Of a stretch of 64,000 nt of DNA, positions 1 to 64,000 are shown one piece after another; the stretch's first letter is position 1, and each line of letters opens with the position of its first letter. A model generated the notes under the pieces. The model was given only the letters and a program-made list of their open reading frames with translations, did not search any database and had not been told where the DNA came from. This DNA is from Saccopteryx bilineata (taxonomy: Eukaryota > Chordata > Mammalia > Chiroptera > Emballonuridae), in NCBI RefSeq assembly GCF_036850765.1, contig NC_089491.1, positions 87,762,740 to 87,826,739 of the forward strand, in the 5' to 3' direction. The translations under genes and the position numbers were made by a program.

Positions 1-1535
1 GTTTGGATGACCTATAAGGCTGTCAGTGGTGTACTGAATTCTCAAAGTATGATTGTGAGTTTGTCTATTTCTATTTTTAGATCTGTTAGGAAATATCCTA
101 TGTAATTTGGTGCTCCCTGATTCAGTGCATATATATTAAGAAGTGTTATGTCTTGATACAATGTCCCCTGTATCATTATGAAATGACCATCTTTGTTTCT
201 AGTTACCTTTGTTGTCTTGAAAGCAGCATTGTCTGATATTAGTATGGCTATACCTGCTTTTTTGGGATATTATTTGCTAGGAGAATCATTTCTGACCTTT
301 CACTTTGACTACTTTTCTCCTTGCAGCTTAGATGTGTCTCCTGAAGGCAGCATATGGTTGGGTTTTGCTTTTTGATTCAATAAGCTACTCTGTGCCACTC
401 TATTGGTGAGTTCAGTCCATTTATTAGAGCACTTTATCCTCTTTTGGTACTACAGATCTTTGTCCTCTCTCCTTTGTGTTATTGTTGTCACAGATTATCC
501 TTGTTTTTATTGTGACCTTGTTGGAGCTTTTACTTGTAGTTTTGATTTGTTTTGTTCTTTGTGTCTGGTTGAATAACCCCCTTGAGTATTTCTTGCAGTG
601 GGGGTTTTCTGGTGATAAATTCCCTCAGCTTCAGTATGTCTGGAAAAGATTTTATTTCTCCTTTATATTTGAAGGATAACATTGATGGATATAGTATTCT
701 TGGCTGTTAATTCCTCTCTTTCAGTACTTTGAATGCTTGTGTTGACTCTTCTGGTGTGTAGAGTTTCTGCTGAGAAGTCTGATAACCTAATGGGCTTTCC
801 TTTGTATATTATGTTATTCTTTTCCCTAGCTGCCTTGAGGATTCTCTTTGTCATTTATTTTTGAAACTTTATTACTCTGTGCCTTGGAGAAGGTTTCTTG
901 GTTGAGGTAACATGGCATTCTGTTTGCTTTTTGGATTCAAGGCTCTAAGTCTTTCCATAGGCTTGGGAAGTTCACAACAATTATTTATTTGAGTAGGCTC
1001 TCCATTCCCTTCTCCCTTTCTTCTTTTTCTGATATATGCATTATTTTTACATTGCTCTTGCTGATGGAATCAGATAATTCTTGTAGAGCTCTCTTTTTTA
1101 ATATTATGAGTCTCTCTCATCTTCTCTCTGTAGCATCTCTAGTGGCCTCTTTGATGTCACTGATTCTCTTTTCTATCTGGCCTGTTCTATTAGCTAAACT
1201 TGCGATCTAAGTTTTCAATTCATGTAATGAGTTCTTTATCTCTGTTTTTAAAGTTTCTATCTCTTTGAAGTAATCATTTTATTCATTAGTTTGTTTTTAA
1301 GCTCATTAATTTGCTTATCAGTGTTTTCTTGCATCTCAATGAGTAGTTTCAGAACTTCAATTTTGAATTTGCTATCATTTAACTCCAAGATTTCCATGTG
1401 ATTGAACTTGCTATCTAGATATTTTTTATTTTGCTACTGTATCAAGTAGAGCTTTATCATAATGACTTGAGTTAATCTAATTTTCCCTGAAATAGTCTAG
1501 AAATTTACATCCTAGGTGATTATGGGTCTTTCTCA
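1..1535 (-). mobile_element. Old LINE-1 fragment, ORF2 start through ORF1, cut by window edge
   Basis: The sequence parallels the intact L1 later in the window (about 36,788-38,560), base 1 matching the ORF2 endonuclease region. Order on the minus strand is ORF1 (about 1,400 down to 660), a short spacer, then the ORF2 N-terminus running off the left edge. The ORF1 C-terminal domain is still readable at 663-854, with residues ILKAAREK and a DFSAETL-like stretch. Stops and indels break both frames, so this is a dead copy. Its inter-ORF spacer is much shorter than in the intact element. The right boundary is approximate. Confidence 0.85.
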
Positions 1536-1589
1536 TTGCACTTGTTTTTACATATGATTACTTTTATTAGCTAGTCACTAACTTATGGC

Positions 1590-2069
1590 AATTTTCTCAT
1601 TTTAATATTTTTAATTGTACTTTATATTAAATATTATTTTGTATTAGTTTTAGGTATACAGCATAGTGGTTAGATAATCATATACTTTATAAAGTGTTCT
1701 CCCTGATATTTCTAGTACCCAACTGGCACCATTCATAGTTATCATGATATTATTGACTTTATTTCCTATGATATACTGTATATCCTTATGACTTTTTTAT
1801 AACTAGCAACCTGTATTTCTCAATTCCTTCACCTTTCTACTCAATCACTCTACCTCCCACCTCTCTGGCAACCATCAGTCTTTTCTCTATATCTGAGTCT
1901 GTTTTTGTTTATTTGTTTAATTATATTGTTTTCTAGATTCCACATGTAAGTGAAATCATGTGGTATTTGTCTCTCTTTGACTTATTTCACTAAGCATAAT
2001 TCTCTCTATGTCCATCCATGATGTCACAAATGGTAAGATTTTTTTCTTTTTATTACTGAGTAATATTCC

Positions 2070-2113
<44 letters not shown>

Positions 2114-2545
2114 CACTATTTTTATCCACTTGTCTATTGATTGGCACTTGTGTTGCTTCTATAGCTTGACTATTACAAATAATGCTGCAATGAACATAAG
2201 GGTACACATATCATTTCGAATTAGTGTTTTGGGTTTCTTCAGATTATAAACTCAAAAGTGGAATCACTGAGTCATAAGACAAATTCATTTTTTAATTTTT
2301 TGAGGAACCTCCATACCCTTTTCTACAGTGGCTGCACCAATCTGGATTCCCACCAACAGTACACCAGGGTTCGTGTTTCTCCATCCTTGCTAACACTTAT
2401 TGTTTGTTGATTTAATGGTAACTGCCATTCTGACAGGTGTGAGGTGATATTTCGTTGTGTATGTAATATGCATTTATCTGATGATTAGTGATGCTGAGCA
2501 ACTTTTCATATGTCTACTGGCCATCTGTATGTCTTTGTTAGAGAA
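1590..2545 (-). mobile_element. LINE-1 3' end, direct half of a twin-primed insertion
   Basis: Antisense L1 sequence running from the 3' UTR (left) into the end of ORF2 (right). It includes the familiar terminal ORF2 text on the minus strand (GWTQ/intermediate 'AMNI'-type region around 2,150-2,340). It stops at about 2,545, where the neighbouring L1 sequence switches strand. The left boundary in the AT-rich 3' UTR is uncertain. Confidence 0.75.
2072..2111. repeat. (TA)n microsatellite
   Basis: About 20 uninterrupted TA units inside the antisense L1 3' region. The dinucleotide run creates spurious Tyr-Ile open frames. Confidence 0.95.
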
Positions 2546-3535
2546 ATAATCCAAAAATGTATGTGAATCCACAAAAGACTTTGAATAGTTGCAACAATCT
2601 TGAGAAAAAAGAACAAAGCTGAGGGAATCTTGCTATCTGATATCAAACTACTATAAGACCATAGTAATCAAAACAGAATGGTACTGTCATAAAAACAGAC
2701 ATATAGATCAATGAAACAGAAGAGAATCCAGAAATAAATTTATGCCTATATTAATACTTGACAAAGGAGGCAAGAACATACCATGGGGTAAAAAATAGTC
2801 TATTTAATAAATGGAGTTGGGAAAATTGGGCAGATATGTACAAGAAAAAAAAACACTAGACCGCTTTCTTACAATATATACAAGTATAAACTCAAAATAG
2901 ATTAAAGACTTAAACCTAAGATAAGAGCCATAAAAATCCTTGAAGAAAACACAGGCAATAAAATCTCAAACATCTCTCTTAGTAATATATTTTTTCTGAT
3001 AAATCTCCTCAGGCAAAGGTAACAAAAGAAAAAAGTAAATAGGGCCTGGCTTGGTGGTTCAGTGAATAGAGCGTTGGCCCAGCATGCCGACGTCCCAGGT
3101 TCAATCCCTAGTCAGAGCACACATAAGAAGCAACCATCTGCTTCTCTTCCCTTCCCTCCTTGCCCTTCTTTGTTTCTTCCCTTCTCACAGACAGTGGCTC
3201 AATTGGGTCGAGTGTCAGCCTCAGGCACTGAGGATAGCTTGTTTGATTTGAGCATTGGCCCCCGATGGGGGTTGCCAGGTAGATCCAGTTGGGGCGCATG
3301 TAGGAGTCTGTCTCTCTATCTCCCTTCCTCTCACTTAAAATAATACAAAGGAAAAAATAAGTAAACAAATAGGACTATACTAAACTAAAAAGTTTTTGCA
3401 CAGCAAAACATCATCAAAATGAAAAGACAACCCACTAAATGAGAGAACGTATTCACCAATGATACATTTATAAAGAACTCATACAACTCAACATCAAAAA
3501 AGCAAACGACCCAATTAAAAAATGGGCAAAGGAAT
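2546..3535 (+). mobile_element. LINE-1 ORF2 segment, inverted half of the twin-primed insertion (interrupted by a SINE)
   Basis: Sense L1 ORF2 sequence from the 'one-third from the end' region. Readable phrases cover the RT-distal part ([14 protein letters not shown], then FDKGG-like, then [15 protein letters not shown]). It is interrupted at 3,041-3,359 by a SINE and ends at about 3,535 with text meaning 'N-P-I-K-K-W'. In an uninterrupted L1 this is immediately upstream of where the minus-strand half at 1,590-2,545 begins, so the two halves are one element. Confidence 0.75.
3041..3359 (+). mobile_element. tRNA-derived bat SINE, type A, diverged
   Basis: The head carries A-box-like (TGGTTCAGTGAATAGAGCG) and B-box-like (CCCAGGTTCAATCCC) pol III promoter blocks. 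A CT-rich body, the 'GATCCAGTTGGGGCGCATGTAGGAGTCTGTCTCTC' type 3' domain and an A-rich tail follow. It sits inside the inverted L1 half, so it is younger than that insertion. Confidence 0.85.
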
Positions 3536-4010
3536 ATTGGCCCTTATTTCATATGAAGCAAACCATATTTATGCAATTTTACTACTCATTAATAAATAAA
3601 ACTAGTACATTTATTAAAGGAATGGCTGAAAAGTACTGTCCAATTTATTAGAATTTGATTCTTCTCTTCAAATTTCTTCTTTATTTTGTCTAGTTTAACT
3701 AAAATGTGACTAACTTTACTAGGCAGTATACTTAAAATTCAGTTGGATTCTTTTACAATATTGTTTTGCTATATTTCCTTTTACTGTTTAAAAATAACTG
3801 TAAGCAATGGTATTCCATTTTTAGAGGCAAAGATAAAAAACTCATATAGTGGAGTGCCTGCAGTTTGCCAGACCTTGTTCTGGGCCTGACCTATGTTACA
3901 TCCATTCTCACAACACAACCCCTTCAAATTCTCCCTTTTTAATAAGGTGAGTTTGGTGTTTTGTCCAAATAAAATGTGAAAATAAATAGCATAATTAAGA
4001 TTAAAATAGC
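3536..4010. other. No recognisable feature
   Basis: AT-rich sequence between repeats. Open frames here are short and show no family resemblance. Confidence 0.5.
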
Positions 4011-4352
4011 CTGACCCAGTGGTGGCTGACAGTGGATAAAGTGTTGACCTGGAATGCAGAGGTGGCCAGTTCAAAAGCCTGAGGTCACTGGCTCTGAGCA
4101 CAGGCTCGTCACCATGGAATTACTGAGTTGAGCAAGGGAATCCTTCACGTAATTCCAAAGCTCACCAGCCTGAGCCCAAATGTCACTGGAATAAAAAAGC
4201 CCAAGGTCGCTGGTTCGGGCAAAGGGATACTGGCTCAACTCTAGTCGAGGCATGTATGAGAAGCAATCAATGAATAGCTAAAGTGGAAGCAACTATAAGT
4301 TGATACTTCTCACCCTCTCTCCCTTCCTTTCTCTTAAAAAAAAAAAAAGATT
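4011..4352 (+). mobile_element. tRNA-derived bat SINE, type B, diverged
   Basis: It starts CCTGACCCAGTGGTGGC, followed by a tRNA-like head and a row of 'GGTCACTGGCTTGAGC'-like repeated phrases. The conserved block 'AGGCATGTATGAGAAGCAATCAATGA' (positions 4,246-4,275 region) and a poly(A) tail at 4,338-4,349 follow. The internal 'gcccaaggtcgctgg' phrase repetition is typical of the type B copies elsewhere in the window. Confidence 0.85.
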
Positions 4353-4361
4353 AAAATAGGG

Positions 4362-4552
4362 TCCTGGCCAGTTAGCTCAGTCATTTAGAGCATCTTCCCA
4401 ACACGCCAAATTTGCAGGTTCAATCCCTAATTAGGGCACATCAACTAATGACTGTACAACTAAATGAAACAGCAAATGAACGCATCTCTCTTTCTCTCTC
4501 CCCTTTCCTCTATCCCTCTGTCTCTCTAAAATCAATCAACAAAAATATTAAA
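4362..4552 (+). mobile_element. Short tRNA-derived SINE, type C, diverged
   Basis: A tRNA-like head (CCTGGCCAGTTAGCTCAG, then GCAGGTTCAATCCCTA) is followed directly by the short body with 'ACAACTAAATG' and a CT-rich stretch, then an A-rich tail. It lies 10 bp after the preceding SINE in the same direction. Confidence 0.8.
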
Positions 4553-5476
4553 AGGATAAAAGAATTATGAGTCATCTAAAATCCTGTTGCTGGTTCTAGG
4601 AGTAGTAGAGAGAGATCTGGGGGAAGATCTAGTAACTGTTGTATTTTAAAATTGTCAATGAGCCAAAGTAGATCTTCAAAGTATATTCTTCAAAGAACCT
4701 TTGGTCTGACAATTTCTGTCAAGTTTCAGGATGGTGAAAATTAAAATGTCTTAGTTATAAACTGCTAAAAAATTTCCAGTAGTGTAAATGGCAGTTCAGC
4801 TAAAAATATATATTGCCCATGTTCAGCTCACTGGTGCAAAGGTTGCAGCTGACAAACATTTTGAAGCATTCCAATTCTATTTCTCAGGAAGTCCCCCCCC
4901 CCATTTTTAATCAAATGGGTAAGGTTGTGTTTTAGAAATTCTGAGGAAAGACACAAATACTATACCAACTTTCAAACGATGTGTGGGATTTAATTAGGTA
5001 AATACATTTATCGAGTCTTCCAGACACCATTATGTTTCCTTGCATTAGCATCTTCATTGAATTGCTTGTATTGGATATTTAAGAGAACAAGGGAGTATTT
5101 TTAAATAACTCTGTTGCCTTCTGTGGTTGGTAGGCTATAAACTAATTAACATGGATGGTGGATATTTGAGAGTGGTTTGTCAGAGAAGCTGATTAGGCAT
5201 TATAGAGTCTCAGAAATTGCACCAAATGATATCATTGTCCTCTGTTTGAAAGTGATAATGCTAATAGCAGTTTATTAAAATTTCTAATCTAATATACTCT
5301 GTTAATTTTCTATCGGGGAGAGTACTTTTATTTTAAGTGTTGCTCATTTTACATATATTCAAACTCAATGAATGTTTGAAAGCTAAGTTTTAGGATTTTC
5401 AGTGTTTGTCTTTATTATCAGATGTGATTTATTCTGAAGGAGGAAATTTGAGTATGTAAAACCATCATATTTTTGC
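4553..5476. other. No recognisable feature
   Basis: Unique-looking AT-rich sequence. It has a C9 run at 4,893-4,901 but no coding or repeat signal that I can name. Confidence 0.5.
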
Positions 5477-5680
5477 CCTAGCTGGGTGACTTAGTGGACA
5501 GAGTGTGTGCCAGGATGCTGAGCTCAGGAGTTTGATTCTCTTCCTGGGGCACAAATGAGAAGCAACCAATGAGTACACAACTAAATGGAACAACTAAGTT
5601 GAATGAGTTGATTCTTCTCTATTTCTCTCCCTTTTTTCACCTCCTTCCTCTCTCACTCTTTCAAATTAACAGAAAAAATT
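5477..5680 (+). mobile_element. Short tRNA-derived SINE, type C
   Basis: A degenerate head (GCTGGGTGACTTAGTGGACAG) and B box (GGAGTTTGATTCTC) precede the body 'GAGAAGCAACCAATGAGTAC' and 'ACTAAATGGAACAACTAAG', a CT tract and an A-rich end. Confidence 0.8.
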
Positions 5681-5751
5681 TTAAAAATTGTATTTTCAAA
5701 CTGATTGTTTTCAAACCTTTACATTGTACAATCACTTTGCTCTTTATAGTG

Positions 5752-6057
5752 TTGTTTTTTATTTTTTATTTTTACAGAGATAAAGAGAGTCAGAGAGAGG
5801 GATAGATAGGGACAGACAGGAACAGAGAGAGATGACAAGCATCAATCATCAGTTTTTTGTTGCGACACATTAGTTGTTCATTGATTGCTTTCTCATATAT
5901 GCCTTGACCATGGGGCTAGAGAAGACCGAGTAACCCCTTGCTTGAGCCAGCAACCTTGGGTCCAAGATGCTCAAGCTGGCGACCTTGGGATCTCGAACCT
6001 GGGTCCTCTGCATCACATTCTGATGCTCTATCCATTGCACCTCCTCCTGGTCAGGCT
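5752..6057 (-). mobile_element. tRNA-derived bat SINE, type B
   Basis: Reverse orientation. A T-rich tail at 5,752-5,775 leads into GACAGACAGGAACAGAGAGAG, the conserved GAGCAACCAATGA-type block reversed (5,868-5,895), and a tRNA-like head reversed at 5,990-6,057 ending CCTGGTCAGGC. Flanks TATAGTGTT (left) and TATGGTGTT (right) are a plausible target duplication. Confidence 0.85.
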
Positions 6058-6395
6058 ATGGTGTTCTGAGCTTAAGCTTCTGGGAAAAGAGTAGAAATAC
6101 TTGTCAGCTGAGTATGATTATGAATGGCTTTACCAGTCAGAAAAGAATTAAATAAAGTAAGGAGGCTCATTTCTCTATTAATTAAAAACCAAAACAACAC
6201 CATAAAAATACAGTTGCATTATAGAGTAGGCAATGAGTATGAAGAATCTCATTGTAAGCATGCTATCAAAGAAACATCAATGTTTTACAATGAAAGACAA
6301 TAGAGTTTGAATGCTAGCTTTGATACATACTCACTGGTCACATAGGCCAAACAATTTGAATATTGGTTCCTTCACTGTAAGATAAAAGTAATTAG

Positions 6396-6438
<43 letters not shown>

Positions 6439-7446
6439 AAATAAGAAAGTCAATAAGTAATAAACTAACCCCCAATTCATACATGTTTAAAATAGTTTGT
6501 CTTCTTTATAGCTTTGATACCTGATGGATGGTTTGACTAGATATAAAATACTAGTCTCACACTTTCTTTCCTTGATTAGAAAAAAAATGTTTTCCTACTG
6601 TTGTTTTGTAAGTATGTTACTAATTGAGAAATCTGATAACAATAAAATTTTCTTTACTTTGTAATACACTTAGTATTTTTGACTACCAGTCTTGAAGCTT
6701 TTTTCCCTATTGTTGAAGTCTAATTCTAATTGCCTAACTGGGGCATGTATTGGAGGTGTTGCTTCTATGTTTCTTTTCCTTTGTGTATTTTAATTAGTCA
6801 ATTTCAATATACAAGTTCCGCTCTTAGTTCTAGAAAGTTTACTTGGATTTTGTTTTATATTAATTGAATTGTGATTCTCTTGTCATTTCTATAGGACCTT
6901 GAATTTCCACTCTTGCTTTCTCCTCTTTTCATACTCCCAAGCTTTTAAACGATGCTTGCTTCTTTCAAATTCTTCTTAGGCAATACATACTGAAATATTT
7001 AGGTGCAAGTGTTATTATAGCTGCAATACATTTTCAAATGTTTCAGAAAAAAGAAAAAATTATATATGAATATAATATATATAATGAATATAATATATAA
7101 TATTATATAGTGAATATATATATTGAATAGAATATATATATAATGAATAGAAATATACATACACAAATATCAGACAAAAGCAATGTGGCAAAATATTAAC
7201 AACTAGTGAATATTTGTGAAGGGTATATAAATATTCATTGTATTATTTGTTCAAATTTTCTGGAAAGTTCATTTTTTTTTTCAAAATAAGAAGTTGGGTT
7301 TAAAAATGATCCTTATTTAGAAAATTACCCAGCTACAATAGCTTTATGAATGGCTGATCTAAAATTTCATGAAGGAGGAATTTCAGGGATGCTTTTCCTC
7401 AAAGCTTTATATTATAAAGAGAAAAATGCAGCATTTTTTTCCTTAG
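6058..7446. other. No gene; AT-rich sequence with simple repeats
   Basis: This contains a (CA)n run at about 6,397-6,436 and an AT-dominated stretch at 7,055-7,150 with TATA-rich near-palindromes. A MIR-like scrap may lie near 6,345-6,400. Nothing else is recognisable. Confidence 0.55.
6397..6436. repeat. (CA)n microsatellite
   Basis: About 20 perfect CA units. Confidence 0.95.
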
Positions 7447-7668
7447 ACTATGGTCAGCAAACTTTTTCTGTATAGGGTTTGATAGTAAATGGTTTAGAAT
7501 TTAGATCATGTTAGCTATGTATGAAATGTGTTACACATTCTTCTTTGTTTTTCTTTAAATACTTTAACAATGTAAAGCCATTCTTAGCTTAGGTGTTCGC
7601 ACTGAAACATACTTAGGGAAAATCTGGTATGGGGGCATGTAGTTTGGGGTCCCCTGCCCTACACTATT
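7447..7668. mobile_element. Old hAT-type DNA transposon fossil (Charlie-like)
   Basis: The ends read TATGGTCAGCAAACTTTTTC (left) and GTAGTTTGGGGTCCCCTG (right). These resemble the imperfect terminal inverted repeats of mammalian Charlie-group non-autonomous elements. Internal text ('AGGGTTTGATAGTAAATG', 'ATTTAGATCATGTT') fits a common placental family. No coding capacity. The exact subfamily is not assigned. Confidence 0.55.
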
Positions 7669-7710
7669 GATTGTTTTGAAGTCCACTGAATCTGCTTTCA
7701 GTGTGAAATA

Positions 7711-7787
7711 TACTGCTCACAAAAATTAGGGGATATTTTATCACTTCATATTCATTTTGGAATATCCTCTAATTTTTGTGAGCAGTA
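7711..7787. mobile_element. 77-bp palindromic mariner-type MITE
   Basis: The element is almost entirely two inverted arms, TACTGCTCACAAAAATTAGG and CCTCTAATTTTTGTGAGCAG, each continuing into a GATATT/AATATC pair, with a loop of about 20 nt. It is flanked by TA on both sides (7,709-7,710 and 7,788-7,789), the target duplication used by Tc1/mariner elements. Confidence 0.85.
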
Positions 7788-9270
7788 TATAAGAAAAAAA
7801 TATATGTAAGCAAACCATACACTGCAGTTGACTGCTTGAGCTCCAAATAAGTTTTGACCCATTTAGAGGTGCCGTATAAAATTCTATTCCAGAAAAAATG
7901 GTATGGACCCATTTATATTTTCTCCTCCATCAACTACTATATAAACCATGCAATGAGTACAAAAGACAACCAAAGGAGAACTATGAAATGAGGGAAAAAG
8001 AAACTAAATTCATTATGACCCCAAGACTGAAACAATAACACAGTAGCAGAGTGTCTTAAGTCCCTTTCCCCAAACCTAACAGAATAAGGTGAACTGGCCT
8101 AGTGTTTCCTCACTTCTAACCAAGAAATAGAAGGCATCTCGGTTCTCTAGATAAAACAGGAGTTCTTCTGAGAGCAGGTTCCCTGATACCAATGATAAAC
8201 AAGATAAACCTGAAGAGCCACCAATGTTAAAACAATGACAGCCTGAGACACATTAGTTCCTCCAAGTCTTGGCAGGCAGAACTAGCAAGAGAAATCCAAT
8301 AAAAAACACCTGGCTCTGAAAGCTACATGTCCCTGCAGACCTGAGACTCCCCACTGCCACAGTGTGACACCCCATGACCCTTCCTGAGGAACCTCTTCCA
8401 TCTCTTCAAATAGTAACAAAGGGCTCCATCCTAGCAGGAGCCCTAGTGATATCAAAGCAAACAAAAATAATAATGCAAATTCTCTAAAAATTTAACTTTT
8501 ATTGGAACCACATAAGAGTAAGTCAGTACATGCTTGCTAAAACTGAACAGGATTAAAAAACCAGCTTAAATAAATGTTAAAAACATCTTGGAGCATCGAA
8601 ACATAAAAAAAAGGTGTCCAAGATATAACAAAAACTCACCTGTCACAACAACAAACTAAAGAAGAAAAATCACAACTTGCACACACACACACACAAATCA
8701 GCTAATGCCATCACTGAGATAGACCTGGTATTGTAATGATCTGACAAGGATTTTAAAGTGGCTTCCCCCAAAAATGCTCCAACAAATCAATTATAAATTC
8801 TGATACAAATGGAAAAAGTTAAAATTTACCAGTAAAAAATATATAGTTATAAAAAAGATTCAAATAATTATTATAGAACTAAAACCTACTATAATAGAAA
8901 TAAAAGATTGCTGGATACACTACACAATAGAGTGGAAATAAAAGAGGATAAATGGATGAACTAGAAAACAGATAAATAGAATTCATATAATCTAAATAGA
9001 CTGAAAAAAATAAACTAAAAAAACAGAGCCTCAGACATATGTATAACAGTAACAAAATATCCAACATTCATATCATAAGAATCCCAGAAGGAGAAGAGAA
9101 AGGAGAAGGACTTAATGAATAGTCAAAAATTAATGATGGAAAACTTTCCAAATGTGATGAAAGGCATAAATCTATTGATTCAAGACTGGGACCAAATTCC
9201 AAACAAGATAAGCTTAAAGAAATCTCGGCCAAGACACAACATAATTAAATTTCTAAAAAGTAAAGACAAG

Positions 9271-9445
9271 GCCCTGGCTGGGTTGCTCAGTGGATAGAGT
9301 ATTGACCCTGCACACTGAGGTGTCAGCACATATGAGAAGCAACCAATGAGTGCATGACTAAATGGAACAACTAAGTGAAACAAGTTGATGCTTCTCTCTC
9401 CTCTCCACCTTTCTCTCTCTCTCTTTCTGGAAAAAATTAAAAAGA
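9271..9445 (+). mobile_element. Short tRNA-derived SINE, type C
   Basis: The head GGCCCTGGCTGGGTTGCTCAG is followed by a shortened B-box region and 'GAGAAGCAACCAATGAGTGC'. A CT-rich stretch and an A-rich tail close it. It lies inside the ORF1-like remnant. Confidence 0.85.
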
Positions 9446-9632
9446 CCAGAAAAAAATATGCTGAAGTCAGGCTAAGAGAAACAGTATATTATCTATACAG
9501 AACTAATCAAATAGTAGGAGATTTCTTAATTAAAGCAATAGAGACCAGAGAAAGTTTTATAATATTTTCAAGTGCTTAAAAAAATGGCCAAGAGTGAATT
9601 TTACATGTACCATGTTAATATTGAGAGTTCTA

Positions 9633-9779
9633 TGCCTTGCTTATATGATCTCACTTATATGCAAAACCAAATGAACAAAGTGAACTAAGGAACAGAATAG
9701 AGGCAGAGGCGGGGTCACAGACAGCTGTCAGAGGGAAAGGGGATGAGAGGATGGGATCAAGAAGGTGAAAGGATTAGTG

Positions 9780-9842
<63 letters not shown>

Positions 9843-10019
9843 CACAGAGATACAGATAACAGGACAGCAAGTCCCATAGGGAAGAGGGGGAGGAAATTAG
9901 GAGGAGGGGGCAAAGGGGGTGTAATGGAGAATATTGGGGTGGAGGTGAGGGTATTATATTGAGCGGGACACTTGAATCCATGTTAGCACAATAAATTAAA
10001 ATTAATAGAAATTTTAAAA
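9633..10019 (+). mobile_element. 5'-truncated LINE-1 3' end with 16-bp target duplication
   Basis: It starts at the end of ORF2 ('TATGATCTCACTTATATGC'), followed by a purine-rich 3' UTR and 'TTGAATCCATGTTAGCACA' before AATAAATTAAA. Flanking copies AATATTGAGAGTTCTA (9,617-9,632) and AATATCGAGAGTTCTA (10,020-10,035) differ at one base. A related 3' UTR recurs at 44,335-44,593. Confidence 0.85.
9784..9841. repeat. (TA)n microsatellite
   Basis: About 29 TA units inside the L1 3' UTR. The sister copy at 44,400 has only a short TATATATA there, so the run expanded after insertion. Confidence 0.95.
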
Positions 10020-10110
10020 AATATCGAGAGTTCTAATATTAGCCCCAAAAGTCCAAATGCCAAGTAAATTAATTTCAAATAAATTACATGTGGCTTAAAT
10101 TTAGAACATC

Positions 10111-12181
10111 TTCTAAAGGCAGAGATCTTACCCAATTGCTTATTAACCATGGATCGTGCCAGAAAAGAAAGAATCCCTTGTGTACCATGGACATCCACTA
10201 AAATGTAGCTGTGGAAAATCAGAAGTTTAGTTAATATGCACATTAAAATGCCTACAAAGTATACACTGAAATTTCTCTTTTTTTGGTATCAGTTTTTGCC
10301 ACTCTCTAAATCTGGCCCTATTTCAGCATCCAGATTTGTGGCTATTCTTGTTTTGGAAAAAAAAATTTTAATTTCTTAACTGGTTTGTGAATCTTTAAGG
10401 CTTTTAATGTAATGAGGAAATGTGTAATTATTATAAAAGATATATTCATTTTTTTATGATGTCACATTTCTAGTTGAATTTGTCATTGCTTTAACCTGTC
10501 TGTGAGAATGTAGTATCTATTATGGATTTTATATTTGCATTAAATAGGATGTTTTTTCTATACTCAGAAAATGTAAGCTAAACAAACACATTTTTTTTTT
10601 ATGAATGAATGATCTACCTATGGCTGAAAACATCCTTTGTCACTAATTCCATCACTATCATCATCTTCACTTCTACAAGAGCTTCCCATTCCCCTTTTTG
10701 AGGAACTGTGAAGCTTAAAAAGAGAGGATGCATATAAATGAGGCCTTCAGAAATTGTTGAAAAGAGAAATATTTAAAATGGTGCCTCTGAAACCTATTAC
10801 TATGTAACTGAACCAGCTGGTAACACAGCAAGGTGTATAAAATTACTTTGAGACTTCTCATTCTTTTTGTGAGGGTCCTATCATCTGGTTTCAGCTAGCA
10901 AATTCAAAGCTCTAAATGTGTTTCAAGTAAAAATTAAACATCCTATTTCTCTATCATAAAAAATACATGACTTTTGCTGGAGATTTATGTCAACCAAATG
11001 AGCATACTAATCTCCAAGCTTGAAAAGAGATTTTTGGTATAGTGAATGATTTTTTTTCCAAGAAGGAAGGAAAAAGCTATGGAAATAACACTTTGGGGGT
11101 TAGGCACTATGAAAGGCATTTTCTGTTTTAGTGTTCAAAGGAGCCTTTGAGTTAGTCAGTATTTCTTGCAATTATATACTTAAGAAAAAGACCCACTCAA
11201 CATCATTTAACAAAGATTATTTTTGTATACCTATTACTTGTCAGGCACTGTGCAAGGCACTCAACATAAACCGTGTATATCTTGATTTACTTGATAGGTA
11301 TAGATGCTCTATAAATATAATTATTATCAATACTAGAGAAGACATCATTAAATAAATAATTACTGTAAATGTCCTATATTAGAGAAGTACAGTATGTTAT
11401 GACAGCTACAAATAAGATTGCCCAACCAGTTTTTCTTTCTTGTTTTATGTGTGTGTGCAAATGACCAGAAAAGAGGAAGAAAATATTTCAGAAAAGTCCC
11501 CACAAAGTATGGACTGACTGAGTCAAAGCTCACCACTGAAAACATATATGAATTAGTTTGCCACAGAGGCAGGTAAGTGTGATTGAGCCAAAAGATTTGA
11601 ATAGTTGAAAATGAAAGCAAGGTACATTAAAAAAAAAGTGAAATGAATGATGCGTAGAGAAGTAGGTGTGAACAAGTCACACAGGGACCATCACCAGTGC
11701 TTTGTAAGCCATGTTACAAATATTTCCTATAATCCTAAAAGACATGAAGCTTTTAGGAGATTTTGAGGAGAAATGACAGGAAGAAATTTTTATTGGTGGA
11801 GTATGGAAACATTGAAATAAGATCATATTGTCAGAGCCACATCCCTTCTCTCATACCCCATCCCTAAATATTTTACAAAATTTCAGAAAAAGATTGAAAA
11901 TATCTTTTTATTCTGGCTTCAGCTTTAGTATCTTTTTAAAAATGGATCACTTTCTGCATTATAAGTAGTTATATATACCTCTTATAATATGACTCTGAAC
12001 TTAAGAAAATATTCAAAACAATGAAAAAGCTTAATATTATGTAATGTTTTCCTGAATTTAGAAAATGAAGGAAATGTTGCTAGAATTAATTGCACCCTAA
12101 AAATAAAGAAAATGTGTAAAGAAATTAAAAACCTTCAACTTAAGATAATACATTTCTTTAAAAATATTTTAAGTACAAATG
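10111..12181. other. No gene recognised; MIR-like scrap only
   Basis: AT-rich, unique-looking sequence. The only recognisable text is MIR/L2-like, around 11,195-11,330 ('TTACTTGTCAGGCACTGTGC'). Confidence 0.5.
11195..11330 (+). mobile_element. MIR/L2-like ancient repeat fragment
   Basis: 'CATTTAACAAAGATTATT...CCTATTACTTGTCAGGCACTGTGCAAGGCAC' follows the well-known 'tactatgtgccaggcactgtgct' core of mammalian MIR/L2 3' regions. Highly diverged. Confidence 0.5.
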
Positions 12182-12196
12182 GGTAGTTGCTATTTA

Positions 12197-12592
12197 TTTA
12201 TTTATTTTTCTTGTTCTTCTTTTTTTTCTTTTTTTGCATTTTTCTGAAGTGAGAAGCAGGGAGGCAGAGAGACAAACTCCTGCATGCACCTGACTGGGAT
12301 CCACCCAGCATGCCCACCAGGGGGTGATGCTCTGCCCATCTGGAGCTTTACTCTGTTGCAACTTGAGCCATTCTAGAGCCTGAGGCAGAGGCCATGGAGC
12401 CATCATTAGCACCTGGGCCAACCTTGCTCCAATGGAGCCCTGGCTGCAGGAGGGGAAGAGACAGAGAGGAAGGAGAGGGGAAGGGTGTAGAAGCAGATGG
12501 GCACTTCTCCTGTGTGCCCTGGCCAGGAATTGAACCCAGGACTCCCATATGCCGAGCTGATGCTCTTCTGCTGAGTTAGCCAGCCAGGGCTA
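12197..12592 (-). mobile_element. tRNA-derived bat SINE, type A, with 15-bp target duplication
   Basis: Complete antisense copy. The pol III head is at the right (GCTGAGTTAGCCAGCCAGGGC), with a GA-rich middle and a 'GCCCACCAGGGGGTGATGC' block. A 'TTTTTCTGAAGTGAGAAGC' block precedes the T-rich tail. GGTAGTTGCTATTTA occurs at 12,182-12,196 and again at 12,593-12,607. Confidence 0.95.
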
Positions 12593-12607
12593 GGTAGTTG
12601 CTATTTA

Positions 12608-15235
12608 AACACAGCTCTTTGCTATTGTTTAAAGCTATATCCTTTAAGCAACCATTGAACTAGATACAGAATTTAGATTCAACATAGCATAATGAATGTA
12701 TCATTATGTAGTATAATTGCAAAAAGTTTAAGAGATTAACTATTTAAATGAAAAAGCAATCTAGAAGAATAATTTGGTCAGCTCCATAAGGAATTAACTG
12801 ATATGAATCACAGAAGTTTGCAAAACAAATTACTCACGACAATGATGATACTAATACCAACCCTCATGCTACAACTTATTAATTAAATCACTAGCTAGGT
12901 AGAGCAGTACATATCTCAAAGAAATCCAGTAAACTCACTGACTGTTTAATTTGATAGAAAAAAAATCAATATCTTGAATAATTTTATGTACACTTGCTTG
13001 TCTTTTCCTTTCTTCAGAGGTCTAGAGTTTGTTCAAAAAAGGTTTTGAATAAATTATTTTTTTTATTCAAAAAATATAGCTCACTTTTATTATAAAGAAA
13101 ACTTTTTCTATTATTATTGTTTTTCTTTCATCTGGACTTGGTCTTTATAGCAGTTTTACAAATTAAAGATGAATGCAAATTTCCACAATAGCACTGCTGT
13201 TGACATTATGTGACTCATTTGATATGAACAAATAAATAATTTTTAAAACCCTACATTTTTGACAATCAGTTTATCTGAAATCAGCTTTTTGTTCTACCCT
13301 GCTTTTCTGGCTAAATTGGGATATCTATAATTATTAACTGAACTACTCCCCTGGCAATATCTCATCTCTATAATTAAGTGAGGATTTGGCTGGTAAAATG
13401 CCACATCTTAATCTACCCCCCAAAATAACATCAACTTTCAAATAATCATCAGTAGAGGCTGATGAGTTTCTCTTAGAATGTGCCTCTTAATCACTTTGTT
13501 TCCAGAGTGGAATCTTAAAAGAAACAAGACTAATAATGAAGTCCTGGTTTTCTGATCCAGAATCAAGTCGGAAAAGACAGGTCTCCGTCAGAAGGGCTAG
13601 TCATAACAAATGAAGTATAATGAAGGGCCTTAGTTCACTCACTGGCACAAATGAAGAGATGTTCAGAATACTTAAAGACATAGTTTGTTTACTATAGAAA
13701 AATATCCTTGAAGAATTTTAGTACTGGGCAAAAAATAAAACTGAAGAAAAAGTGGTTAATGCCAGTCAAAGTTTGTAATTAATTAATTTACACCAATATC
13801 TTTTCAAAATGAGCTGGAAGCAGTTTTAGCCAATCTCTAACTACTGCCATTAGAATATAATTGTCGAACAGGACTGTTCTCACTGTTCTCTAATTGAATG
13901 AGCCTAATGTGGGGCCTAGAAAATAGAAAGTTCTGAATGAATATTGTTAGATGAATGACAATTCCATTAGCCTTTGTAAAATGTCCTCTAAAGCATTCTA
14001 TGTCAATATCTTCTCCATCTCATTCAGACAAAGCATAGAGGAAAGAGAGAAACTGTTCAACAAACAGAAAGTCCCCATTGCATTTAACACCATCGCTTTT
14101 GGTTACTGAATAGACTGTTAATTCCCCTCCCCCTAAAAAAAACAGTCTTAACATGGATAGAGCTATTTCATTTTTTTCCTGAGCAGCTCAGTGCCATTCC
14201 ATAATAGATTTATTAGAACATTATAAATAATTTAGACTGAAGTTGTATATTTTGAGCTGTCAATAATCTTTCTGAATTTTGGACAGCAGGAAAAATGAAA
14301 TAATTTATAAAAAATTTTGAAATATAGTTCTCTTGTCTTTTAAGTATTTACAGTCAGATGTTTACACTATAGTAGGAGAGGCAGCTGTATAGTGGTAATG
14401 AGCATTCCAGAATCAGGCTTATAGAAGCTACAATCTCACCTAGACTATTTGTTGAAAAATTTATCCTTTTAAAAGATCAGATTTCCACTTACAAAATTGA
14501 AAAAACACTAAAAGAATATAACGTATAAGTGTATTACAGCAGAAAATATTGTCCATGACTTACTACTAAATGAAAAGAAAGCACATCTCAGGAGATATGA
14601 GTCTTTTGTAAAATGATACCTATGTGTTTTTTAAAAGGGCCTGGAAATACAAACACTAAACTATTAATTCTAATTAATTCTGACAAATTAAAAAGCAGAA
14701 ATAAAGGGAGAGGTAATTTTACTTTTATTTTGAAATGTATTTTTTTTAAGTGTACCTTTATAATAAAAATTATAAAAAATAAGATGTGTTTTACAAGCTT
14801 GTTTTGAGGAATAAATGAAATAATGTTGATAGGCTTTAAGCTACCCATCAGTTAAAAACAAATATTAAATACTTAAATGACAATTTTGTTGATTCATATT
14901 GTTTCATTATTTTTCTATACTAATACAATCACTATATGCATGAATTAATAAACATTAATTAATATATAACCATAACACGCAATTAATGCACTATAAAGCT
15001 CCACTGTCTCCTATACTGGCAGAAATTCAGACTGCATCTACAGGAACCAAAGTGATAGGTTGATAAAGAATACATAATATAGAGTAAATAAGGATATACT
15101 TGTCCCTTACAAAACCATCACATCCTCCTGGCATATCTGTATCCATTTGAGCATATTAGGACAGGTTCTGATAGGTTTGATTTCTTTCACAGGTATAAAG
15201 AACACAAAACCACAAAAAAAGTAAAATTAACAAAG
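12608..15235. other. No gene recognised
   Basis: Long stretch without readable coding or young repeat content. Around 13,850-13,970 there is faint MIR/L2-like text ('GGGCCTAGAAAATAGAAAG...GAATGAATATTGTTAGATGAATGA'). Confidence 0.5.
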
Positions 15236-15250
15236 AAAATATTGTGTCAA

Positions 15251-15572
15251 GCCTGACCAGGTGATGGCGCAGTGGATAGAGCATCAGACTGGGACCAAGA
15301 GGACCCAGGTTTGAAACCCTGAGGCACAGGCTCATCGGCTTGAGCACGGGGTTGCTGGCTTGAGCATGGATGGGATCATAAACAGGACCTCATGGTCACT
15401 GGCTTGAGCCCAAGGTCACTGGCTTGAGCAAGGGGTCACTCACTCTGCTGTAGCCCCTGGTCAAGGCACATATAAGAAAGCAATCAATGAACAACTAAGA
15501 TGCTGGAACGAAGAATTGACGCTTTTCATCTCTCTCCTTTCCTGTCTGTCTGTCCCTCTCTCTGACTCTCTC

Positions 15573-15603
<31 letters not shown>

Positions 15604-15606
15604 AAA
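15251..15606 (+). mobile_element. tRNA-derived bat SINE, type B, with target duplication
   Basis: It runs from GCCTGACCAGGTGATGGCG through repeated 'CACTGGCTTGAGC' phrases and 'GAAAGCAATCAATGAACAAC' to a pyrimidine tract and a 30-A tail. AAAATATTGTGTCAA before it and AAAATGCTGAGTCAA after it match at 13 of 15 bases. Confidence 0.92.
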
Positions 15607-15938
15607 GAAAATGCTGAGTCAAAATAAAATACCTTTTGTTTAACTTTAAAAAGACAGAGAACATTTTGTATAAGCCATTAGATGGCTTTTAGTGCAAAGT
15701 TAACACTATTACCTACCAAGTGTCGTCATCTTTTTTATACCATTGCTTTGAGAAACCATTCAGTAGTGCCCATGAGGACTGAATGAGTTAATTGGCTTTC
15801 CTGTGCCTATGTTGTACTGGGAAATAATTCAAGAGGTTGGAGACTTCTGATGCAGAAGACCATTTTTTATTTCTTTGCTTTACTCCTCTATTTTGTTTCC
15901 TTTGCTAATCTAAAAAAAATGTTACTTTTTTTTTTTTT

Positions 15939-16120
15939 GCCTCACCTGTGGTGGCGCAGTGGATAAAGCATCGACCTGGAAACACTGAGGTCACCACTTC
16001 GAAACCCTGGGCTTGCCTGGTCAAGGCACATATGGGAGTTGATGCTTCCTGCTACTCCCCCTCCTTCTCTCTCTCTATCCCTCCCTCTCTCTTCTCTAAA
16101 ATGAATAAATTTAAAAAAAT
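15939..16120 (+). mobile_element. Short tRNA-derived SINE, type C' ('GTGGTGGCGCAGTGGATAAAGC')
   Basis: The head GCCTCACCTGTGGTGGCGCAG and 'CCTGGGCTTGCCTGGTCAAG' are followed by 'GGGAGTTGATGCTTCC', a CT tract and an AATAAA-type tail. AAATGTTACTTTTTT precedes and follows the copy. Confidence 0.9.
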
Positions 16121-16794
16121 AAAATGTTACTTTTTTAATTAAGGAAAGTATCCTTTGGTATGTGGGTCGCTGAAATCATTTTTCTATCAAAAACTATTAT
16201 CTTGTCCAACTTATGAGAAATGCTGATGCTCACCCTTCCTTGGGTCTCATCTGAATTGTCGGTGCTGTTATGACTGTCATGCACACGCACTGGGATGTGT
16301 GTCACTAATATAAATGTATGTCTTTGACATAAATAATATTCATGGTCGAATTCTCTTCTATGATGTTTTTTATGACCAACAACCCTTCCACTAGGCAGAT
16401 CATCGCAACTCCTGCTTTTCAGTGAATCACGGGTGATAAAGAACTATGTGCTGCACAAACTGAACCCTCTTCCATGCGACATGAACAGCTTCAACATCAA
16501 TCATCCGCTACAGGTTTATCTGTCATGAACTGCAGCCAAAATACTCTGATGGTTAAGTTACGTCCTGCATCTTATGCTCCCCCTCAAAAAAAATCTTTTA
16601 TGGTTTTGAGTGAAAACTTTCCCTTCAATAGCTATTCTGCTCTAGTAACGGTTATGTGTTCTAATGAGACCGAATAGTTAGAGAGGGCTAGCAATGCCAA
16701 GTTCCTCAACTGTGGTTTATTTGGCAGCTTGTAAGCATCTATAATATAAAGGAAATATGAAGATAAAATGAATATATAAAATATCAAACCTTAA
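16121..16794. other. Unidentified segment, slightly CpG-retaining
   Basis: It holds more CpG and balanced composition than its AT-rich surroundings between about 16,160 and 16,680, with several short open frames. No family resemblance found. Could be a unique conserved non-coding block or an unrecognised repeat. Confidence 0.4.
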
Positions 16795-16985
16795 TAAGTG
16801 CTAGTCATTTACATGAATTAATTCATTTAATGCCCATGATATCTTGAGGAGACAGGTTTTATTACTAACTTCCTTTCACAATTTCACAGATAGGGCATTT
16901 AGGCTTAAAGAGAAAAGATAGCCAATCTCACACAGCCAATAATAATGGAGACAGTAGAGAATCCCAAGCTCCTGAATTTCACACG
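16795..16985 (+). mobile_element. MIR fragment
   Basis: 'GAATTAATTCATTTAATGCCCATGATATC', 'TTTCACAGATAGGGCATTTAGGC' and 'CTCACACAGCCAATAATAATGG' follow in order the MIR core ('attaactcatttaatcctcac', 'ttttacagatgaggaaactgaggc', 'tcacacagctagtaagtgg'). Confidence 0.75.
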
Positions 16986-17599
16986 TTTAATAAAATTATT
17001 GTTCAATTCAATATATAAGTCTTGTACTTTGTACAATGCATTTTGAGTGCTTTTGGAAATATGGACAGGCCAGGCACAACTCTGCCTTCAAGATGCTTAA
17101 AATACAACAAAAGAAACAGAGATATACATACAATAAGTAATAAGGGGTAAACCATGACAATTTCTAAAATGAAAGGTAAAAAATGTGAATTGGGAGGTAA
17201 GAAAAGTTTCATGCTAAAGAGTCTGAGCTGAAAATGGCATAGTAACTTCAGTAACTTAGACATGTATGGAGATATATAACGTTGTGATAACCAAGAAGCT
17301 CCCTGCACCATGTGCACACACATTCGAACTCAAACGAGGCCCCTCCTGGAAGGAAAAACAAATGTGCAGTCCCTGAAGAAAGCTTCACTCAGCAGGGCCT
17401 GGCTGGTCACCAACAGGGAAGCCCAGCTGCCTGGCCCTCAGCAATCCACTCTCTGTGAACAAACACTCTAGACCATCTGTGAATTTAGAAAAAAGAGGCA
17501 AAAACAGCATCAGCTCAGCCAAAAGCAAGAGCATCCAAAAATGAAAGTACAACCAATCTGTGCAAAAGGACATTTCATCAGGGAATCCAGCTTTTTAGT

Positions 17600-17780
17600 T
17601 CTAGGCTGACCTGCAGGTCAGCTCAGTTTAAACAAACACACATTTGTTGAGCCACTCCATGAGCCAGGGATAATAGAGAAGCTGAAAATACAGAGATAAA
17701 AAGGAAGATTTCTTGCCCTCTGAGAGCCCATAGTCTAGTGGAATCGACAAATGTACACACGAAGTGTACTCACAGTGCTC
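17600..17780. mobile_element. L2/MIR-like ancient repeat fragment
   Basis: 'CATTTGTTGAGCCACTCCATGAGCCAGG', then 'AAATACAGAGATAAAAAGG', 'TTGCCCTCTGAGAGCCCATAGTCTAG' match a common mammalian L2-type 3' region in order. Diverged. Confidence 0.5.
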
Positions 17781-17832
17781 TGCAAAAAGCATGACTGGGT
17801 CCAACCGGAGAGTCTAATAAGCTCTCCCAAAG

Positions 17833-17985
17833 CAGGGCTTCTCGAATGAAATAGCATCTACAGGTCACCTAGTAATAGCTATAGGCAGATTCTTGTCCTA
17901 TATACCCAAAGTGGGGCTTGGGATTCTACATTTCTAACAACTTTCCTTGTGAAGTAGAAGCTGTTGGTCTTAGAACCACATCCTG
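17833..17985 (+). mobile_element. MER5A-like hAT-Charlie MITE
   Basis: Text runs 'GGGCTTCTCGAATGAAATAGCATC...', 'GGATTCTACATTTCTAACAAC' and 'GCTGTTGGTCTTAGAACCACATCCTGA', the order and content of the placental MER5A consensus. Confidence 0.7.
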
Positions 17986-18225
17986 AATGTCAAGGTTAGA
18001 GGAGAACACCATGACTGACTGTGCTGTGATTGGTTAGACGAAGAAGCTGACAGAGGGTTACTGAGGAAGATCTGAGCAAAGGTAGACACACATATGCAAG
18101 CCAGGCAGTGATCTCTGGAGCTGAAAGAAATTCCCTCTTAGTAGAGCAAAGAGCATGAGCCTGAAGTGCCTAGAGAGATAGGCAGGAACCAGGTCTTAGC
18201 AAGAACACGCATTTTATCTATAGGT

Positions 18226-18405
18226 GGGTCAGTGATTCTTAATTTTTAAGTACTTAAAGTCACCTTGAGAGCTTGCTTATGATCCAGGTCACTGGACTCT
18301 GCCCCCACTAGATTCTGATTCTAAAGCCACTGGCACAGAAATGTGAATTGTTTATAACATCCTTCCCTAGGGGATTATTAAGCAGGTGATTAACAGACCA
18401 CACTT
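18226..18405 (+). mobile_element. Second MER5A-like hAT-Charlie MITE
   Basis: 'GTCAGTGATTCTTAATTTTTAAG', 'GATTCTGATTCTAAAG', 'AGACCACACTTGGAAAAATAC' follow MER5A in the same orientation as the copy about 240 bp upstream. Confidence 0.65.
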
Positions 18406-19510
18406 GGAAAAATACAGCACAGATGGTGGGCAGGACTGAAGAGTGTTAGCCAGAGAAATGAGATTTACTTTTTGGAAAGTCATTGTAGAGCTATTGGTTT
18501 GAAATAGAAGAGTTTGGAAATATTGAAACTAGTTAGAAACCTACTAAAATAATGCAATATAGTGAGACAGTCTGAAACAGCATTCAGAAAGAGGACACAT
18601 TTCAGAGACACATAGGGACGGAAATGTCGGAACATTCCAGCTGATTAAATGCAAGGTAGTAGGGCAGTAGAGTAACCTATGTGACCCCCAGCTTTTTGGA
18701 CTAAATGATTGACAAGATGATGAAGCCACCAACTGAAATAACGATAACAATGATCAATATTGGTTTAGGTGACAATGATGATAAATTTCAGTTTGGGGTA
18801 GCTGGCTCTTAAGCTTAAGTTTCAGAGGGTTAACCCAAAGTGAATAGACATCAGATAGTTGGCTATCTAAGACAGGAGCTCAGGAGAGAAATTAGGACTG
18901 GAAATCTCATTCAGAGTAAGAAATACCAAATCCATGGAGTTACCTGTCTCTTGCATCTCTCAAAGCTCAAGGTGAATGCCTACAATGACACTGGTAGAAC
19001 TTAAAGTTCTTGGTAATACACTTTAGTCCCTTTGTAAAGGAAACTCTTCTACAATTTTCAGCCACAAATAGCCTAGAGGAAATTAAACTGGAGTTTTAAT
19101 AGAAACCATTGAAGAGAGGCCTCTGGAAATCTGTGGATAAAAAAAAGATGCTACATCACTCAGAGGAATCACCATTTGAGGCAACATCTTCTCATAAAAA
19201 GTCAGGCAGTTTTGAAAGGGTGCAGATCCCAAGCCAGTATGTGACTCACTCTAAAAAGAATCTCATTACAAAACTGAAGAATGGGAATAGATGTTTAGGT
19301 ATGCAACCTAATGATCATCTGGCAGAAATAAATCAGCACAAGCTCTGTGCTAGTACACCCATTTATTCAATTAAGCTAATGCAGAGTAACTAATTCAAAC
19401 ACCACCCACTGCCATCAATCAATCATTTCGGTTTTCGGTTGAGCAGATAATATTATCAATAATGAGTTCATTCTTCTTTCAAAAGTGAAATCCATAATTT
19501 TGTTAAAGAT
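18406..19510. other. No feature recognised
   Basis: Unique-looking. A 94-codon plus-strand open frame at 19,109-19,393 is rich in Lys, Ser and His but shows no domain, signal or context supporting a gene. Confidence 0.5.
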
Positions 19511-19519
19511 TAGTAGAAA

Positions 19520-19890
19520 GCATAGGTTTTTTGTTTGTTTATTTTGTTTTATTTTTTTAAGTGAGAGGAAGGGAGATAGTGAGATAGACTTTCAAATGAG
19601 CCCCAACTGGGATCCACCCAGCAATCCTGTCTTGGGCTGATATTGGAATCAAGTGAGCTATTTTTAGTTCCTGAAGCTGACATACTAAGAGCAAGCCAGC
19701 TATCCTCAGCTTCTGGGCCAATGCTTGAACCAATCAAGATACTTACTGGCTGTGGGAGGGGAAGAGAAAAAAAGGGAAAGGGGGGGGGGAGAGGCAGATT
19801 GTCACTTATGTGGGCCCTGACTGTGAATCAAACCCGGAATGTCCATACACTGGGCCAATGTTCTATCCATTGAGTCAATTGGCAAGGGCC
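19520..19890 (-). mobile_element. tRNA-derived bat SINE, type A, old
   Basis: Antisense copy with T-rich tail at 19,530-19,560, 'GTGAGAGGAAGGGAGATAGTGAG', a G9 run in the purine-rich middle, and a worn head near 19,850-19,890. TAGTAGAAA at 19,511-19,519 and 19,891-19,899 is the likely target duplication. Confidence 0.85.
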
Positions 19891-20152
19891 TAGTAGAAAT
19901 TACAGTTTATACTTAATACAAACATGATTTTTGGTGTCCTAAAGAACTACTTATGCTTTAAAAATTTGGGGGTATAGTCATCTACATGAATATAAAAAAT
20001 TCCACTTTGATAAAAGAGGAAAACAGTTTTAAAGCAAGAAAAGATTAATTTCTCAATGCCTTCTCTAGGCTTTTTGTCACATGCAAAGTTGAAGCAGAGA
20101 GACTTCATCAGTAGCCTCAGTCCCTCTGTTCAACACTGAGTGACCATTAATA

Positions 20153-20750
20153 TACAGTGTGTCCGTAAAGTCATGGTGAACTTTTGACCAGTCACAGGAA
20201 AGCAACAAAAGATGATAGAAATGTGAAATCTGCACCAAATAAAAGGAAAACCCTCCCACTTTCTGTAGGATGATATGGCAGCATGTGCACACGAGCAGAT
20301 GACGTAACACTGTGTATACAGCGGAGCAGCCCACGGCCATGCCAGTCGAGATGTGGATGGTACAGAGGAAAGTTCAGTGTGTTTTGTGGCTCGCTAAATT
20401 TGATTCCGTGACCAAAGTGCAACATGAATATTGGCGCGTTTATAACAAAGCACCACCACATAGGAATAACATTACTCGGTGGGATAAGCAGTTGAAGGAA
20501 ACCGGCAGTTTGGTGGAGAAGCCCCGTTCTGGTAGGCCATCAGTCAGTGACGAGTCTGTAGAAGCTATACAGGATAGCCACCTAAGGAGCCCTTAAAAAT
20601 CTGTGTGTGAGCCCACATTGAATTGCACTGAATAGGTATGAAACTGGGAGAGTTTTCCTTTTATTTGGTGCAGATGTCACATTTCTATCGTCTTTTGTTG
20701 TTTTCCTGTGACCGGTCAAAAGTGCACCATGACTTTACAGACATACTGTA
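20153..20750 (+). mobile_element. Tc1/mariner-type element, internally deleted, ~110-bp TIRs
   Basis: The left end begins TACAGTGTGTCCGTAAAGTC. The right end finishes GACTTTACAGACATACTGTA, its reverse complement with few changes. The inverted similarity continues for about 110 bp (20,153-20,265 against 20,640-20,750), including 'AGCAACAAAAGATGATAGAA' against its reverse. TA flanks both ends (20,151-20,152 and 20,751-20,752). At 598 bp it is about half the size of an autonomous copy and keeps only the N-terminal part of a transposase gene. Confidence 0.9.
20312..20596 (+). pseudogene. Tc1/mariner transposase, N-terminal remnant (DNA-binding region)
   Basis: A 94-codon frame inside the 598-bp element. 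The middle carries a helix-turn-helix-like region ending in an 'IxRWxKQLKETGSLVEKPRSGRP' signature (about residues 50-72). This matches the paired-type DNA-binding domain and the GRP(R)-like linker of Tc1/mariner transposases. The frame stops just after, at TAA in 'AGGAGCCCTTAAAAATC', and the DDE catalytic domain is entirely absent. It could bind element ends in principle but cannot catalyse transposition. The start codon cannot be fixed: ATGs at 20,312 and 20,339 are both possible, the latter giving MPVEMWMVQRK. Confidence 0.8.
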
Positions 20751-20756
20751 TATATT

Positions 20757-21062
20757 CAGGATTCACCCAGCAAGCCCACTAGGGGCAATGCTTTGCTCAT
20801 CTGTGGCACTGCTCCATTGCTAAGAAACTGAGCTCTTAGTGCCTGAGGCAGAGGCCATGGAGTCATCCTCAGCACCTGAGGCCAACTCACTTCAATCAAG
20901 CCATGGCTGCAGGAGGGGAAGAGAGAGAGAGACAGAGAGAGAGAAGTGAGAGGGGATGGGGTGGAGAAGTAGATGGGCACTTCTCCTGTGTGCTTTGACT
21001 GGGAATCAAACCTGGGACATCTGTACACTGGGCTGATGCTCTACCACTGAGCCAACCAGCCA
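20757..21062 (-). mobile_element. tRNA-derived bat SINE, type A, lacking its 3' tail
   Basis: It starts abruptly at 'GGATTCACCCAGCAAGCCCAC', 7 bp after the mariner element, so the usual 'CTGAAG...' 3' block and T-rich tail are missing. The rest (GA-rich middle and tRNA-like head ending ACCAGCCATGG) is typical. I could not find the missing tail convincingly on the other side of the mariner copy. Confidence 0.85.
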
Positions 21063-21775
21063 TGGACAAGCATTTTCATATTAACCAAGCTACTTTCATG
21101 TGCTGAAACTGTATGCTGATGTTATAAATAATTTTGAAAAACTTGAGAAATAGATATTATTTTCAGTTAAAAACCCCACAAAATTGTATAAAAGAAATAA
21201 ATGCAATACACTAAAAAAAGCACAAACAATTTGAATGAAATATTGAAATGATATCTTGGTGTTGGCATTATGGTTTTTGGTTATTTTTTCCCTTGTTTGT
21301 TCTAGTTTGCTAAATAAAAAAATGCTAATTTTATAATCATAATATATAAAAAATCACACACAAAATAAGTCATTTCTGTTTGTATTTATCTCCTCTGTGA
21401 TTCTGTTCTGGGCCAGTTCTTTGATGACTTAGACACTGAAAGGTCAAATAAGTGATCAACAGAGAAGGAGTCACAGCAAATAACCAGGCATAGGTCTGGG
21501 TCAACACTAGAGGCAGAAAGGCCCAAGGCAGAGGAAGGAACCTGGGTTGTTGTCACCGTTCTCATTAGCTCTTCAGAAGATTCCTTATAACCTCTGTATA
21601 ATAACTGCTAAGGAGTTTCAGGTCACTTTGATGTCTCAAGCCAGCTTTTATTTTTTAATTATTAAATTTGTGGAGTAAAAGTCAATAGCACATAGAACAT
21701 CTGTTAAGTTGTTTTTTATAAAATGTGGTATATCATGTTATGTTCCTTTTGAAGAAAATCCTGCTTATATTTAAA
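21063..21775. other. No feature recognised
   Basis: AT-rich unique-looking sequence without supported genes. Confidence 0.5.
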
Positions 21776-21787
21776 ATATAACATCTG

Positions 21788-22425
21788 TTAGAATAGCTTT
21801 TATCAAAAAGATAGCAGCAACAAATGTTGGCAAAGATGTAGAGAAAGAGGAACTTTTTTACATTGTTGGTAGGAATGTAAATTGATACAGCTACTATGAA
21901 AAGAAATGTGGAAGTTCCTCAAAAAATGAAAACTAGAACTTCCTTATGATCCAGCTAGTCTCACTTCTGAATAGATATCTGAAGGAAATTAAATCACTTT
22001 CTCTCAGAGACATCTGTACCTGCATGTTCATTAAAGATTTACTCTCAGCAACTTTCAAGTATACTGGGCAGTATTGTACTGTTGATTGCCAGTGGTAAGG
22101 GACAGGATATAGGGGAAATGGATAAAGGTGGTCAAAAGGTACAAACTTCCAGTTATAAGTCAACTCAGTCCTGAAAATGTAATGTGCAGTATGATGAATA
22201 TATTTAACAATATTGTACAATATACTTGAAAGTTTCTGAGAGTAAATCTTAAACTCTTATCACAAACAAGGTAACTCTGGGAGGTGAAGGATGTGTAAAT
22301 ATATTACCTTACTGCGGCAATCATTTCATAATACATAAATATTATCATATAATTTATCATGCTATACACCTTAAACTTATACAATATTATATGTCAATTA
22401 TATATTAATAAAGCTGAAAAAAAAG
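21788..22425 (+). mobile_element. 5'-truncated LINE-1 3' end
   Basis: It contains terminal ORF2 text ('ACATTGTTGGTAGGAATG', 'GCTACTATGAAAAGAAATG') and a 3' UTR with 'GAGGTGAAGGATGTG' and 'TATACACCTTAAACTTATAC'. It ends in AATAAAGCTG plus poly(A). ATATAACATCTGT before and ATATAACATTGT after are a plausible target duplication. Confidence 0.8.
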
Positions 22426-22437
22426 ATATAACATTGT

Positions 22438-24119
22438 ATGGCCAGGGGCCGCCATCATGGCCATTCACATGCAGGTTCTCATTGAATTCAGGCAGACGGT
22501 AAAGAAATGGCCGAGTCAGAGGATGGTGGGCCATTCTGTTTATTGGTGTCTCACCAAGACAGGCAAGCCACAAGAAAGCCAACGGAAAAGTGGAAAACCT
22601 GCTTTTCCCATGGAGGACAAGGGATCAGGGAGGAGAGAAAATAAAATCCTCCTGCACCTCTCAGTGGTGGGGGCAGAATCTCCCTTCCATTAACATTAGC
22701 AAAACAATGGCCCTTCCCAAGCAGGAAGGTAATTAGCCAGTTCACCTGGACAGTGGCCATATTTAACAACAAAAGTGAGCAAACCCAGAAAATACAGATT
22801 TTACAAACTTATTTGCCCAACAAACATCTAAACTCTTTCCAGATATTGATACTTTAAACCTTTCCATTGCAAACAGAAATAATTGTTCTCTTTACATCAA
22901 GATGTTCCACTTCCAAGGAAAAGCATATTTCTACTGTACAAAATGGCATTCTGTTTAGGAATTCATGAAACAAGTGATACTTTTAAGAATTTCAGAACCA
23001 ATTTGTTCTATCTTTAAGAATAATTCTATTTGGTATAGTTCTTCATAATTTGATTTCCATACTATATTCATGAATTTTAATTACATTAGCATAATTGTAG
23101 ACTGCGCTTAAAAATATGAAATATAACTCTGTCCCCTTTCAATGTTCAGGGACTTTGTGTAGTATCTGAAAAACTTTCAATGACAAAACCAAAAATAATA
23201 AGCAGAAGATTCTTTTCCAAGAAACTGATTGAATTGTAATATCACAAAGAAAAGCAGAAAGTTAATAATCCTTGACCTGGACCACCTTTTTCAGGAGACA
23301 ACCCAAATAATACTTCAAAAGTCCCTAATAGCCCAGTGAAGCAAGTTATAATTCCTGCTGTTTTCTCCTTCTCTCCTTCACCTTCACCAAGTAATATAGC
23401 TTTATGCCTGAATATTAAAGCAGCTGTTTTATGTAAAGAGAAGAAAAAAGGTGAAAGGAAGTTCATGAAGAGAAAAACAAAAAGAAAATAATTTCAAATA
23501 GGAAAAAAATAAGAAAGGCCAAAATGTGAAATTCATGAATATCTCAGCATGATAAAAATTGAGATAGTAATATAGTAACAAATAGATCTATAATTTTTTC
23601 TACCTACTATGTCTTTTATGCATATAAATATTTAATTTGTAAGGATCTATGCTAATCTTCTCTACTTAAAACATTTTCAAATCTGTGGTTTTAAAACCTG
23701 TACCTTAAAAGGTATGACAAATAATGAGATAGAGGCTTGTATGTGCTAGGCATTTGGTAAATTTTAGAGCTTAGAATTCAGAAATGAACTTCTCCAACCC
23801 ATTCTATTCAATGTGAGCATACTGAGGTTTGAGTAGGCTCTTACTCACAGTCACCCAGGCAGAGGGCAGAAAGGCTCACAGATCTTGATTCTGTTTTATA
23901 AAAATTTTGCTGGTGGTTTCACATTAACAGTAGAACCACAGAGATTTTGTTGATACAGCTCAAACCATCACCGTTAAACTCAAATAAAAAGTTTCCTGCA
24001 ATGATTGTTTTCCTGGCTCCTTTTCACTGCATCCTAACAGTAGCCCTGGGCCAGAGCCTGGTTCTGGAGTCATGACACTCACATCATTGTTCATGGTTCT
24101 ATAAAAATAACTTGGGTGA
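22438..24119. other. No gene recognised
   Basis: 22,440-22,790 is more GC-rich, with a phrase of LTR-like character (AAGTGGAAAACC, GGAGAGAAAATAAAATCC). I cannot assign it to an LTR family, and no second copy lies in the window. Around 23,820-23,890 a MIR-like tail is faintly readable. The remainder is AT-rich. Confidence 0.45.
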
Positions 24120-24325
24120 TTTATATAGTAACAAATAATATATTCTGAATGTCTCTTCTATATCAGGCACATTTTAAAGCACATACACATACCACCTTAT
24201 TTAATCTCATAATAGTCCTAGGTAGTAGGTAGTCTTATTACCCACACCCCATTAAGAAATAAGGCAACTGAGACACAGAGTTTCTGTGATTTCCCCAGTT
24301 ACTCAACTATATAGTGATTTGATTT
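24120..24325 (+). mobile_element. MIR fragment
   Basis: 'CTCTTCTATATCAGGCACATTTTAAAGC', 'ACCTTATTTAATCTCATAATAGTCC', 'AAGGCAACTGAGACACAGAG' follow the MIR consensus in order. Confidence 0.75.
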
Positions 24326-24447
24326 TCACAACAATAATAACTGATTAATATTATTATTTCCATTGTATATAGGGGAAATAGAGGGCCAAAGGAAACAAAT
24401 TGCTACTTTGAGATGGCTTAAACCATTGGTGTTAAAGCCAGGGTTTG

Positions 24448-24694
24448 GGCCTGACCTGTGGTGGCGCAGTGGATAAAGCGTCAACCTGGAAATGCTGAGG
24501 TCGCCGGTTCAAAACCCTGGGCTTGCCTGGTCAAGGCACATATGGGAGTTGATGCTTCCAGCTCCTCCCCCCTTCTCTCTTTCTCTGTCTCTCCTCTCTC
24601 TCTTTCTCTCTCTGCTTCTCCCTCTCCTCTCTAAAATGAATAAATAAAAATAAAAAAAATAAATTAAAAAAATAAAAAAAAATAAATAAAAAAA
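24448..24694 (+). mobile_element. Short tRNA-derived SINE, type C', exact 14-bp target duplication
   Basis: GGCCTGACCTGTGGTGGCGC head, 'CGCCGGTTCAAAACCC' B box, 'GGGCTTGCCTGGTCAAGGC', CT body, and a long interrupted AATAAA/A tail. AAAGCCAGGGTTTG is present at 24,434-24,447 and identically at 24,695-24,708, indicating a fairly young insertion. Confidence 0.95.
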
Positions 24695-24708
24695 AAAGCC
24701 AGGGTTTG

Positions 24709-25624
24709 AACCAAGCTCTGTTCAACTCAGAGTCTGTATGTCTTATGCATGCTACCTCTGGAAGTCCTTTCTAAAAGAAATTACTTCTACAGGCCATTTC
24801 TGGATGTTGCTTTGATGTGTTATCTCCTATGTATTTTCTTCCACTGATTACTGGGCAGGAACACATCCTGTTGGAGGGAGGAGAATGGAGCAACACCTTA
24901 TTAAGAGACTTGACTGCCAATGATACTCTGATAGATATAATGCGTGTGACTTCTGAGGGTTCAGTACAGCAGGGGTGCCTTACCATAGAGAGATTACTAT
25001 GGCAGATAGGGTTTGAACAGCAGCCCTGGATCATACCCTCAGGTAATTCTGGTGGATTTACATAGCATGCTCCAGCAGACATGTAATTGTTTTCATAGAC
25101 CAGGTCAATCAATCGTTGGTTAGTGAAGTATCAGAATCTCTCAACCAAGGAGCTAAGCATATCTCTAAAGAATTCAAAGGAGTAATGTTCAGATGTCTAG
25201 ACATTTGGGCAACTATTGTGAATACTTATGACTATTTGTGAGGAGCAGGCTCTGGCCACTGGATTGAGTTGTGGCTTCTATACTAATGAAAGGGGGTGTA
25301 AGGGGGAGTCAAGATCCAGCCACTGGTGTGGGCAATGGACTTCATCCGAATGATGAAGAAACAGGACACTGGGGTGTACATTTAGAAAAAGTTGGTGCCA
25401 GGAATCAGAATTGATATTATGAATAGGGGTGGAATGGAAACCAAAAGTAGAATTAATAAAATATTTTTTACCTTAAATTGGGTTTGGTCCTGGAAACTGG
25501 GGAATAACAATGTAAAAGAAAAGACGTGAGGTGGGAAATCTTGTGAGCTTAGTAATAGTTATGTTAGAAACAGAACTTGCTGCATAGAGACTCTCAAGTT
25601 TAGGCAAACACATACTGGTTCACA
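24709..25624. other. Unidentified segment with overlapping open frames on both strands
   Basis: Plus-strand frame 24,817-25,065 (82 codons) and minus-strand frame 24,771-25,112 (113 codons) overlap. Neither shows a recognised domain. Composition is more balanced than the flanks. Possibly a decayed ERV or processed copy, but no motif supports either. Confidence 0.4.
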
Positions 25625-25639
25625 AGAGTGTGCGAAGGC

Positions 25640-25980
25640 GCCTGACCAGGTGGTGGCACAGTGGATAGAGCTTCAGAGTAGGATGTGGAGGACCCAGGTT
25701 CGAGACCCCAAGGTCACCAGCTTGAGTGCGGGCTCATCTGGTTTGAGCAAAAGCTCACCAGTTTGGAGCCAAGGTTGCTGGCCCGAGCAAGGGGTTACTC
25801 AGTCTGCTGTAGCCCCACAGTCAAGGCACATATGAGAAAGCAATCAATGAACAACTAAGGTGTCGTAATGAAAACCTGATGATTGATGCTTCTCATCTCT
25901 CTCTGTTCCTGTCAGTCCGTCCCTATTTATCCCTCTCTCTGACTCTCTCTTTGTCTCTGTAAAAAAAATAAAAATAAAAA
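25640..25980 (+). mobile_element. tRNA-derived bat SINE, type B, near-exact target duplication
   Basis: Full-length: GCCTGACCAGGTGGTGGCAC head, B box 'CAGGTTCGAGACCCC', repeated 'AGCTTGAGTGCGGG' and 'GGTTTGAGCAAAAGC' phrases, 'CACATATGAGAAAGCAATC' and pyrimidine tract, A-rich tail. AGAGTGTGCGAAGGC (25,625-25,639) and AGAGTGTGTGAAGGC (25,981-25,995) differ only at a CpG. Confidence 0.95.
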
Positions 25981-26074
25981 AGAGTGTGTGAAGGCATTCT
26001 TAGAGAAAATATGAATAATACTTTCAAGACACAGATGCTGAAAAAAAATAAAGATGATCAAGAGTATGCCCAAA

Positions 26075-26215
26075 ATTAGTTCTTATTATGTGTGATCTAA
26101 AGCACTGGGACAATTGGTCGTACATTAATCCTCTCAGAAAGGAGCTGTGATTCTCTATATATTGCAGATGAGATAACTAAAGTATGGAAAGGTTAAAAAG
26201 CTGTTATAATGAAAC
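26075..26215 (+). mobile_element. MIR fragment
   Basis: 'TTCTTATTATGTGTGATCTAAAGCACT', 'ATTAATCCTCTCAGAAAGGAGC', 'GCAGATGAGATAACTAAAGTATGG' follow the MIR core. Confidence 0.65.
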
Positions 26216-27734
26216 AAATTTTTTAGGTAGCAGAAGAAAGACAGATTTAACTAAAGCAGACAGGGTCGAGAACCCTAAGATGGGCCTACAGCCTTTTCCT
26301 GAGACACTTGCTCTAAATATACAAATTTATTTCCTAGCCCCTTTCACTGAAACCTAAAAACAGCCCTTAGCCACAGTCTGGTTCTTGATTCCTTAGGACC
26401 ACATTCTGCTCTTCTATAAATAATAACAATAGTTAACATAAATGGGGTTCCTACTCCATGGCCAGGATTGTTCTAAGAGTTTACATCCTCAGGCAGAACC
26501 AACCAGGTGTGTTGCACATTCTTTTTCTCTCTTAATTTTGGAGTTTCTCTTCCAGAAATGCTTGGCATGGCATGTGCCACTCCTCGGCTGGAGCAGAGAG
26601 AAGCCATGCTAGTCCTCCTGCCTTTCTCTTTCCCTCACACAGCCTAGCGAGGCCTCCAGTCCAGATGGCCACACTACACGAGTCAAGCATTTGGATTACT
26701 GAACAGCTGCATGGACCTCACTTACCTCAGAGGCTCAACCCAGCCCGTAAGTGACTTTGTGTAAATGAGAAATAAACCTATGTTGCACTAAGCAACCGAA
26801 ATTTTTAGGTTGTTTCTCAGTATACGCTAACATCTTTTGGCCAAAACCACATAACTCGCTTGATGCCCCCAATAGTCTCATGGCTGTCAGAAGAGAAAAA
26901 GGAGGCCCATACATTTTTTTCTTATACTCCAATGTGACAAATTATTGCTAAGATGTAATACCAACGAGCCATTCCTCTAAAAGCTAGAAATGGGATCCTG
27001 CCTGTTCCTCTTCTGGAAAGAGTGTCTCAGATGGCACACGTGAAAAATGATGAGAGTAAAAATAGTATACAAAGGCTGGCTTCATAATTAGATTCTAACT
27101 TTAGCATGCTGCAGATAACACAAACAAAACATGCTGCTCAATTGAAAAATGGGGATAAGAAAAAATGATTACATGTTTTAGGAAAATATCCCACAGATTA
27201 AAACAGGCAGGTAAAAGTTAGTAGGAAGTTACTAATAGTAAATAATGATCAGTAGAGGAGATAAATTGGTTTTTTAATGAGGGAAGGATTTATTTTATGA
27301 TGATTAAATGGTAAGCAATAGAAAAATGTATCGAGAGAGAGAAAGGGGCAAAGGTTGAGAAAGAGATTAGCTGCCTTTTCCTGAGCACTGCATGATGAGG
27401 ATGATTAGAGGAGACTATAATTGATTACTAATATTGCTCAGCCTGGACATAAGAGGAATTATAGAAAATTAATCTTCAGAGTTATAATAAAATAGATGAT
27501 GATAAATATCATATGTAACTATCAATATGAAACAAAACAATAGATGAGAAAGAGGAAGTTGAATAGTGACTCTTTGCCTTTCTGTACTAACAACTTGGTA
27601 AGGCAATACACACAGCTTTCAGAAATGCATCAGAAAGAAAAATATATAATTTTTATTGCTACTGTTTATAGGCTCTTTCTCTATACTGAGCATGGCACGG
27701 ATGAGCACTGAAAGCACTCCTTGTCATTTCCTAG
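26216..27734. other. No gene recognised; MIR scrap near 26,410
   Basis: 26,410-26,490 carries a second MIR-like start ('ACAATAGTTAACATAAATGGGG'). The segment just before it (26,315-26,410) resembles 23,990-24,110. The rest is unique-looking. Confidence 0.45.
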
Positions 27735-28505
27735 GAGAATTAGCTCAGATTGCCGTTACAAAGTACCATAGGCTGGGAGGTTTAAACAACAGAAATTTGT
27801 TTTCTTATAGCTCTCTAGAGGCTAGAAGTCAGACCAGGGTACAGCATGGTCAGGTTCTGGTGAGAGCTCTCTTCCCATCCTTCTCCATTGTGTCCTTGCC
27901 AGGCAGAGGGAGACAGAGGAAGAATGAGCCCTCTGGGGGCTCTTTTTTTTTTTTTTTGTATTTTTCTGAAGCTGGAAACGGGGAGAGACAGTCAGACAGA
28001 CTCCCGCATGCGCCCGACCAGGATCCACCCGGCACGCCCACCAGGGGCGATGCTCTGCCCACCAGGGGGCGATGCTCTGCCCCTCCGGGGCGTCGCTCTG
28101 CCGCGACAAGAGCCACTCTAGCACCTGGGGCAGAGGCCAAGGAGCCATCCCCAGCGCCCGGGCTATCTTTGCTCCAATGGAGCCTTGGCTGCGGGAGGGG
28201 CAGAGAGAGACAGAGAGGAAGGGGGGGGGGGGTGGAGAAGCAAATGGGCGCTTCTCCTATGTGCCCTGGCCAGGAATCGAACCTAGGTCCCCCCGCACGC
28301 CAGGCCGACGCTCTACCGCTGAGCCAACCGGCCAGGGCCTGGGGGCTCTTTTGATAAAGGCATTAATCCCCTCATAAGGACCCATCCTTACAACCTCACT
28401 AAATGTGATTATTGCCCAAAGATGCTATCTCCACATACTGTCATCCTGGGGGGAAAGCCTTGAACATATGAACTTTGGTGGGACAAAATTCAGTCCACAG
28501 CATTG
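27735..28505 (-). mobile_element. MLT1-type MaLR solo LTR, split by a SINE
   Basis: Antisense text 'GCCGTTACAAAGTACCATAGGC', 'GGTTTAAACAACAGAAATTTG', then after the SINE 'CCTCATAAGGACCCATCC' and 'TTGAACATATGAACTTTGGTGGG' follow in order the reverse complement of an MLT1 (ERVL-MaLR) LTR. The SINE at 27,947-28,338 sits in the middle and splits it into two parts that abut correctly. Confidence 0.75.
27947..28338 (-). mobile_element. tRNA-derived bat SINE, type A, young, exact 14-bp target duplication
   Basis: Nearly intact, with CpGs still present: tail of T at 27,947-27,958, 'TCTGAAGCTGGAAACGGGGA', two 'CCACCAGGGG(G)CGATGCTCTGCCC' units in tandem, a G10 run, and head ending 'GAGCCAACCGGCCAGGGC'. 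CTGGGGGCTCTTTT flanks it at 27,933-27,946 and 28,339-28,352. It generates a 232-codon chance open frame on the plus strand. Confidence 0.95.
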
Positions 28506-30839
28506 AGTTAAAAAGCAAAGGATTTCTTTGTGTGTTTATATTGGATAAGGAAATCTGGAAGACAGGTTTTATATAAAAAGAAAGGGAAATCTGTAAATGT
28601 TTGTTAAATTCATTATATCATTGGAAAAAAAAGACTACATCAAATACACATAGCTGTTCAAAATGATTGCAAAATGCTTTGAAAAAGAGGGCAGAATTCT
28701 TCATTGGAGAAATGCTAGAAAAAGAAAAACACTTTATTGTATGAGATGCTTAAGTGTAGTGGATAATAACAGGCTGCCAGGACCTAAGCTTTGATCTTGA
28801 CTTTGTCATTGGCCAAGCTATTTAATTGTTCTAAGTGTAGCATCCCTCTCTTCTGTTGCTAAGGTTCCTTGCCCAGCAATTTACAACTGTCCTTAGGTCT
28901 CAGAGATGTTCCAGAAAAGTGTACATTTTCCATTGCAAGATAGCCTTTGTCTTGACTCTCTGTTAATTTGGCCCTTTGATGCTGAATTTTTAACATTCAT
29001 ATATTTATTTTCTGATTGAATTCTGCACCTGGAAGCCATGTAGGAATTACTAAACATATCCAATAGTAACTTCTTGGTACTCAATTTAACTCCACTAACT
29101 CTCATGAAGACTCTCAGCAATTTGATTTTTTCAACCGGTTAAACAAAAATTTCAAAATCATTATTGACTCCTCTCTTCTCTCACACTCCATATCCTAGCA
29201 GGTTTGCCTTCAGAATCCAGCCACACCTGGCCGTTTTCCATTTCTATCCTCATCTAAACTAGCAACATCTTCCATGTGGATTATTGCTAAACATGCTTCT
29301 TATGATTCCTTTTGTTTCCACCCTTGCCTACGACAGTGACAGTGTGTTCCCTATGCCAGAAAAAATATTTTAAATACCTGTGCTAATACAAGTGGATCAA
29401 TTTATTATAATTTATTTTATTAACACACTTAAATATGGGCTAATAAATTGAACGACTGAGTTTAAACCTATTCATTACTCTTTCTAAGAAGCTTTGTTGA
29501 ATGATTTTGAAATACATGATTATGATCAGGAATTAAAGTGGTTAACAAAATAGAAAAAACAAAAATAATGTACATACACTGACATACAAAGAGTAAGAAA
29601 TTATGCTAATTAAGTTCCTAGGGATGGTGGTGAATTAAGAAAATGATGTTGGAATTCTTCATGTAAAATATTTATTTACTAAAGGATTAGAAATAAAATT
29701 TATGTATTCAAGTCCATATTGCTGATCTGAAAGTCATGTGCAAAAGGTATGTAGACTCTTGCTTGGGTCAGAGGCTTAGTCATGATATACTAAAGGAGAA
29801 AAGAGAAACCATGTTCTGTGAACTAATGGTGTGAGTTCTCAGCCAAACACATACACTTTTCATTAAAGATCCAGGACCAGCAGGGGCAGAGTCACACTCT
29901 TAGTTCCCAATTGATAAACAGGTGATGTTCCAGCTGTTCATCTGAAAATCGAATGCATGGAACTCAAAGCATTTTCTCCCATAAAAAGTGTTATTAATGG
30001 TGGTACGGTGGGTCCCAGGGCCAACACATAAAAGCTCATTTAGCTCATAAAAAAGCTGAAACTCAGCACATTTGCTGCAGAAAAATAATTCTCTTGCAAC
30101 TAATAATGAAACAAAACAGAAAAACCTATAAACTTGAATAAAATATAGTGGCTTATTTCTCTTGAGCGCTACTGCTTATAAAGGCACAGTTTTAATTAAA
30201 AGAGGATGAGGGAGTAGATAGAGGTGTTGATGTAAAGTCTTGAGGGGACTGCCGAGAATTCATGAGGGTGGCTTTGGTTATTGTCTTATTTTACTTTTAA
30301 ACATAAAGCATTGTTCTCTTTGATAAAGCTGTATCTATTTATAGCATTGTTTTTGTGTATATGCCATAATGTGCATCATTTTTTTTTTATTTCTCTAAAC
30401 AAATCATGGGAGATAAAGAAAATAGAAAGAATATGCTCACAGGGTAACCTGAAGAAAAGTAAGAAAGATGCATAAAAGGATGGATTTGTAAGAAAAGAGT
30501 CATGTAGAATTAGCTGAGAAGAAAAGAGCACACTGTGCTTACACTCTGTACTTGAAGGCAAATAAAAGAAAACAGTAGAGAAGTGGTCCTCCGTCATTAA
30601 ATTTCATAACAAGGCAACTCTGGACAGTCTTTTTGGCAGGCAGAACAAGATGAAGAAGAGAAAATGTGTTTGGTCAAACATTATATATGTTGTAATATGT
30701 TTGTAGAAATTGGTGTTTATCATCTAGTAAGCTCCTTCCTTTTTAAAACATCATCATTATTATATAATAGAATCATCTTATTTCCTAAAAAAGCATTTAA
30801 ATTCAACAGAAAAGTTAAATTTAGGATTTTAATTATCTT
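28506..30839. other. No gene recognised; possible L2-like stretch
   Basis: 29,150-29,340 ('TGACTCCTCTCTTCTCTCACACTCC', 'CATGTGGATTATTGCTAAACATGC', 'CCACCCTTGCCTACGAC') resembles an ancient L2-type repeat. The remainder is AT-rich with no supported feature. Confidence 0.45.
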
Positions 30840-30852
30840 TACATTTTCTTTC

Positions 30853-31183
30853 TTTCTTTCTTTCTTTTTTTTTTTACAGAGACAGAGAGAGGGATAGATA
30901 GGGACAGACAGACAGGAATGGAGAGAGATGAGAAGCATCAATCATCAATTTTTCATTGTGACACCTTAGTTGCTCATTGATTGCTTTCTCATATGTGCCT
31001 TGACCAGGGGGCCACAGCAGACCGAGTAACCCCTTGCTTAAGCCAGTAACCTTGGCTCCAAGCTGGTGAACTTTGCTCAAACCAGATGAGCCTGTGCTCA
31101 CGCTGGCAACCTCAGAGTCTCGAACCTGGGTCCTCCGCATCCCAGTCCAATACTCGATCCACTGAGCCACTGGCTGGTCAGGC
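30853..31183 (-). mobile_element. tRNA-derived bat SINE, type B, with target duplication
   Basis: Antisense: (CTTT)n/T tail at 30,850-30,877, 'GACAGAGAGAGGGATAGATAG', 'TGATTGCTTTCTCATATGTGCC', head ending 'GCCACTGGCTGGTCAGGC'. TACATTTTCTTT occurs at about 30,840-30,851 and 31,184-31,195. Confidence 0.92.
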
Positions 31184-31569
31184 TACATTTTCTTTAACTC
31201 TTGCTATGATTAAAGTTTCTAAAATTCAACTTCTTTGTGTGATCTCCCAGACTCTAGCCACAACAGAACATAAGGCTATGAGAACTGTGCAGTTGTTTTA
31301 GATGTATTGAGAAAAGTATTAAAAAAGCTTCCATTTTGTTTTTGGTTGAATAACCTAATGTTTAAAAATTAATGCCTTCAAATTACACTTCACATTAATA
31401 AGTTTGTCAGTGCTCAATGTCGCTAAGATGGCATCAGCTGTTTATTTGGAGGGACTTGGAGGGGCTCGCCATAAGGTCATGAATAGTAGTACAGTTTCTC
31501 TAGCCATCCTGCCTAAATTCTGCTGAGTTTTCTTCCACTAAATTCTACGCCTTTGTATGTCTCTACTTT

Positions 31570-31685
31570 CTTACCGTAAAAGGAGGCTGATGTGAGTCTT
31601 ACATGAGTTAATCCATGTAAGAAATTTATATAGCTGCCTGGCATGTAGTGATCACTCAATAAGTATTAGCCATTATAATTCCTAT
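31570..31685 (-). mobile_element. MIR fragment
   Basis: 'TACATGAGTTAATCCATGTAAG', 'CTGCCTGGCATGTAGTGATCACTCAATAAGTATTAGCCATTAT' is the reverse complement of the MIR core and start. Confidence 0.75.
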
Positions 31686-31999
31686 TAATATTTTGATTAA
31701 CAGTACCCATATCTGTTAGAAATTAGACTTTAGTCTTGAGAATATTGTAGTATATTTATTGTTAAACTATGCCACGCATATATTGATTTTTATTGTATAT
31801 TTTAGGGGACATCTAGGGTAATGTAGCTTTTTAAAATCATTTTTACTGACCACCTATGCCTACTCTTATTACATTTTAGAAGAACACCTATTGTAGTAAC
31901 ATAAAACTTATGTAATGATTAAGGTTCAAGCATTTCAGTTTAATTTTAAAAATTGTTCCTAAGAGATGTTCTATGTGTCACTTAAGATTAGGACTTCTG

Positions 32000-32640
32000 A
32001 AAAGCCTTCTTTGACCACCAGCCATGACAGGTTAGAGGTTCTTCCTTGTGCTCTCATAGCTCTTCTCCCCTGACACTTGTCACACTGTCTCTTTCCTCAC
32101 CTGCCTCTCAGGTCTGTATAGATAAACACAAACGGGATATTCCCACTTGTGGTCACTGACACCTAAAGTTCAACATGTCTAAAATATATACCTCCCACAC
32201 TCAAACCTCTTCATGCTCCATATTCTGTATTAAATGTATTTGTTAGTGAATGGCAAATTTTGTTCTTAAACCTATCACATGAGCTATTGTGCTACTCTTA
32301 CTCTTGAGACCACATATCTAGTGAATCATCCAATCTGGCATTTATCCTTTACTGTCTCTTTGATAACTTACTACTGTCAAAGCAACAGTCTCTACTTTAT
32401 TGATAATGATTGCTACTAAGATTGTCATCACTCCCCTGGGTTACTAAGGGCTTGCCTTTCCCTGCCTAATATACTTTCCTCATGGTAGCCATTAATCTTC
32501 CTAAAACACAACTTTGATTATACTTATGGTACAACAATGGTTTTCCACTGTCACAAACTATAATTCCAGCTTATTAACTTAAGATACAATGTTATGTGTG
32601 ACCTGTTCCTTCGTTTTTCCTTCATTCTCATCTCACATTG
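32000..32640. mobile_element. L2-like ancient repeat remnants
   Basis: 'AAAAGCCTTCTTTGACCACCAGCC', 'CTGACACTTGTCACACTGTC' and further on 'TTCAACATGTCTAAAATATATACC', 'AGCCATTAATCTTCCTAAAACACAAC' resemble known L2-type 3' text. Heavily decayed; boundaries arbitrary. Confidence 0.45.
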
Positions 32641-33148
32641 ATGTTCTCATCTGTGAGATGAGACTGTGGTGAACATCATATAAGTTACTTGTGGGTACTT
32701 AGATCATTGCTTAGAACATAGTGGCAGTGCTATTAATGCTACAGGTGTATCACTAAATGCTATTATACTTCACCCCCTCAGTAAGTTATAATTTACTACT
32801 GTCATGCGGAATTATAGGCAGTTCCTCCCACTTCTGGAATCTAGCATATATTACTGTGCAGTGTTATTCCATCTTCAAGTAGGTGCTATTCCATTATTAT
32901 GTCTATCTTAAGAATATCCTTGTTTTGTTGGCATTCATGATTGTATGTAAGCTCAAGTGGGTGAGGCCCATACTTGCCTCCTTAACTACTTTTTACCTAA
33001 CCTAAGATTCATTGGCACATACAAAATAGGTATCTAATTACTATGTCTTTTTTAGATTTATTGAATAAATTATTTTATCCATAACATTTAAATATAAAAG
33101 TTATATTTTAGGTTCTTTAAATATTCACTAATTATTTATGTGTTTATT

Positions 33149-33162
33149 TACTCATTTATTTA
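33149..33162. repeat. Target-site duplication, left copy, of the intact LINE-1
   Basis: TACTCATTTATTTA, identical over all 14 bases to 40,949-40,962. It directly follows the element's short A-rich tail (T-rich on this strand). Confidence 0.93.
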
Positions 33163-33434
33163 TTTATTTTTTTTAATAAATTTTTATTAATGGTAATGGG
33201 ATGACATTAATAAATCAGGGTACATATATTCAAAGAAAACATGTCTAGTTTATTTTGTCATCAAATTATGTTGCAAACCCCTCGCCCAAAGTCAGATTGT
33301 CCTCCGTCACCCTCTATCTAGTTCTGTGCCCCTCCCCCTCCCCCTAACTCTCTCCCTCCCTCCCTCCCATGTCCTCCCTCCCCCCCCATCCTTGGTAACC
33401 ACCACACTCTTGTCCATGTCTCTTAGTCTCATTT
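33163..33434 (-). promoter_or_regulatory. LINE-1 3' UTR with G-rich tract and poly(A) signal
   Basis: On the sense (minus) strand a purine/G-rich tract covers about 33,300-33,395 (on the plus strand, CCCCTCCCCCT, then CTCCCTCCC blocks and C8). Such tracts are characteristic of L1 3' UTRs and could fold as G-quadruplexes. AATAAA on the sense strand lies around 33,183-33,188, shortly before the A-rich end. Confidence 0.8.
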
Positions 33435-36400
33435 TTATGTTCCACCAATGTATGGAATCATGTAGTTCTTGTTTTTTTCTGATTTGCTTATTTCACTCCT
33501 TATAATGTTATCAAGATCCCACCATTTTGCTGTAAATGATCTGATGTCATCATTTCTTATGGCTGAGTAGTATTCCATAGTGTATATGTGCCACATCTTC
33601 TTTATCCAGTCTTCTATTGAAGGGCTTTTTGGTTGTTTCCATGTCTTGGCCACTGTGAACAGTGCTGCAATGAACATGGGGCTACATGTGTCTTCACGTA
33701 TCAATGTTTCTGAGGTTTTGGGGTATATACCCAGTAGAGGGATTGCTGGGTCATAAGGTAGTTCTATTTTCAGTTTTTTGAGGAACCACCATACTTTCCT
33801 CCATAATGGTTGTACTACTTTACAGTCCCACCAACAGTGAATGAGGGTTCCTTTTTCTCCACAGCCTCTCCAACATTTGCTATTACCCGTCTTGTTGATA
33901 ATAGCTAATCTAACAGGAGTGAGGTGGTATCTCATTGTAGTTTTGATTTGCATTTCTCTAATAACTAATGAAGCTGAGCATCTTTTCATATATCTGTTGG
34001 CCATTTGTATCTCTTCCTGGGAGAAGTGTCTGTTCATGTCCTCTTCCCATTTTTTTATTGGATTGTTTGTTTGTTTGTTGTTGAGTTTTATGAGTTCTTT
34101 GTAAATTTTGGATATTAGGCCCTTATCTGAGCTGTCGTTTGAAAATATCAGTTCCCATATAGTTGGCTGTCTGTTTATTTTGATATCAGTTTCTCTTGCT
34201 GAGCAAAAACTTTTAATTCTGATGTAGTCCCATTCATTTATCTTTGCCTTCACTTCTCTTGCCATTGGAGTCAAGTTCATAAAATGTTCTTTAAAACCCA
34301 GGTCCATGATTTTAGTACCTATGTCTTCTTCTATGTACTTTATTGTTTCAGGTCTTATATTTAGGTCTTTGATCCATTTTGAATTAATTTTAGTACACGG
34401 GGACAGGCTGTAGTCGAGTTTCATTCTTTTGCATGTGGCTTTCCAGTTTTCCCAACACCATTTGTTGAAGAGGCTTTCTTTTCTCCATTGTGTGTTGTTG
34501 GCCCCTTTATCAAAGATTATTTGACCATATATATGTGGTTTTATTTCTGGGCTTTCTATTCTGTTCCATTGGTCTGAGTGTCTATTTTTTTGCCAATACC
34601 ATGCTGTTTTGATTATCGTGGCCCTATAATATAGTTTAAAGTCAGGTATTGTAATGCCCCCAGCTTCATTCTTTTTCCTTAGGATTGTTTTGGCTATTCG
34701 GGGTTTTTTATAGTTCCATATAAATCTGATGATTTTTTGTTCCATTTCTTTAAAAAATCTCATAGGGATTTTGATGGGAATTGCATTAAATTTGTATATT
34801 GCTTTGGGTAATATGGTCATTTTGATTATATTTATTCTTCCTATCCAAGAACAAGAAATATTTTTCCATCTCATTGTATCTTTTTCGATTTCCCTTAACA
34901 ATGCTTTGTAATTTTCATTATATAGGTCCTTTACGTTCTTTGTTATGTTTATTCCTAGGTATTTTATTTTTTTTGTTGCAATCGTGAAGGGGATTATTTT
35001 TTTGAGTTCGTTTTCTAATATTTCATTGTTGGCATATAGAAAGGCTATGGACTTTTGTATGTTAATTTTGTATCCTGCGACCTTACTGTATTGGTTTATT
35101 GTTTCTAATAATCTTTTTGTGGAGTCCTTCGGGTTTTCGATGTATAGGATCATATCATCAGCAAAAAGTGATAGCTTTACTTCTTCTTTTCCGATATGGA
35201 TGCCTTTTATTTCTTTGTCTTGTCTGATTGCTCTGGCCAGAACTTCTAGCACCACGTTGAATAAGAGTGGAGAGAGTGGACAACCCTGTCTTGTTCCTGA
35301 TTTAAGGTAGAAAGTCCTCAGTTTTATGCCGTTTAATAGGATGTTGGCTGATGGTTTATCATATATGGCCTTTATCATGTTGAGATATTTACCTTCTATA
35401 CCCATTTTGTTGAGAGTCTTAAACATAAAATTGTGTTGTATTTTATCAAAAGCCTTTTCTGCATCTATTGATAAGATCATGTGGTTTTTGTTCTTTGTTT
35501 TGTTGATATGGTGTATTACGTTAACCGTTTTGCGTATGTTGAACCATCCTTGAGATTCTGGGATGAATCCCACTTGATCATGATGTATTATTTTTTTAAT
35601 ATGTTGTTGTATTCGGTTTGCCAGTATTTTGTTTAGTATTTTAGCATCTGTATTCATTAGAGATATTGGTCTGTAGTTTTCTTTCTTTGTGCCATCCTTG
35701 CCAGGTTTTGATATGAGGGTTATGTTGGCCTCATAAAATGTGTTTGGAAGTATTGCTTCTTCTTCAATTTTTTGGAAGACTTTGAGTAGAATAGGAACCA
35801 AGTCTTCTTTGAATGTTTGATAGAATTCACTAGTATAACCATCTGGGCCTGGACTTTTATTTTTGGGGAGATTTTTAATAGTTTTTTCTATTTCCTCCCT
35901 GCTGATTGGTCTGTTTAGGCTTTCTGCTTCTTCATGACTCAGTCTAGGAAGGTTGTATTGTTCTAGGAATTTATCCATTTCTTCTAGATTGTTGTATTTG
36001 GTGGCATATAATTTTTCATAGTATTCTACAATAATTCTTTGTATTTCTATGATGTCTGTGGTGATCTCTCCTCTTTCATTTTGGATTTTATTTATTTGAG
36101 TCCTGTGTCTTTTTTCCTTGGTGAGTCTTGCCAAGGGTTTGTCAATTTTGTTGATCTTTTCAAAGAACCAGCTCCTTGTTTTATTGATTTTTTCTATAGT
36201 TTTTCTGTTCTCTATTTCATTTATTTCTGCTCTGATTTTTATTATCTCCTTTCTTCGGCTGGTTTTGGGTTGTCTTTGTTCTTCTTTTTCTAGTTCCTTA
36301 AGGTGTGAAGTTAAGTGGTTTACTTCGGCTCTCTCTTGTTTGTTCATATAGGCCTGAAGTGATATGAACTTTCCTCTTATTACTGCTTTTGCTGCATCCC

Positions 36401-37262
36401 AGAGATTCTGATATGTCGTATTTTCATTTTCATTTGTCTGTATATATCTTTTGATTTCTGCGCTTATTTCTTCTTTGACCCATTCATTTTTTAGAAGTAT
36501 GTTGTTTAGTTTCCACATTTTTGTGGGTTTTTCCCCCTCTTTTTTGCAGTTGAATTCTAGTTTCAAGGCTTTATGATCAGAAAATATGCTTGGTACAATT
36601 TCAATTTTTCTAAATTTGCTGATATTGTCTTTGTGGCCCAACATATGGTCAATTCTTGAGAATGTTCCATGTACACTAGAGAAAAATGTATACTCTGTCG
36701 CTTTGGGATGAAGTGTCCTGTAGATGTTTATCATATCCAGGTGCTCTAGTGTTTCGTTTAAGGCCACTATATCTTTATTGATTCTCTGTTTGGATGACCG
36801 ATCTAGAGCCGTCAGCGGTGTATTGAGGTCTCCAAGTATGATTGTATTTTTGTTAGTTTTTGTTTTAAGGTCAATAAGTAGCTGTCTTATATATTTTGGT
36901 GCTCCTTGGTTTGGTGCATATATATTAAGGATTGTTATGTCTTCTTGATTCAACTTCCCCTTAATCATTATGAAATGACCATTTTTGTCTCTGAGTACTT
37001 TTTCTGTCTTGTAGTCAGCATTATTAGATATGAGTATTGCTACACCTGCTTTTTTTTGGGTGTTGTTTGCTTGGAGTATTGTTTTCCAGCCTTTCACTTT
37101 GAATTTGTTTTTATCCTTGTTGCTTAGATGTGTTTCTTGTAGGCAGCATATAGTTGGATTTTCTTTTTTAATCCATTCTGCTACTCTGTGTCTTTTTATT
37201 GGTAAGTTTAATCCATTTACATTTAGTGTAATTATTGACACTTGTGGGTTCCCTACTGCCAT
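33435..37262 (-). CDS. LINE-1 ORF2 protein: endonuclease and reverse transcriptase, intact
   Basis: ORF2p nicks target DNA and reverse-transcribes L1 RNA from the nick (target-primed reverse transcription), acting as a cytoplasmic RNP that enters the nucleus. The 1,275 codons are uninterrupted, the same length as human ORF2p. Endonuclease (1-240): N14 in LNVNGLN, E43 in QETHL, D145 and N147 in GDLN, D205, and S228-D229-H230 are all present. RT (about 450-800): motif A D600 ([10 protein letters not shown]) and motif C F700-A-D-D703. The C-terminal Cys/His cluster [18 protein letters not shown] lies near residue 1,140. Translation starts at MAVGNPQVS, the ATG directly preceding the conserved '[11 protein letters not shown]'. 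It overlaps by 10 nt a small upstream frame, a geometry that would suit termination-reinitiation. Plus-strand frames across this region are shadows. Confidence 0.97.
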
Positions 37263-37495
37263 TTTATAAATTGCTTTCTGTTAGTTTTGTATCTAGTTTG
37301 ATTCTTCTCTTTTGTTTTTCTATCATTTGTTTTTGTTTGTTTTTGTTCCATACTTCTTTCCTCTGTTGCTACCTTTTTTAAGTCAAGTGTTTTTGTGGTG
37401 GTTTTTTTAAGGGTGGTTACCATTAAGTAATGAAAAGGGTACCTACCATATTCATTGTAGTACCCTATCTTATAAGTATTTCTGCACTTCATCAT
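37253..37495 (-). other. 80-codon small open frame in the LINE-1 inter-ORF spacer
   Basis: It occupies most of the spacer between ORF1 and ORF2 and ends with TAG 5 nt downstream of the ORF2 ATG. The product would be very Lys/Thr/Gln-rich with no domain. It is probably not a real protein gene but may matter as an upstream frame for ORF2 initiation. The two older L1 copies here with readable inter-ORF regions have no equivalent spacer length. Confidence 0.3.
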
Positions 37496-37587
37496 CCTTT
37501 GCTACTGTTAATCTCCATCCTCTCCCCCCTTTTTTTCCTTTGTTGTCACAGTTTAAGTTTGGTTTTATTGTGTTCTTGGTGGAGCTG

Positions 37588-38583
37588 TTACTTGTGGTGT
37601 TGTTTTCTTTTGTTCTTTGAATCTGGTTGGAAAACCCCCCTTAGTATTTCCTGGAGTGGGGGCTTTCTGTTGATAAATTCTCTCATCTTTTCTGTATTTG
37701 TGAATGTTTTTATATCTCCTTCATACTTGAAGGATAGCTTTGATGGGTATAGTATTCTTGGCTGAAAGTTCCTCTCTTTCAGGGCTTTAAATATTGGGGT
37801 CCACTCTCTTCTAGCTTGTAGAGTTTCTGCTGAGAAATCTGATGATAATCTAATAGGCCTTCCTTTATATGTTGTACTCTTCTTTTCCCTGGCTGCCTTG
37901 AGAATTTTTTCTTTGTCATTGGTTTGTGTCATCTTTATTATGATGTGCCTTGGAGTGCGTTTGTTGGGGTTAAGAAAACTTGGTGTTCTGTTTGCTTCTT
38001 GAATTTGAGGCTTTAGTTCCTTCCACAGGCTTGGGAAGTTCTCGTCTATTATTTGTTTGAGTATATTCTCTATTCCATTTTCTTTCTCTTCACCCTCTGA
38101 TATACCTATTATTCTTATGTTATTCTTTCTGATGGAGTCAGACAATTCCTGTAGGGCTTTCTCATTTTTTATTATTTTTGAGTCTCTTTCTTCTTCTCTC
38201 TGTTGTGCCTCAAGTTGTTTGTCTTCTATTTCACTAATCCTATCTTCAATCTGGGCTGTTCTGTTAGCTAAGCTTGTTACCTCATTTTTCAGCTCGTGAA
38301 TTGAGTTTTTCATTTCTGTTTGATTTGTTTTTATAGTTTCAATTTCCTTGGTAATATATTCTTTGTGTTCATTGAGTTGTTTTCTGATCTCCCTATATTG
38401 CCTTTCTGTGTTTTCTTGTATATCTCTGAGTATTTTTAAGATTTCTATTTTAAATTCTCTGTCATTTAGCTCCAAGGCTTCCAATATGTTAAGTCTTTTC
38501 TCCATAGATTTTTCCACATCTATTTGTGTTACCTCTCTTTCTTTTGTATCCATAATATTCGATTTCCTCTTTCTTATCGGCAT
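37588..38583 (-). CDS. LINE-1 ORF1 protein: RNA-binding chaperone, intact
   Basis: ORF1p coats L1 RNA as coiled-coil trimers and is required in cis for retrotransposition. It has 331 codons (human ORF1p has 338) without interruption. A basic N-terminus (MPIRKRKSN) is followed by a long heptad-rich coiled coil (about 30-150), an RRM beginning at RKNNIRIIGISEGEE (about 152-165), and a C-terminal domain with EKILKAAREK (225-234) and RPIRLSSDFSAETLQARREW (242-261). The RNA-contact Arg residues typical of the family (RREW) are kept. The tail is strongly basic (KNKRKQHHK). The first ATG after the 5' UTR fits; an internal Met at residue 11 is an alternative start. Confidence 0.96.
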   Translation of the reverse strand: MPIRKRKSNIMDTKEREVTQIDVEKSMEKRLNILEALELNDREFKIEILKILRDIQENTERQYREIRKQLNEHKEYITKEIETIKTNQTEMKNSIHELKNEVTSLANRTAQIEDRISEIEDKQLEAQQREEERDSKIIKNEKALQELSDSIRKNNIRIIGISEGEEKENGIENILKQIIDENFPSLWKELKPQIQEANRTPSFLNPNKRTPRHIIIKMTQTNDKEKILKAAREKKSTTYKGRPIRLSSDFSAETLQARREWTPIFKALKERNFQPRILYPSKLSFKYEGDIKTFTNTEKMREFINRKPPLQEILRGVFQPDSKNKRKQHHK

Positions 38584-40948
38584 CTGAGGGTGGTCTTATT
38601 GATAGCACTAATTAGAATTAATAAAGAATAAAAAGGAAAAAAAAAAAGGGTAAAACACCCCACAAAAAAAACAGTAATAATTTATTATTTCCCCCTTTTT
38701 TTCTCTCTTCTCTTTCCCTCCTCTCCCCTCCTCAGGGAAATATCGTGCCTATAATGGAGGGCCTGATTTGGGGTGAAGAGTTCAAGGGGCAAAAAAAGGG
38801 AGTAGGGACCTACTAAATGCAAAAAAAAAAAAATAAATGAAATAAAGGAAGAAAATCTTAGACAAGCATAAGATGATTTGCTTGTAAGTGATGGTCAACT
38901 AAGAGATATAATGAGGGGGATAAGAGGGAATCAGAAAAAAGGACCAAAAAAGAATAATAAAGAAGAAAAAATAAAAATAATAATTAAAAATCTGTTGTAT
39001 TAAGTGGAGCGAAGACTAAATACAATGGAGACCTTGGGTTGGGAGGACCCAAAATGCCACAAAAATAAACAAACAAGAGAAAAAAAAATAAAAACAAAAG
39101 CAAAAAAGAGAAATAAAGCCAAGAAAAAAGCCTTGAGTCCCAAATTAACTAATTTGTTCGTGATTGAGGATTATATGGGAGGAAAGTAAAATGAGAAAAG
39201 AAAAACCGAATAGAAAGGAAGAAATAAGAAAAAGAGAAAAACGAAGGAAGAAATAAAATAGGAGGAGAAAAAAACAAAATAAAGCAAGACAAAAAAAAAA
39301 AACAAAAGAGGAGAGAGTGAGAGTTAAGTGTTTTGGAGTATAACCTTAAAGGAGGGTGAGGATGAAGAAGAAAAATAAAATGCAACACTCATGGGTAGTG
39401 TAGTTCAAGAAAGAGGAAGCATAAGATGGGCAGAGAATAGAAGGACCGAGGTGGAGGAAATAAAGGCAAAAAGATAGAAGAAACAAGCAACAACAACAAC
39501 AACAAAAAAAAAATTAGTGGATCAAGTTGTAAAGTCTGTGGGTTTTTCTTGATTTTGAGAGGTTAACTTCTTCCTTTTTCTTTTCTCTCCCTCTTCCTAG
39601 TCGGTGACTCTGTACCCCAGGCTCTGCCCCTGTGTCACTCTTAGTTAGGGATTTGCAGTTGATGGGATTCTATGGCAATGTCATATAATTGGCTTTAGTC
39701 TTGCTGGAAGTAAAGGCTTGTTGGCGTTTGCAGGGTCCAACGATGAGAGAGTTTGCTTTCCTGGATTCTCTCTCCTAGTCCCCCCTTTCTGAATTAGCAG
39801 CCTGGTGATCCAGCTATAAGGCTGCAACTGCTTCTGCCTGGGGAGTAAGAGGCTCAAAGAGCTGGGAAATCCCCACTCTATCCCCACTCAGTGCAAGGCT
39901 TTGGGAAAGGCTCTGAGAGTCAGGGCCTCCAGTGTAATCAGGCGGGGGTGGGAGTCAATTGTTGTCAAGGTGACTGTTCAGCGCCTATCATTTAGTTGGA
40001 CCTCTCAACCCAGGCTTTCCACACTTTGTAGCCTGTTTTTGCAGGGAAGAAGAGGCACTAGTCTCTGCTTACGACTAGTGTAGTATAGACCTTATTATCT
40101 GCCAAGTCCTTCTTGTTAGCGTTTATCCCTGAATATGGAGGCTCTATCAATCAGAAGTTGCCCCCGCCCCTTTAGCGAGAGGCACTAAAGAATATCACGC
40201 CTCTTGTCTTGGATCGCTGAACTGAGAGAGATCTTATCAATTAGAACCGAGGGTGCGCAGATTTTATGGGTTAAGCTAATTTCAGTGATTGGGTAGCAGC
40301 TGTGTTTCTGAAGGTATTTTAGGCTGCCTGCGCGCGCCCCTCCCCCAATGCTTGATTGTTAGCTTGAATGGCTGGGTGAGGTGCCCCGCCCACGGAGAGA
40401 ATCTCCCAAGCCTCTCCCGCTCGCCCCGCCGCTGGCGGCTGGACCGCACCAGGCGCAGGATAATGGAGCCCCCTGGGTGTGCGGGCCAGTAGGGCGCCCT
40501 GGGCGCATGGAATGCCCAAGGCACGCGTGCGAATGGGGCGCTCCGGGCACCGGTGGCCGGCGACCCCCACTCGCAGTGTGCGGGCCGCTGGGAACGTCAG
40601 CGGTGCTCAACCGGACCGCTCGCGGTGGCGGTTCGCGGGGGCTCGCGGCAGCTCGCGGTGGCGGTTCGCGGGGGTTCGTGGCCGCTCGCGGTGGCTTGCG
40701 GTTCCCAAGTATATGGGCTGACTCACCGCAGGCGCACTCCCTGGCGGCTTGAATGAGCGTCGCTGCGGTAGTTTCCTCCACACCCTCGTCTCTCAGATTC
40801 AAGTGATAACAGTCCTTTTGCTTTCAGTTTGTGTGGAACTCTGGAATGCTCCGAGGATAAATTTTTCTGTTTCTAGTTGATAAATTTGTTGTGATTTAGG
40901 GGAGAGCTGTCGGACGCGCTTCTCACGGCGCCATTTCCGTGACGTCAC
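38584..40948 (-). promoter_or_regulatory. LINE-1 5' UTR with internal promoter and CpG island
   Basis: On the sense strand the element begins GTGACGTCACGG, containing a perfect CRE palindrome TGACGTCA (40,940-40,947). GAAATGGCG (40,928-40,937), a YY1-type core like the one that sets the start site of human L1, follows directly. The CpG-dense part is 40,320-40,940. The part next to ORF1 (38,600-39,500) is strongly T-rich on the sense strand. Transcription factor roles are inferred from motif likeness. Confidence 0.85.
40619..40697 (-). repeat. 33-bp tandem units within the LINE-1 5' UTR
   Basis: About 2.4 units starting CTCGCGGTGGCGGTTCGCGG (next unit 33 bp on; third unit partial, CTCGCGGTGGCTTGCGG). 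CpG-rich throughout. Resembles, in arrangement only, the promoter monomers of rodent L1s. Confidence 0.8.
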
Positions 40949-40962
40949 TACTCATTTATTTA
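40949..40962. repeat. Target-site duplication, right copy, of the intact LINE-1
   Basis: TACTCATTTATTTA, exact match of 33,149-33,162. It defines the L1 5' end at 40,948. Confidence 0.93.
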
Positions 40963-42952
40963 CAAACATATTATATGCCAGATATTTTCTATATTTTCAC
41001 AATCTATTCAGGGAGACAGACATTAAAAAACACTTGTAGCATAGTTGAGTAAGGATAGTGAGGTAAGCATACAGTACCATGAGGATACAGGAGTTGAAAG
41101 AATCATGTCCAACTGATGAAGTCAAGAGAGGCTTAATTGAGAAAATGATGTTTTGATTCTAAAGTTCAAGAAATAACCCATTTATAAGGCAAAGGATGAG
41201 AGAGCACAGAATGAGCAGCAGAGGAAAATGCATGGGCACTTGAGATATTTCATATGTAAATGATATTTAGGGACAAGGAGCAATAGATGTTAATAAGAGA
41301 AGCAAACAAAGACAAGATTATTGATGGCCTCTCTGTAGGGGATAACATCACTTACTCCCGAATTGTGGCTGGCATATGAAATAGCAAGCACTATTTCCTT
41401 AGAGGCATTGGAGAGTAGTTCTTTTTAGCTAACTCTTTTTGTAAGGATGACCCTTGAATAATTCTTTACTTGACTGGTGAGAGGGATCCACTGGTCCATA
41501 TATGCATCTAAGGCAGGATTAATGTGTTGAGTGATCCAACCCAATTCTCTCCTAACCTAGCCAGCATACTATGTCTTATTTTCTGATCTTGAGGTGGAAG
41601 GTGGGGCTCAGAGGTTAGAAGCAGTTTCTCTGCTCAGTACCAGAATGATTCAGGGATGGGAAGAAATAAGAAGGCAATCATGATCATAAATCTAAGTCTT
41701 TCCCACAGATTTTCTAAGGGGGGCATATCGGGGAGCTTATATTTGGTACCTGAATTTTATCTGTTTCTCAGCTGGTTCAGAACTCACATGGAATAATGTG
41801 GCTAGTTCTGAAAAGATCCTCAAATAGCTTTATTGGTTACATCAAACAAGTCTGGACATTTACCCTTCACAGGTGGGCAGCATTGGAGGGGAATCCTATA
41901 GAAGAAACCATCTTACAATTTACAATAAAATTTTTTTCAATAGGCAACAGTTATTGACACATCTAACTCTTTCTAGGGAATATCACATAAACTTTAAAAG
42001 GACTACATAGAATTGCCTTAACTTCGTATGGATCACCAGAGGACAAATGGAGCTATAAAGAAAGGTAAAATTGTACTTTGAATTTACCTACAGTAAAAGT
42101 GTTTCAAAGTACACTTGGGAGGTTGGGTATACTGTGTTATGAGCACAATTTTGCCAGAAGGAACAGAACTGGAGAAGTTAATTTCTCTGATGGGACTCTC
42201 AAATCCTTTTACTGTAGTCTACATGAGCATTCTTTGTAAAATGACTTGACATATAAAGATAACCTGGTTATAATGTTGTTCCATCAAAACACAGAAAATG
42301 TGAATCTACCACAGAGTATTTTGGTTTTGGGTGAAAGGCATGGTATGGTCTATTCATAGTATTATTACTATTAATGGAATACACACTTAAGAGGCATGTC
42401 TCTTATGATAGAGTTTTACAAATCCTATAGTTATCTAGCAAAAGATTTAAGTGTGTATTTTAAAGATCATAATTGAAAAAGAAAACATGTTATATTCCTT
42501 TACAAAAGTAAAAGGATTATACCATTTATTCTTCTGTGAATTCAATATATGTAGTTCAATCTGGAGGGCCTCCTGTGGCGATTTAATTAATGATATTTTG
42601 TGGCTCCAATTAGAATGAGATTCTTAACCTGTCTAATGTGCTGACCTATCTTTACAGGGAAGAAAAATTATACCACAGGCATACCAAATAATTAAATTCA
42701 CATTTATGCCACCAAGAAGTGTAATTCTTTATTATTGGGAAATTTTCAAAAAGATCAAGCTTGACAAAGTTTCTATCCTTAAACATGGTAAATAATTTCT
42801 TGACATGGTAAACATCCAGAATACCTGTTTTAGAAGTACTAGCATCCAAATATCATCCCCAGGCTGGGAGCTATCACTGTGCTTTGCGTTAGACAGAAAC
42901 TAAGGATTTATCATAAACTCTAATAAAGAAGTTCCAATTACAGTCCCCATTG
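40963..42952. other. No feature recognised
   Basis: Nearly 2 kb of unique-looking, moderately AT-rich DNA. It continues the locus interrupted by the intact L1. No coding evidence. Confidence 0.5.
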
Positions 42953-42968
42953 AACTGAGGCCTGATTT

Positions 42969-43239
42969 TTTATTTTTATTTTAAGTGAGAGGAGGGGAGG
43001 TAGAGAGACAGACTCCCACATGCACCCTGACTGGGATTGACCCGGCAACCTCCATCTGGGGCTGATGCTCGAATCAACTGAGTCACTGATTGAGAGAGGG
43101 GGAGGGAGGGAGAAAGAGAAGAGGGAGAGGAGGGGGAAGAGAAGCAGATGGTTGCTTCTTCTCTGTGCACTGACTGAGGATTGAACTTAGGATGTCCGAG
43201 CATTGGCCAATGCTCTATCCACTTAAACTGGCCAGGGTC
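42969..43239 (-). mobile_element. tRNA-derived bat SINE, type A, shortened, exact 16-bp target duplication
   Basis: Antisense. 'TTTTAAGTGAGAGGAGGGGAGG' tail/body, a purine tract, 'GCAGATGGTTGCTTC' and a head ending 'AACTGGCCAGGGT'. AACTGAGGCCTGATTT is at 42,953-42,968 and 43,240-43,255. The central part is shorter than in other type A copies. Confidence 0.92.
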
Positions 43240-43255
43240 AACTGAGGCCTGATTT

Positions 43256-43305
43256 AAAAAAAAAAAAAACAAAACAAAAAAACAAACAAACAAAAAAAAA
43301 ACCTC
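43256..43305. repeat. A-rich simple repeat, (CAAA)n-like
   Basis: A runs broken by C, directly after the SINE's right target duplication. Confidence 0.85.
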
Positions 43306-43548
43306 TAAGAAGGGACTGAGGGGTTCTATTTATAAAAATGATGATCTAATCTTCATTGGTACAAATTACCTAATGTGTGTACCCAACTAGGTTTAAGAGC
43401 AAGTGTTTTACCAAGTGAAAAAGCCAGACACAAAAGGACAAATATTGTATGACTCCACTCATATGAGCTGCCTAGAACATTCAAATTCACAGAGATAGGA
43501 AACAATGTTAGTTACCAAGGGCTGAGTGGGACAGTGGCATAGGGCCCT

Positions 43549-44171
43549 GGTCAGTAAACTGCGGCTCACGAGCCACATGCAGCTCTTTGGCCCCTTGAGT
43601 GAGGCTCTTCCACAAAATACCACATGCGGGCACTAGCTCGATAAGGAATGTACCTACCTATATAGTTTAAATTTAAAAAATTTGGCTCTCAGGCCCTGGC
43701 CGGGTTGGCTCAGCGGTAGAGCGTCGGCCTAGCGTGCGGAGGACCCGGGTCCGATTCCCGGCCAGGGCACACAGGAGAAGCGCCCATTTGCTTCTCCACC
43801 CCTCCGCCGCGCTTTCCTCTCTGTCTCTCTCTTCCCCTCCTGCAGCCAAGGCTCCATTGGAGCAAAGATGGCCCGGGCGCTGGGGATGGCTCTGTGGCCT
43901 CTGCCCCAGGCGCTAGAGGGGCTCTGGTCGCAACATGGCGACGCCCAGGATGGGCAGAGCATCGCCCCCTGGTGGGCAGAGCGTCGCCCCTGGTGGGCGT
44001 GCCGGGTGGATCCCGGTCGGGCGCATGCGGGAGTCTGTCTGACTGTCTCTCCCTGTTTCCAGCTTCAGAAAAATGAAAAAAGAAAAAAAAAAAAAATTTG
44101 GCTCTCAAAAGAAATTTCAATCGTTGAACTGTTGATATTTGGTTCTGTTGACAAATGAGTTTGTTTGATGG
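43549..44171 (+). mobile_element. Non-autonomous hAT element with a SINE inside
   Basis: Left: 'CCTGGTCAGTAAACTGCGGCTCACGAGCC' and 'GCAGCTCTTTGGCCCCTTGAG'. Right: 'GGCTCTCAAAAGAAATTTC', 'GTTGATATTTGGTTCTGTTG', ending ATGAGTTTGTTTGATGG. The ends are imperfectly inverted (AGTAAACT / AGTTTGTT). Flanks GCATAGGG (left) and GTATAGAG (right) fit a worn 8-bp target duplication, as hAT elements make. No transposase sequence. Confidence 0.8.
43692..44090 (+). mobile_element. tRNA-derived bat SINE, type A, young, 17-bp target duplication
   Basis: Sense copy, most CpGs intact: 'GGCTCAGCGGTAGAGCGTCG' A box, 'CGGGTCCGATTCCCGGCCAG' B box, 'GGAGAAGCGCCCATTTGC', GA/CT middle, tandem 'GCATCGCCCCCTGGTGGGCA' units, 'CTTCAGAAAAATG' before the tail. 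AAAAAATTTGGCTCTCA flanks both ends (43,675-43,691 and 44,091-44,107). Best copy in the window for defining the family. Confidence 0.96.
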
Positions 44172-44334
44172 GTATAGAGTTTCAATTTGGGGAAAGAAAG
44201 GTTCTGAAGACGGAGAGTGGCAACAGCTTCACAACAGTATGAATGTACTTAATGCCACTGAACTGTACAAAGATGTTTCAAATGGTAAATGTTATGTATA
44301 CTCTATCACAATTTTTAAAAATACTGTCTTAGCA

Positions 44335-44593
44335 GAGGAAAGCTGTCAGAGGGAAGGGGGATGAAGGGATAGGATCAGAGAAGGTGAAGGGATTAGTGAA
44401 ATTATATATACATAACACATAGATACAGATAACAGGACAGCAAATACCAAAGAGAAAGGTGGAGGGAGTAAGGGGAAGGGAGGAAGACAGGGTATAATGG
44501 GGGACACGGGTGGGGGCTGAGAGTGTTATATTGAGTACGACACTTGAATCCATGTTATCACAATAAATTAAAATAAAAATTGAAAAAATATAT
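44335..44593 (+). mobile_element. Short LINE-1 3' UTR insertion
   Basis: Only the 3' UTR is present: 'AAAGCTGTCAGAGGGAAGGGGG' through 'TTGAATCCATGTTATCACAATAAATT'. It matches 9,715-10,010. ATACTGTCTTAGCAG before and ATGCTGTCTTACCAG after form the target duplication. Confidence 0.8.
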
Positions 44594-44660
44594 ATGCTGT
44601 CTTACCAGATTCCTAATTTGGAAGATAAAAGTCTTCCTTAAGTTATCTGAAGATCATTTT

Positions 44661-45068
44661 TTTTTTTTTTTTTTGTAACAGAGACAGAGAGAGGGACAGA
44701 TAGGGACAGACAGACAGGAAGGAGAAATATGAGAAGCATCAATTCTTCATTGCAGTTCCTTAGTCTCCTTAATTGTTCATTGATTGCTTTCTCATATGTG
44801 CCTTGACCAGGGGTCTACAGCAGAGCAAGTGATCTCTTGCTCAAGCCAGCAACCTTGGGCTCAAGCCTGCAACTTTGGGCTTCAAGCCAGTGACATCTGA
44901 GCTCAAGCCAGCAACCATGGGGTCATGTCTATGATCCCACACTCAAGCCAGTGACCCCGTGCTCAAGTTCATGAGCCTGTGCTCAAGCCTGTGACCTCGG
45001 GGTTTCAAACCTGGGTCCTCCATGACCCATTCCAACACTGTATCCACTGTGCTAACTGCCTGGTCAGG
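44661..45068 (-). mobile_element. tRNA-derived bat SINE, type B, with expanded internal phrases
   Basis: Antisense, 408 bp, longer than other type B copies (about 330-355). The 'CTCAAGCCAGCAACC'-like phrase recurs about eight times between 44,830 and 45,000, so the extra length is internal phrase duplication. CTGAAGATCATTTT / CTGATGATCACCTT flank it. Confidence 0.92.
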
Positions 45069-45189
45069 CTGATGATCACCTTTCAAAGGATCTATCCCAC
45101 CCAGTCACCAAAACTGGAATACAGTGACCTCAACAAAACCTGTCTTATTCACACCACACTCCAGACTAATAATAACATTTCTCAGTTTT

Positions 45190-45310
45190 TCTAAATTTGA
45201 ATTTTATTTCATTGAAAAATTTATTGAATGTCTACTATCTGCTGGGAATTGCTTTAGCTTCTGTAGGCAATAGTGAACCAAACAGTTAAAAAAAATACTG
45301 TTCTTATAGA
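45190..45310. mobile_element. L2/MIR-like ancient repeat fragment
   Basis: 'TTATTGAATGTCTACTATCTGCTGGG', 'GGCAATAGTGAACCAAACAG', 'TTCTTATAGAGCTTACATTG' follow a common mammalian L2-type 3' region. Confidence 0.55.
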
Positions 45311-46505
45311 GCTTACATTGTCTATCTTCAGCCACATGTAAATATTTCTTCAAGTACTCTGAGCATCAATGTTGCAATATAAAAACTCACTCAAGTAATA
45401 ATGGGATCAGCATTCTACTAAGTAACCTGTTTTTATAGCTCTTTCTTTGAATTTACTAAACTGATAAAGCTTTTGGTACTATGTGGTCATTTCTTAAGAA
45501 AGATATTGAAATTAGGTCATGTTTGTCAAATATTTTTAGAGCAGGTGCATCCTAAACCATGATATACTAATCATGAGAACCAGTGTGTCAGTATAGTTGT
45601 TTCTTATTACAGTATTCTGAAAAGCCCAAAATAAGTAATGTATGAAACTTACATTTTATCCAACTGAAATGGTTGGCATTGGCCAAAAACACTAAAGTTA
45701 TATTAATCTTTGAAAATTAAAACTGATCATCTCCCTTTATTATATGAATTTAAGAAAGAGTCATATGAAAATAAATAATTAAGAAGACATTTAAAATCAA
45801 AAGACATGGAAAATAACCCACGTGAATGTGTCCTGGGAATAGGGCATTTGTATTTTTCAGATGTTCCAGGACAGTGTAGGCTGTCAGAATATTGTGTGAG
45901 ACCACACGCAGGATTCTGCCTTGGAAAATTCCCTTAGCATTCCACTAAATGAAAGGTAAAGAGAAAAATTGTTTATTACTTCTTAATAAAAGAAGATTGC
46001 AGGTATACTTTATTTTTGAAGTGCAAAAGAAAAGAAAACAAAAATTATAAAATGACTAAACATGTTACAGTGGGATATGTATATGATTTGAGACTGAACG
46101 TCTGCTTATTTATATTCTACTAAATATAGAAAAAGCAAGAAATATCCTGTTTTAAGAAGTAAAATTTAAAATTAATAAATTAAATCAGATGTTAAATATA
46201 TAGATCCTAAAATAAGATATTAATGTTAAGTAGAAACTCTAGGGGCAGCCTATGGATGGAAATCTATGAAGTCTAAAATATCTTTTTTCTCATCTCTCCT
46301 CCAATGTGTATAGTCGTGGCCTTGAGAGCTGTTAAGGGCTGTGCCAGGATGACTTGGGACCCATGGTTAACCCTCTGAAGCATGTCCTGCTGTGAATCAA
46401 TGCACCCTTGTGATCAGTTGACTACTTCCCTTATGGTTAGTAACTTCTTCCAAATTTTTCATGTATATATGTATAATATATATAAATATTATACATATAA
46501 ATACA
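45311..46505. other. No feature recognised
   Basis: AT-rich unique-looking sequence. 46,460-46,511 is a TA-rich near-palindrome. Confidence 0.5.
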
Positions 46506-46509
46506 TATA

Positions 46510-46996
46510 TACTTTTTGCTTCCACTGCTGCATTGGTGCCCAAGAAAAAAGCTTGTGGCCAAGAGGGGAAAAGGAAGAAGCAGGTTCTGAAGTTTGCACC
46601 CACCTTGTAGAAGATGGAATCACGGCTGCTGCCAATTCTGAGCAGTTTCTTCAGGATAGAAAGAATCAAAGTTAGTGGAAAAGCTGGGAATCTTGTTGGA
46701 GAGGTTATATCCATTAAAAGAAGCAAGAGCAAGATCATGGCCACTTCAGAGGTGACTGTTCCCCAAAAGGTATTTGAAATATCTCATCAAAAAATATTTG
46801 AAGGAGAATAATCCACATGACTGGTTTGTGTAGTTGCTAACAGCAAAGAGAGTTATAAATTACATTACTTTCAGATAAACCAGGATGAAGAAGAGGAGGA
46901 AGATGAGAATTATAACTCATTTATCTGGTCCATTTTATATGGGTTCTTGAATAAAACCCAGGAACCAAAAAAATAAATAAAAAATTAAAAAACCCA
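46510..46996 (+). pseudogene. RPL22: RPL22 processed pseudogene (60S ribosomal protein L22)
   Basis: Intronless copy of the L22 mRNA. Readable segments in order are KKQVLKF (about 46,572-46,592), VEDGI (46,607-46,621), EQFLQ (46,639-46,653), KAGNLVGEV (46,680-46,706), RSKSKI (46,717-46,735), [10 protein letters not shown] (around 46,835-46,862) and a run of acidic codons ending the frame (46,886-46,910). The 3' UTR follows, with AATAAA at about 46,949-46,954 and an A-rich tail. The usual initiator ATG is replaced (CATTGG at 46,531), and at least two frameshifts and several stops break the frame. RSKSKI and KKQVLKF fit RPL22 better than the paralogue RPL22L1. L22 is a non-essential large-subunit protein, and this copy is dead. 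Confidence 0.88.
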
Positions 46997-47440
46997 CACA
47001 TACAATAGTACACATAGAAATCATGACAGGGTGAAGTTGTACTCTTCTTCTTTTACAACAATGCTTCCTCCTCCATTCCTACCTTACCTATTAAGGGAAG
47101 TAATATCAACAACCTAATACACCTATTTTCCTATTTTTTTCCATTCTTATATAATATCCCTTTGTAATCATAGTTTTTGTTATAGTATATACACAGTTTT
47201 CCTTGCATAAATCTCTTTTAGTCATCTCCTAGAATTAAAATTCATTCCTCCTAAGAGCTGTGCAATATTGTGTGGTGTGTAGCTGAGGTTGGGAAGCATG
47301 GTTACAGTAATACTCCCTTGATTTGGAAACATTTTCTTTTACTGATTATTAAAAAGTAATGCTACAATTCTAGAAATGGCTTTATAAACTGGTACTTTTA
47401 TTTCTATGAAATAAGTTCCCAACTGTGAAATTGATTAAAG
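46997..47440. other. No feature recognised
   Basis: Unique-looking sequence between the pseudogene tail and the TTTA tract. Confidence 0.5.
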
Positions 47441-47443
47441 AAT

Positions 47444-47478
<35 letters not shown>

Positions 47479-47479
47479 T
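47441..47479. repeat. (TTTA)n microsatellite, left block
   Basis: About nine TTTA units immediately before a SINE. A second block follows the SINE at 47,845-47,893. Confidence 0.9.
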
Positions 47480-47844
47480 TGTACTTTTCTGAAGCTGGAA
47501 ACGGGGAGGCAGTCAGACAGACTCCCGCATACGCCCGACCGGGATCCACCCAGCATGCCCATCAGGGGGCGATGCTCTGCCCATCTGGGGAATCACTCTG
47601 TCGCGACCAGAGCCACTCTAATGCCTGGGGCAGAGGCCAAGGAGCCATCCCCAGCGCCCGAGCGGGCCATCTTTTGCTCCAATGGAGCTTCGACTGTGGG
47701 AGGGGAAAAGAGAGACAGAGAGGAAGGAGAGGGGGAGGGGTGGAGAAGCAGATGGTGCTTCTCCTGTGTGCCCTGACCGGGAATCGAATCCGGGACTTCC
47801 GCACGCCAGGCCAACGCTCTACCACTGAGCCAACCGGCCAGGGC
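47480..47844 (-). mobile_element. tRNA-derived bat SINE, type A, within a TTTA tract
   Basis: Antisense, well preserved: 'GTACTTTTCTGAAGCTGGAAACGGGG', 'GCGATGCTCTGCCC', purine tract, 'GGGAATCGAATCCGGGAC', head ending CCGGCCAGGGCC. TTTA repeats lie on both sides, so the target duplication cannot be told from the repeat. Confidence 0.93.
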
Positions 47845-47845
47845 C

Positions 47846-47892
<47 letters not shown>

Positions 47893-47893
47893 T
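47845..47893. repeat. (TTTA)n microsatellite, right block
   Basis: About twelve TTTA units, probably the T-rich tail of the old SINE that follows; tail expansion may have seeded the tract. Confidence 0.9.
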
Positions 47894-48612
47894 CTGAGTG
47901 AAGGGGAGATAGCAAGGCAGATTTCCCCATGCACCTGGATCAGGATCCAGCCAGCAGCCTCCTCTAGGGCTGATGCTTGAGTACTAAGTGACTCTCAATG
48001 CCTGAGGTTGATGCACTCCAACACAGCCATCCTCAATGTCTAGGGCCATGCTTGAATCAATGAAGCCACTGGATGTAGGAGGAGAACAAGGAGAGAAGAG
48101 GGATAAGAAGGGGGGAAGAAGCACATGGGTGCTTCTCCTGTGTGTCTTTTTTTTTTTTTTTTTGTATTTTTCTGAAGCTGGAAATGGGGAGAGACAGTCA
48201 GACAGACTCCCGCATGCTCCCGACCGGGATCCACCCGGCATGCCCACCAGGGGCGACGCTCTGCCCACCAGGGGGCGATGCTCTGCTGTGACCAGACCCA
48301 CTTCAGCGCCTGGGGCAGAGGCCAAGGAGCCATCCCCAGCGCCCAGGCCATCTTTGCTCCAATGGAGCCTCGCTGCAGGAGGGGAAGAGAAAGACAGAGG
48401 GGAATGAGAGGGGGAGGGGTGGAGAAGCAGATGGGCGCTTCTCCTGTGTGCCCTCGCCGGGAATCGAACCCGGGACTTCCGCACGCCAGGCCAATGCTCT
48501 ACCACTGAGCCAACTGGCCAGGGCCTCTCCTGTGTGTCTTGACTGGAAATGGAACCCAGGACATCCATATGCCAGGTTGATGTGCTATCCACTGAGGTAT
48601 CAGGCAGGGCCC
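47894..48612 (-). mobile_element. Old tRNA-derived SINE, type A, split by a younger one
   Basis: Left part 47,894-48,148 ('GTGAAGGGGAGATAGCAAGG', 'CACATGGGTGCTTCTCC'). Right part 48,541-48,612 (reversed B box 'GGAAATGGAACCCAGG', head ending 'ATCAGGCAGGGCCC'). The younger SINE at 48,149-48,525 interrupts it. Confidence 0.88.
48149..48525 (-). mobile_element. Young tRNA-derived SINE, type A, inside an older SINE
   Basis: T17 tail, 'GTATTTTTCTGAAGCTGG', paired 'CCACCAGGGGGCGATGCTC'-type units, 'GGGAATCGAACCCGGGAC', head ending 'CAACTGGCCAGGGCC'. TCTCCTGTGTGTCTT at 48,134-48,148 and exactly again at 48,526-48,540. Confidence 0.95.
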
Positions 48613-49936
48613 ATAGCTTTTATTTTAGTAGGTGCTGTTAGGTTACTTCCAAAGAGAAGATATGAATAGACAATTCTTTCATCAACATAGGAAAATACCT
48701 GTGAGTCTGCGTAGACTCAGTCTTGCTGCAGCAACTAACAGTCCTGAAATTCCAAGAACCAACAAAATAAACTTTTATTTTCATTCACACAAAATCAGAT
48801 GTGAGCACTGGTAATTTTCTGAGCGAATGGTCCTTTGCAAAGTATCTCAGGCTTCTTTGAGTTTTGGAGTGTCATCTCAACAATCATATGGAAGCCCCAA
48901 TCTTGTGATATCTCATCCACAGGCATGATAGCAGATGAAAAGGGGAAACAGGTTCAGCAAAGGCAAGTAAGCACTTTGATACAGAATCCACAAATATTCA
49001 TACTGCCTGCTGATTAGCCAGAACTAGTCCTCTGACAGTGCTACCCTGCAAAGGGGCGAGGGAGTGCAATCCTTTGTGTCTAGTAGGAGAGAAGGTATGA
49101 GTGAGTGTACACCAGGTGTCTCCATTACAGCATCTTTTGCTCCATATCCTCTCTATAATAGGTACTTGACATTTTTCATACTTTGCAAATTTGAAGGGTT
49201 TAAATGGTAACTTAAATAACTTAATTTACATTCCCCTAATATGACCTTAAACATTTTATCATATGCTAATTGCAAATTTCAATTTGTTCTTCAGTGAATT
49301 GTCTCTTCATATCTTTTGCTCATTGTCTGGTCCGATTCTTCCTTTCCAGTCTTATTTCTCACTTTTCCTGTCAGAAAGCCTATTGCTACTCATTGATTTC
49401 TTAATTGTCTCTAAATATTTAATGTCGAGCTATACCATTTCTGTGCATATGTTTATGCTCTTAATCTTCCATTGAATTTCTTTCCCTCTCTCTCTTCCAC
49501 ATTTATCTGAGTCCCTTCAATATTAAAGGCCCAACAAAAGGCACACATCTTCACCCAAATATTCCTATGCTCACAAGACTTTCATAAATATCCTGCCTCC
49601 TTTGGAGAACTGGGGATTTCTTGTTTTTCCCAGTAAACTAGCTTTCAAAACACCTTTCTTTCTTTATATAATGAAAATTCTGCTTTGTTTTGTTGACAGA
49701 ATAAAGGGTCAAATTTTAAATTAAAGAAAAAATCTAAGAAATCTAAGAGCCAACATAGGGTTCCTGGGACCTGGTGAATCAGTTACTTAACTGATTGTGT
49801 TGTGTTGTTGCTTTGGTTTCCTTAGCATGAGCACTGTAATTCTCACAAGAATACCAAGTTGATCCAATACTTATCAGACATCTGCTATTTAAGTGAGCAA
49901 AAGTGAATGGGTACCATGAGAGCATTTGAGGCTGAA
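48613..49936. other. No gene; worn LINE-1 piece near 49,195-49,330
   Basis: Around 49,205-49,330 antisense L1 ORF2-end text is faintly readable ('CATTTTATCATATGC', 'TGTTCTTCAGTGAATTGTCTC', 'ATCTTTTGCTCATTGTC'). The rest, up to the provirus, has no recognised feature. Confidence 0.5.
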
Positions 49937-49942
49937 GTGGGC
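49937..49942. repeat. Target-site duplication of the provirus, left copy
   Basis: GTGGGC, repeated at 62,729-62,734 directly outside the right LTR. Six bases is the length usual for betaretroviral integration. Confidence 0.85.
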
Positions 49943-50399
49943 TGTTGTAGACTGCAAGTGGCAAAGAGCCTTTATAAATTTGAGGCTTAACAAAAGGCTA
50001 AATTCTCCCCCCACCACCTCCATATTGGCTATATGCTGAGTATTTGCACCCACTTCACTTGATTGCTTAAGTTGCTCAAAGCAATTTACATGCCCTTCCT
50101 CTCACTCTTTGTTTGTTCAGATGTTGGTTAATTTTGCTTATGCATAGTGAGGGGATTCCTGTTTATGCCTTGGGAGAGTTCCTGTTTTTGCCTCAAATGT
50201 GTAACTTTGTATCAAGGACTTCCTTGTTTTGCATATGGCTATATAATAAAGCAAACTGGGGCTATGGGGCACTCGGATTTTGCCATCAGCTTTCAAGAGG
50301 CCTCCCAATCCCATCCTTTATTCTTAATGAGTTTGTTTTCTTAAATTCACACTGTTCTCACTCAAGACCCAGAATTACGAGCTGCCCTGGTCCATGGCA
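49943..50399 (+). repeat. Provirus 5' LTR (457 bp)
   Basis: It begins TGTTGTAG and ends ATGGCA (TG...CA). A TATA-like/AATAAA cluster lies at 50,240-50,250. By hand count about 39 positions differ from the 3' LTR (roughly 8-9%), an old but not ancient copy. Confidence 0.92.
50240..50250 (+). promoter_or_regulatory. LTR TATA box overlapping a poly(A) signal
   Basis: TATATAATAAA combines a TATA motif and AATAAA within 11 bp; identical in the 3' LTR (62,569-62,579). Overlap of the two is seen in short betaretroviral LTRs. Confidence 0.6.
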
Positions 50400-50401
50400 A
50401 G

Positions 50402-50419
50402 TGGCACCCAAACAGGGAC
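50402..50419 (+). other. Primer-binding site, Lys-tRNA type
   Basis: TGGCACCCAAACAGGGAC, two bases after the LTR end. It differs from the 3' end complement of tRNA-Lys3 at two positions, both explained by CpG decay (CG to CA). Confidence 0.85.
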
Positions 50420-50523
50420 TTGAGTACGAGAAAACTAAACTAAAGGCAGGTGATGGAACTCCCTCATTGTGCACAGTGAGGAAAGAAGGCTTTTGGGGAG
50501 AGTATAATCAGGAGTAAAAAAAT

Positions 50524-50799
50524 ATGGTACAATTAGGGCCAAACCTTTTTGTAAGAATACTTATGCAGCTAAAATGCTTTTTGCAATATGTTCATGACGT
50601 GTGCCCATGGTTCCTGGAGGAGGGAATGGTTATTTCTGCTACAGGAGAACAAGTAGGTAAAGCTCTGGGAAAGCAGTGGTGTGAGGAGACTGTGGTCGGA
50701 GGAGTAAAAGTGGCAGTCTCTCTGGCAGTTGGTGCTGTATTTTGCGGCTTGGGGGCTGTAGGACAGTGTGGCTGCCTCTGGTTCTCTCCAGCTGCTTAG
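50524..50799 (+). pseudogene. gag: Betaretroviral gag remnant, matrix N-terminus
   Basis: A frame of 91 codons beginning 125 bp after the primer site. The stretch with C-P-W-F-L-E-E-G at about residues 27-34 has the spacing and wording of a betaretroviral matrix protein N-terminal domain, which directs capsid assembly and membrane targeting. The initiator reads ATG-GTA, so the Gly needed for myristoylation is replaced by Val. After about residue 50 the resemblance fades into unrelated sequence. No capsid or nucleocapsid region is recognisable before the protease, so most of gag is deleted or decayed. Confidence 0.65.
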
Positions 50800-51735
50800 T
50801 CTGCCACTCAGTTGAAGTTGAGGTAGGGGAGAAATCTCAGCATAGTCAACTTGAACTGCCGATTATAGCAACTATAGAATTTGAGAATGAATAGGAGACT
50901 CAGGTATTAGGAACATTACAGCTTTTCCTCTTATGGTCTGATTTTCTTTAATGTTTTAACTACAATCTTCTGAACTATCATCTGGTTTCTTTCTTATTCT
51001 TTGCCTGGAAATTGAGTCAGGGGACCTGTGTTGGATCTGACTATAGAAAATATCCCAGCAGCTGCCAAAAGGGGAAATTTTATTTAGCCCCATCCTTCAG
51101 TTCCACTCTCAAAAAATGCCCTGACTAAAATCAGGCAGGCATCTTTCTAATCTGGTAGTGCTCTGAAATCCTGGGTTTCTCTCTGGTTTGTCTGGTTTGT
51201 CTAATTCTTGTTTCTGTTTAGTCTTTGTTTAATGTTGTCTAAAATGTGTCTGTTTTTAAGGCCTGAATTAAGTTCTTGCATGCAAAAATTGGAAATGCCA
51301 GTCTAATATTGAAAAAATAAAATGATTTTAGAATTTGTAAGGAGTACTCATCTAAATTTAAATAGAATAGAATGTAGATCCTTAAGATTTACTAATTTGG
51401 TTAGTGCATTGTGAGGCATGTTCAGAGTTAGGAGCCAAACAGCAATTTAAATATTAGGGTTAATCAAAGTTATATGTTATACTTGTGGGTTTTTTTTTTT
51501 TTTTTGCATAAATTGTCTTGTTTATGTGTAAGGCTATACTCAGGTAGGTAAAAGGAATGGAGCAAAATTAAGCAGGGCTTTAATAAGTCATTTCAAGAAT
51601 TTGTCTCAAGCTGCTTCAAGCAGTATGAAGAATAGTATAAGGATGTTAATTCTGCTTCTCAGGCCACATCCTGCAAAAGGGACCCCGAGAGAATTGAGGA
51701 TTTGGCTTCTCTGATTTTGCGTATTGGATTCAAAA
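50800..51735. other. Decayed gag/leader interval of the provirus
   Basis: No frame here shows capsid (major homology region) or zinc-knuckle motifs. It contains a T16 run at 51,488-51,504. Either decayed gag or non-retroviral filler. Confidence 0.5.
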
Positions 51736-52207
51736 GATAGATCAGGAATGCCCTAAAATGGAACTAATAATACAAGTGCATGAATTTAAAGAACTTTTAG
51801 ATACTGGAGCTGATATATCCATTATTGCTAAGCTACATTGGCTTCCTTCCTGTCCCACTTATGCAGCAGCCACAGAATTACAAGGTATAGGGCAGAGTAA
51901 ATCCCTTCAATAAAGCTCTAGTTTTTTACAATGGGAAGACAAAGAAGGTCATTCTGAACTTTTTCAGTCTTATATATTCCCTAGATTGCCAGTTAATTTG
52001 TGGGGTAGAGATGTTTTGAAAAATATGGGAGTGTTGCTCATCAGTCCTAATAGTTTAGTCAGTATATCAAGCTTTAACACAGAGGACTTGGTAGCTCCTG
52101 CTACCCCAATAATGCACTGTGCAGACCCAATTACATGGAAATTAGATAATCCTGTATGGGTAGACCAATGGCCCTTTTCTCAGAAGAAACTTAAGGCAGC
52201 TGCTTGA
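51736..52207 (+). pseudogene. pro: Betaretroviral protease remnant
   Basis: Aspartic protease that processes Gag and Pol. The active-site triad L-L-D-T-G-A is intact (D-T-G-A at 51,800-51,811), followed by D-I-S-I-I. The C-terminal helix signature N-L-W-G-R-D is at about 51,995-52,012. A TAA after LQ (near 51,912) and TGA at 52,205 interrupt the frame. The G-patch extension usual for this genus is not found, and the sequence passes directly into RT in the same frame, so the pro-pol junction is probably deleted. Confidence 0.85.
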
Positions 52208-52960
52208 TTGGTACAAGAGCAGTTACAGCTTGAGCACAATGAACCTTCTAATAGCCCAAGGAATATGCCTATATTTGTTATTAAAAAGAAATCAGGAAAC
52301 TGGACTCTATTACAAGATTTGAGAGCAATAAATAAGACTGGAAATTATGGGTCCTCTCCAGCTAGGACTCCCTTCTTCTACTGCTATTCCATGGAATTTT
52401 TACCTTGTAATTATTGACTTGAAGGATTGCTTTTTCATTATTCCATTAAACCCTCATAATTGCAAGCATTTTGCACTCAATGTTCCTTCATTTAATTTCC
52501 AGGCTCCAATGGGGTGACACCAGTAGCCTCAAGGTATGGCTAATAGTCCTACCTTGTGCCAAAAATATGTTGCTCAAGGTATCTCTCCAGTAAAAAAGCA
52601 GCATCCTAAGGCGTACATAATTCATTATATGGATGATATTCGTATTGCTCATCCAGATAAAGACACTGGGTTGACCATTTTGCAACAATAGAATATTCTT
52701 TGAAAGAATCAGGACTTTATATAGCTCCTGAAAAGGTGAGCAATCTTTACCTTTCTCTTATTTAGGACAAATTATCGAGGGACAAGGAATTCGTCCACAA
52801 AAATTAGAAATCAGGACAGATCATTTGCAAACTTTAAATGATTTCCAGAAATTATTAGGAGACATTAATTAGCTTAGATATTCCTTGAAATTAACTACCG
52901 GGAAACTGTAGTCACTTTTTAATATTCTTGGAGACTTGGCTGAACCAGCTTTTCCTCGGC
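52085..52960 (+). pseudogene. pol: Betaretroviral reverse transcriptase remnant
   Basis: RT copies the viral RNA into DNA. W-K-L-D-N-P-V-W-V-D-Q-W-P at about 52,136-52,175 starts the domain. [10 protein letters not shown] near 52,275-52,305 and D-L-R-A-I-N-K-T near 52,318-52,342 mark the fingers, and Y-M-D-D (52,626-52,637) is the catalytic site, in a different frame from the start. Several frameshifts (around 52,355-52,420, 52,500-52,560, 52,690 and 52,740) and stops break it. The catalytic motif A region (D-L-K-D-C-F near 52,420-52,437) is readable. Confidence 0.85.
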
Positions 52961-53169
52961 TACTTACAGCTGCAGGGTAGCAAGCTTTAAAGCTTATAGA
53001 AAAAGCCTTGCAACAAGCACAACTAAAATGCAAAAATCCTGAAGCATCAATTGCCTTACTAATTTGTCCTTTGAGTTACACTCCAATGGGATTATTGTGG
53101 CAAGCTCCAGGTCCTATTGCATGGATTCATTTAGCTGTTACTTCTAAGAAAGTTTTATCTCTGTATTTT

Positions 53170-53720
53170 GATCTTGTCATCTCCTTAATTATCAAGGGGG
53201 GTATGTGACTCTTACATCTTATAGGTTCTGAGCCTCAAATTATTGTTATTCCTTTTCAAAGGATCAACAACAATGGCTCTGGGAAACTTCCAATAAATGG
53301 CAAATTGCTTTTGCAAATTTTACAGGCCACATTGATTCTCACTACCCAGCTGATAAAATTGTTCAATTTTCATTAATTACTACATTTGTCTTTCCTAAGA
53401 CAATTGTTAATGAGCCCATTCTTGAAGCATCTACAGTCTTTACTGATGGGTCCAGTCCAGGAATAGCAGGCTTAATAATCTATGGACAAGTTTATACTGA
53501 AACAGTCACCTTTAAATCAGCTCAAAGAGTAGAATTACATGCCATTATCATGGCTTTTCAGCATTTTCCATGTTCCTCCTTTAATTAGCAAATATTTACT
53601 TATGGTTGTTTCTACTATAGACATTGCTGTCTTAGGGACAACTGCTAATAAGAAACTATTTTATCAATTTTTCCTTCTTCAAAGACTTATACATCAACAT
53701 AGAGCTCCATGTTTTATAGA
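53170..53720 (+). pseudogene. pol: Betaretroviral RNase H remnant
   Basis: RNase H degrades the RNA strand of the RNA:DNA hybrid. F-T-D-G-S at 53,439-53,453 holds the first catalytic Asp. R-V-E-L-H-A-I at 53,528-53,548 holds the catalytic Glu. A D-I-A-V segment near 53,620 is in a shifted frame. Frameshifts occur upstream (around 53,210-53,290) and after 53,570. Confidence 0.75.
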
Positions 53721-53739
53721 ACATATTTGAGCTCACTTC

Positions 53740-54174
53740 ATGCCCCCTGGAACTTTAGCCCTTGTTAATCAAGCTACCCAAAAGAAAATTATTGGAATAA
53801 CCATGACAGATCAAGCAATCCAGTCTCATACTATTCATCACCAGAATGCTGCAGCCTTGAGTAAACAGTTTCAACTTTCTCAGGAAGCAGCATGGCAGAT
53901 TGTTCAATCCTGTCCAAGGTGTCCTATACTACAATCTGTCCCTTCATTTGGAATTAACCCTCGAGAACTCCTAACAGGACAATCTTGGCAAATGAATGTT
54001 ACTCATATACTTTCATTTGGCAAACAGTCCTTTATCCACATTAGAGTAGATACTTATTCTGGATTTATAGTAGCTTCTGCCAGAACAAGGAAGGCCGCTA
54101 AGCATGTTTTAGCTCACTGTCTCTATGCACTTTCTACTATTGGACTTCCTAAACTGATTAAAACTGACAATACT
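53740..54174 (+). pseudogene. pol: Betaretroviral integrase, N-terminal and first half of the core
   Basis: Integrase joins viral DNA to host DNA. The zinc-binding region is complete: His codons in S-H-T-I-H-H (53,827-53,841) and C-P-R-C (53,911-53,922). The core begins W-Q-M-N-V-T-H-I; the position normally holding the first catalytic Asp reads Asn (AAT, 53,995-53,997). V-D-T-Y-S-G-F follows at 54,046-54,066. The second Asp in K-T-D-N (54,166-54,168) is present. The frame is open for 171 codons but only because it runs into the inserted L1, which cuts it eight bases after that Asp codon; the continuation is at 60,631. Confidence 0.88.
54161..54174. repeat. Target-site duplication, left copy, of the L1 inside the provirus
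   Basis: AAACTGACAATACT here and AAACTTGACAATAT at about 60,630-60,643. The copies are diverged (one inserted base and one substitution) but are plainly the same integrase codons repeated. Confidence 0.8.
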
Positions 54175-54175
54175 C

Positions 54176-55650
54176 AGGGGGTGTGGCAAGCTGGCGATGG
54201 AGTAGGCAGATGTACCAACTTCCACCTCCCAGAACCAAAGTGGATTACAACTTAATTTTAAGAACCATCATCTGGAAAAACCAACTTTGGACTAAACTAA
54301 GAGGACTCTTTACCTAAGGAACACTGAAAAGCCATACTGAGACTGGTAGAAAAAGTGGAAACACGGGGAGGGCTGCCCAGCTCCCAGGCATGAATGGCAG
54401 CCTGGAGAGACTCCCATGGCGGGAATTGAGTTTAGTGGAGAGGGAAGGGTCCTGGGCTCCAGGAACAAAGCTCCAGCCTGCTGCCCCAGAGCCTAGAAGA
54501 AGTGTGTGGACAGTATTTAGCTGCAAAACAAGTCAGGATACTGTTTGTGAAAAAGAGACAGATTTCTCAGACCCAGGATTCTTCTTAAAGGGACCGTGCA
54601 AAAAACCTCTTTCACAACCACTCACCTGAGACTCTGGAAGACTGGGAGAGTTGAAGGACCAGAGTAGCAGGAAGAGAGATTAATCTAGGAGGCACAGGGA
54701 GAAATACTTTGAGGGATAGCCACCCTAACCCCTGGGCTGAGTCACCCCCCAAATCTAAAGTGAATATTTCCCTTAGACTCAGCAATACCAGCAAAGGGAA
54801 GCAGGATGCCTGCCAAACAAGCTCTCCTATGGCACTCAGAGCAGAAAGCTTAGAAGGAGGGAGCCTTCAGGAATACAGTATTGAAAGCTTGGGTCTGAAC
54901 TGCAGTGCCCCCACCCACACTGCTGAGGGCTCACTGGAGGGTAGGTGGCAGCGAGACATGAAGTGCAATCCCTTCGGCAGGGGCAGAAACTGGGTCAACC
55001 ATGACTGAGGCGCAGCATGAGCTCAGTCTCGCCTGGTTGGTGCAGAAGGGGTGCACGAAAGCAGTCCAGTGTGGCTGCAGGGCCTGGCAGGCAACAGGAG
55101 TCCCACCTGCAATCCTGCCTGCAGAAGAAAGGCAAAAGCCTGGGAACAGCAGAGACCTGTAGCTGAGTGCTGGCACACAGCCCACCCCGCCCGCGGAGCC
55201 AGGGATTGCAGCCCAATGTGTGAGCACAGCTCCACCCATGGGGGAGGGACAAAAGCCCAGGAACAGGCAGAGACCAGCAGCTGAGCATTGGTGTGCAGCC
55301 CTGCCTGCAGTGCCAAGGCTTGCAGCCCCAGGTTCAGCTTGCAGCTTCACCCACAGGAGTGGGGTGGAAGCCAAGGTTGGCAGAGGCATGTAGACCAGGG
55401 CACGTGAACACAGCAACTCCTGTGGAGGACAGAAGGAAACTGCACTGACAGCCACAGGGGCCAGCACAGGTAGCACCCATACCCTAATGCCTGAGGCAGT
55501 GGCAGAGGGAGTTGCGGTCCTATAGACAGACCACACCTAGGGAACACAGAGACCACACCCATTGGACTCCAGTGTCCACACCCTTCTTATACACAGACAA
55601 AATGGGAAGGCAGAGAAATGCAACCCAAATGAATCAAGAGTAATCCCTAG
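54176..55650 (+). promoter_or_regulatory. 5' UTR of the old LINE-1
   Basis: GC-richer than the surroundings, with 'GCCTGGCAGGCAACAGGAG'-like and 'GCAGAGACC(A/T)G' phrases recurring at 55,080-55,300. It produces long chance frames on the minus strand (up to 201 codons at 54,931-55,536). CpG is largely decayed to TG/CA. Confidence 0.8.
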
Positions 55651-55658
55651 AAAAGGAC

Positions 55659-56604
55659 ATGAATGAGTCAGATATAACCAAATTACCAGATGCAGAGTTT
55701 AAAATAATGACTGTTAGGATGCTTAAAAATCTTAGAACAACAACAGATGGACATAATGAACACCTAAATAAAAAGATAGCAAGTATAAAAAAGGACATTA
55801 AAATAATAAAAAAGAATCAGTTAGAAATGACAAATACAATATCAGAAATGAAGACCACAACAGAAAGAATTAAAAGCAGGATGGATGAATCTGAGGATCA
55901 AATCAGCGAGTTAGGGGACAAGATAAACAAAGGCATGGAAGCAGAACAGAGAAAAGAAAAGAGACTCAAAAAGTCTGAGGAAACTCTAAGAGAGTTCTGT
56001 GACAACATGAAGAGAAATAAGGTCCACATCATAAGGGTTTCTGAATAAGAAGAGAAAGAACAAGGAATATAGACTTTGTTCAATAAAACATAGCTGAAAA
56101 CTTCCCTAAATTGATGCAGGAAAAAGTCACACAAGTTCAAGAAGCACAGAGAATTCCATTAAAGAGAAACCCAAAGAAATTCACACCAAGACACATGATA
56201 ATTAAAATACCAAGAGATAAAGAGAAAATATTAAAAGCTGCTAGAGAAAAAAAGGCTATCACCTACAAAGGAGCCTCCATAAGAATGACATCTAACTTCT
56301 TAACAGAAACACTTGAGGCCAGAAGGGAATGGTAAGAAATATTCAAATAATGCAGAACAAGAGCCTACAACCAAGACTACTTTATCCAGCAAGACTATTG
56401 CTTAAAACTGAAAGAGAAATAAAAAGCTTCCCAGACAAAAAAACAAAAACAAAAAACAACCCCCCCCAAAAAAAACCAAACACAACAACCTCAAGAAATT
56501 CATTACATCCAAACGAATGCTGCAAGAAATGTAAGGGGCCTGTTGTAAACAGATCAAAGGGTGAAAAGAATACAGCAGAAGAGAGATACAACATTAAAGA
56601 ATAA
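55659..56604 (+). pseudogene. LINE-1 ORF1 remnant
   Basis: It opens MNESDITKLPDAEFKIM with a coiled-coil region to about 56,010. The RRM start (NMKRNKVHIIRVSE, 56,005-56,046) runs into a TAA. The C-terminal domain continues in another frame at 56,111-56,335 (ILKAAREKKAITYKG, then TSNFLTETLEARREW). A stop follows RREW and the tail runs at 56,329-56,604. At least two frame changes make it non-functional. Confidence 0.88.
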
Positions 56605-56608
56605 AATG

Positions 56609-59600
56609 CCAATAAACAACTACATATCAATAATAACTTTAAATGTGAATAGATTAAATGATCCAATCAAAAGATATAGGGAAGCTGCATTGATAAGAAA
56701 ACAGGACCCATACATATGCTGTCTACAAGAGACACAACTTAAAACAAAAGATGCACATAGACTGAAGGTAAAACTATGGAAAAAATATTTCATGCAAAAA
56801 GAAACAAAAAAAATCTGGGGTAGCAATACTTATATCAGACAAAATGGACTTTAAAACAAAGGCTATAGTAAGAGATAAAGAAAGTCACTACATAATGATA
56901 AAGGGAGCAATCCAACAGAAAGATATAACCATTTTAAATGTCTATGTACCTAACATAGGAACACCTAAATATATAAAGCAGACTTTTATGGATATAAAGG
57001 GAGAGATCAACAGCAATACTATAATAGTAGGATATTTCAATACCCTACTAACTTCACTAGATAGATCCTCAAGAAAGAAAATTAACAAAGTAACAGCAGA
57101 CTTAAAAGACATACTAGATCAACTGAATTTAATAGATATCTTCAGAACCTTTCACCCTAAAGCAGAATATGCATTCTTTTCAAGTGCTCATGGTACATTC
57201 TCTAGGATAAAACACATGTTAGGGCATAAAAGTGGTCTTAACAAATTTCAGAAGATTGAAATCATATCAAGCACTTTCTCTGATCACAATGGCATGAAAC
57301 TAGAAATCAACCACAGAGAAAAACTAAAAAATACTCAAACACTTGGAAACTAAATAGCATGTTATTAAATAATGAATGGGTTAACAATGATCAAAGAAGA
57401 AATAAAAAAATTCCTAGAAATGAATGATAATGAGCATACAACAACTCAAAATTTATGAGACACAGCAAAAGCAGTACTGAGAGGGAAGTTCATAGCATTA
57501 CTGGCATACCTTAAGAAACTGGAAAAAGCTAAAATAAACAACTTAACCCTGCATCTAAAAGAACTGGAAGAAGAACAGCAAGTAAAGCCCAAATGTAATA
57601 GAAGGAAAGAAACAATAAAGATCAGCATGGAAATAAATGGCATAGAGGCTAAAGAAACAATACAGAGGATCAATGAAACCAGGAGCTGGTTCTTTGAAAA
57701 GGTAAACAAGATTGATGAACCTTTAACAAGACTCGCCAAGAAAAAGAGAGAGAGGACTCAAATAAATAAAATTAGAAACGAGAGTGAAATGAATAAATAA
57801 ATAAAGTTAAAAAAGAAAAGAAAATACTATGAAGAACTATACAGCAAAAAATTACACAACCTAGGTGAAATGGACTAATTCCTTGAAATATATTATCTTT
57901 TAAAAACCAATCTGGAAGAATCAGAAAACCTAAACAGACCAATTACAACAAATGATATTGAAACAGTTATCAAAAACCCCCCAACAAACAAAAATCCTGG
58001 GCCTGATTGCTTCACAAGTGAATTCTACTAAATATTCAAAGAACTAACTCCTATCCTTCTCAAGCTATTTCAAAAAATTCAAGAGGAAGGAAGACTTCCA
58101 AGCTCTTTTATGAGGTGAGCGTAATTATGATTCCAAAATCAGGCAAAGACAACACAAAGAAAGAAAATTATAGGCCAATATCCCTGATGAATTTAGATGC
58201 TAAAATCCTCAACATAATATTAGCAAACTGGATCCAGCAATATATGAAAAAATCATCCACCATGCTCAAGTGAGATTTAATCAGGGAAGGCAAGGCTGGT
58301 ACAATATTTGCTAGTCAATCAATGTGATTCATCACATAAACAAAAGGAGAATAATGACATGATAATTTCAATAAATGCAGAAAAAAGCATTTGATAAAAT
58401 CCAGCACCCATTCATGATCAAAACTCTCAGCAAAGTGGGAATACAGGGAACATACCTCAATATGATAGAGGCCATCTATGACAAACACACAGACAACATC
58501 ATACTTAATGGGCAAAAATTAAAAGCAATCCCCTTAAGATCAGGAACAAGGCAGGGGTGCCCCCTTTCACCACTCTTATTCAACATAGTTCTGGAAGTCC
58601 TAGCCACAGCAATCAGATAAGAAAAAGAAATAAAAGGCATCCAAATTGGAAAAGAAGAAATAAAACTATCCTTATTTGCAGATGATATGATATTGTTTAT
58701 AGAAAACCCTAAAGTCTCAGTCAAAAAGCTACTGGACCTCATAAATGAATTCAGCAAAGTGGTAGGATATAAAATTAATACTCAGAAATCAGAGGCATTT
58801 TTATAAATGAACAATGAACTGTCAGAAAGAGAAATTAAGGAACAATCCCCTTCACTATTGCAACAACAAAAAAGTACCTAGGATTAAATTTAACCAAGGA
58901 GATTAATGACTTGTACTCAGAAAATTATAAAACACTGATAAAAGAAATCAAGGAAGATACAAACTACTGGAAGCATATATCATGCTCATGGTTAGGAAGA
59001 ATAAACATCATAAAAATGTCTATATTCCCCAAAGCAATTTATAAATTCAATGCAATTCCTATTAAAATACCAATGACATATTTTAAAGATATAGAACACA
59101 TATTCCAAAAATTTATATGGAATCAAAAAAGAACACGAATAGTTTCAGCAATCTTGAAAAGGAAGAATAGAGTGGGAGGTATCACACTTCCTGATATCAA
59201 GTTGTACTACAAGGGCAATGTACTCAAAACAGCTTGGTACTGACATAAGAACAGACATATAGATCAATGGAACAGAACAAAGAACCCAGAAATAAACCCA
59301 CACTTTTATGGACAACTGATATTTGACAAAGGAGGTAAGAGCATACAATGGAGTAAAGATAGTCTTTTCAACAAATGGTGTTGGAAAAATTGGACAACTA
59401 CCTCCAAAAAAATGAAACTAAAGCACCAACTCACACCATTCTCAAAAATAAACTCAAAATGGATAAAAGACTTAAATGTAAGTCGTGAAACCATAAGCAT
59501 CTTAGAAGAAAACATAGGTAGTAAGATCTCCGACATCTCTCACAGAAATATATTTACTTATTTGTCTCCATGGGCAAGTAAAATAAAAGACAGGATAAAC

Positions 59601-60200
59601 AAATGGGACTATATCAAACAATAAAGCTTTTGCACAGCTAAAACAATAAGAACAGAATAAAAAGACAAACTACACAATGGGAGAACATATTTGACATTAC
59701 ATCTGATAAGGGATTAATAACCCAAATTTATAAAGAACTTGTAAAACTCAACAACAGAAAGATAAACAGTTCAATAAAAAATGAGCAAAATAAATGAATA
59801 GACACTACTCCAAAGAGGACATACAGATGACCAATGGTCATATAAAAAAAATGTTCAACATCACTAATCATTAGAGAAATGCAAATTAAAACCACAATGT
59901 GGTATCACCTCACACCAGTCAAAATGGTGCTCATCAACAAAACAACACAGAATAAGTGCTGGCGAGGATGTGGAGAAAAGGGAACCCTCCTGCACTGCTG
60001 GTGGGAATGCAGACTGGTGCAGCCACTGTGGAAAACAGTATGGAGATTCCTCAAACATTAAAAGTGGAACTGCCTTTTGACCCTGCTATCCTAGTTTTAG
60101 GAATATACCCCAAGAACACCATAGCACTGATTCAAATAGAGAAATGCACCCTCATGTTTATGGCAGCATTGTTCACAATAGCGAAGATCTGATAACAGCC
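56609..60200 (+). pseudogene. LINE-1 ORF2 remnant
   Basis: The endonuclease start [11 protein letters not shown] is at 56,627-56,659, so ORF2 opens only a few bases after the ORF1 frame closes. Q-E-T-Q replaces Q-E-T-H at 56,728-56,739. F-S-D-H is near 57,279-57,290. The RT motif F-A-D-D-M is at 58,675-58,689. The C-terminal [18 protein letters not shown] is at 59,957-60,010. Stops and frameshifts are scattered throughout. Confidence 0.9.
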
Positions 60201-60629
60201 CAAGTATCCGTCAGTGGATAAGTGGATTAAAAAGCAGTGGAACGTATATACAATGGAATATTATGGGGCTATGAAAAAGAAGGAAATATTATGTTTTGCA
60301 ACAATATGGAAGGACCTGGAAACTATTATGTTGAGTGATATAAGCCAGGCAGAGGAAGAAAAATATCATACGACCTCACTCATTGAGGAATCCAGTGAAC
60401 AGTGTGAACTGAGGAATGGAATTGAGACAGAGGAGAGATCAAAGGGATCAGAGGAAAAGAGAACAGAGGGAAAGGGGATGATAGAATGGGATAAACCTGA
60501 AGGGAAGTGGGAAGAGCACTATAGGGAGGGGGACAAAGGAGATATTGAGGGAAATAGGGGGGAAGAGGGATGCATTCGGAGCAAGAAAAAAAAAAAGTAA
60601 ATAAAGTACCAGAAAAACAAAACAAAAAA
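60201..60629 (+). other. Old LINE-1 3' UTR and A-rich tail
   Basis: Purine-rich, with GGGAGGGGGAC (60,525-60,536) and AAATAGGGGGGAAGAGGG (60,552-60,569). A-rich tail from 60,585 interrupted by TAAATAAAGTACC. Confidence 0.75.
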
Positions 60630-60630
60630 A

Positions 60631-60900
60631 AACTTGACAATATTTCTACATGTGTAGGAAAAGCATTTACTATATTTTGTCAAACCTTTCAAATTATGGG
60701 GTTTCTTACAATCTTTAAAGTTAAGGTATTATTAAAGTGTGCCCAGCAAATATTTAAGTCAATTTTAAAAAATATAAAAGGTTGAGTAATCATGCTTTTT
60801 ACTTTAAAAAATTTCTTTTGAATGCTGATGCACAGGAGTCACCAAACCTCTTTCTCCTGCAAAGTTCTACCCTCTTTTATTTGATCCAGCTAATAATGCT
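60631..60900 (+). pseudogene. pol: Betaretroviral integrase, second half (after the L1)
   Basis: It resumes at the duplicated D-N codons and continues with K-A-F-T-I-F-C-Q-T-F-Q-I (60,663-60,698). A region reading L-L-K-C-A-Q-Q-I-F-K-S-I-L-K-N-I-K-G (60,729-60,782) sits where the third catalytic residue helix lies. L-N-A-D-A-Q (about 60,817-60,834) follows. The third catalytic residue region is damaged by a deletion between about 60,700 and 60,728. After about 60,860 the resemblance is lost. Confidence 0.78.
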
Positions 60901-60949
60901 GTTTTGTCTTTTTCCAAATAGCTCCATATATAAGAAAAAAAGTTCATAT

Positions 60950-61345
60950 AAGCAGGTGTGTACCCTCAAACCCCTCAGTGAGATCTTCTGAGCATGGCTT
61001 TTAAAGTCTATAATGACCAAGAGGCAGACAAAGCCCAATAGAGATCAGGCAAAATACCAGCTCTTGGCATATGCCCTTAAAGGCTCCAACACCCTGAATG
61101 GGCCTCATAGGACTCCATCTGGCCCTGCTTCAACAGTGAAAAGAAATGTTATTGAGCTAAAGCCTGACAGGCTTCTCAGCCGCCACCAGAGCCATGCCTT
61201 TGCTGTGGAGAAAAAGAGACACTGGAAGGTAAGCTGCCCCCTCACTCCTCTAAGGGAGGGTTCAGTATCTTCCAGCCCTGCTCCAGCCACCTGTGACCTA
61301 ACCTTGCCCAGCCTACTGGGACTTGCCACTGAAGGCTAAAGTGCC
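60950..61345 (+). pseudogene. gag: Gammaretroviral (class I) gag remnant: capsid end and zinc knuckle
   Basis: M-A-F-K-V-Y-N-D (60,994-61,017) is in one frame. R-D-Q-A-K-Y-Q-L-L-A-Y-A-L (61,040-61,078) follows in the next. A single CCHC zinc knuckle comes after: C-x2-C at 61,195-61,203 with G-E-K, then H-W-K at 61,220-61,228 and C-P at 61,235-61,240 after a one-base frame change. A lone knuckle with H-W is the gammaretroviral type (betaretroviruses have two). The region ends L-L-G-L-A-T-E near 61,313-61,333, where gammaretroviral protease begins. Packaging and assembly functions are lost. Confidence 0.75.
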
Positions 61346-61548
61346 CAGGGCCATCGACCCCATCTCACATCTCTGTGGATGAGCCTAGGGTATTTCTTAC
61401 AAGTAGCAGGTAAACTCATTTCTTATGGACACAAGATCTACTTACTATGTCTTGAATGAATATTCGGTTTTTATTCATCCCTCGAAGATCTCTGTTGTGA
61501 CTGTTGATAGTCCTATTTTCTGCTGCTTTGTTTAATATATACTACCTC
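61346..61548 (+). pseudogene. pro: Gammaretroviral protease remnant, second protease of this provirus
   Basis: Text reading Q-V-A-G-K-L-I-S (61,410-61,433) precedes an active-site-like L-M-D-T-R (61,432-61,446) in the shifted frame. The Gly of the Asp-Thr-Gly triad is Arg (AGA). Then Y-V-L-N-E-Y-S (61,456-61,476) and P-S-K-I-S-V-V-T-V-D-S-P (about 61,479-61,516). Frameshifts and stops break it. The RT and RNase H that should follow are absent. Confidence 0.72.
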
Positions 61549-61555
61549 CTTTATT

Positions 61556-61845
61556 CCTCCTGCCTTAATGCCCCATTCATATTTTATGCTGGGACCTACT
61601 CCTAATTTAGAGCTCTCTTTCTCTTTTTGCCAACTTCTGTTACAAATTTACCTCTGCCACCCAGTATAGTGTATCCCAAGGTTCTCCTCACCACACCATG
61701 GCTGTAAAGCTTCAGGGAAAGGCCCCCTGGGTTTATCTCTCCTGTTTAAAGAAAATGGAAACTCCATCTCCATATGTGCTGCAGATGGTTTTTGCAGTCT
61801 TCCTGAATCATTACCAGCTAGAAGCAGCAGTCATTGGGACTTGAA
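61556..61845 (+). pseudogene. pol: Gammaretroviral integrase C-terminus remnant
   Basis: From about 61,560 text changes to a gammaretroviral integrase end: G-P-T-P-N-L-E-L-S (61,589-61,615 region), then L-L-T-T-P near 61,685-61,699. A-V-K-L-Q-G-K-A-P-W-V-Y-L-S (61,701-61,742; G-K-A-P-W-V-Y-L at 61,716-61,739) belongs to the GPY/F-type SH3-like domain. The last frame ends L-E-A-A-V-I-G-T-stop at about 61,842. About 3 kb of pol between this and the protease is missing, so the insert carries an internal deletion. Confidence 0.72.
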
Positions 61846-62116
61846 TGCTAGCTGCAAAGTGTAGAAATGTGACAACAATTCCAGTGCCATGTGGACTTTT
61901 TCTGGATGTATTTCCTGTACTCCTGCTCCTTGTGATAGCTCTTAATAGACTGAACTGGGGTTGAGTTGCATTTTCAGGGAATGCAGAATGATGACGTGTC
62001 AGCATGGACTTGGTGAACAATTTAAGGACATTTAAAACAAGAAAGACTCTTTTATAGATCCTGTTATATTGTCTAAGAATGTGCTTAAAGGCTTTAATCC
62101 CTGTAATGTATAAGAA
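61846..62116 (+). other. Env-region remnant, unassigned
   Basis: A hydrophobic stretch V-F-P-V-L-L-L-L-V-I-A-L (61,908-61,943) followed by N-R-L lies in one frame. It could be a membrane anchor from either retroviral component. Frames are otherwise broken. Confidence 0.4.
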
Positions 62117-62278
62117 TACTTGTTTGGGTATCTGTTAGCATTGGCTATACTAATTTTGTGTTTATTCTGTATTTTTTCAGTCTGCTCCAAATTAGAATCT
62201 AGGACACTAGGAAATCAGATGAGTATAAATCTCAGCACACAAATTAAAAATAAAGAAGAAAAAAAGGATATGTTGTAG
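62117..62278 (+). pseudogene. env: Retroviral env transmembrane anchor and cytoplasmic tail
   Basis: A 53-codon open frame. A hydrophobic segment Y-L-F-G-Y-L-L-A-L-A-I-L-I-L-C-L-F-C-I-F (62,117-62,176) is followed by S-V-C-S-K and a polar tail with K-N-K-E-E-K-K-D-M-L. It runs through the polypurine tract and stops at TAG (62,276-62,278), 8 bases into the 3' LTR. The overlap of env with PPT and LTR start fits a betaretroviral layout. The surface subunit and fusion peptide are missing. Confidence 0.6.
62251..62270 (+). other. Polypurine tract
   Basis: AAAGAAGAAAAAAAGGATA directly precedes the TG of the 3' LTR: the plus-strand primer site. Confidence 0.8.
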
Positions 62279-62728
62279 ACTGCAAGTGGCAAAAAGCCTT
62301 TGTAAATTTGAGGCTTAGCAAAAGGCTAAGTTCTCCCCCCACCACCTCCCTATTGAATATGATGCTAAGTATTTATACCCACTTCACTTGCTTGCTTAAG
62401 TTGCTCCAAGCAATTTACATGCCCTTCCTCTCATTCTTTGTTTGTTCATATGTTGGTTGATTTTGATTATGCATAGTGGGGGGATTCCTGGTTATGCCTT
62501 GGGAGAGTTCCTGTTTTTGCCTCAGATGTGTAACTTTGTATCAAGGACTTCCTTGTTTTGCATATGGCTATATAATAAAGCAAACTGGGGCTATGGGGCA
62601 CTCGGATATTGCCCTCAGCATTGAAGAGGCCTCCCGATCTCAACCTTTTTTCTTAATGAGTCTGTTTTCTTAATTCAGCACGGTTCTCTCTCAAGGACCA
62701 GAACTATGAGCTGCACTGGTCTGTGGCA
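62271..62728 (+). repeat. Provirus 3' LTR (458 bp)
   Basis: It begins TGTTGTAG and ends TGTGGCA, with the TATA/AATAAA cluster near 62,569-62,579. Aligned by eye to the 5' LTR along its whole length. Confidence 0.92.
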
Positions 62729-62734
62729 GTGGGC
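62729..62734. repeat. Target-site duplication of the provirus, right copy
   Basis: GTGGGC, identical to 49,937-49,942. Confidence 0.85.
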
Positions 62735-63663
62735 CACCGGTACTTGTGGAAAACTAGAGCCCTCTTATTATTATGTAATACATTCCATGAAGCCCATGTG
62801 GATTACAATATCAGTGCATCAGCCAAGGTTCTTCCCTTTCTCCAAAAGAAAAACTTTACAATTAAAAAGTTACAGAGCAACATATTCATATATTTATATC
62901 ATTTTTAAATCAATTTACCTATAAAGTACTGAAGGAAATGTGATAAGCAGCTAGACAGTCATGAAATGAGTGGAATTTCTGGGGTGTAGAGCAAAGAGGA
63001 AAACAAGGACCTCACCCTCAGGATCATGTTTCCTCCTCTAGTACATTGCTGGTCATGTGATTTAATCCTGCTGACCTTTCATGTCACTGGTCATGCGGTC
63101 CAGATCCTCTGCTGACCTTTCCTCCCCTGGCATGTTGCTAATCATGTGGGTTAGGCCCCCTTAGAGGGGAGATGAACACGGGGGCTGGAGAATAGCCCTT
63201 AAGCATTAAACCCCCAGGAGAATGAGGTTCTGACCCATATCTGAATACATCTAGCCTTCAGTTGTGTTTCAGCTCCAGGCCCAGAAAAGCAGCAAAACCA
63301 GACAAGTGATGCCATGATTGACATCAGGATCATCTGCATTGACTAATTATCCCCTGCCCTGTCACTGATAAATTAGAGGAGGTCATGGGGACACATGTGG
63401 AAAGCTGATGAACATTCTATTGAGGTCTTCCCCTGAGACTTCCACACAAATATCAAGACAGAAAACTCAGGGCAGCTCTATGGACCAGCGCCCTGCATTT
63501 CCCCACCTTCTCCCAGACACATTTTTCTTGCCCCTCTCTTTCTCCTGAACTCCATGTCCCCCCTTTTTCTTGTCTCTGTATCTCATTTCCTGAGCCCATT
63601 TCTTTTACTGCTCATTTCTTTTACTTCTCTTTCTAAAGAAACTTTCTGTTATAGTTTTGAGTC
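62735..63663. other. No gene; GC-richer segment with imperfect short repeats
   Basis: 63,043-63,150 contains three loosely similar units built on 'TGCTGGTCATGTG' and 'CTGCTGACCTTTC'. 63,200-63,480 has LTR-like composition but no second copy or TG...CA ends that I can pair. Confidence 0.4.
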
Positions 63664-64000
63664 TTTTTTTTCCTTTTTTGTATTTTTCCAAAGTGAGAGG
63701 TGGGGCACGGCAGACAGACTCCTGCATGCGCCTCACTGGGATCCACCCAGCATGCCCACCAGGGGTGATGCTCTGCCCATCTGTGGCATTGCTCCCCTGC
63801 AATCGGTGCCATACTAGTGTCTGAGGTGGAAGCCATGGAGCTATCCTCAGTGCCCAGGCCAACTTTGCTCTAATGGAGCCTTGGATGTGGGAGGGGAAGA
63901 GAAAGATAGAAAGAAAGGAGAGGGGAAGGGTGCAGAAGCAGATGGACACTTCTCCTGTGTGTCCTGGCTGGGAATTGAACCTGGGACTTCCACATGCCAA
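63664..64000 (-). mobile_element. tRNA-derived bat SINE, type A, cut by window edge
   Basis: Antisense: T-rich tail from 63,664, 'TATTTTTCCAAAGTGAGAGG', 'GCCCACCAGGGGTGATGC', purine tract, 'CTGGGAATTGAACCTGGG', head continuing past base 64,000. Confidence 0.92.

What the first reader, a model, noticed from the sequence alone, without database searches (positions are those of the whole stretch)
60950..61845. Gammaretroviral gag-pro-integrase fragment inside a betaretroviral provirus
Seen: between the end of the betaretroviral integrase (about 60,860) and the env tail/polypurine tract, the sequence reads as a single-CCHC zinc knuckle with H-W. A protease D-T-R active-site region (61,438-61,446) and an integrase end with G-K-A-P-W-V-Y-L (61,716-61,739) follow. 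Known: a single knuckle followed by protease in this manner is the gammaretroviral layout, while betaretroviruses have two knuckles and a different pro. The provirus thus contains two protease and two integrase relics from different genera. Inferred: template switching between two co-packaged retroviral RNAs, plausibly the event that brought in a gamma-type env, with later deletion of the gamma RT and SU. An independent insertion by L1 or recombination is the alternative.
Basis: partly seen in the sequence, partly recalled or inferred. Interest (0 to 1): 0.82.

Follow-up and report, generated by a model that had tools for sequence, protein, structure and literature searches.

The report
Betaretrovirus family carrying gammaretrovirus relic
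In this large animal genome, a many-copy family of old betaretrovirus-like elements carries, after its own integrase gene, the same broken piece of a gammaretrovirus-like element, likely picked up once by copying between two RNAs and then spread as a passenger.

Summary
The gammaretroviral relic is real and is not a local accident. The provirus (LTRs 49943-50399 and 62271-62728, 6-bp target duplication) is betaretrovirus-like and is split by a later L1 (about 54175-60628). After its integrase tail, about 60955-61844 holds nucleocapsid knuckles, a protease and only the end of an integrase. Profiles built from gammaretroviral loci of the same genome match the protease and integrase parts in many copies; betaretroviral protease and reversed controls do not. 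A genome search matched the segment at 40 of 40 scored places, the window included. Of 40 loci read, 38 share the left junction and 39 the right, so the segment joined before the family spread. Corrections: there are two knuckle-like motifs, not one, and nothing found links the segment to a gamma-type env. The protease triad lacks its glycine in 37 of 37 readable copies, and three frame breaks are nearly universal among the copies tested, so the segment was probably dead when it amplified. RNA template switching from a decayed transcript is most likely; DNA insertion into one source provirus is the main rival. The donor was not found.

The parts
49943..50399 (+). 5' LTR (TG...CA), preceded by 6-bp target duplication GTGGGC at 49937-49942
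   Evidence: LTR pair K2P 0.086
50402..50419 (+). Primer-binding-site-like stretch TGGCACCCAAACAGGGAC (lysine tRNA type, recalled)
   Evidence: sequence; tRNA assignment recalled, not tested
50518..50796 (+). Betaretroviral matrix remnant (Gag_p10)
   Evidence: Pfam E=3e-5; other copies also hold parts of p24
51698..52204 (+). Betaretroviral protease in two open pieces
   Evidence: RVP E=1.4e-9 and 1.2e-5; PDB best hits 1nso, 3sqf, E about 3e-7
52208..54170 (+). Betaretroviral RT, RNase H and 5' part of integrase, broken
   Evidence: RVT_1, RNase_H, Integrase_Zn, rve
54175..60628 (+). L1 element inserted into the integrase gene after the provirus integrated; ends approximate
   Evidence: L1 RBD Transposase_22 E=9.5e-15, RVT_1; in 33 of 40 other copies 54175 and 60629 lie within 45 bases of each other; short imperfect flanking duplication
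60629..60955 (+). 3' tail of the betaretroviral integrase; right end approximate
   Evidence: continuous with 54175 in other copies; no Pfam match of its own
60955..61165 (+). Probable end of gammaretroviral-type capsid and a first, decayed zinc-knuckle-like motif
   Evidence: capsid: motif reading only (no E<=1e-3); knuckle-like motif clearer in L029 and L031
61166..61330 (+). Second zinc knuckle, split over two frames, and linker
   Evidence: an open piece of L031 matches PDB Gag polyprotein 8pug E=9e-4 and other nucleocapsids more weakly
61390..61600 (+). Gammaretroviral protease remnant, triad D-T-R at 61428-61436; ends approximate
   Evidence: profile hits in 11 loci E<=1e-3; triad count
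61678..61844 (+). Last part of gammaretroviral integrase C-terminal domain and downstream open piece; RT, RNase H and most of integrase missing before it
   Evidence: profile hits in 12 loci E<=1e-3, best 2.2e-7
61845..62270 (+). 3' stretch with a hydrophobic open piece and polypurine tract; affinity unknown, possibly env tail
   Evidence: no retroviral family match; continuous with the segment in 39 of 40 loci
62271..62728 (+). 3' LTR, followed by GTGGGC at 62729-62734

Best explanation
A remnant of a gammaretrovirus-like element of about 0.9 kb (nucleocapsid, protease, the end of integrase, and a probable capsid end) sits after the integrase gene of a many-copy betaretrovirus-like family, and it was likely acquired once, by reverse-transcriptase template switching onto a co-packaged transcript of an already decayed gammaretroviral element, before the family spread. 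Shown: the gammaretroviral identity of protease and integrase end; the shared junctions; the LTR-bounded unit with 6-bp target duplications in the window and in part of the copies; similar divergence of the segment and the backbone. Shown for the copies read: the protease triad lacks glycine and three frame breaks are nearly universal, so the segment was probably dead on arrival and carried as a passenger. Inferred: that the switch happened between RNAs rather than in DNA, that the donor had already lost RT and most of integrase, and that the family moved with proteins supplied in trans, since gag looks incomplete in the four copies scanned.
For:: the 851-nt segment matches 40 of 40 scored places (window included; 5132 first-look candidates) at 83-100% identity, nearly all over almost its whole length; of 40 loci (20 chosen by the segment, 20 chosen by the betaretroviral integrase tail alone), the left junction is continuous in 38, the right in 39, both in one alignment in 34, and 36 reach the 3' LTR; 6 of 6 loci chosen by the right flank alone (6 of the 40 rows) have the segment's end beside it; gammaretroviral integrase and protease profiles match; betaretroviral protease does not (best E 0.17); reversed controls are empty at 1e-3; nucleocapsid similarity; mean identity to the window is alike over seven regions (0.883-0.906; 16 to 39 copies per region); triad third residue R in 36 and K in 1 of 37 readable copies; three of 13 tested joins are broken in 37/39, 34/39 and 36/38 copies; 6-bp target duplication exact in the window; in 10 other copies 2 exact, 4 with one mismatch. 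The segment lies in sense order.
Against: No donor gammaretroviral element was found, and no betaretroviral relative without the segment was seen, so the direction and moment of capture are not fixed. Capsid and the nucleocapsids of three gammaretroviral loci gave no hit at 1e-3 (best 0.3 and 0.0089). The GPY/F motif is not readable in the copies. In 4 of 10 other copies no target duplication was seen. Frame assignments rest on my reading of motifs; the other 10 joins vary, and at one of the three near-universal breaks the window itself is in frame. Searches scored only the best 40 places, so loci without the segment could be under-sampled. RNA-level and DNA-level joining cannot be told apart from these copies.
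Confidence: 0.62

Rival explanations
1. A gammaretroviral fragment entered one source provirus at the DNA level (insertion, gene conversion or end joining), and that provirus then seeded the family.
For: Gives the same shared junctions and the same shared decay. The genome is rich in gammaretroviral elements (150 scored of 2894 candidates), and one locus with elements side by side was read.
Against: No insertion marks: the best direct repeat around the segment is not beyond shuffles (76 of 500 for close flanks, 338 of 500 for wide ones) and no poly-A tract lies at its 3' end. Sense orientation and gene order fit RNA joining slightly better.
Confidence: 0.24
2. A later, local insertion of a gammaretroviral fragment (for example by L1) into this one provirus.
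For: An L1 did insert nearby, in the integrase gene.
Against: 39 of 40 loci share at least one junction of the segment, and 6 of 6 further loci carry its end beside the right flank.
Confidence: 0.01
3. The segment is a decayed duplicate of the element's own betaretroviral gag-pro-pol, not gammaretroviral.
For: Two knuckle-like motifs, as in betaretroviruses; the PDB nucleocapsid hits whose names tell the virus are HIV-1.
Against: Betaretroviral protease pieces of the same family do not match the segment (none at 1e-3, best 0.17), while gammaretroviral protease and integrase profiles do.
Confidence: 0.03
4. The segment is the remnant of a longer chimera with a complete second gammaretroviral gag-pro-pol.
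For: One locus had a betaretroviral integrase 3.3 kb upstream of a clean gammaretroviral integrase end.
Against: Reading between them showed the usual compact segment, then an L1, then gammaretroviral integrase sequence not joined to it.
Confidence: 0.04

Closest known systems
Mosaic ('noncanonical') human ERVs, including Harlequin and a few cross-class mosaics (PMC4724089, passages read)
   Same: Recombinant proviruses, some of which multiplied after the recombination event
   Different: Most are within one class. Cross-class cases named in the passages I saw are env acquisitions and MaLR pieces on class I or II bodies; here a gag-pro-integrase relic sits at the 3' end of pol of a class II family
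Group VIII betaretroviruses with a gammaretroviral env, including bat elements (PMC3621094, passages read)
   Same: Betaretroviral body plus gammaretroviral sequence 3' of pol
   Different: There the gained piece is env; here it is the end of gag, protease and the end of integrase, broken, with no recognisable gammaretroviral env
Secondary ('piggy-back') integrations in ERVs (PMC4724089, passages read)
   Same: Foreign retroviral sequence inside a provirus
   Different: Described there as often single LTRs inside another element; this one is shared by a family at one position
Env recombination by template switching or env acquisition (review PMC10536682, passages read)
   Same: Proposed copy-choice mechanism
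   Different: The review concerns env; no gag-pro capture appeared in the passages read

Membership tests
Class II (betaretrovirus-like) ERV backbone | Betaretroviral Gag, protease and pol domains | tested here: met
Class II (betaretrovirus-like) ERV backbone | 6-bp target duplication (recalled as typical) | tested here: met
   window exact; in 10 other copies 2 exact, 4 with one mismatch, 4 without
Class II (betaretrovirus-like) ERV backbone | Two gag zinc knuckles and dUTPase N-terminal of protease | tested here: inconclusive
   not found in 9 of the 27 open pieces listed for four copies; probably deleted
Class I (gammaretrovirus-like) segment | Gammaretroviral protease | tested here: met
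   profile from 3 loci of the same genome: 11 loci E<=1e-3; betaretroviral protease none
Class I (gammaretrovirus-like) segment | Gammaretroviral integrase C-terminal domain | tested here: met
   profile from 20 of the 150 scored MLVIN_C places: 12 loci E<=1e-3; last part of the domain only
Class I (gammaretrovirus-like) segment | GPY/F motif in integrase (PMC1224870) | tested here: not met
   copies read VYPKVLL or similar where most of the 20 gammaretroviral loci read GPY, GPH or GPF before xV
Class I (gammaretrovirus-like) segment | Single gag zinc knuckle (usual, not universal) | tested here: not met
   two knuckle-like motifs in L029, L031; PMC1224870 reports two in the HERV-H group
Class I (gammaretrovirus-like) segment | Gammaretroviral capsid | tested here: inconclusive
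   no hit E<=1e-3 with capsid pieces of three loci
Recombinant ERV that multiplied | Same breakpoints at many loci, in LTR-bounded units | tested here: met
L1-mediated insertion | Poly-A tail and target duplication around the segment | tested here: not met
Betaretrovirus with gammaretroviral env (group VIII) | Gammaretroviral env | tested here: inconclusive
   no retroviral family match in pieces of 61845-62270 or of the same stretch in copies

The most novel reading that the evidence does not exclude
The captured gammaretroviral segment was kept not as protein but as RNA: lying between pol and the 3' LTR, not far from where type D retroviruses carry a nuclear-export element, it supplied an export or packaging signal that let a gag-damaged betaretroviral element ride in gammaretroviral or other particles and multiply.
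Probability: 0.1. Interest if true: 0.75.

Novelty: new variant of a known kind. Interest (0 to 1): 0.5.

Why it matters
Cross-genus recombination between retroviruses is known mainly as env exchange. This family shows a piece of gag-pro-integrase from another genus, probably already broken, fixed at the 3' end of pol of an element that then multiplied. If the RNA route is right, decayed ERV transcripts can be co-packaged and copied across genus lines, and such passengers do not stop a family from spreading. The many copies make donor, crossover points and timing testable by comparison alone.

Tried and rejected
Local insertion: rejected by shared junctions. An 18-nt direct repeat at 60,818 and 61,841, first taken as a possible target duplication: not beyond shuffles. 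A longer chimera with a complete second pol: rejected at the one suggestive locus. A pol-less sub-family: I noted it, then withdrew it, because in L025 the odd stretch lies after pol and the other four loci were fetched with only 500 bases upstream. Codon-position test for selection: no phase signal in the segment; weak, and mixed for pol too. Searches of viral and prokaryote contigs and of the protein collection gave nothing. Pfam and PDB with the window's own pieces gave no retroviral match for the segment. Host: a SINE with a tRNA-Ala-like head looks to me like a bat SINE, recalled and not tested; a paper search for it found none.

Full report
What is there. The window holds one provirus with LTRs at 49943-50399 and 62271-62728, flanked on both sides by GTGGGC, with LTR divergence K2P 0.086. 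Open pieces match betaretroviral families: Gag_p10, RVP in two pieces, RVT_1, RNase_H, Integrase_Zn and rve (10 pieces scanned, 6 with a retroviral match). The closest solved proteases are 1nso and 3sqf (I recall these as Mason-Pfizer monkey virus, the table does not say so). The integrase gene is interrupted by an L1 (L1 RBD and RT domains): in 33 of 40 other copies window 54175 and 60629 lie within 45 bases of each other.

The segment. Between the integrase tail (to about 60955) and 61844 the sequence reads, in broken frames and in order, as a probable capsid end, two zinc-knuckle-like motifs (the first decayed), a protease with D-T-R at 61428-61436, and the last part of an integrase. The window's own pieces give no retroviral Pfam or PDB match in the segment, so I used other copies.

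It is a family trait. The host genome (2.61 Gb, 256 contigs) contains the 851-nt segment at 40 of 40 scored places, the window included, 83-100% identical, out of 5132 first-look candidates. I fetched 20 of these 40 (rows 2-21) and 20 of the 42 rows found with the betaretroviral integrase tail alone; the other rows were the window, rows in the first list, or left out for the limit of 20 stretches per call. Of these 40 loci, 38 run unbroken across the left junction, 39 across the right, 34 across both in one alignment, and 36 reach the 3' LTR. L015 fails the left test because of an insertion just before it; L045 fails both because its match stops at 61016. Six further loci, taken from the 40 rows found with the right flank alone, all carry the segment's end beside it; one has an insertion between. 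Mean identity to the window is alike for protease, RT, RNase H-integrase, tail, segment, 3' stretch and LTR (0.883-0.906, with 16 to 39 copies per region), so the segment has probably been in the family as long as the rest.

It is gammaretroviral. I searched the genome for the MLV integrase C-terminal family (150 scored of 2894 candidates), took 20 of these places and built a profile. Among 908 stop-free pieces of the segment region from 40 copies and the window, 12 loci matched at E<=1e-3 (best 2.2e-7); of the reversed pieces none did (best 0.44). Of seven stretches fetched upstream of such places, three held a protease that I recognised by reading. Their profile matched 11 loci at E<=1e-3, none reversed (best 6.1), and its front and back parts fall at the expected window places. 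Betaretroviral protease pieces of the same family gave nothing (best 0.17). An open piece of L031 with both knuckle-like motifs matches Gag polyprotein 8pug at E=9e-4 and other nucleocapsids at 0.0085 and above. Against: capsid and nucleocapsid pieces of the three gammaretroviral loci gave no hit at 1e-3 (best 0.3 and 0.0089), Pfam on ten open pieces of other copies gave only a zinc knuckle at E=0.099 below its cut-off and unrelated weak hits, and the GPY/F motif is not readable. PMC1224870 (passages read) found that motif in gammaretroviral and in no betaretroviral ERVs of human and chicken, and reports two zinc fingers in the HERV-H group, so two knuckles do not exclude a gammaretrovirus.

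It was probably dead when it spread. In the 37 copies (window included) where the triad can be read, its third residue is R in 36 and K in 1, never G; four more are gapped there. Of 13 frame joins tested in 39 copies, three are broken in 37 of 39, 34 of 39 and 36 of 38; the other ten vary, and at one of the three the window itself is in frame (frames assigned by my reading). RT, RNase H and most of integrase are missing between the protease match and the integrase match, about 61600-61680. A codon-phase test showed nothing in the segment, but it is weak.

How it arose. Both junctions are shared, and the unit is bounded by LTRs; a 6-bp duplication is exact in the window and, of 10 other copies with both ends located, exact in 2, with one mismatch in 4 and absent in 4. 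The chimera therefore existed before these integrations. Sense orientation, gene order and lack of insertion marks (no poly-A) favour template switching between co-packaged RNAs; insertion into one source provirus at DNA level remains possible. In four copies whose 5' pieces I scanned (9 of 27 listed pieces), matrix, part of p24 N and a little of p24 C are found before the protease, so gag looks incomplete and help in trans is likely; this is inference. LTR divergence of 11 other copies is 0.088 on average (0.060-0.119); with a recalled mammalian rate of 2-3e-9 per site and year this is roughly 15-22 million years.

What it is not. No sign of a gammaretroviral env was found in the pieces of 61845-62270 or of the same stretch in other copies that I searched; I leave that stretch unassigned. 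One locus that suggested a complete second pol turned out to be a normal copy followed by an L1 and then gammaretroviral integrase sequence.

Literature. From paper searches I saw listings, and I read passages of PMC3621094, PMC4724089, PMC1224870, PMC2577118, PMC6995185 and PMC10536682. They describe mosaic ERVs and env acquisition across classes. No gag-pro-integrase capture of this kind appeared in these listings or passages; this does not show that none is in print.

Noticed in passing
54175-60628: A long L1 inserted into the proviral integrase gene, with a short imperfect flanking duplication; in 33 of 40 other copies the two sides lie within 45 bases.
   Followed up: yes
52061-52064: Many other copies carry roughly 100 extra bases here, so this provirus seems to have lost a short piece.
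   Followed up: partly
L025, L043, L045, L046, L048 (upstream of the integrase tail): A stretch of up to about 310 bases, 68-77% like window 51113-51404, lies about 200 bases before the integrase tail in these five copies; in L025 it comes after pol. Unexplained.
   Followed up: partly
50400-51700 and the same region of L010, L012, L024, L028: The family's own gag looks deleted: matrix, part of p24 N and a little of p24 C are found, but no nucleocapsid knuckles or dUTPase in the pieces scanned.
   Followed up: partly
43691-44096 and other copies in the window: A SINE of about 400 bp with a tRNA-Ala-like head, several copies in the window.
   Followed up: no
33478-37267: Another L1-like stretch, antisense, 71% like the one in the provirus.
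   Followed up: no
host genome, places listed: Many gammaretroviral integrase ends, some in long open frames (up to 1178 aa), so gammaretroviral elements of various ages are present.
   Followed up: partly
L018:2504-2743 (-): This copy shows extra residues in the integrase tail that the window does not show.
   Followed up: no
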